This document shows, piece by piece, positions 1-64,000 of a stretch of 64,000 nucleotides of DNA. The translations under genes and the position numbers were made by a program. The notes below the pieces were generated by a model. That model saw only the letters and a list, made by a program, of their open reading frames with translations. It was not told where the DNA came from and ran no database searches. How positions within the stretch are numbered: position 1 is the stretch's first letter; every line of letters begins with the position of its first letter. The DNA is from Candidatus Bathyarchaeota archaeon (GTDB taxonomy: Archaea; Thermoproteota; Bathyarchaeia; Bathyarchaeales; Bathycorpusculaceae), in contig JAOZHX010000022.1 in NCBI GenBank assembly GCA_026014665.1, positions 1 through 64,000 on the forward strand, in the 5' to 3' direction.

Positions 1-157
1 AGTAAAAGGCAGTAATTGCTTTTTTTGATTGCAACCTGTTTAGATGCCTGTTACGGTGTGGCACAAGATAATCACACTACACTCTCAGCATGGTTCCATG
101 TTGGGGTAGCGGCGGTGTGAGTGTGGCAGAATGTTGAAGGGACCCAAAACTAATACA
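1..157 (+). repeat. Dispersed intergenic repeat, copy A (truncated by window edge)
   Basis: ggtgtggcacaagataatcacac...gcatggttccatgttgg...gtgtggcagaatgttgaag resembles the copies at 16.14-16.33 kb (+) and 45.84-46.02 kb (-). Confidence 0.6.
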
Positions 158-1003
158 TCGAAAGGGGGAAGGAAACGGCAAACAATAAAGAATCAGGAGC
201 AATCTAAACTTAGGAGTATTCTTGTGGATTAGAGCGTTGCCTTTTAACCGTTGAATCCTTAGGCTCAAACTCAAAACCGAATTTAGCTAAGCTCAGGATA
301 GTTGCGGTAGGTGAAAAATAGCCGGCTATCACCGACTTAATTTTTGCTGAATCAACGTTGAAACTTACTCACGAGATCAAGATAATTTTTTGATAAACCA
401 AAACATCATTGTGAGAGAAGATTTTGCCGGAACAACCGAAGCTGCCAATTAATCGTTGAAATAACTCGTTTTAACTTACAGGGGTGTTTTTCAAACTGAA
501 AAGGCAGTTGATGTTAACGCCTAAAACTAAATTGACCAAACGATGTCTTGTTTAGCTGATGATAAACAACAGGTAAACAACGGTGTGTCGATAGAAGTAT
601 TTACGTAAAAACGCCTGTTTTAAAGGTTATTTAGCTGTAAACGGAATGGTTAGAGCTTGTTTTGAGCCGAACTGGATAAACCTTGAAACTGGCGTAACTT
701 TTAGCGTAGGATTCTAAATTGAAAGCTTTGAAAATAGGCTTAATTGTTGAAAAAACCTTGATTTAGCCTTTTTATCTTCTAGTCATGCCTCTTGGCATGG
801 GGAATATCGGAGCCTCATATAAGTACCTCCGAAAATCTCCATGCGAAGCAAATGCGTGTTTTTTCGGCTTAACTTCGATGTCTTTTAGTCGTTTTTGGCG
901 GGTTGATGCGAACTCTATTTTTGAGCATGTTAATTCAATTTATGTGAGGGTTGTTGGCGGGCACTAGATTGCGTTGTTATTGCTGCACGGGAGTTAATGG
1001 CTG

Positions 1004-1027
1004 TGTTTGGTTGATGCTTTTGTATAC
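1004..1027 (+). repeat. 24-bp repeat tgtttggttgatgcttttgtatac, copy 1
   Basis: Identical to 8104-8127 (+) and 5257-5280 (-). Confidence 0.85.
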
Positions 1028-1280
1028 GTTTTGAGTTGAAAGCGCTTCTTCTACTCTTGCAGCCGACGTAGCGTGGGTTTTGTCTTTGTTTAAGGCCTTG
1101 TTTTGATCTCTTTTATTGTATTGGCAGCAAACTTTTGAAGCGCTTGGTGTAGGCTATATGGCAGATATTTTTGAGATCTGTATGTTGACAGCACCATGAT
1201 CAGTGGCTCTGGTTGCATATTTATTACGCCTCGTAATGCCCATCACTGACCTGCTCCAGCGTCACTATCACTAACTCATA

Positions 1281-1304
1281 GTATACAAAAGCATCGCCAA
1301 GACA
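1281..1304 (-). repeat. 24-bp repeat, diverged copy 2 (gtatacaaaagcatc core)
   Basis: Reverse complement shares gatgcttttgtatac exactly with the other copies; inverted relative to copy 1, about 280 bp apart. Confidence 0.6.
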
Positions 1305-1382
1305 CATTTTTTGTTCTCTTAGGGAACAAATTTTATCTTCAATAACAGCCTAATTTAGCTCTCACTTGGAGGCAGACCGCTG

Positions 1383-1820
1383 TTGAGTCGGGAGATTGAT
1401 CGCATAAAACTGCGGCGTTGGCGCAAACGTGGTTTCTATAGCGAAACCGTACTTGTAAAGTTACTTCAAAAAAAAGGCTACTACGCCGTTCGCGTTCCAG
1501 TCAGTAACCCCAGCCTCAACCCTTTGCCAGATATAATGGCGCGACGAGGCCAGCATCTATTTGCCTTTGAAGTCAAAAATGCAACGTACTATGCCTATTT
1601 CCCAAAACAGCAGATCGATAAGTTGTTTCGCTTTCTCGACGAATTTATACCTTCAGGGATAGAAACAAAGCATGCGGTAGTCGCAGCTCATCTAGGTAAA
1701 CGATGGTTATTTAAGGAAATAAGCTGGGCAGATTGGCAAAAAGATAAGCTGCCTGAGAAGGTTCGGATTCTCAAACGGGACCGAGGAAATTTAAACATTG
1801 AAACATGCTATTTACAATAG
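1383..1820 (+). CDS. hjc: Holliday junction resolvase Hjc
   Basis: RKRGFYSETVLVKLLQKKGYYAVRVPVS..PDIMARRGQHLFAFEVK: archaeal Hjc PD-(D/E)XK pattern; TTG start. Confidence 0.85.
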   Translation: MSREIDRIKLRRWRKRGFYSETVLVKLLQKKGYYAVRVPVSNPSLNPLPDIMARRGQHLFAFEVKNATYYAYFPKQQIDKLFRFLDEFIPSGIETKHAVVAAHLGKRWLFKEISWADWQKDKLPEKVRILKRDRGNLNIETCYLQ

Positions 1821-1917
1821 AACACTCCAAGTCAAAACAATGAAATGCGAATGTAACTTAAAATTATTAGTTTAAAAGCAATCTCTAACTTAAGGTAAAG
1901 CAGACAGGAGAACGTAA

Positions 1918-2610
1918 ATGATCCAAAACGATGATTCCATGGTTGTTACGCACGCCGTAGAAAAAACCTATCAGGTAGGCACAGGCAAAATTAAAGTTTT
2001 AACAGACATAAGCATCAGCATTCCAAAGGGCAGTTTTGTAGTGCTTGGCGGTCCCTCGGGCTCAGGCAAAACCACCCTTCTTAACATCATCGGAGGCCTA
2101 GACAAACCGACCAAAGGCACAGTCATGGTTGGAGGAGAAGACTTAACCGAGCAAGACGAGGACTTTCTTGCAGATTTCCGCTGTAACCATGTAGGCTTTG
2201 TGTTCCAAGCATACAACCTTGTATCAACCTTAACCGTGGCAGAGAACATCGCCTTTCCAATGGAATGGCTTCAGAAACCTGGAGCAGAAATTGAAAAACG
2301 CATTACTGACCTCTTAAAGATGGTTGGTTTAACGCACCGCGAAAACCATTTTCCTTCACAGTTAAGCGGTGGAGAACAGCAGCGGGTTGCTTTTGCCAGG
2401 GCGCTTGCTAATGACCCAGAAATTATTCTTGCCGACGAACCAACCGGAAACTTAGATATAAATAACGCTCAAAAAATCACCCAAGTCCTCCAACTTTTAA
2501 AAGATCAAGGCAAAACTGTTATCGTTTCCACCCATGACCCAGAAATTCGTCGGTTAGCAGACCAAGTTTTCATTTTAGATGAAGGCAAATTGGCGAGCGC
2601 CGATGAATAG
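1918..2610 (+). CDS. ABC transporter ATP-binding protein (MacB/LolD type)
   Basis: Walker [14 protein letters not shown], signature [15 protein letters not shown], Walker [13 protein letters not shown]. Confidence 0.95.
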
Positions 2611-4477
2611 CGCACATTTCCCAACCAACGACCTAATTAGGCGAAGACTGCAAACTAGCTTAGCAATAACAAGTTTAACGTTAAGCATTGGTTCAACTTT
2701 GTTTCTTTTGCTGTTTAGCAACCGTTTGGGTTTAGGCATCGCGGCTACTTCAGGTACGATGACGCTTGGTTTGAGAGCGCTTTTTGGTCAATTTATCTTA
2801 TTCATAGGCGTTCTGATTTTTATCGTCGGCGCAGTTTTGACATCTTTTATCGTGTTCTTGATGATGGCGCAGCGCACCCGAGACTTTGGCTTGATTAAAG
2901 CTGCTGGATGCCCAAACAGTTTAGTCGCAGGTTACTTCATGTCTGAACTTTTAATTTTGGCGTTGCTTGGCTGCATTTTAGGCGTCATGTTGGGTTTTTT
3001 AGCAGATTTTATAGTGGCTAACGCTATCTTGGGAAGCTATTCGTTGCCAAATTTTTGGTTTGCCCCCATAGTTTTTATAACATTCTTTATCCTTGCCTTT
3101 GCTTTTGGGTTGCAACCGATCCTCAAAGCATCGCGGATGTCGCCGATTAAGGCGCTTTCGCATATAGAGTATTATGGGTTAACAGTTAGCGGCAAACATA
3201 AGCCGTTATCGAGGCGGGGGATAACCTTGCGGATTGCAGCTCGGAGCCTCGCTCGTCGCCAATCAGCAAGCATACGCATTGTGATCTTGCTGTCTGTTGT
3301 GTTTGTTTTGCTTACTGTTTCGATTGCTGGAGGCATAATTGCTAAAGACACAACAACTTCGTGGATACAAAAGACCACGGCAAGCGACACCGTTGCCATC
3401 GCTCAACGCAGCATGGGTAACCAATATAAGCTGCTCCTGTCGACATTCACTGGCGTCAAAGAAACAAGTAACTTCAACTATACAAACCCAGACTTATCCA
3501 TTCCTGATTCGGTTATCCAGATACTAACCTCTTCTCCACACGTAAAAGTGGTTGATTCCCGATTAGTTACCTTTGAACGCCTAAAGGAAATCTCCAATTT
3601 CACCATCAACCCTGAGACGTTGGAGACGTTTCCTGTGGGCGATAGCCGAGAAGGCGATTCTCTCGTTATCGGCATTGATGCGCAGAAAGTCACGGGGGCA
3701 TGGTCCATTAAAGGTCGTTTCTTGAGTGAGAACGGCGACTTTGACGCAATCATCGGCGACTCAATCTCTCAAAGCATGTTCTATCCGCACCCAAGTCGCT
3801 ACGTTGTTCTCTCCGACCCACTGCTTGAGAGTTTAAGCTTTAAAAATAGCACATTTAACATTGTCGGCATATGCGTTGATCCCCTAAACAACGGGTTTGT
3901 AACTTACGTTCCACTAGAAAAACTACAGAACGCCACCGGCATAACCAACCCTAACATACTGTTTGTCAGTATATACAGCGGTAGTGACCGGACTGCAGTC
4001 TTAGAGGCAATACGCAGCACGGTCCAAACAATAGACCCAGGATTAGATGTATTTGATTTCAGCGAAGTAGTGCAGCAAAACGCAGCTTTCTTATCTTCAA
4101 CTTGGCAAACAATCCTGCTCTTGCCTATCTTAACCTTAGTTTCTGCTGCTCTCAGCCTCGTCGGTAACATGATGCTCACCGTGGAGGACCAACGCCAAGA
4201 GTTCGCTATTTTGCGTGCAATCGGCGCTAAACCGAAAATTATCATCAATATTTCAGCCATTCAAAGCGCTATCTCGCTTATCTCAAGTTTAGCTATCGGG
4301 CTTTCAGTCGGCATCATCATAACGGCGATTATTTTAATGGCCAATCCATTAGTGACTAGCATGACCGTTCTGTTCATTTCTCTGTGGCTTGCCTTAACAC
4401 TAATCGGAATGTTCTTCTTGAGTCTCTGGCCAGCATTTAGACTTTCAAAGACGGCAATCCTCAAAATCATGACTTAA
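2603..4477 (+). CDS. ABC transporter permease (FtsX/MacB type)
   Basis: Multi-TM FtsX-like protein next to an ATPase; ORF opens at 2579, ATG at ~2603 more likely. Confidence 0.85.
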   Translation: MNSAHFPTNDLIRRRLQTSLAITSLTLSIGSTLFLLLFSNRLGLGIAATSGTMTLGLRALFGQFILFIGVLIFIVGAVLTSFIVFLMMAQRTRDFGLIKAAGCPNSLVAGYFMSELLILALLGCILGVMLGFLADFIVANAILGSYSLPNFWFAPIVFITFFILAFAFGLQPILKASRMSPIKALSHIEYYGLTVSGKHKPLSRRGITLRIAARSLARRQSASIRIVILLSVVFVLLTVSIAGGIIAKDTTTSWIQKTTASDTVAIAQRSMGNQYKLLLSTFTGVKETSNFNYTNPDLSIPDSVIQILTSSPHVKVVDSRLVTFERLKEISNFTINPETLETFPVGDSREGDSLVIGIDAQKVTGAWSIKGRFLSENGDFDAIIGDSISQSMFYPHPSRYVVLSDPLLESLSFKNSTFNIVGICVDPLNNGFVTYVPLEKLQNATGITNPNILFVSIYSGSDRTAVLEAIRSTVQTIDPGLDVFDFSEVVQQNAAFLSSTWQTILLLPILTLVSAALSLVGNMMLTVEDQRQEFAILRAIGAKPKIIINISAIQSAISLISSLAIGLSVGIIITAIILMANPLVTSMTVLFISLWLALTLIGMFFLSLWPAFRLSKTAILKIMT

Positions 4478-5179
4478 TGTCTTAAAGTTTTTATGATAAA
4501 CCTGCAAATTTTCCAGGTACGCTGGCATTTGGCTGATGAAATCCTGCATCTGCAACACTGGGACAATGGGCACTTTACCATGGAACTTTTGAGAGCTGGG
4601 CAAAAGGGAAAGCACAGCTGGGATGAATTTGGCTTTTTCCCAACGTGTACATTCAAAGTTTAAAGAAATATTCGGCAACGACTCTGAAAAGGCGTATGTT
4701 CGCTGAGCTTGCTCTTGAGCGATTCGTGCCGCAACTGACGCCGCCATTGCCCTTTGCCAATGTTTGCAATCCACACATATGACCAACGGCTTTTTGCAGC
4801 CAATCACATCAATTTCCCACCTACGTCCCCCATGCTTAAACCGCACATTCTTATAAACAACATATCCATTGTTTTTTAATGCTAACGCTCCGATTTCTTC
4901 AAATTCTTGCCAGCAAAGCAAATCACTGATAAGTTGAACATCGGCGCCCAAGGATGCGGCTTTAACGGCTAACTGGAGCCTTCCTTGGCTTTCGATCACA
5001 ACGCTGTCCGATCTCAAATAAAGGAGCCCTTCGTTTTGCAGTTTTTCAAGCAATTCTACTGCAACCGCCGTAGGGAGCCGAGCGTGCTGTTTGACATTTT
5101 CAATTAAAACCAACCCATTCTTTGTCGTTTTGAGGAGCGAAATTACAAGATTACGTTCAACACTCAAAGCAATCAGCAC
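4445..5179 (-). CDS. Restriction-endonuclease-like (PD-(D/E)XK) protein with N-terminal helical region
   Basis: FEEIGALALKNNGYVVYKNVRFKHGGRRWEIDVIGCKKPLVICVDCKHW: nuclease-fold pattern D..(C/E)xK. Confidence 0.7.
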   Translation of the reverse strand: MLIALSVERNLVISLLKTTKNGLVLIENVKQHARLPTAVAVELLEKLQNEGLLYLRSDSVVIESQGRLQLAVKAASLGADVQLISDLLCWQEFEEIGALALKNNGYVVYKNVRFKHGGRRWEIDVIGCKKPLVICVDCKHWQRAMAASVAARIAQEQAQRTYAFSESLPNISLNFECTRWEKAKFIPAVLSLLPSSQKFHGKVPIVPVLQMQDFISQMPAYLENLQVYHKNFKTLSHDFEDCRL

Positions 5180-5256
5180 CCAAATTATACACTAAGAACG
5201 CAAAAAGTTCGGTTAGTGACCTGAAATACAAAGAAGGGCACCTCAGCAGGAGAGCT

Positions 5257-5280
5257 GTATACAAAAGCATCAACCAAACA
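5257..5280 (-). repeat. 24-bp repeat, copy 3
   Basis: gtatacaaaagcatcaaccaaaca is the exact reverse complement of copies 1 and 4. Confidence 0.85.
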
Positions 5281-6010
5281 TACTTTTTTAACCCGGAATC
5301 CCAACCCTGCAATCAACATATCTATGAATTATCCATCATCAACCTTAAAAAATAATCTTTAGAAATTTCTCCAAATCTGCAAAACATCTGAGAACGCAGC
5401 CTTCGTATCTCGTAGCGTAAGAAAACCCTTGAAGCTACGCCGAATTATCACTGTATCAATCATTTCAGCGATCAGATGCAACGGTTTTTTAACTTTTTAA
5501 TGTAAAAAATGTACGTTCGACCGCCTTTCGTATGCCTACCTGAGGTTTTAGAAACATTCAAAGAACAAGAAGAGCTATTCCTAATGCATTAACTAGCGGA
5601 AGAAAAAGCCAAAATGAGGCGTGCGTAATACAAACAGCAATTTTGGCAGGCATTTGGCACACTCAATTTGCCGGTTTTTGCTCACTTGAGACGCATTTTA
5701 ATTCGTGGTCAGAACAGGCTTAAGGCTGTTTTGTTGTTTTTTGTAAGCATTGCTCGTATTTCGCAGTCACTGAGTATGCCTTCAGCAGGATTTTTGTGTT
5801 ATGGAGTTGTTGAGGACAGGTTTTTGGGCTTTTGAATTTTTCTTTGGCAGTAGAGACTGCATGATTATATAAGGTTCGCTGCTTTTCGTTTTCCTATGCC
5901 GCATCAGCCCTTGAAGAAAGATACTAATCGCGTCTTTTGGAGGTGCTTTTGTAAACCGTTCAAGGATAGCCTTATCTTTTAATACATACAATACTCCTCA
6001 GGCATCCAAC

Positions 6011-7552
6011 ATGCAAGCAAAAAATAAGATTCCAACAATAACCAGCCGTGAAATGCGCGCCCTCGAAATAAACGCTGAATACTTCGGCATAAACCTCCTC
6101 CAACTCATGGAAAACGCTGGGCGAAGTGTTGCACAGGAAATCGTTTGCCGTTTCCAAAAGAATAAGAAAGCGGTGATTTTTTGTGGGTTAGGCGGGAATG
6201 GAGGCGACGGCTTTGTTGTTGCAAGGCATCTTTTGTCGTCAGGTTTTGAGGTTACGGTTGTTTTGGTTGGCAGAGGCCGAGAAATCAGTCACCCGGCAGC
6301 TTTATGCAACTGGGGTATATTGCAATCTCTTCAAGGAAAAGTTGTGTTGTTTGAGGTAACAGATAGTTCAGCGATTCCAAAAGTCAATGGTGGCTTAGTT
6401 GTTGATGCTTTGCTGGGGACGGGAACAAAAGGGAAACTTAAAGCGCGTATATCACAGGTGGTTGATTACATTAATTCTTTGGGTGGCTTCAAAATTGCAG
6501 TCGACGTGCCAACAGGCATAGATTCTGATACTGGAGAAGTCTTAGGCAACGCCATAAAAGCAGATTTAACCATAACTTTCCATAAGGCAAAGTTAGGCTT
6601 GGAAAAAGCTAAAAAATACGTTGGCGAACTCGTTGTAGCTGACATAGGTTTACCTCTGGAGTTCGAGCGGTTTGCTGGTCCTGGCGATGTTTTACTTGCC
6701 AAAAAGCCGCGTGCTCCGACAGCGCATAAAGGCGATTTTGGGCGGCTACTCGTCATTGGCGGAAGCGAAGTTTTCTCTGGCGCGCCCACGTTGGTTTCAT
6801 TGGCTGCCCTGCGCACGGGAGTGGACATTGCTTATGTTGCTTCGCCAACTAAGACTGCCTACGCAATCGCATCCATGTCACCTGACCTTATAACCATAAA
6901 GCTTGAGGGAAACAACCTCAAACCCAGCAACATAGAAACGCTCAAGCCTTACATAGGCATGGTGGATGCTGTTGTCATGGGACCAGGATTAGGCTTAAAC
7001 CCTGAAACCCAACAATTCGTCAAAGAATGCGTCGCCGAAGTTGAAGAAGCTGAAAAACCCTTGCTCTTGGATGCAGATGGCTTGAAAGCATTTGCCAAGT
7101 TTAAGCGTCAGCTAAAAGTGCCGCTGGTTTTGACACCACACGCAGGCGAATACGCCATCCTCACAGGAGAAGAGCTACCAGAAAATTTAGAAGATAAAGC
7201 TGCAGCAATCCAGAAGGCAGCTAAAAAACTCAAAGCAACCATTCTGGTAAAGGGCAAAGTGGACATTATCTGCGACGCAGAACGCGTCAAGTTGAATTTC
7301 ACGGGGAACCCAGGTATGACTGTAGGGGGTACAGGCGACGTGCTCAGCGGGGTAGTTGGCGCTTTGTTAGCTCAAAAAGTCAATGTGTTTGAAGCGGCGG
7401 TTGCTGGTGCATTTGTAAATGGTGCGGCAGGCGATTTTGTGGCAAGTGAATTTGGTTTTCATATGGTTGCCACTGACATCGTTGAGTGGATTCCAAAAGT
7501 GTTCGAGGACCCGATGAGCCATTTGAAGGTGCGCAAACCAAGTGGAAACTGA
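6011..7552 (+). CDS. nnr: Bifunctional NAD(P)H-hydrate epimerase / ADP-dependent NAD(P)H-hydrate dehydratase
   Basis: YjeF_N region (GGNGGDGFVVARHL, VDALLGTGTKG, DVPTGIDSDTG) plus carbohydrate-kinase region (NPGMTVGGTGDVLSG). Confidence 0.93.
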   Translation: MQAKNKIPTITSREMRALEINAEYFGINLLQLMENAGRSVAQEIVCRFQKNKKAVIFCGLGGNGGDGFVVARHLLSSGFEVTVVLVGRGREISHPAALCNWGILQSLQGKVVLFEVTDSSAIPKVNGGLVVDALLGTGTKGKLKARISQVVDYINSLGGFKIAVDVPTGIDSDTGEVLGNAIKADLTITFHKAKLGLEKAKKYVGELVVADIGLPLEFERFAGPGDVLLAKKPRAPTAHKGDFGRLLVIGGSEVFSGAPTLVSLAALRTGVDIAYVASPTKTAYAIASMSPDLITIKLEGNNLKPSNIETLKPYIGMVDAVVMGPGLGLNPETQQFVKECVAEVEEAEKPLLLDADGLKAFAKFKRQLKVPLVLTPHAGEYAILTGEELPENLEDKAAAIQKAAKKLKATILVKGKVDIICDAERVKLNFTGNPGMTVGGTGDVLSGVVGALLAQKVNVFEAAVAGAFVNGAAGDFVASEFGFHMVATDIVEWIPKVFEDPMSHLKVRKPSGN

Positions 7553-8114
7553 CCAAGCGGCCCCAAATGCAGTTTCAGCTGTAAAAATCACCATTTATCA
7601 CGCAGCACAAGATGATCCCAAGAAAAACACTGCCCTGAGACTGAAACGTCGAGGATTAGCCAGGATTGTTTCTAAAGCACGCTTTTTGCCCAAACGCGCA
7701 ATCGTCTTGAACCCATTTGGCGAGATAGCGTTTTCTCCAGCAGACAGGGAGCGGCTTGAGCAGTTCGGGTTAGCTGCGTTGGATTGTAGTTGGGAGCATG
7801 CCCAAAAAGTCATGGGTGAACAAGTCAGAGGTACGAGTCGCTGCCTACCCATTCTGGTTGCGGCTAACCCAGTGAATTTTGGCAAACTAACCAAGTTAAG
7901 CACCGCTGAAGCACTCGCTGCTGCTCTCTATATTGCTGGATTCAAGACGCAAGCTGAGGGATTGCTGTCAGTTTTTACATGGGGTCACACTTTCTTTGAG
8001 CTTAACGGCGTTTTTCTTGATAATTATGCCATGGCTAAAGACAGCACCGACATAGTAGAGATGCAAAAGAGGCTTTTGCAAGGAAAAAATGTAAGTAACC
8101 CTATGTTTGGTTGA
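7542..8114 (+). CDS. rRNA aminocarboxypropyltransferase Tsr3-like (DUF367)
   Basis: LDCSWEHAQK...RCLPILVAANPVNFGKLTKLSTAEALAAALYIAGF; overlaps the nnr 3' end. Confidence 0.9.
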   Translation: METDQAAPNAVSAVKITIYHAAQDDPKKNTALRLKRRGLARIVSKARFLPKRAIVLNPFGEIAFSPADRERLEQFGLAALDCSWEHAQKVMGEQVRGTSRCLPILVAANPVNFGKLTKLSTAEALAAALYIAGFKTQAEGLLSVFTWGHTFFELNGVFLDNYAMAKDSTDIVEMQKRLLQGKNVSNPMFG

Positions 8115-8127
8115 TGCTTTTGTATAC
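8104..8127 (+). repeat. 24-bp repeat, copy 4, overlapping the tsr3-like stop codon
   Basis: Exact match to copy 1; repeat contributes codons ATG TTT GGT TGA of the upstream CDS. Confidence 0.85.
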
Positions 8128-8304
8128 AGAGTTGTTTGCTTGCATATGCCCATTTAGGAAGCTATTCATAGTCAGATAGCAAGCAGTTTGAGCGCATCTT
8201 CATACACTTTCTTAAATTAATACAAACAGGTCTCTTTCATCTGGGATTGAGTAACCAGAATATTAAAAAAAGAGAGGGTATGAGTGTTGAAGGTTCGCTC
8301 GTGT

Positions 8305-11025
8305 TCATGGTCGTTTCTTAAGTGTCATCAAGAGTAAGACTGTGGCGATAGCAATTGCTATGATTATGGCGATTGTTGAAATAGCAAAGTACATTTCTGT
8401 CGGTGGCTGAGCGGTTCCCATGTATGGTGACGGCGTAGGTGCTGCTTCGCCAACGTATGCAAAAGTAGCAGCGGACGAACTGCCGTACGACTTTGATCCT
8501 TTGAAAGACGCAATTATTCTGTATTGCCCAGGCACGTCGGGGGTCGTCCATGAGTAGCCAAAGGTGCCGCTTGTATCAGTTACAGCATCGCCGATGTGGA
8601 TAAAGTTGTTGTTGGGATCAATCGCGTCTATCGATACCGGCACACCAGTAGCGTTTGAAGGCTTCGCTTGCTGCTCGTAGATATATTCCATCCACCCTTC
8701 CTGGCTCTCGTCTGATACAGCTGGGATTCCATTGGTGTAGCCGAATTTAGGACCGCTTGCCAGAGCACCCGGAGAGATATCGTTTACTGTTCCAGTAATC
8801 ACGTAGGTGGACCCCATCGGCATGCCTATCTGTGGTGCCGATACAGTGGTGGCGCTTGGACCCTTACCAATGCAGTATATCAGATTATCATAGTCACTAC
8901 AGTGGACGATGTAGCCGTTTGCAAGACCAGGAGTCCCAATAAAGCTCTTGAAATTTAGGAGTTTCCAGATTTCCGTTCCATCGGTGATATTGATGCAACG
9001 GATGTATGAAGCACGCCAGAGAGGCTTAGATGGCGAGTGCTCAGTAGAGTAAGTGTAGACTTTTCCGTCACAAACAGCCCATATGCTAAGGGGCATGTTC
9101 TCGCCATAATAACCTTCGAATCCGGGGGCGGTTGCGTTGTAAGTCCATAGCAGTTCACCTGTCTTTGCCTTGAAAGCAGCGATTGTTCCTCCGTAGGAGG
9201 AGCATTCGAGAAGTTTGTCATAATACATGTTACTGCTAATGCCGTAAAAGTCCATTTGGCTAAACTGCGGAGTTGGCCCCCACAAAAGGCTCCCGTCTGT
9301 TAAGCTGTAGGCCCACAGCTGGCCTGTTTGTGAACATCTTAACATAAAAACTTGATTGTCATAGCTTACTCCACCTAAATTCCAAGTGTAGTTTTTGCCA
9401 GGCAATGGAACCGTTATGGTCTTGTTCCATTTTAGCGAAGCTGTGTATCCAAGGTTGCTGTTCTGCGTATTGGTTAGATTAGGATAAGTATTATATCCGG
9501 TTGCGTGTTCGTTTATGTCTACAATCCATGCTGAAAATGTATCAGGATCGATGGGACTGCCAATTGAACTGCCGCTTCCTTTGTAGAAGCCAAAAAGTTG
9601 TTTGGGAACACGGTTTTCATCTTGCAACACAGCACTAATACCTGAAGGTGCAGCACCGAAACCGCCTGAAAAAGGCAGACCCGCCTGTATTGTTACGTTC
9701 ATTGAATATGCGGAGTGCACGAGCTCTTGTGCTGTAACGTCTCCTGACGGTCCAACCTTAATCCATGAAGTGTCGTTAACGGCGTCGATTGTTGCTCCGA
9801 AACGCATCTTCCACTGCTGCTGGTTGGTCCCAACGGGTCCAAGTGGAGGGATTGCTTGGCTTGAGTTCCAACATAGAATGTTCCCTGTGGCTTTGTTATA
9901 TGTGTAGATCAGGATGCTTCCATCTTGGTCCATTACGGTAACACCGCTAGGCACGTTTATCAGTGTCAATATCCAGTTTCCAGTGGCTGCATCTAGGAAA
10001 TACCATGTACTACCCTGCACCATTATAAGGTATGAAAGCAATCCGTCGCCGTTAACGGAATGGTAGTGATATATTTGGCCTTGAGTTAGCCCTGGATAAC
10101 TTTGTGAAAGTGCATAACCGCTAGCAACTGTATACGGGTTGTTGAGCCCGTTATCGGTGCCGTTCTTGTACCATATTGTTTGCCCAGTGTACAGGTCCAT
10201 GCAGTAATAGCCATACTTAGCGCTGTCTGAGACAGCAGGCGAATTATAGTAGATTTTTCCGTTCATGATTATCGGCGATCCCCATGGGCTTTCATAGTCT
10301 TCAGCATTCATAGAAATACCCGGCCACTGTGCATCAAGGATGCCGCCACCGCGGCCCGCTGTTAATGGCTGTGTCCATAGTATGTGGGCGCTTTCAGGCG
10401 CTATGCCCCATCTTTGGAAGCCTGCAACCAGCCAGCTGCCTCCCAGCCAGTTGCTTGCAAGCGTTGACCATCCCCTATTCGCGGCATTTATGGGTGTAGT
10501 CCAATAGTCTGTTGGAAGCGGCGGTTCTTGCCACGGCGCTATTGGTTCTTGTTGCACATAAAGGTATGCGGGTTTGCTTGTGGAACCTTCGTAGAAGTCG
10601 CCGATGGCATCGCTGGTTAATACAGCAGGACTAGGCTTGACTGTTTCGCCAGGCCAGCTGAACACAATAGTGTATGTGCCGACTTGATCGGGAGTGTACA
10701 CTTTAAAATCGCTACCGACATCGCTAGAACATTGAAATGGTCCAATGGTTTCATTCTTTCCATCAGGCTTTGTAATATCGATTTTGAATCCATTCCAGCG
10801 TTGTCCGATTCCACCGCCAGCTGTTGGCGAGTATCTATCAACCCAAACAACAATGGTTGTCGATTGCCCAATACCGATGCGGTTAGGTGCGCAACTGACA
10901 TAAGCTGATGTTGGGACTCTCCATGGTGGATCATGCGCAACAGTTAAAGGAATTGCAGTGATAGTGATGGTTATCATGAGAAACAAAGCAAAAAGAAGAG
11001 CGAAGGTATTCTTCACAATTTGCAT
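8305..11025 (-). CDS. Secreted/anchored PQQ-like beta-propeller protein with Ig-like C-terminal region and TM anchor
   Basis: N-terminal signal, repeated G.(L/V)WAY...DG.LLW motifs, C-terminal hydrophobic helix. Confidence 0.8.
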   Translation of the reverse strand: MQIVKNTFALLFALFLMITITITAIPLTVAHDPPWRVPTSAYVSCAPNRIGIGQSTTIVVWVDRYSPTAGGGIGQRWNGFKIDITKPDGKNETIGPFQCSSDVGSDFKVYTPDQVGTYTIVFSWPGETVKPSPAVLTSDAIGDFYEGSTSKPAYLYVQQEPIAPWQEPPLPTDYWTTPINAANRGWSTLASNWLGGSWLVAGFQRWGIAPESAHILWTQPLTAGRGGGILDAQWPGISMNAEDYESPWGSPIIMNGKIYYNSPAVSDSAKYGYYCMDLYTGQTIWYKNGTDNGLNNPYTVASGYALSQSYPGLTQGQIYHYHSVNGDGLLSYLIMVQGSTWYFLDAATGNWILTLINVPSGVTVMDQDGSILIYTYNKATGNILCWNSSQAIPPLGPVGTNQQQWKMRFGATIDAVNDTSWIKVGPSGDVTAQELVHSAYSMNVTIQAGLPFSGGFGAAPSGISAVLQDENRVPKQLFGFYKGSGSSIGSPIDPDTFSAWIVDINEHATGYNTYPNLTNTQNSNLGYTASLKWNKTITVPLPGKNYTWNLGGVSYDNQVFMLRCSQTGQLWAYSLTDGSLLWGPTPQFSQMDFYGISSNMYYDKLLECSSYGGTIAAFKAKTGELLWTYNATAPGFEGYYGENMPLSIWAVCDGKVYTYSTEHSPSKPLWRASYIRCINITDGTEIWKLLNFKSFIGTPGLANGYIVHCSDYDNLIYCIGKGPSATTVSAPQIGMPMGSTYVITGTVNDISPGALASGPKFGYTNGIPAVSDESQEGWMEYIYEQQAKPSNATGVPVSIDAIDPNNNFIHIGDAVTDTSGTFGYSWTTPDVPGQYRIIASFKGSKSYGSSSAATFAYVGEAAPTPSPYMGTAQPPTEMYFAISTIAIIIAIAIATVLLLMTLKKRP

Positions 11026-11566
11026 TTGCTCTTTTCTCCTTTTTTATTACCAGGTGATCCGCGCTAATTATTTGAATCACCTAGCAAATCAATAGTGACA
11101 GGTAAACCTTATTAAGGCTTTCTTTACAGGAGTTTAATCAATATAGGGTTATTTTGCTTGAAGAGCTTACCGCTTTCTGTTTCATGATACAGGTGGGGTT
11201 AAATAACTTGCTATCTTATGAGGCCGTATGATCATCTAATCACGCCGCAAATGGTAACATGCGATTGCTGGCAATGATAAGCTCAATACTAAACGATTGC
11301 TGTTCCAGTAGCGAGATCATCTTGCGATCTGTCTTGTAAGCATATAACAGTGACTGCTTTTTCCTCAGTCGCTTCCTGATAATTCATACCTGAGCTTTTC
11401 TCTCTAACCAACCACGCTCTCTTCCGATTTTGCCAGAAGTGTAACTTATCTACAAGATAGAAGCTTTTCAGGAAAATCCAGCTGAAAGTATTTGTAAGTA
11501 AAATCATAAAGCCTTATACGTTGCCATGAGGAAGATAATAAAAATATCAAAGAAAGAGCTGCAATC

Positions 11567-12199
11567 ATGGAGTTCATAACTGACTTTTACGTGTTCTTAG
11601 GTTCAGTTCTGCTTATTTCTCTATCCGGCGTTCTAATGCCAGGTCCACTTTTCGCTGTGACTCTGACCAAAGCAGCAAAGAGCAAAGCTGCAGGTGCCTT
11701 AATCGCCGTTGGTCATGGCATTGTAGAGTTTCCTTTGATGTTTCTGATTTTCTTTGTCATCCGACAGTTCGAAATCCCAAACGTTGTGGTGGCTACTGTG
11801 GGGTTGATTGGGGGTTTGCTGATGATTTTTATGGGTGTGCAAGCATTCAGAAACAGACATAAACAGGAGAAAGCAACCGTGAATTTTAAGCGTGATTCTG
11901 TTTTGGCAGGGGCTTGGACAACGGGTGCGAACGCTGGGTTTATTTTGTGGTGGTTAACGATCGGGATGGCGCTTATACTTAACGCTCAAATGTTTGGATT
12001 AATCGGGTTCAGTGTGTTTGCAGGGGTGCATTGGCTCTGCGACTTCGTATGGTACGCATTCGTTGGATTGCTGATTTTTGAGTCCCAGCGGTTCTGGTCA
12101 GAACGCACGCGAATGGGGATAACGCTTTTTTGTGTGGCCGTATTTATCGGGTTTGGTGCTTACTTTATGGGGTCAGCGCTATTGGCACTATTGGTATAG
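11567..12199 (+). CDS. LysE-family translocator
   Basis: SGVLMPGPLFAVTLTKAAKS and about 6 TM segments. Confidence 0.85.
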   Translation: MEFITDFYVFLGSVLLISLSGVLMPGPLFAVTLTKAAKSKAAGALIAVGHGIVEFPLMFLIFFVIRQFEIPNVVVATVGLIGGLLMIFMGVQAFRNRHKQEKATVNFKRDSVLAGAWTTGANAGFILWWLTIGMALILNAQMFGLIGFSVFAGVHWLCDFVWYAFVGLLIFESQRFWSERTRMGITLFCVAVFIGFGAYFMGSALLALLV

Positions 12200-12229
12200 T
12201 TAAATATCGGACATGATTAGAATTTATTT

Positions 12230-12781
12230 ATGGAATTTATTGTTAGAAACGCCGTACTGCAGCTAATTAAAGGCGACATCACCGACGTTGAAGCAGATGC
12301 AATCGTGAACGCTGCCAACTCAACGCTTCTTGGCGGAGGCGGAGTGGACGGAGCAATTCATCGCAAAGGCGGGCCAAAAATCCTTGAAGAATGCAAACGC
12401 ATACGTGCAACTGAATGGCCCGACGGCTTGCCAACGGGAAACGCCGTTATCACTTCTGGCGGGAACCTCAAAGCCAAATACGTAATCCACACGGTTGGTC
12501 CTGTTTGGATGGGCGGATTCCATGTCGAAGCAGAACTCTTAAAACGCGCATACAAGAACTCGCTCAAGCTTGCGGTTTCCAAAGGATTAAGAACAATTGC
12601 TTTCCCATCAATCAGCACTGGGGCATACCGTTACCCCGTTGAAGAAGCTAGTCGCATAGCCATCGGTGTAGTAAAGGATTTTTTGGAAAACACAGACAAA
12701 CTTGAGAAAGTGACGTTTGTGTTGTTTTCTAACCGCGATTTTAACGTTTATTTGCAAGCTGTAGAAGACCTTCTAAAGTAA
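12230..12781 (+). CDS. Macro domain protein (O-acetyl-ADP-ribose deacetylase type)
   Basis: GDITDVEADAIVNAANSTLLGGGGVDGAIHRKGG...SISTGAYRYPVEEA. Confidence 0.95.
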   Translation: MEFIVRNAVLQLIKGDITDVEADAIVNAANSTLLGGGGVDGAIHRKGGPKILEECKRIRATEWPDGLPTGNAVITSGGNLKAKYVIHTVGPVWMGGFHVEAELLKRAYKNSLKLAVSKGLRTIAFPSISTGAYRYPVEEASRIAIGVVKDFLENTDKLEKVTFVLFSNRDFNVYLQAVEDLLK

Positions 12782-12996
12782 GAATGTACGTCACCAAAGC
12801 AGCATCCGAAACTAACGTCAAACAAAAATTCTAAAACAAAGAGAAGAAAAAATCAAGTAACTAAGAATTTTACCTTCGCCGGATTATAGGCGATAGGTTA
12901 TGCAGGACATGTTAGAATCTTAGCCTAGTTTTGTTTTGGCTTGTAAAATCACATAATAATAATCAATAATCATTAGATTGAGGGTAAAAAGAATAA

Positions 12997-13179
12997 TTAG
13001 GATTTGTTTGCGGCGCTTATAACTGTCAATTCTTCATGGCGCAAATCAGATGCTGCATTGTATGTTTGCTGCTTTTTTCGTAGACATTCGTGCATGTGCT
13101 TCCAGAGCATGTAGCGGGTTCTCCAAGGAGGGGCATCGCAGAACGGGCAAGTGAACAGTGGTTGCGTCATATTTTTCAC
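12997..13179 (-). CDS. Small C2H2-like zinc finger protein
   Basis: FTCPFCDAPPWRTRYMLWKHMHECLRKK. Confidence 0.55.
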   Translation of the reverse strand: MKNMTQPLFTCPFCDAPPWRTRYMLWKHMHECLRKKQQTYNAASDLRHEELTVISAANKS

Positions 13180-13219
13180 CTTGCCTATTCTACGTGAGTT
13201 ATGAATCTTATAATCGTAT

Positions 13220-13549
13220 GTGACTGCGTCAAACCTACAACAAGAAGCATTAAGCTACTTCTTTCTTTCTTGTATTGGAAGTGATTTTTTGTCAAGATAT
13301 CTAATAAATTCAGCAATTTTGCGTTCAGGGAAAGATCCTCGTGCATGCGCGGAAGGAGCCGCCAAAATGTTTGCGACAGGAAAGTTCAAAGACATCGAAG
13401 CAAAATCGTGCTATTGCTGTGGGTCAGAGGGAAGGGTTGCCTTTATCGTTGAAGCGCCTAGCCAAGATGCTGTGCTAGAAGCTTTTGAGCAACTAAACAT
13501 TCCCATCGCTTCGATCATGGAAGCAGAGGAAATCCCAATAAAGCCTTAG
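13220..13549 (+). CDS. Hypothetical protein (possible C-terminal DUF-type regulatory fold)
   Basis: Single ORF with good codon texture; CYCCGSEGRVAFIVEAPSQDAVLEAFEQLNIPI. Confidence 0.55.
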   Translation: MTASNLQQEALSYFFLSCIGSDFLSRYLINSAILRSGKDPRACAEGAAKMFATGKFKDIEAKSCYCCGSEGRVAFIVEAPSQDAVLEAFEQLNIPIASIMEAEEIPIKP

Positions 13550-13655
13550 CTTCATTTAAAGAAGTAAATGTTTCCGCGTTTTCTATATTCCCCTTTCATT
13601 AGTAATATGTCGATTTTGGAAATATATCGCAAAGGAAAACAACCAATATATTAAT

Positions 13656-14078
13656 ATGCAATACACAAATGTCTTTAAGCACAACACAACGACAGAAGTG
13701 AAAAAACCTTTGAGTCAACCCTTAACTATCTTGGAAATTCAGTGCCTGCCGCTTGGCTTTAACCTGTCATCGAATGTGAACGTCAGGGTAGCCTTGGCGA
13801 ATGCTGTGGATGAGACATTCTGTGAGTTAGGTCATGATGTGCAGTCTGCTTTCTATGCTATTTTGAGGGAAAGGTTTGGGCTAAGTAAAGAGGATGCGGT
13901 TAACCGGCCTGAAGCTTTTGCAGGGGCGCTTGAAGCGGTTTTTGGGCAAGCTGCCAAACTTGTGGAGGTGCAAATACTGTCGAGGTTTCATGAAAAGTTC
14001 AAGGGTGAGCCTTATAAGTGTGAAAAAAAGGATTTATTCTTTAGCGACCACGTATCAAGATGGCTAAATAATTGTTAG
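13656..14078 (+). CDS. Hypothetical protein
   Basis: 140-aa ORF, 3' end overlaps a convergent Lrp-like CDS. Confidence 0.6.
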   Translation: MQYTNVFKHNTTTEVKKPLSQPLTILEIQCLPLGFNLSSNVNVRVALANAVDETFCELGHDVQSAFYAILRERFGLSKEDAVNRPEAFAGALEAVFGQAAKLVEVQILSRFHEKFKGEPYKCEKKDLFFSDHVSRWLNNC

Positions 14079-14378
14079 CGTTAATGTCGATTTGACGCTG
14101 CTTAAATTTTTAATACGTTTAAGCACGTTTTCTCGTAGGTGATCCAGAGAGTCACCGCTGATTTTAGCTACTAAATCATACGCGCCTCTGGCGAGATAAA
14201 CCTCGGTAACATCTTCTATTTTACGCAAATCTTCTAGAGCAACGTGACATGAATCGGGCTCAGCCGTTATGAAAACAAACGCGTTGCGCTTAATTTTTTG
14301 GTAAGGTTCAACAGTAAGAGTTGTGCCAATTTCGCTTAGTTCAGCGAAAACAGTTTCCAAACAATCCACCTCATTCAT
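14064..14378 (-). CDS. Lrp/AsnC ligand-binding (RAM) domain protein
   Basis: AFVFITAEPDSCHVALEDLRKIEDVTEVYLARGAYDLVAKISGDSLDHLRENVLKRIKNLSSVKSTLTLTI. Confidence 0.85.
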   Translation of the reverse strand: MNEVDCLETVFAELSEIGTTLTVEPYQKIKRNAFVFITAEPDSCHVALEDLRKIEDVTEVYLARGAYDLVAKISGDSLDHLRENVLKRIKNLSSVKSTLTLTII

Positions 14379-14467
14379 ACTTAAATCTTCCCTGAAAAGT
14401 TATTAAAGCTAAGTTGCTGTCTACGCACAACAACAAACCATTATAGCTTTCCATAACATTTTCTTTA

Positions 14468-14640
14468 AGTGCAGCTGGGAGAAGCTGGGGCTTGGCGAAA
14501 AACCGGCTTTTATCCACAGAAAGCACACGTAAGCGGATTACCGTTCACATTTTAGGTGCTGCTGCCAAGGGAGGAAGTGGAGGAATGGAGCTTAACATGT
14601 GCTTTCTTTGAAGCCAAGCCCATCCTTACAACTTAGGATT
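14468..14640. ncRNA. Candidate structured RNA (strand uncertain; + suggested by T-run after a 3' hairpin)
   Basis: Nested perfect helices GGGCTTGGC(14488-14496)/GCCAAGCCC(14613-14621) and AGAAAGCACA(14518-14527)/TGTGCTTTCT(14598-14607), then ATCCTtacaacttAGGAT-TTTT. Confidence 0.45.
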
Positions 14641-14641
14641 T

Positions 14642-15187
14642 TTATCCGTTTGTGGTTTTTATCTCTATTAGGGAGAACACGTCGTATTTGTTGCCTAAGG
14701 CTTTTCTGCCTTCCAAGTAGCCAAGTTCTATGAGAAAGCCAATGCCTGCGATTTTGCCGCCAAGCTTTTCCACCAAATCAATGTTGGCTTTTACGGTTCC
14801 GCCGGTGGCAAGCAAATCGTCGATAAGCAACACATTCTGTCCTTTTTCTATGGCGTCCTGATGAATTTCGATGGTGTCGCATTCATATTCTTTCTTGTAA
14901 GTTAAGTCCACGCATCGGTACGGTAATTTGCCTTTTTTGCGTACAGGCACAAACCCGACACCTAACTCATACGCTAATGCGGCGCCGATGATGAAGCCAC
15001 GTGCTTCGTTTGAGACCACAACATCGATGGCTTTGCCTCTGTAGTGGTCAGCTAATTGTTTGATGGTTTCGTGGAAGCAGACTTTGTCTTTTAGGAGGGG
15101 TGTTATGTCCCAAAAGACTACGCCTTTGAATTCAGGGATTCTGCGTATCTTACTTTTGAGTTCAATTTTTTTATCTGTTTTATTCAT
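14642..15187 (-). CDS. apt: Adenine phosphoribosyltransferase-like protein
   Basis: FKGVVFWDITPLLKD, SNEARGFIIGAALAYELGVGFVPVRKKGKLP, VLLIDDLLATGGTVKA. Confidence 0.93.
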   Translation of the reverse strand: MNKTDKKIELKSKIRRIPEFKGVVFWDITPLLKDKVCFHETIKQLADHYRGKAIDVVVSNEARGFIIGAALAYELGVGFVPVRKKGKLPYRCVDLTYKKEYECDTIEIHQDAIEKGQNVLLIDDLLATGGTVKANIDLVEKLGGKIAGIGFLIELGYLEGRKALGNKYDVFSLIEIKTTNG

Positions 15188-15199
15188 TTTTTTTCTCCT

Positions 15200-15991
15200 C
15201 TATACGAAGGCTCCTTTGAGAGCTTGGTTGCATGCACAGTTGCATTCGGTTGGGGTTTTGGATATGGTTTCGGCGATTATACGCTTAACTTTTTCTATGT
15301 TGGTTCGCATGGTAGTAAGAATGTCATCTACGCATACTACATGGTCTTTCCAAACATCGTAGTCGGTGACTGTTGAGATTGAGGCGTAGCAGATTTCCGC
15401 TTCTCGTGCCAGCACACATTCGGGGACCAAGGTCATGCCAACTACGTCTGCTCCCCATTGTCGATACATGCGTGATTCGGCTTTGCTTGAGAAACGTGGT
15501 CCCTCAATGCAAACGTATGTTCCTGTTTCATGCATTTTGATTTTCATCTCTTTAGAGATGCTTATGATGGTTTTGCGAAGTTCAGGGCACATAGGTTCCG
15601 CAACAGATACGTGGCAGACTTTACCTTCTGTTGCAGTGTAGAAGGATTGTTCACGTCTTGTTGTGCGATCTATGAATTGGTCAACAAAGACGATGTCGCC
15701 TGGCTGATATTCTTCTCGTAGGGAACCAACCGTTGAAGGAGCTAAGATTCTTTTTACTCCGAGTTGTTTGAGTGCCGAGATGTTGGCTCGAACGTTTATG
15801 TCTGTGGGTCGTATGGTGTGTTTTTTGCCGTGCCTTGGCAAAAAGGCTACGCATTTCCCGCTTAATTCGCCTATTGTTATTGCATCAGAGGGTTTCCCAT
15901 AGGGTGTTTCAAGGGTAATTTCTTGGACGTTTTTAAGAAGTTGAGGGTCGTAGAGACCTGTTCCGCCGATAACTCCAAATTCAGCTTGCAT
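15200..15991 (-). CDS. mtnP: S-methyl-5'-thioadenosine phosphorylase
   Basis: IGGTGLYDP, GKKHTIRPTDINVRANISALKQLGVKRI, MHETGTYVCIEGPRFSSKAES, GMTLVPECVLAREAE. Confidence 0.93.
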   Translation of the reverse strand: MQAEFGVIGGTGLYDPQLLKNVQEITLETPYGKPSDAITIGELSGKCVAFLPRHGKKHTIRPTDINVRANISALKQLGVKRILAPSTVGSLREEYQPGDIVFVDQFIDRTTRREQSFYTATEGKVCHVSVAEPMCPELRKTIISISKEMKIKMHETGTYVCIEGPRFSSKAESRMYRQWGADVVGMTLVPECVLAREAEICYASISTVTDYDVWKDHVVCVDDILTTMRTNIEKVKRIIAETISKTPTECNCACNQALKGAFV

Positions 15992-16140
15992 AAACCTAAT
16001 TCAAGCGCTGAACTTATAAAAATAGCGTCGATTACAGATTAAAGCTATGACTTTCTTCTAACCCCCTCATATGATAGATGATCAAAAATTTTTTGCTCGT
16101 CCGGCAGTTTTTGATGTTTGGTCTAACTTGCGCTAATTTT

Positions 16141-16331
16141 TTATTTTATGTGGGTGTGGCGGTTTTTAGTGTACCACAAGATGGTTTGTTGGGGCGGTTG
16201 CTTTTTGGTGTTGCAGTGTGGTCTGGCGTCTGTTTGCGTGTGGGATATGCGTTTTCATCCACATGTGGTGCATGGGTCTATGTTGAAGAGGTCATGGTGT
16301 GGGTGTGGCAGCATGTTGGGGCTTCTTAATT
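16141..16331 (+). repeat. Dispersed intergenic repeat, copy B
   Basis: ttttatgtgggtgtggcggttttt...atggtttgttggggcg(g)ttgctttttgg...catggtgtgggtgtggcagcatgttggggct; matches the reverse complement of 45.84-46.02 kb. Confidence 0.8.
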
Positions 16332-16379
16332 TTCTACAGGCAACAGCTAAGATGGTAGGATACCGATATATGGGTTGGT

Positions 16380-17594
16380 TTAGGCCTTTCCTATGGTTAC
16401 TGAAACTGTTTGTGTTTGTCCGTTTCGCACAACGGTGAAGTTGATAGTTTGTCCTGGTAATGTGTGCTGTTCAAGATAAGATAGGAGATCGTCGGTGTTT
16501 GTTATTCGTTGGTTGTTGATGGCAATTATGATGTCGCCGCCGAGAGTAACGCTGGATCCCAAGATGGTTGCTTGAGTGTTGCCGCCTTTAAGCCCATTGT
16601 TTACAGAAACGCTCTCCACAAGCCAGCCGTAGGTGACGCTGGTTCCCATGGCTTGAGCGATTTGGTAGTTCATGTCTGTTCCAACAGCGTTTATTGAGGG
16701 GTGGTTTGGGTATGAACCTGTGGTTACGAGGGAGGGCAGTTCTCGGATTATAGTGTTTGAGGGTATGGCAAACCCTAACCCTTGAGAGTTGCTGATGCCC
16801 GCTGTGGTTATGCCTATGACGTTGCCGCTGTAAGTTAAGAGTGGACCGCCCGAGTTGCCAGGGTTAATTGCTGTGCTAGTTTGGATGATGTCGGCGATGG
16901 TTTGGCCGTTTTGGCTTGTTGCAGAGTCCTCTGTGATTGTTCTTCCCAATGCACTAATGACACCTGTTGTTAGCGTTCCCGACAAGCCGTATGGTGAGCC
17001 AACTGCAACCACGGGGTCGCCTACCTGCAGAGCGTCGGAGTTGGCAAGTGTTAGCGGCGTTACTCCAGTGGGCATGGGCGAAATTGAAAGAACAGCAAGG
17101 TCAGCTTGGGGGTCCGAGCCCAGCACTTTTGCAGGGTAGGCATCACCGTTTGAGAAGGTAACCGTTATGTTGATTGCATTAACAATCACATGGTTGTTAG
17201 TTACGATGACTATTTGGTTGTTTACCTTAGTTAAGAAGCCTGAGCCTTGCTGCAGACTGTAACCCGCAAGGTTTCCAAAGAAGCCGTATTGTGGTTCGAG
17301 GTCTTGGATAACCACGACTGAAGGTTTAACCTGGCTGTAGAGACTTGAAAGAGAAACGTTGTCGTTGAGTATGAATGTTTGTTGGGAAGTGCTGCTTGGC
17401 GCTTGCGTTAACCCAACTTGGGTTTGCAGGTTGGTGAGTTTTTGGTTGAAATCAGCGTAGGTTATTGCATAGCCCATTGCTGTGCCTATGACTAACCCAA
17501 CAAGCAGAAGAGCCACCATCATGATAGCTGAGAAGCGTTTGTTTTTTCGGGTTGGCGGTGGTAAAGATGGAACTGGAAAAGATGATGATTCCAT
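16380..17594 (-). CDS. S1C-family HtrA/Deg-like serine protease with PDZ domain
   Basis: H-D-S triad context (VTNNHVIVNA, DPQADLAVL, NPGNSGGPLL) plus PDZ-like C-terminus. Confidence 0.93.
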   Translation of the reverse strand: MESSSFPVPSLPPPTRKNKRFSAIMMVALLLVGLVIGTAMGYAITYADFNQKLTNLQTQVGLTQAPSSTSQQTFILNDNVSLSSLYSQVKPSVVVIQDLEPQYGFFGNLAGYSLQQGSGFLTKVNNQIVIVTNNHVIVNAINITVTFSNGDAYPAKVLGSDPQADLAVLSISPMPTGVTPLTLANSDALQVGDPVVAVGSPYGLSGTLTTGVISALGRTITEDSATSQNGQTIADIIQTSTAINPGNSGGPLLTYSGNVIGITTAGISNSQGLGFAIPSNTIIRELPSLVTTGSYPNHPSINAVGTDMNYQIAQAMGTSVTYGWLVESVSVNNGLKGGNTQATILGSSVTLGGDIIIAINNQRITNTDDLLSYLEQHTLPGQTINFTVVRNGQTQTVSVTIGKA

Positions 17595-17634
17595 AAGAAA
17601 CCCCTCAAAAAAATGATTGTTGCCTATTGTTGCC

Positions 17635-18444
17635 TCAGCTTGAGAATGGCTCCTCGATTGCGTTTATTGGTTTTTTGCAGATGGGGCAGATGTCATCGGT
17701 TGATTTAATGTTGGCTCCGCAGTTAGGGCACTTGTTGTTCTTTTTTGCTAGGTGCAGTCCCTCTTTTTCCTTTATGATTTTTCCATCCTTAAGTAGTAAT
17801 ATTCGTTCCGTGTGGTTTGCTGCTTGACTGTCGTGGGTAACCATGATTATGGTTGTACCTTGTGTCAGGTTTAGTTTTGCCAGCAGTTTAATGATTTCTT
17901 GCTTGTTTTCGCTGTCAAGGTTGCCAGTGGGTTCGTCGGCTAAAATGAAAGCGGGATTGTTTGCTAAAGCTCTGGCGATGGCTACGCGTTGTTGTTCGCC
18001 AGCGCTTAGGCGTTGGGGGCGATGTTCTTCTCGTCCTGAGAGACCGACCATTGCTAAGAGTTCTTTTGCTCGTTTTTTGCGTTCGCTTTTTGATTTAATT
18101 TTCCCTTCCATGGGTAATTCGACGTTTTCCCGAGCGTTCAGGTAAGGCAACAAGTTGAAAGTTTGGAACACAAACCCCATTTTGTCGCGTCGTATTTTGT
18201 AGAGTTGGTTTTCAGGCATCTTAGCAACGTCGATGCCGTCGAGGAGCACTTGCCCATCTGTGGGTTTATCGATGCAGCCTATGACGTTGAGGAGGGTGGT
18301 TTTGCCTGAGCCCGAAGGTCCCATGATTGCTATGAATTCCCCTTGGTTTACATGCATGCTCAGGTTGCTGAGTGCTTGGACAGGGCGCTTGCCCAACATG
18401 TAGGTTTTATTGAGGTTTTCTATTTGCAAGACAACATTACTCAT
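17635..18444 (-). CDS. ABC transporter ATP-binding protein with C-terminal zinc ribbon
   Basis: [42 protein letters not shown]; tail CPNCGANIKSTDDICPICKK. Confidence 0.95.
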   Translation of the reverse strand: MSNVVLQIENLNKTYMLGKRPVQALSNLSMHVNQGEFIAIMGPSGSGKTTLLNVIGCIDKPTDGQVLLDGIDVAKMPENQLYKIRRDKMGFVFQTFNLLPYLNARENVELPMEGKIKSKSERKKRAKELLAMVGLSGREEHRPQRLSAGEQQRVAIARALANNPAFILADEPTGNLDSENKQEIIKLLAKLNLTQGTTIIMVTHDSQAANHTERILLLKDGKIIKEKEGLHLAKKNNKCPNCGANIKSTDDICPICKKPINAIEEPFSS

Positions 18445-19915
18445 ATTTCATCGCCTCTGCAGGTCGAATTTTTGCGGCTCTCCATGCAGGATACAAGCTC
18501 CCTAAGGCGCCAAGCAGCAAGGCTGCGCCGAACGCCAACGCTATCAACTCTAAGTTGACGGACGCAGCCACGGTGGGCATGTTTAGGGCTCGTGCAAAAG
18601 GTGTGCTTGAAGAGCTGAAGAGGTTTACGCTTGGAAGTATGAGACCGGAAATCGTTGGTGCTGCTACCACACCTATGGCTATGCCAACTACGCCAGCGAT
18701 TAAGCTCAATAATATGCCTTCAAGGATAAATTGCCCCATCACAGTTGCGTTGCTAAAACCTATGGCTTTTAACGTACCGATTTCTTTAGTACGTTCTCTC
18801 ACAGTGTAGAGCATGACAAAGAGGACTATGAGGCTTGTTGCTGTAATGACTACGATAATTTCCTCGAAAGCGGTAACCTCTGTTTGAGCAATGGAAGCCT
18901 GAGCATTCGCCAATGCGGTGTCATAGGCTGATTGAAGCGATTGAAGTTGGTTTAGGCGTTCTTGACCTGTAGTCACCGTTAATTCAGGATGCAAAGACTG
19001 TATATCAGTTGCTACTTGAGAAACTACATCACTGCTCGTTGCGAAGACCCGCAAACTTGTAATATAACCCTCGTTGTTGGTTATTCTTTGTGCGTCTGAT
19101 AGGTTCATGTAAAGTACGATTGTATCTGAAACTCCTGAACTGCCATGGATGCCTACAACCTTGAAAGTGTTATCCAGAATCGAAATTGTATCGCCGACAC
19201 CAGCGTTGAAGTATGCGGAATTATTCTCACTAAGGACCACCACGCCACTATCGCCTGCCTGCAAGGTGCGGCCAGAAGTTATGTTTGTTGGCACTATAGG
19301 GTAATTATCGATTAAGCCACTGATTAAAGGTATACCTTCTATAGTATAGTCTGGGACCATTCGCGTAAACGTTCGACCCATAAACGAAGTTGTAACATTA
19401 CTGCCCTCGGACGCCTGCAACACAGGCTCAACAGCAGCGACACCTGCTATTTGGCTGATATCTGTGTAGAGGCTTTCATTCATCGGATTCGCCTGTCCAC
19501 CACCAAAAGCGCCACCGCCAAACCTTCCTGATACGGTGCCACCGCCGAATTGACTGGGATCTAAACCTGCAATCCAACTGCCTCCACTACTGCCCCCAGA
19601 GGAAAAGCCATTTCGATCACCCTGCCCTGGAACAAAAGTAAAATTTTGTGGTCCAAAACCAAACCCAGCAAAATCAGATGAAAGGCTGCAATCTATTTGT
19701 AGGAGGGTTTGGTTGATGGTCTGACCTGTTTCAGTTATCGTGTTACCTAAGTTTGTAGCTAGGGTAGTGGCGGCTTGTTGGTTTGCTATAACTCCTGCAG
19801 GTATAGAAATCATGATTGCCATCGAGAAGCCTAACGCTATGATTACAAGTAACGCTCGAATTTTTCTTCTTGAAATGTTTCTTATTGCACGGCTAACTAT
19901 TCCCACATATACCAC
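18437..19915 (-). CDS. ABC transporter permease (MacB type) with Gly-rich external region
   Basis: MacB-like periplasmic domain and C-terminal FtsX TM region; Gly-rich SSGGSSGGSW..FGGGTVSGRFGGGAFGGG. Confidence 0.9.
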   Translation of the reverse strand: MVYVGIVSRAIRNISRRKIRALLVIIALGFSMAIMISIPAGVIANQQAATTLATNLGNTITETGQTINQTLLQIDCSLSSDFAGFGFGPQNFTFVPGQGDRNGFSSGGSSGGSWIAGLDPSQFGGGTVSGRFGGGAFGGGQANPMNESLYTDISQIAGVAAVEPVLQASEGSNVTTSFMGRTFTRMVPDYTIEGIPLISGLIDNYPIVPTNITSGRTLQAGDSGVVVLSENNSAYFNAGVGDTISILDNTFKVVGIHGSSGVSDTIVLYMNLSDAQRITNNEGYITSLRVFATSSDVVSQVATDIQSLHPELTVTTGQERLNQLQSLQSAYDTALANAQASIAQTEVTAFEEIIVVITATSLIVLFVMLYTVRERTKEIGTLKAIGFSNATVMGQFILEGILLSLIAGVVGIAIGVVAAPTISGLILPSVNLFSSSSTPFARALNMPTVAASVNLELIALAFGAALLLGALGSLYPAWRAAKIRPAEAMKYE

Positions 19916-20047
19916 CTTTGATGGATTTTAAGAAAAGGAGCGCCAAGGAGAGAATTGAATGGGTATGCTTTTGGGCAGTTATTTGGGCTTATGGCTTTAT
20001 TTTTCATTTCAAGACTCTCCTTGGTTGTCGATTGCTATCCAGCTAAG

Positions 20048-20082
20048 AATTATTAAATAATTTTTCAAAATTCTACCCAAAT
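20048..20082. promoter_or_regulatory. Shared 35-bp promoter element, copy 1 (upstream of ABC permease unit)
   Basis: AATTATTAAATAATTTTTCAAAATTCTACCCAAAT; 31/35 identical to 20765-20799. Confidence 0.7.
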
Positions 20083-20179
20083 CTTTCCCATATCAGAAGA
20101 CCCCGGGAGTAATTCTAGGGGAGTTAAATTGCAAAAAAAAGATATAAAAAAAATCGACGAAGAGAGGGGCAGGGAGATT

Positions 20180-20719
20180 TTACTTGTCGATTTCTGTAAT
20201 GGTTAACGTCACGATTTTAGTGACTTTTTCTTGGCTAAGATCCACGATAACCGTCGCTCGTCCATTAGTACCTTTCAGATCCACGATTGCAGTTGTGGCT
20301 TTTGTCAATATGTTGCCATTGGCATCGATTGACGTAGTTATTTGCGGATGTACCGAAGTTATGTTGTAACCTTGGTTGAGTAGATTCTGAACATCGCTGT
20401 CTGCTTTAGCTATAGCTGTCACGTTTGCAACATAATCAGAGCTTACTTGCATAGCGCCTCCACCGAATCCGCCATACCCTCTACCGAACCTTCCGCATGG
20501 ACCCCGTGGACTAAAGCCGAATTCACCAGCCGGTACCTGTTGAGGATTAAAGCCGTTGTTGTCTTGGGTTACAGCTGATGGAGTAGAAGTAGTTTCTGAA
20601 TCGGAGGCTACAGCCGTTGTGGCTTTTGCTGTTGATTGCAATGCAAAGGCTATGGATACTGTGACTGCAGCTACGAGGACGACCGTGATTAATGTGATTG
20701 CTTTAGTTTTTGAGTTCAT
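20180..20719 (-). CDS. Secreted Gly-rich hypothetical protein with N-terminal signal
   Basis: N-terminal hydrophobic segment; FGFSPRGPCGRFGRGYGGFGGGAM; PepSY-like C-terminal texture. Confidence 0.7.
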   Translation of the reverse strand: MNSKTKAITLITVVLVAAVTVSIAFALQSTAKATTAVASDSETTSTPSAVTQDNNGFNPQQVPAGEFGFSPRGPCGRFGRGYGGFGGGAMQVSSDYVANVTAIAKADSDVQNLLNQGYNITSVHPQITTSIDANGNILTKATTAIVDLKGTNGRATVIVDLSQEKVTKIVTLTITEIDK

Positions 20720-20764
20720 ACCCTTGTTTTTTCACCTCCTGTTCTAAAAAGAAGGTAACTGATA

Positions 20765-20799
20765 AATTATTAAATGATTTTTCACAATTATGCCCAAAT
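20765..20799. promoter_or_regulatory. Shared 35-bp promoter element, copy 2 (upstream of Gly-rich protein, divergent to HTH regulator)
   Basis: AATTATTAAATGATTTTTCACAATTATGCCCAAAT. Confidence 0.7.
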
Positions 20800-20912
20800 T
20801 GACACCGAATTTTAACCTAAAAGGGCGTTTTTGTAGTTGTTTTGAAGCACACCTTTATTACTTCAATCCGCTTAGAGCACTAAAAGAATCTTGGTCTGCA
20901 CGGAGCGATAGT

Positions 20913-21215
20913 ATGTCTGCAAACACTCGTTCACTAAAATATCTGCTTGGATGGCTCATCGCTGGCACCAGAGGCGGACCTACCCGTGCAAAAATCATAG
21001 TGACCTTAAAGGAAACTCCTCAGAACGCCAATCAACTTGCCACCACCTTAAAAATGGATTACAAAACAATGCGACACCACTTGGATGTCCTAGAGAAGAA
21101 CAAAATCATAACCTCAATTGGCGACCGGTATGGAGCTACGTACTTTCTTTCCCAAATGATGGAGGAGAATTACAGCCTGTTTGAGGAGATTATGAAGAAA
21201 ATAGGGAAAAAGTAG
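20913..21215 (+). CDS. Winged-helix (ArsR-like) transcriptional regulator
   Basis: GPTRAKIIVTLKETPQNANQLATTLKMDYKTMRHHLDVLEKNKIITSIGDRYGATYFLS; ORF opens at 20790, ATG at 20913 likely. Confidence 0.85.
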   Translation: MSANTRSLKYLLGWLIAGTRGGPTRAKIIVTLKETPQNANQLATTLKMDYKTMRHHLDVLEKNKIITSIGDRYGATYFLSQMMEENYSLFEEIMKKIGKK

Positions 21216-21233
21216 AAAAGGAAGATAAAGAAG

Positions 21234-21683
21234 ATGGAAAAACAAATGAATGAGAATAGGTTGAAAATTGGTTTAGTTGCCACAGTTTTAATAGCAGTCG
21301 CCATATTAGCGGCGTTTTGGGCGATGTCGATGTTTCCTCAACCGCCCTTTGAACCGCGCCGTATTCCTGGCCAAGGGGGATACATACCAGGCGACTTTGA
21401 ATTTTTCTATGTTGCTTTCACTATAATTTCCACTATAAACATAGCTATGCTCGTAATTTTACTTCTCACTTACATCAACATCTACTCAAAAACTCGTTCG
21501 CCCTTCACTGTTGGATTAATAATCTTCGCCACGGTTTTTCTAATCAAAGACTTCACATCCAGCCCTATCATCGCAGGCTTGTTTAGTTTTAGAGCAGTGG
21601 GACTTGGACCCTTCGTGTTTCTGCCGGGCATACTTGAGTTTGCAGCTTTATCAGTGTTGCTTTACCTCAGCATCAGATACTAA
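21234..21683 (+). CDS. Hypothetical membrane protein
   Basis: Four hydrophobic segments; directly downstream of the HTH regulator. Confidence 0.7.
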   Translation: MEKQMNENRLKIGLVATVLIAVAILAAFWAMSMFPQPPFEPRRIPGQGGYIPGDFEFFYVAFTIISTINIAMLVILLLTYINIYSKTRSPFTVGLIIFATVFLIKDFTSSPIIAGLFSFRAVGLGPFVFLPGILEFAALSVLLYLSIRY

Positions 21684-21801
21684 TCGATGCTCTATCACTT
21701 GCTGCTTTTCCCTTTAATGGATAGCCGTTGGGCTGAATATGGAAAAAATTATTTATAGACATGATAGTCTATTGCGTAAAGAACAAGACGGATGAGAGAG
21801 C

Positions 21802-22443
21802 ATGAGTCAAAGTCAAGGCAGCCAAAAAATCATAGTCATCGCTTTGGTAATGATATGCGTTATACTTGGAGCCAGTTTAGTAGGCGTGATTGTTTTAATG
21901 CAGCCTAGCAGCGGCGATTACGAAGCCCAACTGGCTGAAAAGGACGCAACCATCAGTTCACTCCAAACACAGATCTCCCAACTTCGAACTGAATTAGCGC
22001 AAGCGCAAGCCGGCGGCGGATCTGGCGGTTCATCTTCACAAGTCGCAGCTTTAAACGAACAGCTAGCTTATTTGAATGACACCTTAACTCAGTACGCTTC
22101 ACAGCTAGATACTTTAAATCAAATCACCGCTTTAGAGAAGTCACAGACTGTATATTCAGACACCGTTATTCAAGTTGCCAACACCACAACTGTTGTTTTC
22201 AATGAACCTGAACTGCCGTATGCAGGCTTAATCGTCGTTGAAGTTTCTGCAGCCCTATCTAATACAACGTATGCCCAAGTAAACTTCGTCTATAACGATA
22301 TCAACTTTAGCTACAATCAAACCATCGGATACTCTGGTACTGCGTACTTCGCGGTCTTACCAGGCAGCCTCGAAGTCAGAATCGGTAACCTAAACCCCAC
22401 TGAATCAAACAGCGCCAAAACCACAGTCACCTACATCTATTAA
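21802..22443 (+). CDS. Hypothetical membrane-anchored coiled-coil protein
   Basis: N-terminal TM then YEAQLAEKDATISSLQTQISQLRTELAQAQ coiled coil. Confidence 0.75.
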   Translation: MSQSQGSQKIIVIALVMICVILGASLVGVIVLMQPSSGDYEAQLAEKDATISSLQTQISQLRTELAQAQAGGGSGGSSSQVAALNEQLAYLNDTLTQYASQLDTLNQITALEKSQTVYSDTVIQVANTTTVVFNEPELPYAGLIVVEVSAALSNTTYAQVNFVYNDINFSYNQTIGYSGTAYFAVLPGSLEVRIGNLNPTESNSAKTTVTYIY

Positions 22444-22512
22444 CCCTAACTCTTTTTTTACAACAGGATAAATAAGTTCCAGCACGAATTGTATTAGGGA
22501 GCACACTATTTT

Positions 22513-24603
22513 ATGCAAAACAAAGTTCTACCCATACGAAAACCTAATCGCCTCATAAAAGAAAAAAGCCCCTATCTTCTCCAGCACGCCTACAACCCCG
22601 TGGACTGGTACCCATGGAGCAACGAAGCATTCGAGAAGGCAAAAGCCGAAGATAAACCAGTTTTTGTATCCATAGGCTACTCAACGTGCCATTGGTGTCA
22701 CGTGATGGAAAAAGAAAGCTTCGAAGATCCGCAAGTTGCGGCTCTAATGAACGAGGTTTTCGTCTGCATAAAGGTGGACCGAGAAGAACGCCCAGACCTC
22801 GACACTGCTTACATGGCAATTTGCCAATCCATGGGCAGAAATTGCGGCTGGCCCCTAAACGTAATAATGACCCCTAACAAGAACCCTTTTTTCGTCGCCA
22901 GCTACATCCCCAGAGACAACCGTTATGGCAGCGCCGGCATGCTTGAACTGGTGCCTCAGATAAACCAGATATGGCAGTCAAGGCGCGGGGAAATGGAAAC
23001 CATAGGCAAGGAACTCAAACAACAAATAACAATCATGCCCCAGCCGCAGCCTGAAAAAAAACCTGACAAAACCACGCTTGACGACGCCTACGAGCAACTG
23101 TTCTTACGTTTCGACCGTGAAAACGGCGGGTTCGGCGGCGCTCCCAAATTCCCTTCGCCCCACAACCTCCTTTTCCTCTTGCGATACTGGGTCCGAACGG
23201 GCGAAAAACCAGCGTTGACAATGGTGGAGAAAACCTTGCGTGCTATGCGGCTTGGCGGCATCTTTGATCAGGTAGGTTTGGGTTTTCACCGGTACTCCAC
23301 GGACGCAAGATGGTTGGTTCCGCATTTTGAGAAGATGCTCTACGACCAAGCCCTCTTGACTTTGGCGTACCTTGAAGCGTACCATGCGACTGGGGCATTA
23401 AAATTTAAAGTTACAGCCGAAGAAACCCTCGAATACGTGCTTAGAGACCTGGCTGCGCCGCAGGGCGTTTTTTTCTCGGCTCAAGATGCTGACAGCGAAG
23501 GCGAAGAAGGCAGGTTCTACCTGTGGACTGAGGCGCAAATCAGACAAGTCCTGCCCGCGGATGAAGCGGATTTAGCGATTAGGCTTTTCGGCGTTACCCA
23601 CGAAGGCAACTACTTTGAACCGCCCCAAGGCAGAAGCGGAAAGAACATTCTTCACTTCCCAAAGCCCCTGGACCAGTTAGCCGCCGAAGCAGACTTAACC
23701 CTCGACGAACTTATTCCCAAACTTGGAAAAATCGTAAATGTCCTCTTCAAAGCCCGTGAAAAACGAACTCATCCCGCCAGAGACGAAAAAGTGCTTGTTG
23801 ATTGGAACGGGCTGATGATTGCTGCGTTAGCTAGGGCAAATCAGGTTTTAGGCGAAACAAAGTATCTGCAAGCTGCGGCAAAAGCGGCGGATTTCATTCT
23901 ACAAGAAATGCGCTCTGAGGATGGGCGACTTTACCATCGGTTTGCTGGGGGTGAGACGGCGGTTGAGGGTTTCTTGGATGATTATGCCTGTTTAGTGTTT
24001 GGCTTAATTGAGCTTTACGAGGCAGGGTTCGACGAGAAATACATGCAGGCCACAATTGAGTTGACAAAAAACATGATTGATGAGTTTTGGGATCAGCAGG
24101 CAGGCGGTTTTTACTTCACCATGAAAGACACCGACCAAGAAGTACCAAGGCTAAAGCAAACCTACGATGGAGCCGTGCCCTCAGGAAACTCGATTGCCCT
24201 TTTGAACCTGCTGCGTCTCTCACGCCTGACGACTGAAGTTTCCTTTGAAAAATATGCAGAAAAACTGTTAAACGCATTCTCCGAAGAACTTGTCAGCTTA
24301 CCGCTCGGGCACACTTTCATGCTTTCGGGGCTGGATTTTGCCCTTGGATCAGCCCTCAACGTGGTTTTAGTCGGCACCTTAGCTGAAAAAGATACCTTGG
24401 TCATGTTGACGGCGCTGAGAAAAAAGTACCTACCCAACCTGACCGTGATCCTGTGGACGCCTGAAAAAGCCAAGTTAGCCCCAAGAGGGATCAACTACGA
24501 AAAAATCGACGGCAAAGCCACTGCTTACGTTTGCCGAGCCCAAACCTGTATGCCTCCAACAAACAGCATAAACGAGATGTTAAAGTTGCTTGGACAGGGA
24601 TAA
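22513..24603 (+). CDS. Thioredoxin domain-containing protein (YyaL/DUF255 family)
   Basis: [60 protein letters not shown]. Confidence 0.95.
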
Positions 24604-24632
24604 AGATGTGCAGGTTAAAGGAAAAGAGCAGG

Positions 24633-24720
24633 TGGCGCCGGGAATGGGATTCGAACCCATGCGGACCAGAAGGTCCACGGGCTCTCAAGGCCCGCGCGTT
24701 AACCACTCTGCCATCCCGGC
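24633..24720 (-). tRNA. tRNA-Ser (anticodon TGA), CCA encoded
   Basis: GCCGGGA...CGGGC CTTGAGA GCCCG, long variable arm, TTCGAAT T-loop, TCCCGGC-G-CCA. Confidence 0.95.
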
Positions 24721-24888
24721 TCTGGATAAAACAACACTTGTTATTCGTTGTGTCTTAAATGTTTACCGAATCCTGATTTAAAGCAGATACCAAAGATTTT
24801 TTTTGCCTTTTGTGTTTCTGCTTGAGGTTACAGCCTTAGCCAGTCTGCAACGTGAAGTATAAAGGGAAGTACATTGCTAAGAGACCAC

Positions 24889-24959
24889 CACCTTAAAAGT
24901 CCCGATGTTTATCCAATAAGAAAGCCCGGTTATTGGGCAAAAGTTCTTAACTTAAGGTG
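24889..24959 (+). promoter_or_regulatory. Candidate structured 5' leader upstream of JAMM gene
   Basis: CACCTTAA(24889-24896)/TTAAGGTG(24952-24959) enclosing CCAATAA(24913-24919)/TTATTGG(24930-24936). Confidence 0.45.
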
Positions 24960-24974
24960 CGGACCGTTGATGAC

Positions 24975-25394
24975 ATGGCAACAAAAACCGTAATCCACAT
25001 GCCCAGTAACATTTTGGACGCCATTTATGCAGGCGCCAAAGAACTCTACCCGCGTGAAAGTTTCCTGTTGCTAAGGGGCAAAAAACGCAAAGGTATCATC
25101 AGCATAACAGATTTGGTTTTAGCACCCTTTGCAGTTCATGGAGAAGGCTTTGCAAACTTCAATCCATACTTGTTTGGAGGGGATTACTCACTGGTTGGAA
25201 CCGTGCATTCCCATCCCTCTGGAAATATTTCGCCAAGCCATACAGATTTGAACTACTTCTTTGGACGTGTACTAATGATTGTCGGTTACCCCTATGAAGG
25301 AAAAAATTGTGTTGCTGCTTACGACTCAAACGGTGATAAACTACCCATAGAAGTAGTTGCAGCCTTAAAATGCAAAGACGAAGATTTCTACTAA
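24975..25394 (+). CDS. JAMM/Mov34 (MPN) metalloprotease domain protein
   Basis: GTVHSHPSGNISPSHTDLNYF motif (HxH..S..D); ORF opens at GTG 24957, ATG 24975 likely. Confidence 0.85.
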   Translation: MATKTVIHMPSNILDAIYAGAKELYPRESFLLLRGKKRKGIISITDLVLAPFAVHGEGFANFNPYLFGGDYSLVGTVHSHPSGNISPSHTDLNYFFGRVLMIVGYPYEGKNCVAAYDSNGDKLPIEVVAALKCKDEDFY

Positions 25395-25756
25395 CCTGGC
25401 CCAGAACTTTTTTTGATAGATAACTGATACTGCACTAGAAAATCTGCGGCAAATTTGTCAGCATTCCCCTCTGTTCCCCGATGCAGTTTATCGACCCCCC
25501 GACTACGCATATGGTGATAAAATTCATGCAAAATAACAAAGGGATTAATCAAGACGTCGCTGTTTTGCACAGAGATAGTTTCAGTCTTAGCACTATAGCA
25601 ACCATACGCTTTGATCTTATGCTTCTTAGGCAAACCCACCTTAAGTTTTGGAACATTAACTTGGTAGTTTTTCGCCAGCAGTTCAAGGGCTTCTTCTGTT
25701 TTTCCGTTAAGAATCAACCAAACTACCGCAGGTTTGAAATCACCCAAAACCATCAC
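25391..25756 (-). CDS. Putative zinc metallopeptidase-like protein
   Basis: FVILHEFYHHMRSRG: HExxH-like motif, downstream EGNADKFAADFL. Confidence 0.6.
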   Translation of the reverse strand: MMVLGDFKPAVVWLILNGKTEEALELLAKNYQVNVPKLKVGLPKKHKIKAYGCYSAKTETISVQNSDVLINPFVILHEFYHHMRSRGVDKLHRGTEGNADKFAADFLVQYQLSIKKSSGPG

Positions 25757-25795
25757 AAATCAAAAGGACAAAGCAGCACTCCTTAATTAACCTCT

Positions 25796-27046
25796 TCATT
25801 GGCCATACGTGCCTGTTCGGATTTTCTCTACTAACAAGTGAATAAATTCAATCGGCCAGACATCGTCGCAAACGTCATCTGTCAAAATTTTGTGCTGATG
25901 ATACATGGGGATTAAATCATTCTTAAGCAATAGAATTAAGAGGAATTCATGGCCATAGGTACGTTTGAACAGGGCATACTTACGTGCTTGCCGTTTCGAC
26001 ATCTCAAAATGTGGTTCAAGGATAATTTTTCGTCCCTGAACCTTTTTCTCCAAGATAAAATCAGGGGTATAGACTTCATTGGGCAAAGGAAAACTGATAG
26101 TTTCATAACCAAAAGGAATGTGCATTCGCAAAAGAGTTAGCGCCGTCTTCTTTTCCCAGCCACTTTTATAACGACTCATCTTTTGATAGTAAGCCTGAGG
26201 TTGCCCTGTAATTTTTTGCATGCGATCCAAAAAATCGAGGGCTGTTTTGAGGGTATAGCGATTGAGCGTTTTCTGTTTTAGCCATCTGCCTAGCAAAAAG
26301 AAAGGATAATCTACTTTTGCCGGGTCATGCGGGAAAAGGCGTTTTGCAAAATCAGTGATTTTTTGCCTTGCATCTGCCGCTGTTTTCTCGTCACGCCAAA
26401 GAGAAAATGATGCTGAATCTATCAGTCCTAAACTGGCTGCTACGTTGGCGTTCTCCTTAGTCAGCGGTACATAGAGGTCTTCGGGCAAAAGATGGTCGTA
26501 GATTTGCAAATCAGGGGAAGGGCGTACCATCCACCGCATGTAAGTCCAAGCTCTATCTTTGTGTAAGCCACCTAAAGCATGGATATTTTGCGCAATGTCT
26601 TCAATGAAGTCCTTGGGCTTAGTGAACTTCTGTGAGTACTTTAGGAGATTTCGCTCTGCATTATTTTTCACGAATAAGTTAACCGAAGCCAAATTTTCTG
26701 AAGCAGCTTTCCTGTTTGGTCCAAAATCATGGTAGAAGTCAGCTTTCACTATTTCCTCTTCAAAGATATGCGCTTTCTTTATTTCAAAAAGACTATTGCC
26801 GAAAGCTTCGTGAAGGTACACCAATAGCATACGGGCGTTCTCAGGGTAGCCAACTATCATATCATCAAGAATCGAAGAAACAAGAAGGAAATAGTGGGCG
26901 ATAATCTTTCGCTCTTCATATTTCTCAGAATAGGGATTGAAGAGCAATCGAGGGCTCATACGGCGGTCCCATTGAACGTCGGCTACGTTTGAGTTTTTGT
27001 TTATGAACTCGACTAGTAACGTGAGCACTTCGTCCGTTGCAGCCAT
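25796..27046 (-). CDS. Putative DUF2400/HhH-GPD-like protein with C-terminal PD-(D/E)XK-like region
   Basis: WTYMRWMVRPSPDLQIYDHLLPEDLYVPLTKENANVAASLGLI..DPAKVDYPFFLLGRWL; C-term VYTPDFIL..RKIILEPHFEMSKRQARKY. Confidence 0.5.
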   Translation of the reverse strand: MAATDEVLTLLVEFINKNSNVADVQWDRRMSPRLLFNPYSEKYEERKIIAHYFLLVSSILDDMIVGYPENARMLLVYLHEAFGNSLFEIKKAHIFEEEIVKADFYHDFGPNRKAASENLASVNLFVKNNAERNLLKYSQKFTKPKDFIEDIAQNIHALGGLHKDRAWTYMRWMVRPSPDLQIYDHLLPEDLYVPLTKENANVAASLGLIDSASFSLWRDEKTAADARQKITDFAKRLFPHDPAKVDYPFFLLGRWLKQKTLNRYTLKTALDFLDRMQKITGQPQAYYQKMSRYKSGWEKKTALTLLRMHIPFGYETISFPLPNEVYTPDFILEKKVQGRKIILEPHFEMSKRQARKYALFKRTYGHEFLLILLLKNDLIPMYHQHKILTDDVCDDVWPIEFIHLLVEKIRTGTYGQ

Positions 27047-27237
27047 AGCGCCTCACCCAAATTATTAGTATATCGTAAGTTAACTTATCGTGAGGTAGCT
27101 TAAAAACTACTGTTATGATTTGACCTGTAACAATAAATAGGAAATAGTTTAATAGAAGCTGGAAAATCAGATAATGCAACGCCCAAAAAGACGAAGCGCC
27201 TAAATAGGAAAACAACATAAAACACTTGCGAAAAAGT

Positions 27238-27315
27238 GGGCCGGTCGTCTAGCCTGGTTAGGACATCTGCTTGACGTGCAGAAGGTCGCCGGTCCGAATC
27301 CGGTCCGGCCCACCA
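27238..27315 (+). tRNA. tRNA-Val (anticodon GAC), CCA encoded
   Basis: GGGCCGG...TCTGC TTGACGT GCAGA...TCCGAAT...CCGGCCCACCA. Confidence 0.95.
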
Positions 27316-27395
27316 TCAACGTAATTCTTGAACCGATATTTTTTTCATTGCTGATGCATACTAGTAAATGCAGAAAGTTTTTTCGAGGTGATGTT

Positions 27396-27725
27396 TTGGA
27401 GAAAAAATATTCCGTCATAGCTGACTTTAGCATTATTCCTGTTGGTCATGGAGAAACAAGTGTTGGCCGTTACGTGGCAGAAGCGTTAAACGCAGTCAAG
27501 AAGGTGAAGGGTGTAAGCTTTGAAGTGACGCCGATGGGGACCGTTCTAGAAGCAAATACCCTGGAAGCTGTTTTTGAAGCGGTCAAAGCTGCTCACGAAG
27601 CAATAATTGCCAAGGGCATTTTAAGAGTTGAGTCAAACCTGAGAATCGACGATAGAAGAGACAAGCCCAGAACGATGAAGGACAAGGTTGAGGCTGTTAA
27701 AAAGTACATGAAGAGCCAAGTTTGA
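27396..27725 (+). CDS. MTH1187-family thiamine-binding protein
   Basis: DFSIIPVGHGETSVGRYVAEALNAVKKVKGVSFEVTPMGTVLEA; listed ORF start lies in the tRNA; TTG at 27396 with gaggtgat RBS is better. Confidence 0.88.
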   Translation: MEKKYSVIADFSIIPVGHGETSVGRYVAEALNAVKKVKGVSFEVTPMGTVLEANTLEAVFEAVKAAHEAIIAKGILRVESNLRIDDRRDKPRTMKDKVEAVKKYMKSQV

Positions 27726-27808
27726 TACGGGCTGATTCTTAACGCTCAAGCGTTGTGCAAAGTGAGGCATACGGCAAGTTTTTCTATCGGGCATGTGTAT
27801 TATAATGC

Positions 27809-28282
27809 GTGGGATTTAACATGAGTCCCAACGTTTTGATAATGTACGATTCAATGACAGGCAACACTGAGAAACTCGCCAACGCCGTCGCAGAAGGAGC
27901 CAAGAAAGTAAAAGGCATCAACGTTGAAATCCAAAAAGCTGATTCAGTAGACTTGAAAAGTGTCGCAGCCGCCGATGCCTATGCTTTTGGGTCGCCCACA
28001 CATTTCAGTATGATGTCAGGTCGAACATTATCCTTGCTTACGAGGCTGTACCCGATTCGCGACAAGATGGCTGGTAAACCAATCGCAGTATTTACAACGG
28101 GCGCAGGAGGGCAAGTTGACGCTCTTGCAAGCATCGAGCGCACCATAGGCGTGTTTAATCCAATATTTGTAAAGCCAGGGGTAACCGTGGAGGGCGGAAC
28201 ATCCGAGACGGACAGACTTCAAGCAGTAAAACTGGGAGAGAGACTGGCAAAGGCTGCTTTGGTGCATCAGAGGAGCAGATAG
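27809..28282 (+). CDS. Flavodoxin family protein
   Basis: VLIMYDSMTGNTEKLANAVAEGAKK; GSPTHFSMMSG. Confidence 0.9.
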   Translation: MGFNMSPNVLIMYDSMTGNTEKLANAVAEGAKKVKGINVEIQKADSVDLKSVAAADAYAFGSPTHFSMMSGRTLSLLTRLYPIRDKMAGKPIAVFTTGAGGQVDALASIERTIGVFNPIFVKPGVTVEGGTSETDRLQAVKLGERLAKAALVHQRSR

Positions 28283-28514
28283 GTTTTCGACGTCTAAAAA
28301 GGGCTAGCGATTAACTGACCACATTTACCGATCTTAATGAAAAGGAAGCGGAGCTTTTACCTATTTAAATTGAAAGTGTTGATGTCTGTTGTCAACTAAA
28401 GAGGAAATGCGGTTTGCAACGAAAAAACCGGCATGATACCGACTAAACTTGTCTGCTTAAGACATGAGAAATCATCGAAACTTTAAACGGCTATACGCCA
28501 GAATCTGAAAAAAA

Positions 28515-29633
28515 ATGGCGGCAGCAAATCAAAAAGATGTTTTTATAAATCTGGATAAAACCCGCAGGTGGTTGCAGTGTCCGACGGTTCGCGAGGCGTT
28601 GCTCTATGAGAAACTGTCAGATAACAAGGTTAGATGTGGTCTGTGCGAGAGGAGATGCTTCATCCTTTCTGGGCAAAGAGGGTTCTGCAGGACCAGACTT
28701 AACGTAGACGGCGTATTGTACACGCTTGTTTATGGTGACCTCAGCGCCCTTGAAAGCAGACCCATAGAGATTAAGCCTTTTTTCCATTACTGGCCAGGCT
28801 CAACTGCACTAACTTTCTCGACGTGGTCCTGCAACTTTAACTGTGCTTGGTGCCAGAACCATAACCTATCCAAGATGGAACCAGACCCCTTGATAGCCAA
28901 CCGCCACCGGGCAGAAAAAGTTATTGCCTTTGCCCTTCAGGGAATAGATGCAGGATTATGCGGAAGTTTTCAAGAGCCTACACTCTTAACTGATTGGGCA
29001 GTGCCGCTGTTCAAAATGGCTCGCGAGAAAGGGCTCTATTGCTGTTATGTTTCAAACGGCTACATGACCATTGAGGCGTTGCATTTGTTAAAGGAATCAG
29101 GGATGGACGGCCTTAAAGTTGATGTGAAAGGCAACGCTGATATCTACAGAAAATATTGCGGGGGAGCAGACGTTGAGAAGGTTTGGAGAAACATTCGAGA
29201 AGCCAGAAAACTAGGTTTGCATGTGGAGGTTGTGAATTTGGTTATCACAGGAGTCAACGATGACGAGAATAGCGTAGGGCAGCTTATACAAAGACACGTT
29301 AAAAAAGCTGGAGCTGAAACTCCTTTGCACTTCACTAGATACTATCCAGCTTACAGGCATTTTAATCCACCTACAAAAGTTGAAACCTTAGAGCAAGCCT
29401 ACAAGATGGCGAAAAAAGCAGGCGTCCTCTACCCATACCTTGGAAACGTTCCTGGACACACGTATGAAAACACGTATTGCCCAAGATGTGAGGAGAAACT
29501 GATTCAGAGGCTAAACAACAGAATCGTGGAATACAAAGTCACCAAGGACAACAGGTGCCCCAAATGTAGTCAGCAGATTCCCATCACAGGAAAATATATC
29601 CCTTTAAAGCAAAGCAATTCAATGAATTTTTAA
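28515..29633 (+). CDS. AmmeMemoRadiSam-system radical SAM enzyme (AmrS-like)
   Basis: CGLCERRCFILSGQRGFCRTR..YGDLSALESRPIEIKPFFHYWPGSTALTFSTWSCNFNCAWCQNHNLSK. Confidence 0.9.
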   Translation: MAAANQKDVFINLDKTRRWLQCPTVREALLYEKLSDNKVRCGLCERRCFILSGQRGFCRTRLNVDGVLYTLVYGDLSALESRPIEIKPFFHYWPGSTALTFSTWSCNFNCAWCQNHNLSKMEPDPLIANRHRAEKVIAFALQGIDAGLCGSFQEPTLLTDWAVPLFKMAREKGLYCCYVSNGYMTIEALHLLKESGMDGLKVDVKGNADIYRKYCGGADVEKVWRNIREARKLGLHVEVVNLVITGVNDDENSVGQLIQRHVKKAGAETPLHFTRYYPAYRHFNPPTKVETLEQAYKMAKKAGVLYPYLGNVPGHTYENTYCPRCEEKLIQRLNNRIVEYKVTKDNRCPKCSQQIPITGKYIPLKQSNSMNF

Positions 29634-29720
29634 CTTGAAAAATAACCATCATGAGTTATTTTAGGATAGAAGGGAAAAAGTTTGGTTTCCCAGTCTTTCT
29701 TTTGGCAATGTCCCCTTTTC

Positions 29721-29858
29721 TCAATATTCGCGCCGCTTAATTGCCAATTCTGATTGCGTTTCCTTCTCTGGGTCGCCTGGTACAAGCAGGGTTTCCTCTA
29801 AATCTCCTGAACCACAGCATATGCGGTATTGTTTGCCCGCGTCATTCATAGAGTACAT
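29721..29858 (-). CDS. Small hypothetical ORF (45 aa, not in supplied track)
   Basis: MYSMNDAGKQYRICCGSGDLEETLLVPGDPEKETQSELAIKRREY; own translation. Confidence 0.4.
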   Translation of the reverse strand: MYSMNDAGKQYRICCGSGDLEETLLVPGDPEKETQSELAIKRREY

Positions 29859-29977
29859 GCTTCACGCCATTTACTAGTTTAAATCACAGGTCATTTAACG
29901 ATAGCGCTTCCATAACCGCATAATTTTTTTCGATTAAGCTTTAAGCACGCATAACCACACTAATATGGTGGTTTTGT

Positions 29978-30586
29978 GTGAGTCTAAAAGATGCGCTTTC
30001 GAAGCTGCAAAGTTACTCAGAGGAGCTTGGGCTCGACCTTTATAAGCCAGCGGACAGGTTCAAATGGTTCTTGGCATCCATACTTTTTGCTAAAAGAATC
30101 TCAGCCAGCATTGCGAAGGAGACATTTCTATATTTTGAGCAGGAAGAATTGACAAGTCCCGATGCTATACTGAAAGCTGGGTGGGACCGCTTGGTGGAAG
30201 CTTTAGATTCCGGCGGCTACACGAGGTACGACTTCTCCACAGCCACAAACCTTTTGGGAATCGCCAAAGAACTGAAAGAAAAGTACGGCGACCTTGAAAA
30301 GCTTCATGCAGAGGCCAGCAGTGCCGCTGATTTGGAAACCCGACTGCAAGAGTTCAAAGGTGTTGGCCCCGTAGGCGTAAACATATTCTTAAGGGAACTG
30401 CGCGGGATCTGGAAAAAAGCAAATCCCAAGCCTTCGCCCATAGCTATTGTTACAGCGCAGAAAATTGGTCTAAAGATAGAAGATGCAGAACGATTTGAAC
30501 CACAACTAGTACGGTTAAACCTCGAGTACTGCAAGAAGCACCGCAGCGCAGAATGCCCCTTGAGAGATAAGTGCCCGGATAAATAG
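29978..30586 (+). CDS. Endonuclease III-like / HhH-GPD base-excision repair protein
   Basis: FKGVGPVGVNIFLRELRG HhH region; C-terminal C-x6-C-x5-C-like cluster CKKHRSAECPLRDKCP. Confidence 0.75.
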   Translation: MSLKDALSKLQSYSEELGLDLYKPADRFKWFLASILFAKRISASIAKETFLYFEQEELTSPDAILKAGWDRLVEALDSGGYTRYDFSTATNLLGIAKELKEKYGDLEKLHAEASSAADLETRLQEFKGVGPVGVNIFLRELRGIWKKANPKPSPIAIVTAQKIGLKIEDAERFEPQLVRLNLEYCKKHRSAECPLRDKCPDK

Positions 30587-30674
30587 ATCCATACGCGCCA
30601 TTATTTGATCCTATTTCGATTTCTTTTAAATAAAATTTTTTAGGCGCTCTAAAAAGAAGAAAAAATTTGGGGGT

Positions 30675-30932
30675 CTATTTTTTTCTTGATTGAATTATGC
30701 CTCGGCATTGATCCGCATATTGACAGTATTCTAAGCATGCAGCGTTGCTGTCAGGGCGTTTCCATTCCGCACCACATTCAGTGCATGTGGTTTTGTCCTC
30801 ATCGCTCCAGATTTCGAGGTCAGCCCCGCATACATGACATTTAATGTAGGATGGTTTAGGCTGCAAAAAATCTCGTAGTCCAGGGCAAGTTTCAGGGTTT
30901 TTTACTAATGTTTTTTCGTCTCTAGAGCTCAA
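30675..30932 (-). CDS. Small Cys-rich zinc-binding protein
   Basis: IKCHVCGADLEIWSDEDKTTCTECGAEWKRP. Confidence 0.75.
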   Translation of the reverse strand: MSSRDEKTLVKNPETCPGLRDFLQPKPSYIKCHVCGADLEIWSDEDKTTCTECGAEWKRPDSNAACLEYCQYADQCRGIIQSRKK

Positions 30933-31560
30933 TTACTTCACCTCCTACCTTTAATTCAAACTCTTTGACTGGTATGCGTTTACCTGAAGCTTCAAGTGCT
31001 TTGTTAACTGCCCATTTCAACCCCGTGCAACAAGGTACTTCCATATGAAGTACGCTGATGCTGGAAATTTTGTTTTGGTTTATGATTTCGGTGAGTTTTT
31101 GAGCATACGCTCGTGCATCATCGAACTTTGGGCAGCCGATAACGACACGTTTGCCAGGCATGAAAGCTTCATGGAATCTTTTAAGGACAACTGGAGCGCA
31201 ATCTGCTACAAGCAAGAGGTCAGCGTTTTCAAAGAATGGCGCTTTCACCGGAACCAGGTTTAATTTAACTGGCCACTGCGGCTTCTCTGCCCCATTAGAC
31301 GCGGCTTGTTTTGTGCTTGCCTTCTTTTTTAGGTGCTCATGAACTTCAGCTTCGTTGAAGGGTTCTGCTTCCCGTTCGGTTATGGTGATGGCTCCTTGAG
31401 GACACTGCCCCAAACATGCGCCAAGCCCATCGCAGTAGGTGTCTTTGATTATCCTTGCTTTCTCATTTACGATTTGAAGTGCGCCCTCGACGCATTTAGG
31501 TATGCAGCTTCCGCATCCATTGCATAGGCTTTCGTCTATGTTCACGATTTTTCGCTTCAA
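30922..31560 (-). CDS. 4Fe-4S ferredoxin-domain protein
   Basis: CNGCGSCIPKCVEGALQIV...CDGLGACLGQCPQGAITI. Confidence 0.9.
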   Translation of the reverse strand: MKRKIVNIDESLCNGCGSCIPKCVEGALQIVNEKARIIKDTYCDGLGACLGQCPQGAITITEREAEPFNEAEVHEHLKKKASTKQAASNGAEKPQWPVKLNLVPVKAPFFENADLLLVADCAPVVLKRFHEAFMPGKRVVIGCPKFDDARAYAQKLTEIINQNKISSISVLHMEVPCCTGLKWAVNKALEASGKRIPVKEFELKVGGEVIEL

Positions 31561-31564
31561 CGTT

Positions 31565-31882
31565 TTATTCTCCTTTTAGGCATTTCCCGCCTGCTGGGCA
31601 ATATTTCTGGGCGTGGGTTTGTATGGTGGCAAAGATGGGGTTAAGGGTTTCTTGGTTGACGGCATAGATGTGTTTTTTACCTTGCCGTTGGATGGTGATG
31701 AGGTTGCATTGAAGTAGCGGTTTGAGGTTGTGTGATACCATGCTTTGTTCTTGCCCTAACACGGCAGCAAGTTCGTTTACACTCATGGGTTTATCCATTA
31801 GTTGTTCGATGGCGGCTAGGCGGGTTGGGTTTGCGAGGTTGATGAAGAATCGGTGGCAGAGTTTGGTTGGTCTTTTTTTCAT
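31565..31882 (-). CDS. ArsR-family transcriptional regulator
   Basis: FFINLANPTRLAAIEQLMDKPMSVNELAAVLGQEQSMVSHNLKPLLQCNLI. Confidence 0.92.
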   Translation of the reverse strand: MKKRPTKLCHRFFINLANPTRLAAIEQLMDKPMSVNELAAVLGQEQSMVSHNLKPLLQCNLITIQRQGKKHIYAVNQETLNPIFATIQTHAQKYCPAGGKCLKGE

Positions 31883-31920
31883 TGCAGTTCTTCCATTTAG
31901 TCACAAATCACATTTCTCGT

Positions 31921-31952
31921 ATGAGCATCACTTCATATGAAAGAATGCTCAT
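31921..31952. promoter_or_regulatory. Inverted-repeat operator overlapping the arsR promoter
   Basis: ATGAGCAT(16 nt)ATGCTCAT perfect 8-bp IR; minus-strand TATA-like tttatatg abuts it. Confidence 0.65.
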
Positions 31953-32115
31953 ATAAAGATACTGATTCTACCGACAAAAACCAGCAACACAAATAATAAA
32001 GCTCATAACGCTCCAAATCAGTGACTGGACCCTTCTTAGGGATAATCCAATTGAAAATTGTACTGCAAACCGCACATTTCTTTTCGACTACGTTTGAAGC
32101 GCATTTAGGCAGCAA
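31933..32115 (-). CDS. Small Cys-containing (zinc-ribbon-like) protein
   Basis: MLPKCASNVVEKKCAVCSTIFNWIIPKKGPVTDLERYELYYLC. Confidence 0.45.
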   Translation of the reverse strand: MLPKCASNVVEKKCAVCSTIFNWIIPKKGPVTDLERYELYYLCCWFLSVESVSLYEHSFI

Positions 32116-32134
32116 ATTCTCTTCGGTCAGCTAC

Positions 32135-33352
32135 TCATCTGTGATATAGCCTTTGTATAACAAAAACTATGAATTGCCCATGCTTTGTTTTTGCAAGGTT
32201 GGAGTAGAGTTTCACTGGCATTTGAGCGCCGTCTTTGCGTAGGTGCACCATTTCAAGGGTTGTCTGTCCTTTCTCAGTTATGCGGCTTAACAGTACGTTT
32301 AGCGAAGAAGCATCCTGTGGTTGCAGCAGCATAGATAGGTTCATGTTTAAAAATTCATCCAAACTGTAGCCGTAAGCCTTGGTGGCGGCTTCGTTGGCGT
32401 AAGCAAAATCGCCTTTAGTGTTAACGAGGAATATGGCGTTCATAGCATTGTCTAAGATTGTCGCTCGAAGTCGTAGGCCTTCCTCAGTTTTCTGATGTTC
32501 TTGAATTTCCTGCGTTAACCGTTCGTTGATTTTGGCGCACTCGGCAGTGCGTTCTGCAACGACTTCTTCCAGCCGGTTTCTGTACCTGCTGAGTTCAGCT
32601 TGGATTTCCTTATTTTTAGTAACATCCATCGATAGAATGAGGATGCCTTCTGGAACGGGTTCAATTCGGAGTTCAAACCAGCCTTTGGAGCCGTCTGGGA
32701 AAGTGAATTCGTTGTCTATTTGATGGGAAACACGGTTGACCATGGCACTTTGTAGGTAACTGAATAGTTCGGTTTTTTCTATGCCAGGGTAAACTTGCAT
32801 CATGGTGTAGCCTAAAAGCTCTTTTTTGGTTTTGCGTCCCTGTTTGGCTGCGGCTGTGTTGATGTAGGCGTATCGCCAGTCGTAATCGATGATTTGGCAG
32901 CCTTCAAGCATGTAGTCGAGTGTAACTTGCAGGCGGTTTTCGGTTTCCTTTAGGGTTTTTTCTTTTTTTCTTCGCTCAGTTACGTCTACCCCTGAACTTA
33001 GTATGCCGATGGTTTTGCCCGATTCATCGCTGACTAGGATATTGTGGAAGCTAAGTATCCGTTCGTCTCCCTGCTTTGTCACAACTGAGTGCTCATAATG
33101 CGCATGCCTTAAGGTGCTTTTGAGCACATCTTGGAAGAGGCGTTTGATATTTTCTCTTTCTTGGTTGGGTACAAAATTATCCAACCAATTTTTCCCCACA
33201 ACCTCTTCTTTTCGGTAACCGAGGAGTTCAAGGGCTTTTTTGTTTATGTCTGCAACTACCTCTTGACTTGTAATGATTATCATAAAGACGTCTGCTTGGT
33301 CAAAAAAAGTTTGAGCTAATTCTTTTTTTGTTTCCAAATTATTTTCCTCCAT
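32135..33352 (-). CDS. Multi-PAS domain protein lacking a kinase domain
   Basis: Three PAS/PAC-like segments separated by coiled coil; ends in PAS core FIVFVIQ-RLYHR with no H-box/ATPase. Confidence 0.8.
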   Translation of the reverse strand: MEENNLETKKELAQTFFDQADVFMIIITSQEVVADINKKALELLGYRKEEVVGKNWLDNFVPNQERENIKRLFQDVLKSTLRHAHYEHSVVTKQGDERILSFHNILVSDESGKTIGILSSGVDVTERRKKEKTLKETENRLQVTLDYMLEGCQIIDYDWRYAYINTAAAKQGRKTKKELLGYTMMQVYPGIEKTELFSYLQSAMVNRVSHQIDNEFTFPDGSKGWFELRIEPVPEGILILSMDVTKNKEIQAELSRYRNRLEEVVAERTAECAKINERLTQEIQEHQKTEEGLRLRATILDNAMNAIFLVNTKGDFAYANEAATKAYGYSLDEFLNMNLSMLLQPQDASSLNVLLSRITEKGQTTLEMVHLRKDGAQMPVKLYSNLAKTKHGQFIVFVIQRLYHR

Positions 33353-35498
33353 TTTGGTTGTTAGGCTGCTGTTTTGCAGCAGGAAGGTACATTTGTTGTG
33401 TGTATTCTTTCATCATCATGCAGGCGCTAAATGCAGGCGTGATTGTTTTTATGGCTTCCTTAACGATTTTTATCCATTCATGCGGGACACCGATGCGGTC
33501 TCGTTTGTAATAGAGGGGCGCGATTTGTTTTTCAAGTAGACTATAGAGTGATTCAGCGTCCGTTCTATCTTCTTCTTCACGGGAAACTTGGAAATCGCCG
33601 ATTGCCCAGCCGTTTTTGCCGTTGAATCCTTCTGCCCACCACCCGTCGAGGACGCTAAGGTTGATTACGCCGTTCATGGAGGCTTTCATGCCACTGGTTC
33701 CTGAGGCTTCTTGAAGGCGTTTTGGTGTGTTGAGCCAGACGTCGACGCCTCGGACGAGGTCTCGGGCTAAGTTTAGGTCGTAGTCTTCGATGAAGGCGAT
33801 GCGTCCCTGGAATCCTCGGTCAAGTGCTGTTTGATAAACTCGTTTGAGGAGTTGCTTTGATTGGTAGTCCGCTGGGTGAGATTTGCCAGCGAAGATTATT
33901 TGGATAGGTCTTTCTTGATCGGTTATTATGCGTTTTAGTCGTTCGATGTCTGTTAAAAGCAGGTATGGTCGTTTGTATTCAGTGAATCGGCGGGCATAGC
34001 CGATTGTAAGTGCATATGGGTCTAGGAGTGTGCCCATGGCGGTTAATTGTTGGGTTGCAACTGTTCCTTGTGTCCAACGCCGTTGTGCACGGTCCTGTAT
34101 GGTCATCATAAGCCGTTCTTTTAATTTCTTTCGTGTTAGCCATAAGGCTTCGTTTGGTATGGCATCCATGCAACTCCAATATTCAGCGTTGTCTTGCTTT
34201 TGGAGTAGTTCAGGGCTGATGTATTTTTCGCAGAGCTCCCTTATTTCAGGGGCTTGCCAACTGGGTAAGTGAACGCCGTTGGTGATGGATAGGATTGGGA
34301 TTTCTTGAGGGTTTTTGCTGGACCAAAGCACGTGCCACATGCGTTTAGTGACTTCGCCATGCAATTTTGATACAGCGTTGGAATGGCTGGAGAGCCGAAA
34401 AGCAAAGGCGGTTAAATTAAACCTATCAGGTTCCAAACCGGGGAATTGCCCGAGTTTAACGAATTCTTCTCTGCTTATACCTAAAGGTTCCCAGAGGTTG
34501 CGTGCATACCGATCCAGCAATTGGAGGTGGAACACATGGTGTCCTGCAGGGACAGGGGTGTGAGTTGTAAAAACGGTGCATTGACGCACGTTTTCGATGG
34601 CTGTCTCCATAGATGAACCTTTGAGTCGTTCCAACCGCAACCGTTCAAGCATCATGAATGCTGTGTGGTCTTCGTTTGCATGCCACACGATTGGTTCAAT
34701 GTGCAGTTCGCGCAGTGTACGTGCTCCTCCTACACCTAGAACGATTAATTGCCTTAGTCGTTCTTCTTGATCGGCGGTGTAGAGCCTAGCCGAAAGTGCC
34801 CGGTCAGAAGGATGATTTTCCTCAACGTTGGTATCTAGTAAGTATAGGTTGACTCGCCCAACGTGAACTTGCCAGACTCTTACATAAAGAAGGCGGTCGC
34901 CGAGTTCGATAGGTATGAGGGGACCGCACCCAAAGGGCCAAGCGCAGGGTGTAATGGGGGCGTCGTTGAAATCTAGTTGTTGATAGTCTTCTTGTTGTTC
35001 GCCTTCAGCGGAGATGCGTTGGCGAAAATATCCTTGGGGATACATGAAGCCGACTGCTACCAGTGGCAATCCCCGGTCAGAGCATTCTTTGCATATGTCG
35101 CCGGCTAAAACGCCTAGTCCACCTGCATAGATGGGTAACGAGTGGTGGATGGCGTATTCTGCTGAGAAATAGGCGATTTGCCCCGAGGGTTTGTCTGGGT
35201 TGGTTTGGCCGCACCATTCGTGACTCTTAGTCATTTCGTCGTCGAATTTTTGCATGACGGAGTCGTAGAGTTCAAGGAACGCTGGGTCTCTTGCGGCTAC
35301 CTCGAGTTTTTCTTGGCTTATTGTTCGCAATTCTTTGACTGGATTGTGCCCGCTTGTTCGCCAAAGTGGATAGTCGAGGGACCGGAAGACTTGGCGTCCT
35401 TCTTCATGCCAACTCCACCATAAATTGTTAGCTAACTCGAATAGTCTGTTTATCCGCGTTGGAAGCTTTAAGGATTCTTTTTCATATTCGACGTTCAT
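33339..35498 (-). CDS. glgP: Alpha-glucan phosphorylase (GlgP-type)
   Basis: AYFSAEYAIHHSLPIYAGGLGVLAGD; GYARRFTEYKRPYLLL; EASGTSGMKASMNGVINLSVLDGWWAEG. Confidence 0.95.
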   Translation of the reverse strand: MNVEYEKESLKLPTRINRLFELANNLWWSWHEEGRQVFRSLDYPLWRTSGHNPVKELRTISQEKLEVAARDPAFLELYDSVMQKFDDEMTKSHEWCGQTNPDKPSGQIAYFSAEYAIHHSLPIYAGGLGVLAGDICKECSDRGLPLVAVGFMYPQGYFRQRISAEGEQQEDYQQLDFNDAPITPCAWPFGCGPLIPIELGDRLLYVRVWQVHVGRVNLYLLDTNVEENHPSDRALSARLYTADQEERLRQLIVLGVGGARTLRELHIEPIVWHANEDHTAFMMLERLRLERLKGSSMETAIENVRQCTVFTTHTPVPAGHHVFHLQLLDRYARNLWEPLGISREEFVKLGQFPGLEPDRFNLTAFAFRLSSHSNAVSKLHGEVTKRMWHVLWSSKNPQEIPILSITNGVHLPSWQAPEIRELCEKYISPELLQKQDNAEYWSCMDAIPNEALWLTRKKLKERLMMTIQDRAQRRWTQGTVATQQLTAMGTLLDPYALTIGYARRFTEYKRPYLLLTDIERLKRIITDQERPIQIIFAGKSHPADYQSKQLLKRVYQTALDRGFQGRIAFIEDYDLNLARDLVRGVDVWLNTPKRLQEASGTSGMKASMNGVINLSVLDGWWAEGFNGKNGWAIGDFQVSREEEDRTDAESLYSLLEKQIAPLYYKRDRIGVPHEWIKIVKEAIKTITPAFSACMMMKEYTQQMYLPAAKQQPNNQNGGK

Positions 35499-35945
35499 GT
35501 TGAGTGTGTCCTTTGTTTTTTCATTGATGATGGAAAACCGTTACTGGCTTTTTCTGGTTTTTGACAAACTAAATTTTAGGTGAGCCTTCTTATATACGTG
35601 GCTACTTTTGGGGTCTGTCAAAGTTTATTTCTTCATCTTTCCCGATCAGACTGGGACGGCGACATCATCCCCCGCAGATAAAAACAGTCGCCTTAGATAT
35701 GAATATTATCGACCCAGCAATCGACCTGAATAAAAAAAATACACTAATGCGCCGCTTTTCAGCTTTTCAGCCCATTACATGCCTATGAAAACAGTTGTGA
35801 CTATTGTGACTATTCATACAACGACATTAACAAATATCAACTTAAATACAACAATAATCACAATGTCAGAAACTGTTTGCATAGATGGCTGGGCCCCTCC
35901 CGATTTTGAAGGGCAATAAAAGGATTTAATTGAATAGAATTTATG

Positions 35946-36476
35946 TTATTCTCTTGCGTATTCGAGGATTTCGTTGATATTTTCTTTTCTAGTAAAATCC
36001 ACTGGATTAGAGAAAGCTGCAAGCATTCCCACCTCGTCCGCCGTGCGATTCTTTTTTCTCTTCAACGTGAGCCTTACCCTCATTAATGACATTAAGAGTT
36101 TATTTGGTAAGTCTAGTTTGTCATAGTTGAATCCTCCTCGGAGATAGAAGAACCGTATCTCCTTGCGCTGTTGCTCCGTGAAGTTCTTGTTTAAAACCTC
36201 GTCAAGCACGTTTTCTCTTGGTGGAGAAGCGCCCACTGCAAAAACTATGACTTTCTTGTTAGCAAGGCGGGTCAGGTTGTTCTTGATTAGACTAATGCCG
36301 TTGATGCCTACTGCATGGAGGCTGCCGCCGAAAATAACCAAATCATAGTTAGCAAACATTGAGGGGTCAAATTGTTCTGTGTCGTAGATGTCAGCGTTTA
36401 ATTCCTCAGCAATCCACCGTGCGTATTTTCTTGTAAACCCTGAAATGGAACAATATATCACAACTGTTTTTTGCAT
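35946..36476 (-). CDS. Flavodoxin domain protein (HemG-like)
   Basis: TVVIYCSISGFTRKYARWIAEELNADIYD; VIFGGSLHAVGI. Confidence 0.85.
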   Translation of the reverse strand: MQKTVVIYCSISGFTRKYARWIAEELNADIYDTEQFDPSMFANYDLVIFGGSLHAVGINGISLIKNNLTRLANKKVIVFAVGASPPRENVLDEVLNKNFTEQQRKEIRFFYLRGGFNYDKLDLPNKLLMSLMRVRLTLKRKKNRTADEVGMLAAFSNPVDFTRKENINEILEYARE

Positions 36477-36481
36477 GGCGT

Positions 36482-37987
36482 TTAAACCTTCGTTGACTTA
36501 AATTTTCTTTTGTCGCTTTCGCAAAGTTCCCTTACGAGGTTGCGCCCAAGCAAACACACGGTGTTTAAGCCAATGTTTCCCGCTGCCCATTGACCAACCA
36601 TGTAAAAGCTCGATAGACCAGGAAGAGTTTTACTGACTCCGTTTTTTGCCATCTGCTTAGCGTACCTCTTGGGTACACCCCATGCTTGACAGCCGCGGTA
36701 TGAGCCAGTCCAATGCTCAACCGAAACAGGCGTAACCACGTCTTGGGCTTCAATTTGGCTCTGCAGCCCTGGAAACCTTGTTTCAAGGCACTGGGCGATT
36801 TGGTCAGCAAACCTCTTTTTTTCAGTTTTGTATTTTTCCGGCTGCTCGGAGAGTTGCTTCCAGTAATCATAGTTAGATTCCATAACCACTTTAATCACGG
36901 TCTTATTGGGCGGCGCAAACGTGGGGTCGAAATTAAATATTTCAACGGAAAGCCTATCATGCTGTTTACCCTCCACCATAATAGGCTCTTTTAAGAAGAG
37001 AACCAACGCATGTGGTTCCTTACTGAGGTTACGGGCAACGCCAAACCATACTTCAAGACCAAAGGGCTGGTTTTTTGGATAATTGATGTAGTAGGTGCGG
37101 ATAAGGTCGTTGGTGTATTTGCCTTCAAGCATACTGAAGATAGTGGAGTAGCCGTCAGCAGCAGAAACCACTGTGTCCGCATAATACTTAGAACCATCTT
37201 CGACTTGAATGCCAACCGCCCTGTTATTTTCCACGAGCACCTTAGTAACCATGGAATTGTAAGCTATTTCACCACCTAATGACAAGTACCGTTTCTCGAT
37301 GTTCCTAGAAAGCGCCATAGAACCACCGATTGGCCAACCTCCATCACCCCTATTTAACGTAGACAAGAAAATTATGGGAATCAACACTGGAACATCCGCA
37401 AGGTCATATTGTATGGTGCTAAACGCCTTTCGCATGAATGGGTCAGTGAACTGTTCAGCAAACTCTTTTATGGTTAATTTGCTGTACTTCATCAGAGAAC
37501 CCATCAGGGGCAGCATCTTCAGTTTTGCTCCAAACCCGCCTGAGAGCGCAGCAAACAGGTCGTATCCGCTGAACTGTGAAACAGCTTGGGCAAATTCATC
37601 GATTAATTTACGGTCGTTTGGCGCTAACTCTTCCATGTGCCTTTTGAGTTCATTCAGGTCAGTGTGAACAGTGAAGACTTTGCCCTCTGCGTCTTCTACC
37701 TGGACAAACTCTTTAAAGCTATACGTTTCCAAGCCTTCTAAGGCGCCAAGCTCCTGCCATAAACTGTTGTTAACCGAGTTAGGGGCAACTCCGAAGAGGT
37801 TATGAACTGCGTAATCAAAAGTATAGCCTTTGCGTTTCCACGACACACAGACGCCGCCTGGTTTATCCTGTCTTTCAAAAATTTTAGTTCTGTAACCATT
37901 CATCTGGGCAAAGCAACCAGTGGATAACCCAGCCAAACCAGCACCAATAATTATAATGCTTTTTTCAGTCAATCGTAGCCTCCCCAA
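36482..37987 (-). CDS. FAD-dependent oxidoreductase (phytoene desaturase / CrtI-like)
   Basis: IIIGAGLAGLSTGCFAQMNGYRTKIFERQDKPGGVCVSWKRKGYTFD. Confidence 0.9.
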   Translation of the reverse strand: MGRLRLTEKSIIIIGAGLAGLSTGCFAQMNGYRTKIFERQDKPGGVCVSWKRKGYTFDYAVHNLFGVAPNSVNNSLWQELGALEGLETYSFKEFVQVEDAEGKVFTVHTDLNELKRHMEELAPNDRKLIDEFAQAVSQFSGYDLFAALSGGFGAKLKMLPLMGSLMKYSKLTIKEFAEQFTDPFMRKAFSTIQYDLADVPVLIPIIFLSTLNRGDGGWPIGGSMALSRNIEKRYLSLGGEIAYNSMVTKVLVENNRAVGIQVEDGSKYYADTVVSAADGYSTIFSMLEGKYTNDLIRTYYINYPKNQPFGLEVWFGVARNLSKEPHALVLFLKEPIMVEGKQHDRLSVEIFNFDPTFAPPNKTVIKVVMESNYDYWKQLSEQPEKYKTEKKRFADQIAQCLETRFPGLQSQIEAQDVVTPVSVEHWTGSYRGCQAWGVPKRYAKQMAKNGVSKTLPGLSSFYMVGQWAAGNIGLNTVCLLGRNLVRELCESDKRKFKSTKV

Positions 37988-38503
37988 TCAAGTTTCAACC
38001 TTTGCCTCTCTTTTGCTTTGACTAGAACGTTACTCGTTCATTAGCTTTAGGATGAACTTTGTAACAAATCGACGGGTAAACCTCCAATGGGCATCCACAG
38101 CGATAACTAAAAGCATCAAATCAACGTAAACCCTTCTCTACCTGTACCACGTTTTTCTTTCTACACTCAATAGCTCTAGCGAATACGCAAAAACCTTTGA
38201 CTTAAACCAGTTCAGAATCTGAAAAGAGCGCTACGTTACCAACTGGGCTGTTTAAATTACTCATACTTTTTTGTCATGTGCCATAAAGTAGAATTATTTT
38301 CATATTTTGCTTTATAATATAGACGACTCAATAGTTGCCGCATCCGGTTTCTGATCGAATACCACAAGCAATCTTGTCGCTGAGTGCTCTTTTCTTTGTT
38401 TGGGTATGAGGAAAAACCGCTCGCATTGTTCTTTGGGATATAAACCAAGTTTTGATTTTAAAGGAATATATAATCAGTCGATCTTACTACTGTTTGGTGT
38501 AAA

Positions 38504-38869
38504 ATGGGCAAAAAAGCTTTTGCTGAAACAACACTTGCTGCTTCCCCAAGCGAAGTTTCAAACGCTCTTGTATCAATGATGTGGGCATCAAGAATTACAG
38601 TTACTGGCCAGACGATTGAAGAGCAACCTCTCAGGATTACACTCTATGGCGAAAATAAAGCCAGTTTCCGTTCATGGGGAGAATTTATTAGAATTACGAT
38701 AGTAGCTGTTGGAAATGAAAGTAGAGTTCAAGCCCAATCTGAATCGAAGTTGCCAACAACGATTTTTGACTACGGGCAAAATAAAGAAAACTTGCTCTTG
38801 CTATTCAATCAACTCATCATGAAATTTAGAGGAACTTCACCGTTAACAATTGAAGAAAAAATCTTCTAG
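38504..38869 (+). CDS. Hypothetical protein
   Basis: 121-aa intergenic ORF with good codon texture. Confidence 0.65.
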   Translation: MGKKAFAETTLAASPSEVSNALVSMMWASRITVTGQTIEEQPLRITLYGENKASFRSWGEFIRITIVAVGNESRVQAQSESKLPTTIFDYGQNKENLLLLFNQLIMKFRGTSPLTIEEKIF

Positions 38870-38901
38870 AAACAGCAGATTTTTAATCGCCATCAACACA
38901 T

Positions 38902-40299
38902 CTACGAAAACTTAATATCCTCACACGTCGAAGTATTGGCCTTCCATGAATTTCTGCTTGCGTAAAGGAGCCCTGATAAAACAAGCACAAAGCCAATCAA
39001 CTGCAGAACCATCAGGGGGCTGCTTGGGCTGGTTGGGTTGTCTACATGAAAAGAATAACCTATGTCAACGTCTGGTTGGACACGAAAAATCAGAAATGAG
39101 GCGCTTGCAAGGTCACGTGCAGTATCCATGTTAGCAATCAGCGAAGCCATAACCAACGCAACCCCTGCTAAACCCACAGTTAAAAGGACCACTTCTTTGG
39201 TTTTAGATGCTTGTTTTGCTGCCTTTATGAGAACCCCGCTCTTTGTTGCCAAAGAACCAGCTAAGAAGCCGAAGAAGGGCAAGGATTGGTAGGCGTATTT
39301 GATGGCGCTTGTGTAGGGCGCTTTCAGGTTCAAAGTCACCGCCAAATAGGTTACTAAACCTAAAACAACCAAAACCGTGACCAAGCAAACCAAATCCGCA
39401 ACCAGCCACCGCTTAGAGAACCGTTTCCAAAAAACCATCCCAACGGCAACCGCGAACAAAGCAGCAGCAACAAAAAACAACCCCAACCCATAATATACTA
39501 AAAAGTTAGGAATAAAAGTGGGCGAAGCAACGACTTCTGGAAAATTCAGGTCCATAAAATCGTTGTGCTGCACCAAATAGAGCAGTTCTTTTCCGTTGAT
39601 GACTTGGTACCACAGCAACGTCGAGCCAACCGCTGGTAAACTAAAAGCGCCCACCTGAGCGAGGATACGTTTTAGGTTTTTGGGGCGCTGGTAGAGGTAG
39701 AGGAGCAACAGCGGAACTAACATGAAAACAGCAAACAATTTGGTTAGGAGCGCTAAGGCAAAGAATATGCCTGAAACACCCGCAAGCTTCACTGAATCCC
39801 TGCGAATCGCCAGTATTCCAAAGTACAAGAAAATTAAACTTAAAAACAAACATTGCGTATCGATGAGAAAACTGCGGGACAAGATGAGCTGCCAAGGAGC
39901 CAAAGCAAAAAAAGCCGCAGCAAAAACACCAGTTGATTTGCTATATAACTCCTTACCGACCAAGTACACCATGACGATGCAAGCTAACCCAAACGCCGAT
40001 ATGAGGGCAACACCGTTCTGGATGGTTACACCAACGACATACAAGAATACGGCTGCAGTATAAAACCCCAGGGGCGGCTCGTTGAAAAGGTTGCCCCACG
40101 CATTATAGTATGGATAACCCCAACGTAGTACACCCTGAGTGGTGGCGAATTCCAAATCTGTGTCGAGCGTTTGAAACGGACCTAACGCAGCCAAAACAAG
40201 GGCAGCACCGATTAAGATGACTAAGAGAGGATAAAATTGGTTAGGCAACCGAAGAATCCTACGCTTATCCAACATACAACCCAATTGCAATCCAGCCAA
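38902..40299 (-). CDS. Glycosyltransferase family 39-like membrane protein (PMT/ArnT type)
   Basis: DTDLEFATTQGVLRWGYPYYNAWGNLFNEPPLGFY and many TM segments. Confidence 0.8.
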   Translation of the reverse strand: MAGLQLGCMLDKRRILRLPNQFYPLLVILIGAALVLAALGPFQTLDTDLEFATTQGVLRWGYPYYNAWGNLFNEPPLGFYTAAVFLYVVGVTIQNGVALISAFGLACIVMVYLVGKELYSKSTGVFAAAFFALAPWQLILSRSFLIDTQCLFLSLIFLYFGILAIRRDSVKLAGVSGIFFALALLTKLFAVFMLVPLLLLYLYQRPKNLKRILAQVGAFSLPAVGSTLLWYQVINGKELLYLVQHNDFMDLNFPEVVASPTFIPNFLVYYGLGLFFVAAALFAVAVGMVFWKRFSKRWLVADLVCLVTVLVVLGLVTYLAVTLNLKAPYTSAIKYAYQSLPFFGFLAGSLATKSGVLIKAAKQASKTKEVVLLTVGLAGVALVMASLIANMDTARDLASASFLIFRVQPDVDIGYSFHVDNPTSPSSPLMVLQLIGFVLVLSGLLYASRNSWKANTSTCEDIKFS

Positions 40300-40435
40300 C
40301 TCACCATCTTATAGGAAAGCTAAAAAATAAAACCTTTCAGCTGCCCTCACCAGATTTTGAGCCAAGCCCGCTGGTTAAAGCGGTACACATCAATTTCCTG
40401 TTGAAAACAAAGAAAAAAAATGGAAAAATCGACCC

Positions 40436-41092
40436 TTAAACAGGAATAGGAGGAGGGGGACCCGCTCCAGAAACAGGCTGCTCAATGGGTCGCTTGATTT
40501 GGAAAAACGCCACAGTCATCAACAGCGCAGCTATCCACATAAGCACTAACCCTATAACGACCACCGCTAAGAGTGCGCCTATAAGCATTAATATCCCTGC
40601 GGTGGAGAAGAGATGTACCCCTGAGCTAGAAGACAAACGTTTCATCGACCGCCAAAAGAAAACAGACGCAATGATAGCAAACACCCAAACAACCGCAATA
40701 ATAGTGAGTATCGTTCCGAAATAAGGCGCTAAATCAGCAGGATTAAAATTGGTGTTAGGAGTCATGCCGGGAATCGCTGCCCAGTCACCGTTAAAACCTG
40801 GATAAATTACGGATACGATGCCTGTGAAGAAATTCGTGTATAAAAACAGATAAACCATATATCCGATTGCTGCGCCGACACCGATCACTATCATAATAAA
40901 GGATGCTAGACCATTATTGAATACGCTACGTTCCCGATAAAAATCACCCAACCCATGAAGAGCAATGAGCACAAGTATTATGCCCACAAAGTTCACAACT
41001 ACGGAGTAAGATTGTACCAGAAAAGCCAAGGTTCCGATTATTAGGAGAATTCCACCTATGCCGCCTAAGTTCTTGCTTGATTCAAGAGTCAT
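40436..41092 (-). CDS. DUF996-like membrane protein
   Basis: GGIGGILLIIGTLAFLVQSYSVVVNFVGIILVLIALHGLGDFYRERSVFNN. Confidence 0.75.
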   Translation of the reverse strand: MTLESSKNLGGIGGILLIIGTLAFLVQSYSVVVNFVGIILVLIALHGLGDFYRERSVFNNGLASFIMIVIGVGAAIGYMVYLFLYTNFFTGIVSVIYPGFNGDWAAIPGMTPNTNFNPADLAPYFGTILTIIAVVWVFAIIASVFFWRSMKRLSSSSGVHLFSTAGILMLIGALLAVVVIGLVLMWIAALLMTVAFFQIKRPIEQPVSGAGPPPPIPV

Positions 41093-41198
41093 TTAAATTC
41101 CTCTAAAAGAGGTCAGATAAATTGGGAATAAAAGCTTTTTGTGCCTGAAAAATCGCGTAGCAAGCGCTAAAAAGGGAGGGCGGTATTAAAACAAAAAA

Positions 41199-41531
41199 TT
41201 ATTCTGATTTTGTTTTTATTCTGCCCAACCGACCTTGAAGTACATTGAAATATGTTTCCAAGTAGATTTTACCGCTTTCTGTAATGGAGTACACTTTTCT
41301 CGCACGCCCATCTTTGCGCTGTCTTTTGCTCTCGACAAATCCCTTAACTGCTAAATTGTTGAGTGCGGGATAGAGCGCTCCATGCCTCAGTTTCACGTTA
41401 AAATCTAATTCAACCTGTTTTTTTATCTGGTAGCCCCATGTGGGCTGCGCTTGGATAATACGGAGTAACTGGATGTCCAGCAGGTTTCTGATTATGTGTT
41501 GTACAATTTCTTTTTCGTAGGTTTCAGACAT
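41199..41531 (-). CDS. PadR-family transcriptional regulator
   Basis: LLRIIQAQPTWGYQIKKQVELDFNVKLRHGALYPALNNLAVKGFVESK. Confidence 0.88.
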   Translation of the reverse strand: MSETYEKEIVQHIIRNLLDIQLLRIIQAQPTWGYQIKKQVELDFNVKLRHGALYPALNNLAVKGFVESKRQRKDGRARKVYSITESGKIYLETYFNVLQGRLGRIKTKSE

Positions 41532-41771
41532 GGCTTGCTTCCTTTTTGGTCTTGCTTGTTTATGGTTTGATGTTTAGATTTATTTAAGTTATGTTGAAGT
41601 TTCCCGATTGGATTATTCTAGGTATGTTTTGGTATGCTTGAGGTATGTGTGAGGGTTTATATGGATGTCTATTGTTACTAAATTCTCAAGATATGTCCGA
41701 ACAAGGACATATTGTATACGTGTCTAACAGAAAAACTGTTCAACAAAAAAACAAAAGGAGAAAAAACAGAA

Positions 41772-42179
41772 ATGTTGAAAAACGCAAACTCAAAAGAAGT
41801 TTCAACAAAACTAATGAAAGGTCTCCTAGACCTGATTATCCTGCAATTCCTAAGCACCGAACCCATGCATGGCTACGAGATAATCACAAAGATCCGCAAA
41901 AACTTCGGGGTATACTTCGGTCCTAGCACAATCTATCCGCTACTTAGTACACTTGAGAATAAGGGCTATGTTGACAGTGAATGGAACATGAATTACGAAC
42001 GCCCCAGAAAAGTATATAAGCTAACTAGTAAGGGTCAAAGCATGCTGAACTTCACCGAGGAATCCCTTAACTTAATCTGCAGAAAGATCACCACAAATTC
42101 AACATTAAGCACAGGAATCCAAAACGACGCTTCAGTAGGCTTGATAACCACTAAAAGCAGAAGCACCATCACTGCTTAA
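41772..42179 (+). CDS. PadR-family transcriptional regulator
   Basis: LLDLIILQFLSTEPMHGYEIITKIRKNFGVYFGPSTIYPLLSTLENKGYVDSEW; ATG at 41772. Confidence 0.9.
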   Translation: MLKNANSKEVSTKLMKGLLDLIILQFLSTEPMHGYEIITKIRKNFGVYFGPSTIYPLLSTLENKGYVDSEWNMNYERPRKVYKLTSKGQSMLNFTEESLNLICRKITTNSTLSTGIQNDASVGLITTKSRSTITA

Positions 42180-42320
42180 TGGCTCCGATAAACGCACGTT
42201 TCATTTGGCTTTGATATTTTCTGAACCTGACTTAAGCAGTTGGGCATCAATCAGGGCATGCCCGACAACAAGGTAAACCCTGTTTTAAATACCTCCCTTA
42301 GTATCTATACTATACCTTAA

Positions 42321-44030
42321 GTGGCTGGTGGAGAATTGGCACAAGCAAACAACGGCATCGACAAAGACCTAAGCAGCCATATACTAGGGTTCTGTAACCA
42401 TGTTGTAGGTCAATCTAAAGTAACCGCCGTAGCGCTGATGGACAATTATCCTGGGAAATCCTCAAACGGAAAAATATACGAGGTAATGTGCATTGCCGCC
42501 GATTTTAAGCCTAGAATGATGAGTTATCTACGGACATTTAATGAAAAAAGACTGTTTGTTTTTATAGTGGACAGATGGATTTTTGAACGAGATATCGAAC
42601 GCGGCTTTTTAGGGGAGGCTTTTGCAGGCAAACTAATCTTTCCATACTTAGCTTTTTGCGGAAACAACTACTTGCAAGACAAAGAGGTAGCGTTAAAGAA
42701 GCGTTTGATTTCGGAGCTGCTGGAAAATTTAGTGTTAAGTTTTCCTGAGCTTGCGCACCACATTCAGATTAAACCTCAGTACTTTCTCTACGAAGTATTT
42801 TCTAACCGTATACGAGCTTTTCCACTATTAGCTTACGACTTGACTAATTTATCAAGTTGTCTAATACAGAATGAAGCCAAAGCGCTCAGCAGTTATATTG
42901 AAGCCTTAAACCAACTCTCGGCAGAAGGAAAAATTACTTTCTCAGAACAGACTGTAACAATTTCCAAAAAGTTCATAATGAGTTGTCAGGATGTACGTAT
43001 TAGACTTTTAAATTTAGCAAAAAATGCACCACGAACTGTGTTTTCCTCGCTTTTTGGAGTTATGCCTCAGTTAATGAACATCGTATCTCAGAATATTGAA
43101 GTTTTTTTGAGAACACAGAAAATTAATTGGCTTCAGCCATCACCGATTTGCAGATTTGTTGATCCTCAGAAATACGTTTTTTTCCCCACTTCTGCCGGGT
43201 GGGTCTCTTTAGCTGATAAAATTGATGTTAGAGCTTTTGCACGTAACTTGCTTATGAATGGTCGAAACGTAGACATTGCCGTTGAACCTGTCGGTGGCAT
43301 GCTTAATGATGTCTATCTTATCCGAGCATGCAATGAGGAGGGTGAAACGAAGGTTTTGGCTAAACGGTTTAAGGATTGGTCAGGGTTTAAATGGTTTCCA
43401 CTCACCCTTTGGTCTTTTGGTGCACGCTCGTTTGCTGTAACAGGTCAACCACGACTTGCAAAGGAATGCGCAATTAGCGAATATTTGTTAAGTGAAGGAT
43501 TCAAGGTACCCAGGATTTTACATGTAAGCAATGCTGAGCGGTTAATTTTCATGGAATACATAGATGGCGAGAACCTCAGCCAAGCCATCAAACGCATTGC
43601 TACATCAACCAATGAAGACATATATAGAAAAGAACTTGCAAAAATAAGGAACACTGGAGAAATCCTTGCCAAAGTACATTCACGCAACATCTCATTAGGG
43701 GACACTAAACCCGATAACGTCCTTATCAAAGAGGATGGAACCATATACCTTATCGATTTTGAGCAGGCATCTCGAAACGGCGACAAAGCATGGGATATAG
43801 CAGTCTTTCTCTATTACTCTGGTCATTATCTGCAACCGTTTGAGAGCAACGGTAAAGCCGAAGCAATCGCCAAAGCTTTCATAGAAGGGTACCTAAATGG
43901 AGGCGGAAACTTGGAAGATGTGAAGTTAGCGGGCATGCCAAAGTATACGCGAGTGTTTAGCATTTTTACGATGCCAGCGATTATCAAGGCAATTTCCGAT
44001 ACATGCAAAAAAGCAGCATTACCAAAGTGA
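42321..44030 (+). CDS. Bud32/RIO-like serine/threonine or small-molecule kinase with long N-terminal domain
   Basis: VLAKRFKDW; ISLGDTKPDNVLIKEDGTIYLIDFEQAS kinase loop. Confidence 0.8.
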   Translation: MAGGELAQANNGIDKDLSSHILGFCNHVVGQSKVTAVALMDNYPGKSSNGKIYEVMCIAADFKPRMMSYLRTFNEKRLFVFIVDRWIFERDIERGFLGEAFAGKLIFPYLAFCGNNYLQDKEVALKKRLISELLENLVLSFPELAHHIQIKPQYFLYEVFSNRIRAFPLLAYDLTNLSSCLIQNEAKALSSYIEALNQLSAEGKITFSEQTVTISKKFIMSCQDVRIRLLNLAKNAPRTVFSSLFGVMPQLMNIVSQNIEVFLRTQKINWLQPSPICRFVDPQKYVFFPTSAGWVSLADKIDVRAFARNLLMNGRNVDIAVEPVGGMLNDVYLIRACNEEGETKVLAKRFKDWSGFKWFPLTLWSFGARSFAVTGQPRLAKECAISEYLLSEGFKVPRILHVSNAERLIFMEYIDGENLSQAIKRIATSTNEDIYRKELAKIRNTGEILAKVHSRNISLGDTKPDNVLIKEDGTIYLIDFEQASRNGDKAWDIAVFLYYSGHYLQPFESNGKAEAIAKAFIEGYLNGGGNLEDVKLAGMPKYTRVFSIFTMPAIIKAISDTCKKAALPK

Positions 44031-44036
44031 ATCGTT

Positions 44037-45380
44037 ATGGTAGCAAATAAAACAAAAGTAACCTTCTATGGAGGAGTTAACGAAATAGGAGGAAACAAAA
44101 TCCTGCTCCAAGATGAGAGCACCAAAATTTTTCTCGATTTCGGCATGTCTTTTACAGCTAAAAAACAGTTTTACTCGCCCCCATTTTTAGCACCTAAAAA
44201 TGAGCGAAGCCTCCAAGAGCTCGGAATTTTACCCAAGATTGAAGGCGTCTATAAATTTGAACAAACCTCACCCGATGTAAGCGCAGTGTTTCTTTCGCAT
44301 GGGCACCTGGACCATTCGGCTTATTTGTCATTCATTAAACGGGAAATCCCTGTTTACTGCGGCGAAACCACCCAAACGATTTTGCGTACGCTTAGTGGCA
44401 TAAGAAGGGCTGATCTTGAGTTCAACGTTTCAGACATAAACTTTCATTCTTTTCGTACGGGTGACCGAATAAAGGTTGACGACATAGTGATTGAACCCTT
44501 CCATGTTGACCACTCTGTTCCAGGCGCTTATGGATTTTTGGTCCACACATCTAATGGCACTGTTGTTTACACAGGTGATTTCCGAGATCACGGGGCTAAA
44601 CCTGAGATGTCTTGGGATTTCGTGGAAAAAGCTCGAGAAACAGAGCCTATTGCAGTAATAACTGAAGCTACCAACATGACGGGGGCAACTGTATCTAACG
44701 AAGTTGAAGTAGAGGCGAAACTTGACAAAATTACCTCGCAAGTTGAAGGCATCATGTTGGCTGAGTTTGGCTATTCTGATGTTGATCGTCTCAATACATT
44801 TTATAAAATCGCCAAGAAAAACAATCGATGCTTAGCTGTTTCACTAAAGCAAGCGTTGCTCATAGACGCATTAAGTCACGACAAGCATCTTTCCGTCCCT
44901 GCACTGGATGATGAGGGCTTGTTGATTTTTCGAAAGTCGAAGAAGCGTTATGAGCGGTGGGAAACCCAGCTTATTGAGCGGTTTGATGGCGGCAACAAGA
45001 TTTTTGATGTTTTCGAGGTTTCGAAGCAGCAGTGTAGAATGATTTTGGCTGTATCTTTTTACGATTTAGAGGAGTTGGTCTCGATTCAACCCGCTTCTGG
45101 GAGCTGTTATGTGCTGTCGGCGTCCGAGCCGTTTAATGAGGAGATGGAACTTGACTATGAACGTCTGGTTAATTGGCTTAGCCATTATGGTTTGCCTCAA
45201 TATCACGTGCACGTATCAGGTCACATGATGCCTTTGCAGCTAAAAGCAGCACTTAGAAGAATGGGTACAAAGAGGATTTTTCCCATCCACACCGACAATG
45301 CTGTTCTTTTCAAGAAGTTCATGGGTGATTCAGGCGGTGTAGTTTCGCTTGTAGAAAAAGGCGTCACATACGAACTATGA
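44037..45380 (+). CDS. RNase J-like MBL-fold / beta-CASP family hydrolase
   Basis: FLSHGHLDHSAYL, DHSVPGAYGFLV, YTGDFRDHG; C-terminal HVSGHMMP. Confidence 0.87.
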   Translation: MVANKTKVTFYGGVNEIGGNKILLQDESTKIFLDFGMSFTAKKQFYSPPFLAPKNERSLQELGILPKIEGVYKFEQTSPDVSAVFLSHGHLDHSAYLSFIKREIPVYCGETTQTILRTLSGIRRADLEFNVSDINFHSFRTGDRIKVDDIVIEPFHVDHSVPGAYGFLVHTSNGTVVYTGDFRDHGAKPEMSWDFVEKARETEPIAVITEATNMTGATVSNEVEVEAKLDKITSQVEGIMLAEFGYSDVDRLNTFYKIAKKNNRCLAVSLKQALLIDALSHDKHLSVPALDDEGLLIFRKSKKRYERWETQLIERFDGGNKIFDVFEVSKQQCRMILAVSFYDLEELVSIQPASGSCYVLSASEPFNEEMELDYERLVNWLSHYGLPQYHVHVSGHMMPLQLKAALRRMGTKRIFPIHTDNAVLFKKFMGDSGGVVSLVEKGVTYEL

Positions 45381-45441
45381 GTTGTTTTTGCTCGGCGAGT
45401 TGTTTATTTACCTTAAAAATATAGAATATTTGTTGATTTTT

Positions 45442-45714
45442 ATGAGCGATAAGGTGTTATTCTATAAGGGTTTGCATAAAGTCAAGGTTATGACTGAAAG
45501 CGAAGGGTATTGGATAGTGGAAGCCTTGGAGGACTTTGACGACTACATGGAAGGCGAAAGAGTAACAGTAAAAACTGGTGAACGCCGCATCGTCCAACCC
45601 AGCGACTTGCATCACAAAAAAGTGCTTTCACCGCCCATTCCCGAACACGTCTATGAAAGGGAACTTGAGAAAAAAGTTAAGCACATTGTTGAGGAAGCCG
45701 AGCGTCAAAAATAA
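45442..45714 (+). CDS. Hypothetical small basic protein
   Basis: MSDKVLFYKGLHKVKVMTESEGYWIVEALEDFDDYMEGERVTV; start at ATG 45442. Confidence 0.7.
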   Translation: MSDKVLFYKGLHKVKVMTESEGYWIVEALEDFDDYMEGERVTVKTGERRIVQPSDLHHKKVLSPPIPEHVYERELEKKVKHIVEEAERQK

Positions 45715-45835
45715 CCTTTCCCATAAATAAGAAAACTCTATTCTACCGAGTATACCAGTAAACTAAAAAATTTTCAGATGGTAGTCATCTGCTTATGAGA
45801 TGGATTAGACCTAAAATTCTGATGGCTTTGGAAAA

Positions 45836-46023
45836 ATTGAGAGCCTCAACATGCCGCCACATCCACACCATCAAGGCTTCAGCATAGAGCCATGTTGGGC
45901 ATGTGGTGTGGTTCTCTTGTGCCACACCATAACAAGTAAAGGGAAAACGCCCGAACCCAAAAAGCAAACGCCCCAACAAACCACCATGTGGCAACCATAA
46001 AACCGCCACACCCACATAAAAGA
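45836..46023 (-). repeat. Dispersed intergenic repeat, copy C
   Basis: Reverse complement ttttatgtgggtgtggcggtttt...ggtttgttggggcgtttgctttttgg...gatggtgtggatgtggcggcatgttgaggct matches copy B. Confidence 0.8.
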
Positions 46024-46120
46024 CAAAAGACATTTACATAACAATGCCAGCAAAACCCACCCTCCAAGAGAGGCTTAAACTGCTGTAAAGGAGGATAAGT
46101 TTCTCTAATCAAATCAGAAC

Positions 46121-46300
46121 TAACTATTCCTCGCCATACCCATGTTCAAGTCTACCATGCGTTTTCTTATATTGAAACTCATGGTCAACCTTTGAAGTGC
46201 CGAAGCGGTTTAGGTGCATCTGCAGGTCCGCTTGGCTAAAAAATATACAAGCGCAATACGGACACTTGAAGTGATTATTATTGTTGGCTGTTTGCGTCAA
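46121..46300 (-). CDS. Small C2H2-like zinc finger protein (59 aa, not in supplied track)
   Basis: MTQTANNNNHFKCPYCACIFFSQADLQMHLNRFGTSKVDHEFQYKKTHGRLEHGMARNS; TTG start; own translation. Confidence 0.6.
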
Positions 46301-46309
46301 ACTATAGCC

Positions 46310-49300
46310 TCAATGAATGTTTATGTAGATTTTTTTGCCGTCCAACTCAGATTCATGCCAATCCGCATCCACATCTCTGCGACTCTGGTGTAAATACACT
46401 TTTCGAGTACGAATCAAACCAGCCATCTCTTCAAGGTAAGGCTCTAAAAGCCCCATGCTTTCCACATCCAACTCGGCGATATGCGCAGAATCTAACACGT
46501 CTGTGGGCATGAACCCCAGCTCTTTACGTAATGCTTGCACACGCCTCGCCAAATCCCGCATAATTCCTTCACCCAGCAATCTATCATCACGTTGCCCACT
46601 CACAAAAACAACCACATCATCCTCTTGGCTGCTTACCCAATTTTCTCCGTCAACATATTCAGGTGTTTGCACAAAATAATCCACTGACTTAACGTTAGTT
46701 AACTCCAGCAGCAAACCCTCAAGGTTCTTGAGAGCATCCAAAGTCTTCTGCGGTGCAACCACAATGGCTTTACTTAACGGCCATCTGCGCTTGAGTTTAC
46801 CAACTTGTCGAGCTGCAAAAGAAACAGATACCGCTCTAAGCAGCAAATCGAAGTCTTCCTCAAGCTTCTTGTTGCGGACTTTTTCGTCAACTACAGGCCA
46901 ATATGCCAAATTTACCGTTTCTGGCAGATTGGATTCAAGCTGCCGATACACTTTCTGATACAATGCTTCACTAAGATAGGGCGTAACAGGATTAAACAGT
47001 AACGTCACAGTCTTCAACGCATGATGTAGCAGCGCATAGATGGTTTGGCGACGCTCAAAAGTTTGCGGGTCATCAGTCCAAAGTTCTTTGCGAATCATGG
47101 GCACATATAGCCGGCTGAGTGTTTCTATGACTAAATCTTCTAAAACTGCCACTGCACAGTTAAATTCGCAGCGTTCCAGCTTTTGAGTGTAATCTTCAAT
47201 CTTACCCTGCAGCTTAGAAAGCAGCCATAAATCAGCAGCTTCAAGCTTATCTGTGCTCAAAGCCCACTGCAAAGAATACTTCGCAGGCGAAAACTCGTCG
47301 AAAGTAGCGTTCTGCATGAAAAACCTGCTCAAATGATAAAGCGTTGACAACACCTGATAAGATCGTTTAGTAAGCTCCTGCAAATCAAAACTCATAAAAT
47401 CTACCGGTGAACACTTGCGCATCATGTAGAAACGACACAAATCTGCAGAATACTTCTCAAGCAACTTATTAGTCTCAATTATGTTGCCCAAGCTCTTGCT
47501 CATCTTTCTGCCTTTCGCATCCTGCGTCAACCCCTGAAACAAAAACGCCCTATACGGTGCAGCAGTCTTCCCAGTCAAGATAACGTATTCAAGCAGCAGC
47601 GAATTAGCCCAACCACGTGTTTGGTCAATGCCTTCAGTTAAAAACTCAGTGGGCACGAACTCCTTAAACTCAGCGTCACTAAAACGTGCATACGGCGAAG
47701 CACCACTGTTATGCCACGTATCCAAAACAAAATCTTCTCGACGCATTATTCCACCGCATCTTTCACACTTAAGCGTTATGCGGTCAACCCAAGGCTTATG
47801 CAACTCAAAATCCGCCGGAATCGGTTCCAAGGCATTCTCGAAGAGTTCTTTTTTGCTTGCGATAAAACGTTTGTTGCCACATTGCTCGCAAGTCCAAATG
47901 GGCAAAGGTGTACCCCAGATGCGTTCGCGACTGATGCACCATGGCTTGCCTTCTTTGAGGAAGGATAGAAAACGGTTCTTGGGTTCATCAAAGAAATATT
48001 GTACATTGTTGGCTGCTTCAAGCACTTTAGCGTTTATCTTGTCTGTTCGCAAAAAGTATTCTTTTCTTGCGAGCCAAACCAGCTTGTGATGACTTCGCCA
48101 GCACGTTGGGTACTCATGCCTAATCTTTGAAACCTTGACAAACGCGTTGCGACTGCGCAATTCCTCAACCACCAACATATCGGCATCCCTAGCAAACACA
48201 CCGGCAAAAACTCCAGCATCCTTGGTGAAATTGACTTCATCGTCAAAGGGCGCGTAAATTGGCACACCTCGGCGCTGAGCAGCCCAGAAGTCGTCTTCAC
48301 CATTGCCAGGAGACAAATGCACCACACCTGTCGCTGTGTTAACATCCACGAAGTCTTCGCCGATGACCTTATGCACGAGCGGATGTTTGGCTTCGTTTTC
48401 CGCTTGCTTTGGAATTATGTCTTTTAATGGGTAATCGTAGGCTGTTCCCTCTAGATTCTTGCCCGGCACAGATTCTATGATTTGATAACGGGTTATTTCC
48501 AGCTCAGCCATCACAGGTTCAACACGTTGCCTAACCATGATCCAGGTTTCATCGCCAACTTTGACTTTAACGTATTCAGCGTTGGGCTGCACTGCAAGCA
48601 TTGTGTCGGTGATGATGGTGAACGGCATGGTTGTCCAGACGAGGAAGAACTCGTTTTTTGTGTTGGCAACTTTGAATTTGAAGTAGAGCGATGGATCTTC
48701 GACTTCTTTGTAGCTGCCTTCGTAACCCACTTCGGCGCTGCTGAGGCTGGTTTGGCATCCGGGACAGTAAGCTACAACGTAATGTCCTTCTTCGAGTAGG
48801 TTTTGGTCCCAGGCTGCTTTGAGAATTTGCCATTCCCGTTCAATGTAGCTGTCCTTGTAGGTCCAGTACGCTTTCTCCTGATTAATGGCTATGCCGAGTT
48901 TGCTGTCGGCTTCAAGCCACATGGCATGGTAGCGCATGATGGCTTTTTTGCATTCTTCGATGAAGCGTTCCATGCCGAACTTTTCGATGGATTCGCGTTT
49001 GTTGCGTACGCCAAGGATTTTTTCGACTTCCAGTTCTACAGGTAAGCCTTGGCAGTCCCATCCTGCCCAAAACGGCATGTAGAAGCCTTGCATGGTTTTC
49101 CATCGGTATCTGATGTCTTTCATGATTCTTCCGCGTGCGTGTCCGATGTGGGGTATGCCGTTGAGAGTGGGGGGTCCTTCGACATAGCCTATGTTGGCTT
49201 TGGCGGTTTTTTGTGTTTGTTCTAGCTTTTGGCGGATTTTGTTTTTGCTCCAGAATTCTCTGATTTCTGCTTCGAGTTCCAGTGGCGTGTAGTTTGCCGG

Positions 49301-49354
49301 TAGAGTTTGGTTTTGGTCCTCTGGTTCGTTTTGGGCGGTCAAGTTTATTACCAA
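46310..49354 (-). CDS. ileS: Isoleucyl-tRNA synthetase
   Basis: [54 protein letters not shown]. Confidence 0.97.
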   Translation of the reverse strand: [1014 protein letters not shown]

Positions 49355-49657
49355 CCCCCAAAATACGCATACAGACTATATAAAGTATGAAGCGGCTTTA
49401 GCGGTTGATGTTTTTTGATTTGTTGTTTTTGTTTGAAAAAATCTATAGCCCCCTTTTATATAGTGTTTGAATACGTGTGGTCGTCTTGAGCGAGTTTTTC
49501 TTGCGGTAGTATTCTGTGACCCTTTTTTTCTTTACCTTGCTTGCCTATACATAGCGACGATTTGTTGCTTTGATCTATCCCCCCTCCCCTCTACTTGTTG
49601 TAGCATAAACCGAAAGCTCTAAAAGCGTACATAAACGTATTCTTGCAGAAAAAACTT

Positions 49658-49732
49658 GGGCCGGTAGATCAGTCTGGTATGATCGCCGCGTTCGCAACGC
49701 GGAAGCCGCGGGTTCAAATCCCGCTCGGTCCA
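49658..49732 (+). tRNA. tRNA-Ala (anticodon CGC)
   Basis: GGGCCGG..CCGCG TTCGCAA CGCGG..GCGGG TTCAAAT CCCGC TCGGTCC-A; no encoded CCA. Confidence 0.95.
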
Positions 49733-49866
49733 CTCTCATTTATTTGAGTTAAAAACCCAATGTGCCATCCATTCAAAGTCCCGAATCTGTTCAGGTATGG
49801 GACGTGCATAGAGTTGACTTCAGTTTAGAACTCTGCACTCATTTGATTGATACTTACGTCAGGGCA

Positions 49867-50853
49867 TTATTTTAGGACATAGAGATTTCCAACGCTGTTC
49901 CAAACAAAAGCCTCAGGTAACGCTTTTGCTATGGCAAACATTCCTCTCCAACCAGTACAATGCATGGGCACTATGAGTTTAGGGTTAATTCGTTCCAGCT
50001 CCTTTACTGTCGGCGGGATTTTTTCGTTCTCTTTGCCCGCGAGATGAAAACCACCTAACACTGCATAGACATCATTAATTCCAGAGATGCGCTTCACATA
50101 GACAATTGTATTAATTATGCCTGCATGCGCACAGCCTGAAATAACCACTAATCCTTTGTCCTTTAAGTTGAAGACAACTGCACGATCATCCAAAATCAAA
50201 GGGTCTGGTTGCCATGCCCCATCAATAAGTGCCCGGTGTTGTAAAAAGCCTTTTTCAAAGCTTGTTTCTCGGGGAATTTCTCCTGTTACGAGAGTGGTAC
50301 CGTCAGCGATAAGGTAAGGTTGCTTTGTTTTGATTATCTGCGCTGAAGTCAATTGGGTTTCCGTTGGAAACTGTGGGTAAGCCCTTATAGTTCGGTCGCT
50401 TTTGGCGTTTCCTCTTGTCTTGAACATATCTTCATGAAGGATGAGCGGAAGATTAGGTTTGCCGATTGCTTTCAGAGCTGAAAGTAGACCACCAAAATGG
50501 TCATAATGCCCATGTGACAACGCAATGTAATCGACTTCACTGAGTTCTAAACCCATTCGCCTAACGTTTTCAACGACGCCATAAGCGCTGATGCCAGTAT
50601 CAAATAAGATGCTAACCCTTTTTCCACTGTATAAAACGCGGATAAGCACTGAGAATCCGTGTTCTGCAAAAGGTAATTCATGATGCGTTCTTGCCCACTC
50701 TTCACCATACCTCTTTTTTGTCCATTCCCTAAAGGATTGGACGTCTTTTCGATCTATGGTTGAGAGAAAATCCACTGAATTATCGACTAAGCTGATGATT
50801 TCTAGACCATCAACTTCTTGAACATTAACTTTCCCAATCAGGGTAGTGCTCAT
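49867..50853 (-). CDS. MBL-fold metallohydrolase (MptA/RFAP-synthase-like superfamily)
   Basis: ILFDTGISAYGVVENVRRMGLELSEVDYIALSHGHYDHFGGL; VISGCAHAGIINTI; MHCTGW; start likely internal ATG (MSTTLIGK). Confidence 0.85.
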   Translation of the reverse strand: MSTTLIGKVNVQEVDGLEIISLVDNSVDFLSTIDRKDVQSFREWTKKRYGEEWARTHHELPFAEHGFSVLIRVLYSGKRVSILFDTGISAYGVVENVRRMGLELSEVDYIALSHGHYDHFGGLLSALKAIGKPNLPLILHEDMFKTRGNAKSDRTIRAYPQFPTETQLTSAQIIKTKQPYLIADGTTLVTGEIPRETSFEKGFLQHRALIDGAWQPDPLILDDRAVVFNLKDKGLVVISGCAHAGIINTIVYVKRISGINDVYAVLGGFHLAGKENEKIPPTVKELERINPKLIVPMHCTGWRGMFAIAKALPEAFVWNSVGNLYVLK

Positions 50854-50875
50854 TGGATAACACTTAAAGTTTGGT

Positions 50876-51445
50876 CTATAGGGAGCCTTTGTAGTTGCTT
50901 GTGGTTGGGCATCCGACGCATTTCTGGGTTTCATATCGGTAGCAGGGGTCACATTCAACCTTGCATGGCGTCACCTTCCGCTCTTTGTGAGCCAGATTCT
51001 CTCTTATCTGGAGGAATGGCGAAAAGTATGTGTCGCTTACTGGATAGAATTCTGAACGGCGTATGCCTCTGCTGCACCGGAGCGAGCATTTCTCCATGGA
51101 TATGCTTTCCAGTGTTTCCTGGGTTTCTGCAACAACAAGAGCAATCAGGTTGAAACCGCCTACTGTTTTGAAAATCTGAATTACTCGGGGGCATTGCTCG
51201 AATCGATCTAACAGTTCCTGCATGGCCTCAGCGCTTTCCATTTCAAGCATTATTATTGCTGGATGCAGTTTTAGGGCGCTTGGATTGATCAAAGCAGAAA
51301 CTTTTATGATTCCTTTTTTTATGAGTCGTTCAAGCCGTTTTTTGGTTCCCATGCTTGTGAACCCGGTGATTTTTGACAGTTCTTTAAGCGTTGTTCTTCC
51401 GTCTGCTTGAAGTTGCGCAATTATTTTTTTGTCCACTGTATCCAA
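50876..51445 (-). CDS. Lrp/AsnC regulator with Cys-rich C-terminal domain
   Basis: MDTVDKKIIAQLQADGRTTLKELSKITGFTSMGTKKRLERL; tail CKVECDPCYRYETQKCVGCPTTSNYKG. Confidence 0.85.
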   Translation of the reverse strand: MDTVDKKIIAQLQADGRTTLKELSKITGFTSMGTKKRLERLIKKGIIKVSALINPSALKLHPAIIMLEMESAEAMQELLDRFEQCPRVIQIFKTVGGFNLIALVVAETQETLESISMEKCSLRCSRGIRRSEFYPVSDTYFSPFLQIRENLAHKERKVTPCKVECDPCYRYETQKCVGCPTTSNYKGSL

Positions 51446-51729
51446 TGCAATCCCTGTTTATTTTATAAACACGATATATTATTAAGGTTTATCTATCAAA
51501 CCATGTTATCAAAGCATGATCTAAATAAAAAAGCTAAGACCAGTATTAAAACTATAAAAATTCAACTACCTGAAAATTCCTTCACTGTAAATTGGAGACA
51601 AAAAAAATGATGTTTATGTTAATATCTTCTTTTTGGCACTTCGAAAGAGACGACACGGATTGTTTTAGGGAACGGGCAGAGGTTTAGATATCCAGAAAAG
51701 GATTGAAAAGTTTATGAGAGCTATTGGGG

Positions 51730-51846
51730 TTAGTGAGAATGATGCACATGTTTGCCGCTTTCATGACCTTTTATGTGCTCTTCAAGCTTGTTGATCCGCT
51801 CTTTTAGTTCTTTAATCTCTGATTTAATTTCACTAATTTCACTCAT
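51730..51846 (-). CDS. Very small coiled-coil / His-tail peptide (38 aa, not in supplied track)
   Basis: MSEISEIKSEIKELKERINKLEEHIKGHESGKHVHHSH; own translation. Confidence 0.45.
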   Translation of the reverse strand: MSEISEIKSEIKELKERINKLEEHIKGHESGKHVHHSH

Positions 51847-52043
51847 AAAAGCACCAACTAAATAATTGATTCACTTAATATAAGGTTTTTTTCTGCTTGG
51901 CGAAACAGGTCAAGAAGCTAGGTCAGCTTACATTGTTGACCTTGTAACTGCCATCTATGGTTAAATCTTTGCCTAATTAAGTATATTTTACAAACAAAAA
52001 GTATTAATATCATTTAGCTTATAAACGATACCTGCAATCAACG

Positions 52044-52976
52044 GTGAAAAAAATGACAAGCACAACCAAGCAAGTCAATGCGACTGAAGAATGCAACGGA
52101 AAATGCGATTCATGCAACACATCCAGCAGTTGCAATGACCAAAAAAAGCAGCAGTACGAACAAGAACAAAAACTAAAATTAAAACTAGGCAAAATCAAGC
52201 ATAAGATAGCAATAATCAGCGGCAAGGGCGGCGTGGGCAAGAGCACTGTAACCGCTAATCTCGCTATGGCGTTCGCAATGAATAAACATGAAAACCAAGT
52301 CGGTATTCTTGACGCCGATATCCACGGTCCCTGTATTCCAAAAATGCTCGGCCTCAAAGGGCAGACTTTGAAAGGTGGACCTGGTGGGTTGCTGTTTCCG
52401 GTCGTTGGCAAATTGGGTATAAAAGTTGTTTCGATGGATTTTTTGCTTCCCAACGATGAAGCGCCAGTGATTTGGCGTGGTCCATTGAAAATGAGGGTTA
52501 TCCAGCAGTTCCTGTCTGATGTGACTTGGGGCAATCTTGACTACCTCTTTGTTGACCTTCCACCTGGGACAGGTGATGAGCCGCTGAGTGTTGCGCAGTT
52601 GATTCCAGACTTGGATGGGGTGGTTATTGTAACTATGCCTTCGGAAGTTTCAGAAGCAGTTGTTAAAAAAGCAGTAACATTTGCTAGACAAATAGGCGTG
52701 CCCATAATTGGAATAATCGAAAACATGAGTGGATTTGTTTGTCCCGAGTGTGGGGCAGAAATAAACATTTTCAGAACTGGCGGTGGAAAAAGAATAGCTG
52801 ACGATTTGTCTGTTCCTTATTTGGGAAGCATTCCAATTGACCCTAACGTATGCAACGATTCAGATAATGGGTTACCTTTCATAGCTGAAAACAAAAATTC
52901 GCCTGCCACCAAAGCATTCAGAGAAATTGTCGAAAAGATTGAACATTTCGTTGCATCCGAGCCTGTAGAGAGGTGA
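52044..52976 (+). CDS. Mrp/Nbp35-type P-loop Fe-S carrier ATPase
   Basis: CNGKCDSCNTSSSC N-terminus; ISGKGGVGKSTVTANLA; FVCPECG. Confidence 0.95.
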   Translation: MKKMTSTTKQVNATEECNGKCDSCNTSSSCNDQKKQQYEQEQKLKLKLGKIKHKIAIISGKGGVGKSTVTANLAMAFAMNKHENQVGILDADIHGPCIPKMLGLKGQTLKGGPGGLLFPVVGKLGIKVVSMDFLLPNDEAPVIWRGPLKMRVIQQFLSDVTWGNLDYLFVDLPPGTGDEPLSVAQLIPDLDGVVIVTMPSEVSEAVVKKAVTFARQIGVPIIGIIENMSGFVCPECGAEINIFRTGGGKRIADDLSVPYLGSIPIDPNVCNDSDNGLPFIAENKNSPATKAFREIVEKIEHFVASEPVER

Positions 52977-53290
52977 TTTGTTTGATTGAAGAAACGTATG
53001 AGGGCGTTCCTCGAAGCAAGATTCCTTGGTACCCGACAATTGACTACGATAAGTGTACGGGTTGCGGATCCTGTGTTGATTATTGTACCGCAGGCGGCTT
53101 CGGCGTTTATGCACTTGAAAAGAAAGATGGGCAAAAACGACCTATCGTGAAGAATCCATATAACTGCATAGTGTTTTGCAGGGGTTGTGAAGATAAAGAT
53201 GTTTGTCCCGTTGGCGCCATTAGTCATCCATCAGACGAGGAGACTCAAAAAATAATCGAAAAACTGCAGAGTGCAGAATCTTTAGGTTGA
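52973..53290 (+). CDS. 4Fe-4S ferredoxin-type protein
   Basis: YDKCTGCGSCVDYCTAGG..NPYNCIVFCRGCEDKDVCPVGAI; TTG 52982 is an alternative start. Confidence 0.88.
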   Translation: MICLIEETYEGVPRSKIPWYPTIDYDKCTGCGSCVDYCTAGGFGVYALEKKDGQKRPIVKNPYNCIVFCRGCEDKDVCPVGAISHPSDEETQKIIEKLQSAESLG

Positions 53291-53321
53291 TTTTATAGAA
53301 GGAAATTAGGAGAAAAAGAAA

Positions 53322-53717
53322 ATGAAAATATGTGTGAGTGCAACAGCAGACAATTTAGAAGCACAGTTAGACCCCCGTTTCGGCAGATGCCTCTACCTTA
53401 TGGTTGTTGATTCTGAAACGATGCAGTTTGAAGCAATCCCAAATATGGCGGCAGGTTCAACAGGCGGCGCAGGAATCCAAGCAGCACAAACCATCGCAAA
53501 CAAGGGCGTCAAAGTAGTTATAACTGGAAATGTCGGACCCAACGCCTTTGGTGCATTATCAGCAGCAGGTATAGAAATCGTGACAGCAGCCTCTGGAACA
53601 GTCAGAGAAGTGGTTGAGAAATTCAAAAAGGGCAAACTGCAGATGATAGCCGCACCAACTGTTAGAGAACACAACGGAATAAACAGGGGGCAAGGGAGAG
53701 GCATTTGGAAGCTTTAA
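53322..53717 (+). CDS. Dinitrogenase Fe-Mo cofactor (NifX/NifB C-term) domain protein
   Basis: LEAQLDPRFGRCLYLMVVDSETMQFEAIPN...GGAGIQAAQTIANKGVKVVITGNVGPNAF. Confidence 0.92.
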   Translation: MKICVSATADNLEAQLDPRFGRCLYLMVVDSETMQFEAIPNMAAGSTGGAGIQAAQTIANKGVKVVITGNVGPNAFGALSAAGIEIVTAASGTVREVVEKFKKGKLQMIAAPTVREHNGINRGQGRGIWKL

Positions 53718-53745
53718 CCAACCTGAATCAGAAGGAGGTGAGAAA

Positions 53746-54150
53746 TTGACAGACAAAATAATAGTTCCAACAGAAAACCAAGATGGCTTAAATGCGCCAT
53801 TAGCAGAACATTTCGGAAGAGCACCTTACTACACCATCGTTGAACTAGACGATAACGGAGAAATTTCAAATGTTAAGACAGTTCCAAACGTAGGTGAACA
53901 CGCAGGCGGCATGGGCTTTTCGCACGATAACATCCTACAATACAAACCAAACGCCATCATAGTCTACGGCATGGGCCCCAGAGGGTTGGATTCTTTCCAA
54001 AGTGCAGGTGTTGCAGTGCTGAAAGCAAACGCAGATACAGTCAAAGAGGTAATTTCAGCGTACAAGAATGATGCACTGCAGGAGCTTACAGAAGGCTGCG
54101 AACATGCACACCATCAAGCTGAACATCATGAGCATATACATCATCATTAA
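53746..54150 (+). CDS. NifX-like domain protein with His-rich C-terminus
   Basis: APLAEHFGRAPYYTIVELDDNGEI..; tail CEHAHHQAEHHEHIHHH. Confidence 0.9.
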   Translation: MTDKIIVPTENQDGLNAPLAEHFGRAPYYTIVELDDNGEISNVKTVPNVGEHAGGMGFSHDNILQYKPNAIIVYGMGPRGLDSFQSAGVAVLKANADTVKEVISAYKNDALQELTEGCEHAHHQAEHHEHIHHH

Positions 54151-54174
54151 ATTAAGAGCTATAATTCCGAGCGT

Positions 54175-54600
54175 ATGCTAATGCCAAGGAAGCCGATGAT
54201 TGAAGAAATGCTGTTAAAAGCTGGCTACTCAGAAAAAGCCATCAGATATTACTTAAATAAGACCAATGTTGGCTCAATTGAAAATCCAGATGCAGTCGCT
54301 ACCTATACTGGTCTCCCATGTGGAGACAAAATTACTCTTTATTTGAAATTTGAAAACGGATTAATCAAGGACGCAAAATTTGAATACATTGGCTGTGCTG
54401 GAACAGCCACTTCAGGCTCAGCATTAACAAGTTTGGCAGTAGGCAAGACAAGCCAGCAAGCCCAGAAAATCACCAAGGAAGACGTTTTAAGGGAGTTAGA
54501 CGGATTGCCTGAGAGTCATTGTGCAGAGCTCGCGGTTAATGCTTTGCGTAAAGCACTTGAAAAGATAGAAGAAGAAAAGCAGGGAACTTTGAGTTTATGA
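54175..54600 (+). CDS. IscU/NifU-like Fe-S scaffold protein
   Basis: TGLPCGDKITLYLKFENGLIKDAKFEYIGCAGTATSGSALTSLAVGKT...LPESHCAELAVNALRKAL: three IscU cysteines. Confidence 0.9.
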   Translation: MLMPRKPMIEEMLLKAGYSEKAIRYYLNKTNVGSIENPDAVATYTGLPCGDKITLYLKFENGLIKDAKFEYIGCAGTATSGSALTSLAVGKTSQQAQKITKEDVLRELDGLPESHCAELAVNALRKALEKIEEEKQGTLSL

Positions 54601-55433
54601 TTGTCTCTATTGCAAGCGGTAAAGGCGGAACTGGAAAAACATCAGTTGCCGTAAACATGGCTCTTTCATTGGGAAACGTTAAACTTTTAGATTGTGATGT
54701 GGAAGAACCCAATGCTCATCTACTCTTGCATCCTGAAATGCAAAAAACTGAACCAGTCTACGCTTCGATTCCAAAGATAGACAGAGAACTTTGTAACGCT
54801 TGCGGGGAATGCACCAGATTCTGCCAGTACAACGCAATATTTGTAGCCCCTCAGAATATCCTTGTTTTTCCAGAGCTTTGCCACAGCTGCGGCGGATGCG
54901 CGTTGGTTTGCCCCCAAAAGGCAATCACTTGGGAAAAGCATAAAATCGGCACATTAAACTTTGGCGTAACCGATGGTATAGCGCTTGTTTATGGGGAGCT
55001 TGAAGTAAGCAAGCCTCTAGCGGTTCCAGTCATAAAAGCCGTGAAGAACCAAATTAAATACGGCGAAAACGTGATTCTGGATTCTCCACCTGGGACTTCA
55101 TGCCCATTTTTGGAAACCGTAAGGGGTAGCGATTTCTGCCTTCTCATCACGGAGCCGACTCCTTTTGGCTTGCATGACTTAAAAATAGCTGTTGAGGTTT
55201 TACGAAAAGTTGCAGTTCCTTTCGGTGTCGTTGTTAATCGTGCAGGTATAGGTGACAATAAAATGTACGATTACTGCAGGGAGGAGAACGTTCGTATTAT
55301 GCTTGAAATTCCGTATGAAAGGAGAATAGCTGAACTCTACTCCAAAGGCGTACCGTTCAGTTTAGAGATGCCTGAATGGGAAGAGAAGTTTCAGAGGCTC
55401 TATAATGAAATTATAAGGTTGGTTGGAAAATGA
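54597..55433 (+). CDS. MinD/Mrp-type ATPase with embedded ferredoxin domain
   Basis: ASGKGGTGKTSVAVNMA; CNACGECTRFCQYNAI, CHSCGGCALVCPQKAI. Confidence 0.93.
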   Translation: MIVSIASGKGGTGKTSVAVNMALSLGNVKLLDCDVEEPNAHLLLHPEMQKTEPVYASIPKIDRELCNACGECTRFCQYNAIFVAPQNILVFPELCHSCGGCALVCPQKAITWEKHKIGTLNFGVTDGIALVYGELEVSKPLAVPVIKAVKNQIKYGENVILDSPPGTSCPFLETVRGSDFCLLITEPTPFGLHDLKIAVEVLRKVAVPFGVVVNRAGIGDNKMYDYCREENVRIMLEIPYERRIAELYSKGVPFSLEMPEWEEKFQRLYNEIIRLVGK

Positions 55434-56293
55434 AGCAATTGACAATTTTAAGCGGCAAAGGCGGTACAGGTAAAACCTCGATAACTGCCACTTTCGCGGT
55501 ACTGGCGAAAAATACTGTTGTTGCAGATTGTGACGTGGATGCGCCTGATCTTCACATGCTTTTGCATCCTGAAGTCATTAAAGAACAACAGTTTATTGGT
55601 TCAAAATTAGCGGTTATCGACTGCATGAAGTGTGTGAAGTGTGGTTTGTGCAGAGAAAACTGCAATTTTGGCGCTGTAACCAGCGATTTAGAAGTTGATG
55701 CTATTGCTTGTGAGGGGTGTGGTGTCTGTAAAGCTGTGTGTCCAGTTGGAGCCATATCTTTAGCTCCAAAAGTTTCTGGAAGAGCCTTCATTTCAAAGAC
55801 TAAATACGGCTTCATGTCTCACGCCCTGCTTAATCCAGGTGAATCGAATTCTGGAAAGCTCGTCACTTTGGTTCGACAAAACGCTAAAAACGTAGCGCAA
55901 GAAGAGCACTTTGACCAGATCATTATTGACGGTTCACCAGGGATAGGTTGCCCTGTAATAGCTTCCGTCACTGGAGTGGATGCAGCCTTGGTAGTAACAG
56001 AGCCGACGATATCGGGAATTCATGATCTTAAAAGAGTTCTCACGCTGCTAAATCACTTCAACGTGGCACCCTTTGTTTGCATAAACATGTACGATGTAAA
56101 CGTAAGCAACACCACAAAGATATTGAGCTTCTGCAAAGAAAATAGAACAGAAGTTGTAGGCATTATACCCTTTAGCCCTGATGTTACTCAGGCAATGGTT
56201 AACGGAAAAACCGTTGTAGAGTACAAGCCTGAAAGCGGCGTGGCGCAGGAGATAGCAAGCATGTGGAACAGGATGCAACAATTTTTTACATGA
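55430..56293 (+). CDS. MinD/Mrp-type ATPase with embedded ferredoxin domain
   Basis: LSGKGGTGKTSITATFA; CVKCGLCRENCNFGAV, CEGCGVCKAVCPVGAI. Confidence 0.93.
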   Translation: MKQLTILSGKGGTGKTSITATFAVLAKNTVVADCDVDAPDLHMLLHPEVIKEQQFIGSKLAVIDCMKCVKCGLCRENCNFGAVTSDLEVDAIACEGCGVCKAVCPVGAISLAPKVSGRAFISKTKYGFMSHALLNPGESNSGKLVTLVRQNAKNVAQEEHFDQIIIDGSPGIGCPVIASVTGVDAALVVTEPTISGIHDLKRVLTLLNHFNVAPFVCINMYDVNVSNTTKILSFCKENRTEVVGIIPFSPDVTQAMVNGKTVVEYKPESGVAQEIASMWNRMQQFFT

Positions 56294-56392
56294 AGGATAA
56301 GCTATTTGTCGAAGTAAAAGTTTTGAAAACAGGACTTTTTTTATACATTGAAGTAAATAAGTGGCAAAAGCAGTTTAATGTAATAGGAGGCG

Positions 56393-57388
56393 TTGAAAAT
56401 CGAAGTTTTACTGTTATCGGAACAGGAAGTTGCTGGGCTAATATCAATCCAAGAGGTCATGGATGCCGTTGAGCAGGCTTTCAAAGAGGACGCCTTAGGT
56501 TATGCCCAAAATCCTCCGAAGGTCTACTTGAACTTCCCAAGGTACAACGGTGACCTAAGAGTAATGCCTGCTTATTTGGAAAGGCAAGACACTGCCGCCG
56601 TTAAGATTGTGAGTTCACACCCCGATAACTTGCAGAAGTTTGGTTTGCCCTCGGTCCAAGGTTCAATACTGCTCATCGACCCAAGAAACGGTTCGCTCCT
56701 GTCAATAATGGACGGGAAGCATATCACTGCGATGCGAACGGCTGCTGCAGGCGGCATAGCTGCCAAGTATCTTGCGAATAAAAACTCCAAAACAGCTGCA
56801 TTCATAGGCGCAGGAGCACAGGCAAGGACACAGTTTTTAGCTCTGCTTGCAGTTTGCCCCTCGATTAAAGAAATCAGAGTCTGGGACATATCACAAGCCG
56901 CTGTTGAAAATTTCTCTTCTGATGTGAAGTCGAAAGCTAACCAAATTAGAATTTCAACTCCAAATGATACTTCTAAGGCGGTTAAAGGCGCTGACATCGT
57001 TGTTACAACTACGCCTTCAAAGGAACCTTTGATTTTGGATGATTGGGTTTCTGAGGGCACTCATTTTAACTGCATTGGCGCTGATGCTCCAGGAAAAGAA
57101 GAGCTTGATCCTAAAATCCTAAAACGATCAAAGATAATTGTTGACAACTACGAGCAAGCTTGCCACAGCGGCGAAATAAACGTTCCATTATCCAAAGGAA
57201 TCATAAGCAAAGATGACATTTGGGCGGAGATGGGCGAAGTTCTTATCGGCAAGAAAGCGGGCAGAGTTTCGACGCGAGAGATAACCGTTTTTGATACCAC
57301 GGGCATTGCAGTTGAGGATGCTGTGACAGCGAGACTTGTCTACTTGAAAGCTTTGCAAAGCCAGCGTGGTTCCTTGATAAACCTATAA
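56393..57388 (+). CDS. Ornithine cyclodeaminase / mu-crystallin family protein
   Basis: HITAMRTAAAGGIAAKYLANKNSKTAAFIGAGAQARTQFLAL; GTHFNCIGADAPGKEELDP. Confidence 0.92.
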   Translation: MKIEVLLLSEQEVAGLISIQEVMDAVEQAFKEDALGYAQNPPKVYLNFPRYNGDLRVMPAYLERQDTAAVKIVSSHPDNLQKFGLPSVQGSILLIDPRNGSLLSIMDGKHITAMRTAAAGGIAAKYLANKNSKTAAFIGAGAQARTQFLALLAVCPSIKEIRVWDISQAAVENFSSDVKSKANQIRISTPNDTSKAVKGADIVVTTTPSKEPLILDDWVSEGTHFNCIGADAPGKEELDPKILKRSKIIVDNYEQACHSGEINVPLSKGIISKDDIWAEMGEVLIGKKAGRVSTREITVFDTTGIAVEDAVTARLVYLKALQSQRGSLINL

Positions 57389-57403
57389 TTTTTTACAGGA
57401 TAC

Positions 57404-57664
57404 CTACTCGTTCATGGGATAGGTATATTCCATAGTTTCTAAATACTCCAATGTCTTTGCTTCCTCAACTCGTCGTTTACGCTCATTTTCTTCTGCGAGT
57501 TTGATCGCGCAACATTTTTCAGCGATTAAAGATTTGATGGCTTGCTTATTAATCTCTAAACCAAAGTGCCGTCTTAAAAGTTCAAGGTTTTGAGCTTCTA
57601 TTTCATCAAAATCGATAATTTCAACTAACTTTTCGCTTACTTGCGAAGATTTTTCTTTAAGCGT
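57404..57664 (-). CDS. Conserved-looking 86-codon open frame without ATG/GTG/TTG start (not in supplied track)
   Basis: TLKEKSSQVSEKLVEIIDFDEIEAQNLELLRRHFGLEINKQAIKSLIAEKCCAIKLAEENERKRRVEEAKTLEYLETMEYTYPMNE; ggaggtga RBS-like motif at 57669-57676; frame begins at ACG. Confidence 0.5.
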   Translation of the reverse strand, partial: TLKEKSSQVSEKLVEIIDFDEIEAQNLELLRRHFGLEINKQAIKSLIAEKCCAIKLAEENERKRRVEEAKTLEYLETMEYTYPMNE

Positions 57665-57701
57665 TTTTTCACCTCCTTTTTTCTGAAGATAAAAGGCGGT
57701 T

Positions 57702-58391
57702 TTACCCAGAGGCCTCCTTTAGTATTGGTACACTCTCTTGTGAAAAGATGGTGAATGATTGTTGTGGTAAAAATTCCAAATCTTTCTCGAGCTGATAGCC
57801 AGCTTCTTGCATTTCTTTTATTATCGTTTCTTTAGATAAAGAATGACCAAAAAGATTGTGAAGACTCAAACCACTTGTGCGCCTATATTCGATTATGGCA
57901 ACCCTTCCACCGGTTTCCAATGCATTCTTTAATCGCTTGAAATATTCTGGTCTATTTGCGAGATGGTGACAAACATTACGCATGAAGACTAAATCCACAC
58001 TTTTTTCAGGCAGATTTGGGTTGTCTTTTTTCGTGAGGATTGTTTCGACATTAAGAAGCTCCTTTTCTTTTGCTGCATTTTGAATGAATGACAAAAAATC
58101 AGGGTTTGTGTCTACAGCAAAAACATGCCCTTTTACCCCCACAGTTTCAGCAAAGCGTAAGGTGAAATAACCCCCGCCGGATCCGATGTCCGCGATTGCT
58201 TGACCTGTCTTCAATTCTAAAGCGTGCAGTATTTCGTCTGGTTCGTTAATCGGGTCAGAAGCCTTTTTGTTAAAAAGCTCTGCTTTAAGGTTTCTCTTCC
58301 TTTTGCTATTCAAAACCCCTGAGTTTTGAACGTTATCTTTGAGCAAACTGAAAAAAGAAGGAAAAATAGGCGTATTTCGCTGCGGTTTCAT
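57702..58391 (-). CDS. Class I SAM-dependent methyltransferase
   Basis: ALELKTGQAIADIGSGGGYFTLRFAETVG; DLVFMRNVCHHL. Confidence 0.9.
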   Translation of the reverse strand: MKPQRNTPIFPSFFSLLKDNVQNSGVLNSKRKRNLKAELFNKKASDPINEPDEILHALELKTGQAIADIGSGGGYFTLRFAETVGVKGHVFAVDTNPDFLSFIQNAAKEKELLNVETILTKKDNPNLPEKSVDLVFMRNVCHHLANRPEYFKRLKNALETGGRVAIIEYRRTSGLSLHNLFGHSLSKETIIKEMQEAGYQLEKDLEFLPQQSFTIFSQESVPILKEASG

Positions 58392-58609
58392 TGAATTGCC
58401 TTTTCCCCCGTCTTCGAGAGCCCGTATTTTTCCTGTGTTTCCTCGACTAGACCCGCGTTTTTAAGTTCTCTTAGACCGCTTCTCACCCGAAACAACGGTT
58501 GCCCCGTTTTGCTAGCAATCTCTTCAGGAGATAATGCGCCTTCCTTTAAAGATTTTAGAACTGTTATTCCGCTTCCTGTAGGCTTTCCATCTGGCGATAT
58601 GCAGGGCAT
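58388..58609 (-). CDS. Small winged-helix protein
   Basis: GITVLKSLKEGALSPEEIASKTGQPLFRVRSGLRELKNAGLVEET. Confidence 0.75.
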   Translation of the reverse strand: MPCISPDGKPTGSGITVLKSLKEGALSPEEIASKTGQPLFRVRSGLRELKNAGLVEETQEKYGLSKTGEKAIQ

Positions 58610-58610
58610 T

Positions 58611-59270
58611 TTATGCGCCTTCTGGAACTTTTTTGGTGCAGAGGTACCAGTCTTTGCATTCGAAGCCTTGCTTTAGTCTTTCTTCGGCTTGTTCTGCAGT
58701 GCTTGGAGGCGGAACCACCACGGGGTCACCCGGTTTCCAGTTGGCGGGTGTTGCTACTTTGTATTTGTCAGATGTCTGCAAAGCATCTATGAGTCTTAGA
58801 ATTTCCGCCATGTTTCTGCCAGTGGTCAGAGGATAATAGAGCATAGCTCTTATTTTACTCTCTGGGTCAATGATAAAAACGCACCGCACCGTCTCGGTCT
58901 TGCTCTGTTGGGGATGTATCATTCCGAATTTCTTGGCGACTTCCTTGTTTAGGTCTGCAATTATTGGAAAAGGGATTTTTACGCCCATCTTTTCTTCGCA
59001 ATTTCTTATCCAAGCAATGTGAGAGGAGACGCTGTCAACGCTTAGACCCAAGAGTTCAGTGTTTCTTTTCTTGAGCTCGTCGTAGATTTCAGTGAAAGCC
59101 ATAAACTCGGTTGTGCAAACTGGGGTGAAGTCGGCTGGATGCGAGAACAGGATGAGCCAGGTGCCCTTGTAATCGGAGAGTCTTAGGGTTCCCTGTGTTG
59201 TTACTGCTTCAAAATCAGGGGCTGTTTGACCTAATACTGGAAAACCAGTCTCTTCTTTTTGGGCTTCCAT
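58611..59270 (-). CDS. Peroxiredoxin (Prx6/AhpC-TSA type)
   Basis: LILFSHPADFTPVCTTEFMAFTEIYDELKKRNTELLGLSVDS. Confidence 0.95.
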   Translation of the reverse strand: MEAQKEETGFPVLGQTAPDFEAVTTQGTLRLSDYKGTWLILFSHPADFTPVCTTEFMAFTEIYDELKKRNTELLGLSVDSVSSHIAWIRNCEEKMGVKIPFPIIADLNKEVAKKFGMIHPQQSKTETVRCVFIIDPESKIRAMLYYPLTTGRNMAEILRLIDALQTSDKYKVATPANWKPGDPVVVPPPSTAEQAEERLKQGFECKDWYLCTKKVPEGA

Positions 59271-59348
59271 CGTCTTTTTTCACTTCGAAGAATCCGTATA
59301 ATACTTATTGTCGTATGTTTAATAAAAATTTTCTTATTTGTTTGTTTA

Positions 59349-59370
59349 TTTTCTAAACATTTTCTAAACA
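59349..59370. promoter_or_regulatory. Tandem 11-bp element upstream of peroxiredoxin
   Basis: ttttctaaaca-ttttctaaaca, exact tandem duplication. Confidence 0.55.
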
Positions 59371-59392
59371 TTTAGTCGGATTCAAGCGCCAA

Positions 59393-59728
59393 CTATTTTT
59401 CACCCTTTTGAGCATCTTTGCTTGGAGCCGCTGTCACCACGTAGATTGGTCTCCCTTCGCTAAGCGCCTGCGCCGTCTTGCGTCGTGCACTTTGAACCAG
59501 TCTCCATATGGTTCCTCTCGAAATGTTCATTTTCTGCCCTGCCTTTTCTTGGGACAAACCCTCGAGGTCCACCAGTCTAAACGCTTCCACTTCTGCAAAC
59601 TCTACAAACACTGGTTCAAGATGCCCTGGTTGATTAGGTGTAAAGGTTGTAACTTGCGGGATAGCTCCTAAGGTAACGGGTTTTGGGAATCTTCCTCTTC
59701 TACCATACCTGTGTCTTTCTCGCCACAT
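59393..59728 (-). CDS. DUF134 family putative HTH regulator
   Basis: AFRLVDLEGLSQEKAGQKMNISRGTIWRLVQSARRKTAQALSEGRPI. Confidence 0.9.
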   Translation of the reverse strand: MWRERHRYGRRGRFPKPVTLGAIPQVTTFTPNQPGHLEPVFVEFAEVEAFRLVDLEGLSQEKAGQKMNISRGTIWRLVQSARRKTAQALSEGRPIYVVTAAPSKDAQKGEK

Positions 59729-59763
59729 TGAAGTTCTATTCCTTTCCTGACGTATTTTTTCGT

Positions 59764-59922
59764 TTAGTAGGTTAGTAGTTTATCTGTATCTTCCAAGACC
59801 CATTCTAGGGCTTGTTTGGTTGCTTTCATAGCGATTTTTTCCCATTCCCTGAAGGGTCCTTCAGTTAATGCCGTTTTTTCAAGTTCTTTTAGGTTGTTTC
59901 TGATTTCTTGCTCAGACCTCAT
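59764..59922 (-). CDS. Small hypothetical protein (52 aa, not in supplied track)
   Basis: MRSEQEIRNNLKELEKTALTEGPFREWEKIAMKATKQALEWVLEDTDKLLTY; aggtga upstream; own translation. Confidence 0.65.
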   Translation of the reverse strand: MRSEQEIRNNLKELEKTALTEGPFREWEKIAMKATKQALEWVLEDTDKLLTY

Positions 59923-59970
59923 TTATTTCACCTGAGTGAACTTGCTTACAGGGTATTATGTGTTACAGAA

Positions 59971-60031
59971 CTTTTATATATTTCTGTGCATAATCACATA
60001 AATTGAGAATTGTGTGCATAAACACACAATT
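59971..60031. promoter_or_regulatory. Bidirectional promoter/operator between DUF134 unit and DUF5320 unit
   Basis: cttttatata TATA-like; TGTGcataatCACA (59985-59998); AATTGTGTG-cataaa-CACACAATT (60008-60031) perfect 9-bp IR. Confidence 0.7.
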
Positions 60032-60055
60032 TAACCAAGAGGTGAAAAAACAAAA

Positions 60056-60430
60056 ATGGAATACCGAAAAAGAGCCTACTCCCACCAGTGGCCTGGCAGG
60101 GGACCATTCAATCACTTACCACCATGGCAAAGACCCGGACGTATGTACGGCGGAAGAGGCTTTGGCAGAGGTTGGGGGTTTTACCCTCAAGCATGCGCAA
60201 GATTCCCCTGGCTTCCAAGAGGGTGGTGGGCAGACCCAAAGTACACCTATCCCATAATGCCATCTACGCAAGATGAAATTGCAGCGCTAGAAGAAAGCAA
60301 AAAAGCCCTAAGCGAAGATAAACTCAGCATAGAACAAGAAATCATCGACGTAGAAACACAGCTAAAAGAGCTAAAATCCAAACTTGAGGCCGAGAAAAAG
60401 CAGCAACCTTCAGAACAGCAACAAAACTAA
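60056..60430 (+). CDS. DUF5320-like protein
   Basis: Aromatic/Gly/Pro-rich N-term (GPGRMYGGRGFGRGWGFYP-like) then coiled coil DEIAALEESKKALSEDKLSIEQEI. Confidence 0.8.
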   Translation: MEYRKRAYSHQWPGRGPFNHLPPWQRPGRMYGGRGFGRGWGFYPQACARFPWLPRGWWADPKYTYPIMPSTQDEIAALEESKKALSEDKLSIEQEIIDVETQLKELKSKLEAEKKQQPSEQQQN

Positions 60431-60488
60431 AATCTTATTTAGCTAAATACAATCCAATTTTTTATGTATATTAAAGGTGAATTGAAAT

Positions 60489-60770
60489 TTGCTTTCGAAA
60501 ATTCCAGTAAACCTTGAACGAATAGCCAGAGAGAACTTAGATAACCAAATACTAAGGGCGGCAATCATCGCCGAATTAGATGCAGTAAACCTTTATGAGC
60601 AGATGTCAGCGTTAGCCGAAAACAAGAGCATAAAAACAATTCTTTTAGACATCGCTAAAGAAGAGAAAACGCACATTGGAGAATTCCAAGCCCTGCTGTT
60701 AAAAACTGACAAGCAACAGGAAAAAGAACTAGCAGAAGGCAAAAAAGAAGTTGAAAAACTAACCAGCTAA
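60489..60770 (+). CDS. Ferritin-like (EncFtn/rubrerythrin-type) half-bundle protein
   Basis: LRAAIIAELDAVNLYEQMSALAENKSIKTILLDIAKEEKTHIGEFQALLL (E...EExxH). Confidence 0.7.
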   Translation: MLSKIPVNLERIARENLDNQILRAAIIAELDAVNLYEQMSALAENKSIKTILLDIAKEEKTHIGEFQALLLKTDKQQEKELAEGKKEVEKLTS

Positions 60771-60845
60771 ATTGAGGATTGCGAAGCTCCTCCAGAAACA
60801 ACCCCATCCCCTTTTTTAGGCAGATAGCGAAAACGAGGCATTTAC

Positions 60846-62099
60846 TTGGAAGATAAGAGGTCATCACTCAAGAAAGGCGAAGATGCAGCAAAACTCTCTA
60901 CAGTCATCCTTCTTTCAGTCGGTATCTTAAAGGGTCTTGTTTCCTTTGCAAGCGGCAGCGTCGCGCTCCTCGCAGGTACAATCGATTCATTTTCAGATGT
61001 TTTTTCCTCCGTCGCCGTTTGGGTAGGGCTTAGAATCGCTAAGAAAAAACCCACCGAGAGATTTCCTTACGGCTACTATAAGGCAGAAACGTTTGCGTTG
61101 CTAGCCGTATCATTGATCATTGTCGCCTCCAGCATCTTGATTATGAAGGAGTCTTTTGAGAAGGTTTTTGAGGTTTATGTTATCTCTTTTTCTGATATTG
61201 CTCTTGTAGTGGCTGCTGTATCAGCGGGTGTCTATTATTTGCTTGCTAAATATAAGGCACGTGTGGGGCGCCAAATTGGTTCACAGGCGTTAATCAGTGA
61301 AGGTTTGCATTCTATGGTTGATGTGTATACTTCTGTGTTGGTTTTCATCGGGGTGTTCTTGGGTTCAATTGGTTTCCCGATTGGTGAGGCTTTGATCGGT
61401 TTCATTATCGGCGCCTACGTGTTGGCAAGAGGTTTACTGTATGGAAAGGATGCAGCACTGGTTTTGATGGACGTTTCACCGAATCCGCAAATGGCCAAAC
61501 AAATGAAAACTATAGCTGAAAGCGTACATGGAGTTAGGGGGACCCACGACATCAGGCTGCGGAAATCCGGTCCGGTGTTCTTCGGTGAAATGCATTTAGA
61601 ACTGCAGGAGGGGCTCTCCATTGAGAGGGCACATGCAATATCCGACGAAGTTGAAAAGAGAATTAAGGAGCGCTTCAAAGACATAGAGTTAGTTACCGTT
61701 CATGTTGGGCTCGGGCACAAGAAAAAGACTCGCATCGCTATTCCAATAGTGGAAGACAAAGGTTTGCAATCACTGTCCAGTCTCCATTTTGGAAGCGCTC
61801 CCTATTTTGCCTTTATAGACGTTGAAGAAGGGAAAACGGTTGGCTTCTACGTTAAGGAGAATGAAGGGGCAAAGCTGTCACATAAGAAAGGGATACAAGC
61901 TGCCAATTTGCTAGTTGAAGAAAATGTTGATGTTATCTTGGTTACAGGTGTTGGAGAGGGACCTTTTCATATATTAGGTGATAATTTGCTACGTATTTAT
62001 CGGCTTCCCCTGTCCACAGAAATTCAAGAAGCTGTTCGACTTTTTAATCAAAACCTGCTAAAGCTACTGACTGAGCCGACTGAAAAGCAGGAAGAATAA
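60846..62099 (+). CDS. Cation diffusion facilitator transporter fused to NifX-like domain
   Basis: CDF TM core (LLAGTIDSFSDVFSSVAVWVGL; SEGLHSMVDVYTSVLVFIG) then RIAIPIVEDKGLQSLSSLHFGSAPYFAFIDVEEGK. Confidence 0.9.
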   Translation: MEDKRSSLKKGEDAAKLSTVILLSVGILKGLVSFASGSVALLAGTIDSFSDVFSSVAVWVGLRIAKKKPTERFPYGYYKAETFALLAVSLIIVASSILIMKESFEKVFEVYVISFSDIALVVAAVSAGVYYLLAKYKARVGRQIGSQALISEGLHSMVDVYTSVLVFIGVFLGSIGFPIGEALIGFIIGAYVLARGLLYGKDAALVLMDVSPNPQMAKQMKTIAESVHGVRGTHDIRLRKSGPVFFGEMHLELQEGLSIERAHAISDEVEKRIKERFKDIELVTVHVGLGHKKKTRIAIPIVEDKGLQSLSSLHFGSAPYFAFIDVEEGKTVGFYVKENEGAKLSHKKGIQAANLLVEENVDVILVTGVGEGPFHILGDNLLRIYRLPLSTEIQEAVRLFNQNLLKLLTEPTEKQEE

Positions 62100-62342
62100 G
62101 CAACCTCGCAGCCAAATAAAATGCGATTGATATGGGGACTTGAGCGACAATTTTGGTCAAAGTCATCGCTGCAGGTTGAAACAGTATCGAGCCAAGGATG
62201 ACTAAGAATAGGCTTGCTTTGAGATGGTTTGTCATTGTTTTATAGGTCTATGCGTTCGGCGGATGCGATGGATAACTCTGGTATTTAGAGGTTGTACCCT
62301 TTCACGCAGGTGTGCTTCAACGAAGGCTAAAGTTGCCAAGGG

Positions 62343-63833
62343 TTAATGGTTGATGGGCAGTAGTATAGTGAATGTTGTGCCCTTTCCCTCTTGACTCTCG
62401 AACGTTATGTTGCCGTCCAGAGCATCGACTAAACGTTTTACCACAGCTAAGCCCAAGCCCTGCCCCTTTGCCTTTGTAGTCATCATTGGCTTGAAAATTT
62501 TGGTTTTGATTTCTTCAGGGATTCCAACGCCAGTATCGGAAACGGTGAGGGTGATTTGGTTTTCGGTTTGGCAGCAAGTGACCGTTAATTTGCCGCCATT
62601 GGGCATGGCTTGGACAGCGTTGTTGACGAGGTTGGTAATTGTGCGCTTTATGAATGTGGGTTCGGTCTTGATGTTTCTTTTGATTCTCACTTCGGTTTGG
62701 AGCTCGATGTTTTCCGGCAGGTTGATGGCGTTGAGGATATCGCCAATGAGGTTAGAGAGGTTCACAAGCGAATACTCAGGTTTGAGGGGGCGTGCATAAT
62801 CTTGCAGGTCGGCGACTATCTTGTTTATGTAGCAGATGTTCTGTTCCATGCCGTCCACGCTCTCCGCAATGTTGCTCTTAGCCTCGTCGTTGGGCATGCT
62901 TTGGAGGTAATCTTTGAGCAGGTAAATATCGCTCATCATGGCTTGCAGGGGGTTGCGTATGTCATGCCCCACCATACCGGCGGTTTGACCGATGGCTGCC
63001 AGCCGTTCTTGCTCCTTAAGTTGAGCTTCGAGATTCTTGCGTTTAGTTATGTCCGTAAATAGGATGCCGACTCTGCCCTTGGCAAAGGGGAAGAAGTGGG
63101 CATTGAACCATTTTTTAGTATGGCTGTTGTAGTTTTCAAAGCGCACGGATTTGCCGGTTTTTGCCACTTGACCGCTTAAGGTTATCCAGACAGCCTCCAA
63201 ATCGGGTGCAACCTCCAGCGCGTTCTTCCCTTCGACTACGGATGCTTTACCGCCAGTTTGCTGCTCATATGCATTGTTGACTTTCAAGATGCAAAGATCC
63301 ACAGCGTTGCCGGTGGCATCGTAGAGTGGGTCAACTAGTATGAAGCCGTCTTCGCTGTTGTCGAAAAGGGTCTTATAGAGTTCCTCGCTTTCTCGCAAGG
63401 CTTCTTCAGCTTTCTTGCGTGCTGTGATGTCTTCGGATAGGATAGCAAAGTGGTACTTTCGAGGGCTGAATGCGAAGACGGAGTACCACGCGTGCATACG
63501 GGAAAAGTACCATTCGAGTCGCGCGTGCTGTCCAGTCAGCGCAACATGCCCCAATATGTTAATCCAGTTGAGGGGGTCGTTGTGGATGGCAGGATACACC
63601 TCGGTGATTCTGCGTCCGATTATATCCTTGCTCTTCCACCCCATCACCTCCTCGTTCTTCTCGTTGACTGCTAGGTAAACAAAATCCACAGGTTTTCCCT
63701 GCTGATCAAGGATGACCCGGCAGAAAGCAAAGGGGTATGGGATCTTGTCGAAGAAACGGGTGAGTTGGCGGCGGTTTTGCCACAAAGCCTCAATTGTGTT
63801 TAGGTTGTTTTTTCTGTTTGGATGCTTGTACAT
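62343..63833 (-). CDS. PAS-domain sensor histidine kinase
   Basis: VGHDIRNPLQAMMSDIYLL H-box; NLVNNAVQAMPNGG; DTGVGIPEEI; KGQGLGLAVVKRLVDALDG. Confidence 0.95.
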   Translation of the reverse strand: MYKHPNRKNNLNTIEALWQNRRQLTRFFDKIPYPFAFCRVILDQQGKPVDFVYLAVNEKNEEVMGWKSKDIIGRRITEVYPAIHNDPLNWINILGHVALTGQHARLEWYFSRMHAWYSVFAFSPRKYHFAILSEDITARKKAEEALRESEELYKTLFDNSEDGFILVDPLYDATGNAVDLCILKVNNAYEQQTGGKASVVEGKNALEVAPDLEAVWITLSGQVAKTGKSVRFENYNSHTKKWFNAHFFPFAKGRVGILFTDITKRKNLEAQLKEQERLAAIGQTAGMVGHDIRNPLQAMMSDIYLLKDYLQSMPNDEAKSNIAESVDGMEQNICYINKIVADLQDYARPLKPEYSLVNLSNLIGDILNAINLPENIELQTEVRIKRNIKTEPTFIKRTITNLVNNAVQAMPNGGKLTVTCCQTENQITLTVSDTGVGIPEEIKTKIFKPMMTTKAKGQGLGLAVVKRLVDALDGNITFESQEGKGTTFTILLPINH

Positions 63834-64000
63834 GTTTTTTTCTTTTGGCAGAAGGAGACCCCAAAACGGGTATTTAATCTATCATTGTCTCAATGTAGAT
63901 AAAAGTTTTACTCACCTGTGCTGCATTAAGCTAATATTTTGCTTAATGGAAATGATGTTCTCTTGCGGGGGTTCAACCTTGCCTTAGCCGTACGGCTTTG

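Follow-up and report, generated by a model that had tools for sequence, protein, structure and literature searches.

Layout of the divergent locus and its two dyads

The window, a 64-kb stretch of DNA analysed as a whole, comes from a bathyarchaeal genome of 2.37 Mb assembled in 36 contigs. Near its right end, a gap of 133 nt separates a leftward unit, made up of a 52-aa ORF and a gene for a DUF134 protein, from a rightward unit encoding a DUF5320-like protein, a ferritin-like protein and a CDF transporter with a NifX-type domain (Table 1). The DUF134 protein is a member of its family by profile (PF02001, 73.8 bits against a curated cut-off of 27), and the 52-aa ORF had no family match in searches of Pfam and NCBIfam. 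Among 60 relatives searched, a full-length orthologue of the CDF-NifX (PF02579) fusion was found only in G012, which is also the closest relative at the locus.

Table 1. Genes, promoter elements and candidate operators between positions 59393 and 62099 of the window
Feature	Position	Strand	Basis
DUF134 (PF02001) HTH protein, 111 aa, recognition helix SRGTIWRL; proposed operator binder	59393-59728	-	Pfam E 1.7e-20, AlphaFold HTH, motif tracking across genomes
52-aa ORF, heads leftward unit	59764-59922	-	ORF; RBS AGGTGA; conserved in G012, G035 and G300
Shine-Dalgarno AGGTGA of 52-aa ORF	59928-59933	-	sequence
BRE-like AGAACT, rightward promoter	59967-59972	+	sequence; purine/AAC stretch precedes TATA in homologous loci
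TATA box TTTATATA, reads both ways	59973-59980	both	sequence; operator 1 follows after 4 nt in most homologous loci
Candidate operator 1, TGTGCATAATCACA, between TATA and predicted start; outer half overlaps leftward BRE	59985-59998	+	sequence, conservation
Candidate operator 2, TGTGCATAAACACA, just downstream of predicted start	60013-60026	+	sequence, conservation
Shine-Dalgarno AGAGGTGA of DUF5320	60038-60045	+	sequence, conserved
DUF5320-like protein, 124 aa, heads rightward unit	60056-60430	+	Pfam E 7.5e-5, slightly below curated cut-off; orthologues behind same operators
Ferritin-like protein, rubrerythrin/EncFtn type, 93 aa	60489-60770	+	family match
CDF cation efflux transporter fused to C-terminal NifX-type domain	60846-62099	+	Pfam PF01545, PF16916, PF02579; FieF-like

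Between the TATA box and the DUF5320 start codon, TGTGCATAANCACA is present as two direct copies whose starts lie 28 nt apart, and both copies form TGTG-N6-CACA dyads. The second sits within a longer repeat with perfect 9-nt arms (60008-60016 and 60023-60031). The TATA box is flanked by ACAGAA (59965-59970) and TTCTGT (59982-59987). Re-reading the sequence confirmed the initial annotation's description of a TATA-like element followed by two dyads with 6-nt spacers. The presence of two such dyads in 64 kb is not notable in itself, since they arose in 30 of 100 shuffles and in 105 of 400 Markov simulations. Two dyads no more than 50 nt apart arose in none of 400 Markov simulations of the window. 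The whole genome contains 13 TGTG-N6-CACA dyads, amongst which this is the sole close pair, and TGTGCATAANCACA occurs without mismatch at these two positions only. An ATPase gene elsewhere in the window (55430-56293) has no operator nearby; the twin dyads would instead serve the DUF5320-ferritin-CDF/NifX unit.

In archaeal promoters the usual distance from the centre of the TATA box to the transcription start is about 26 nt, which predicts a rightward start near position 60003 and a leftward start near 59950. A start at about 60003 would put operator 1 at roughly -18 to -5 and operator 2 at roughly +11 to +24, both classical positions for a repressor.

Conservation at homologous loci

Both dyads are kept in G012, where the sequence from CAGAACT through the TATA box to the dyads is nearly identical to that of the window and the region beside the 52-aa ORF has diverged, and the two dyads stand 4 nt closer together than in the window. 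Many intergenic regions between DUF134 and DUF5320 also hold the pair. In a set of 22 distinct homologous loci its spacing ranges from 23 to 29 nt and is mostly 24 or 25, which makes the 28 of the window unusual. This variability argues against a rigid dimer of dimers. The distance from the TATA box to operator 1 is nearly fixed, and a TATA-like element lies near the dyads at 38 of 80 DUF134 loci that carry the motif, compared with 3.6% of random stretches.

Two further elements of the initial annotation were present in the window and proved to be poorly conserved. The first is the pair ACAGAA/TTCTGT, whose left member is replaced in relatives by CAGAAC, GCGGAAC, GGGGAAC or GCGCAAC. Because it varies so freely, the left element is best seen as part of the promoter, at the position of the BRE, and not as an arm of a conserved repeat, and we rejected the pair as a third operator. 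The second is the perfect long inverted repeat at operator 2, whose arm length is not maintained: the arm is 4 nt long in 16 of the 22 homologous loci and reaches 9-10 nt in two. This second point bears on whether operator 2 is a DNA site or might instead work as RNA, folding in the DUF5320 leader into a hairpin with a stem of 9-10 bp and a CAUAAA loop. The leader in the window folds at -13.1 kcal/mol (z -4.6), but outside this genome the long stem is almost absent, the leader of the sister genome G012 reaches only -6.1 (z -1.6), and operator 1, which has the same sequence, lies upstream of the predicted start. We therefore rejected the hairpin as a conserved feature and regard this reading as very improbable.

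The arrangement differs in genomes of family f17 (L276-L278): two dyads spaced by 29 nt flank the TATA box, and farther upstream there is a third dyad, which is TGTGC-like.

Association of the dyads with DUF134 genes

The initial annotation had proposed a search for TGTG-N6-CACA near other DUF134 genes. We pooled DUF134 genes from relatives, named genomes and the phylum, reduced them to 159 distinct domains, and ranked the palindromes upstream of them using every 4-nt arm with gaps of 0-12 and no preset motif. TGTG-N6-CACA was the top-ranked palindrome, present at 80 loci, and the second-ranked, GTGC-N4 (27 loci), is the same motif. Shuffled controls gave a mean of 0.6 and the reversed motif gave 0, a result that favours the proposal. 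The motif is also strongly positional, occurring within 300 nt upstream of DUF134 at the 80 loci, inside the ORF at 5 and downstream at 5.

A blind scan for the dyad pair in 257 whole genomes of the class returned matches in 24 and none with the control; because the pair pattern was derived from these relatives the match count is not unbiased, but co-location with DUF134 was not built into it. In 23 of the 24 genomes the pair adjoins a DUF134 gene, the 24th has DUF134 elsewhere in its genome, and all 24 pair loci carry a relative of DUF5320 or NifX. The motif also accompanies DUF134 in the absence of an adjacent divergent partner, and with or without DUF5320. In G039, the DUF134 gene and a DUF5320-NifX-Mrp operon, in which NifX and MinD/Mrp-type ATPase genes lie behind the dyads, are 1.6 kb apart with two other genes between them, and each promoter has the motif; the site is therefore independent of a shared divergent promoter. 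The exact 14-mer TGTGATATATCACA occurs in 8 of 397 genomes of the phylum. In two of these, G039 and G060, the match is at a DUF134 locus; the remaining six have no DUF134 within the retrieved stretch and were taken as background.

In the 24th genome, G477, whose assembly is 8% contaminated, the dyads accompany a DUF5320-NifX operon and DUF134 is on a different contig (L281, L268), with no dyad at the unlinked DUF134 gene; regulation in trans and a mixed assembly are both possible. At L081 (G021:C394) stop codons break the DUF134 reading frame, and two TGTG-N6-CACA dyads persist upstream.

The sequence of the half-site changes with the DUF134 clade. In most DUF134 proteins the recognition helix reads SRGT(V/I)WRL and one or both halves of the site are TGTGC; in one clade the helix is SRNTVWRL and the sites are TGTGATATATCACA-like, with TGTGA halves. 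Archaeoglobales MAGs also encode a DUF134 of the SRGT or SRNT type. With one mismatch allowed, SRGT proteins are found with C-type sites at 71 loci and an A-type site at 1, and SRNT proteins with A-type sites at 23 loci and C-type sites at 0. On the tree, however, the switch from one helix to the other is a single event and provides one independent pair, so the covariation fits, but does not prove, a reading of the fifth base by residue 72 (window numbering), and we did not accept it as proof of a specificity residue.

The resemblance of TGTGATATATCACA to the CRP/FNR consensus, TGTGA-N6-TCACA, raises the question of whether the dyads belong to a different regulator and DUF134 is a mere neighbour. 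Candidates would be a CRP/FNR-type protein, a 73-aa winged HTH (wHTH) protein encoded nearby (58388-58609), or the 52-aa protein. The genome has no cNMP-binding domain, however (no match to PF00027, with the control positive in 10 of 14 genomes), which led us to reject a CRP/FNR binder. Genes for the wHTH and the 52-aa protein were each present at only 2 of 20 loci of DUF134 relatives, most of which have dyads; because most dyad-bearing DUF134 loci lack them, we rejected both as binders. As the motif sits at DUF134 whether or not DUF5320 is present, and changes with the DUF134 clade, we consider another regulator improbable, and take DUF134 as the likely binder on the strength of this co-occurrence and the clade-wise change of the half-site.

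Other parts of the family look different. In the SRGTLWR subfamily a dyad was found at just 2 of 30 loci. More broadly, 37 of the 159 DUF134 loci (groups GL and GA; for example L190, L195 and L207) have SRGTLWR or an alanine before the helix, and nearly all of them lack TGTG-N6-CACA; no other clear common palindrome was found upstream of the GL and GA genes. Bacterial DUF134 genes, on plasmid records and with helices ARTTV or SRTTV, have a different but related upstream dyad (L284:3730-3975, L282:3600-3890 and L283:3700-4010): Peptoclostridium has TTGACATATGCCA together with a copy in inverted orientation, Pusillibacter has TTGACATATGCC, and Treponema has two copies of TGACAAATGTCAG. The Peptoclostridium and Pusillibacter dyads have the core CATATG in common with the archaeal TGTGCATATGCACA. 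In Pusillibacter (L282:3878-4651) and Treponema (L283:3998-4714), DUF134 is fused to a C-terminal NifX-like domain, and these fusions suggest that NifX may be a sensing partner.

Proposed regulation and comparison with known systems

At this locus a putative regulator gene lies beside conserved palindromic sites on a promoter. We propose that DUF134, as a small and presumably dimeric HTH repressor, binds both TGTG-N6-CACA dyads. One dimer on operator 1, in the interval between the TATA box and the start, and another on operator 2, past the start, would block RNA polymerase at the promoter of the DUF5320-ferritin-CDF/NifX unit. We assign a probability of roughly 0.8 to the view that DUF134 binds the dyads and thereby represses the rightward unit; repression is read from the position of the sites between the TATA box and the start codon. 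The same TATA box, read leftward, would serve the 52-aa ORF and DUF134 itself. Because operator 1 overlaps the BRE side of this leftward promoter, we propose that the leftward unit is autorepressed, and are somewhat less sure of this. The signal would most likely be the state of a metal or of an Fe-S or molybdenum cofactor, sensed directly or through NifX-type partners. This last is guesswork based on the genes present: ferritin, CDF and NifX here, and Mrp ATPases, an MrpORP operon and DUF134-NifX fusions elsewhere.

Alternatively, DUF134 might bind these sites and act as an activator of one unit; it could, for example, activate leftward transcription from operator 1 and still repress the rightward unit. 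Archaeal activators that recruit TBP or TFB can sit just upstream of the TATA/BRE, and operator 1 occupies such a position relative to the leftward promoter. However, operator 1 overlaps the leftward BRE itself, and in G039, G046 and G060 (L078, L076 and L080) the site is found a short way upstream of DUF134, either on its likely promoter or past it, as would be expected for autorepression. Activation thus appears unlikely, although less so than either a different binder or a hairpin, and we retain repression by DUF134 as the preferred reading.

Among the papers listed for DUF134 in the literature searched, several of which concern longer DUF numbers such as DUF1345 or DUF1349, no target site appeared in a title or opening abstract, and searches outside subscription journals for UPF0251, COG1342, DUF5320 and the motif string likewise gave none. 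The pair described here is a new candidate operator-regulator pair, though one of an ordinary kind, in a family with no known site in the literature searched, and the twin dyads are very probably the first recognisable switch for the DUF134 family. DUF134 is widespread in archaea and bacteria. A conserved candidate operator lets a gel shift test the family at once, offers a sequence route to its regulon, and links it to the handling of iron, Fe-S clusters and molybdenum in archaea that are mostly not yet culturable. A wider reading, to which we give somewhat less than even odds, is that in both archaea and bacteria DUF134 serves specifically to repress NifX/Mrp-type carrier systems for Fe-S or Mo. 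It would use one conserved dyad plan (core CAT-ATG), in which SR(G/N)T in the recognition helix would determine whether the half-site is TGTGC or TGTGA at its fifth base, and the sensor would be the NifX domain, which some bacteria have fused to DUF134.

The protein shares with its family (UPF0251, PF02001, COG1342) the N-terminal RxGRxPKP region and an HTH that resembles region 4 of sigma-70, as indicated by Sigma70_r4 matches, the AlphaFold model (pLDDT above 90 across the HTH and 81.9 overall) and Foldseek; what differs is that a target site is assigned here, by comparison. Among solved structures, the HTH comes closest to sigma region 4 and to operator-bound DeoR (DNA-binding domain of the DeoR/SorC family, PDB 7bhy, 8r7y). 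The superposition with DeoR has an rmsd of 0.6-0.7 over 40 residues; as the match spans no more than about 45 residues, no Foldseek hit of DUF134 attains an E value of 0.001. A sequence match with DeoR (E 2.6e-5) aligns SRPTVSRLL with SRGTVWRLV, placing SRGT at the position of SRPT in DeoR. The DeoR repressor binds as paired dimers to a palindrome at the promoter beside its own gene (PMC11229326), which is a fair analogy for the twin sites. DUF134 differs from the SorC/DeoR family, however, in that its 111 aa comprise an HTH and tails, with no C-terminal sugar-phosphate domain, and the sites differ as well: the DeoR operator is TTGAACA...TTCAA, as opposed to TGTG-N6-CACA at what is here an archaeal promoter. 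CRP/FNR operators are identical to the dyads in outer half-site and spacing, but the dyads track DUF134. In gene content the loci can be compared with the ORP/MrpORP Fe-S system, since genes for NifX and Mrp-type ATPases occur at many DUF134 loci and a bacterial NifX-ATPase-ATPase-MrpORP operon has DUF134 as its first gene. The Desulfovibrio orp operons are described as sigma54-dependent and controlled by a cognate regulator (PMC6345978 and reference 19 therein), whereas the archaeal locus pairs a TATA promoter with DUF134.
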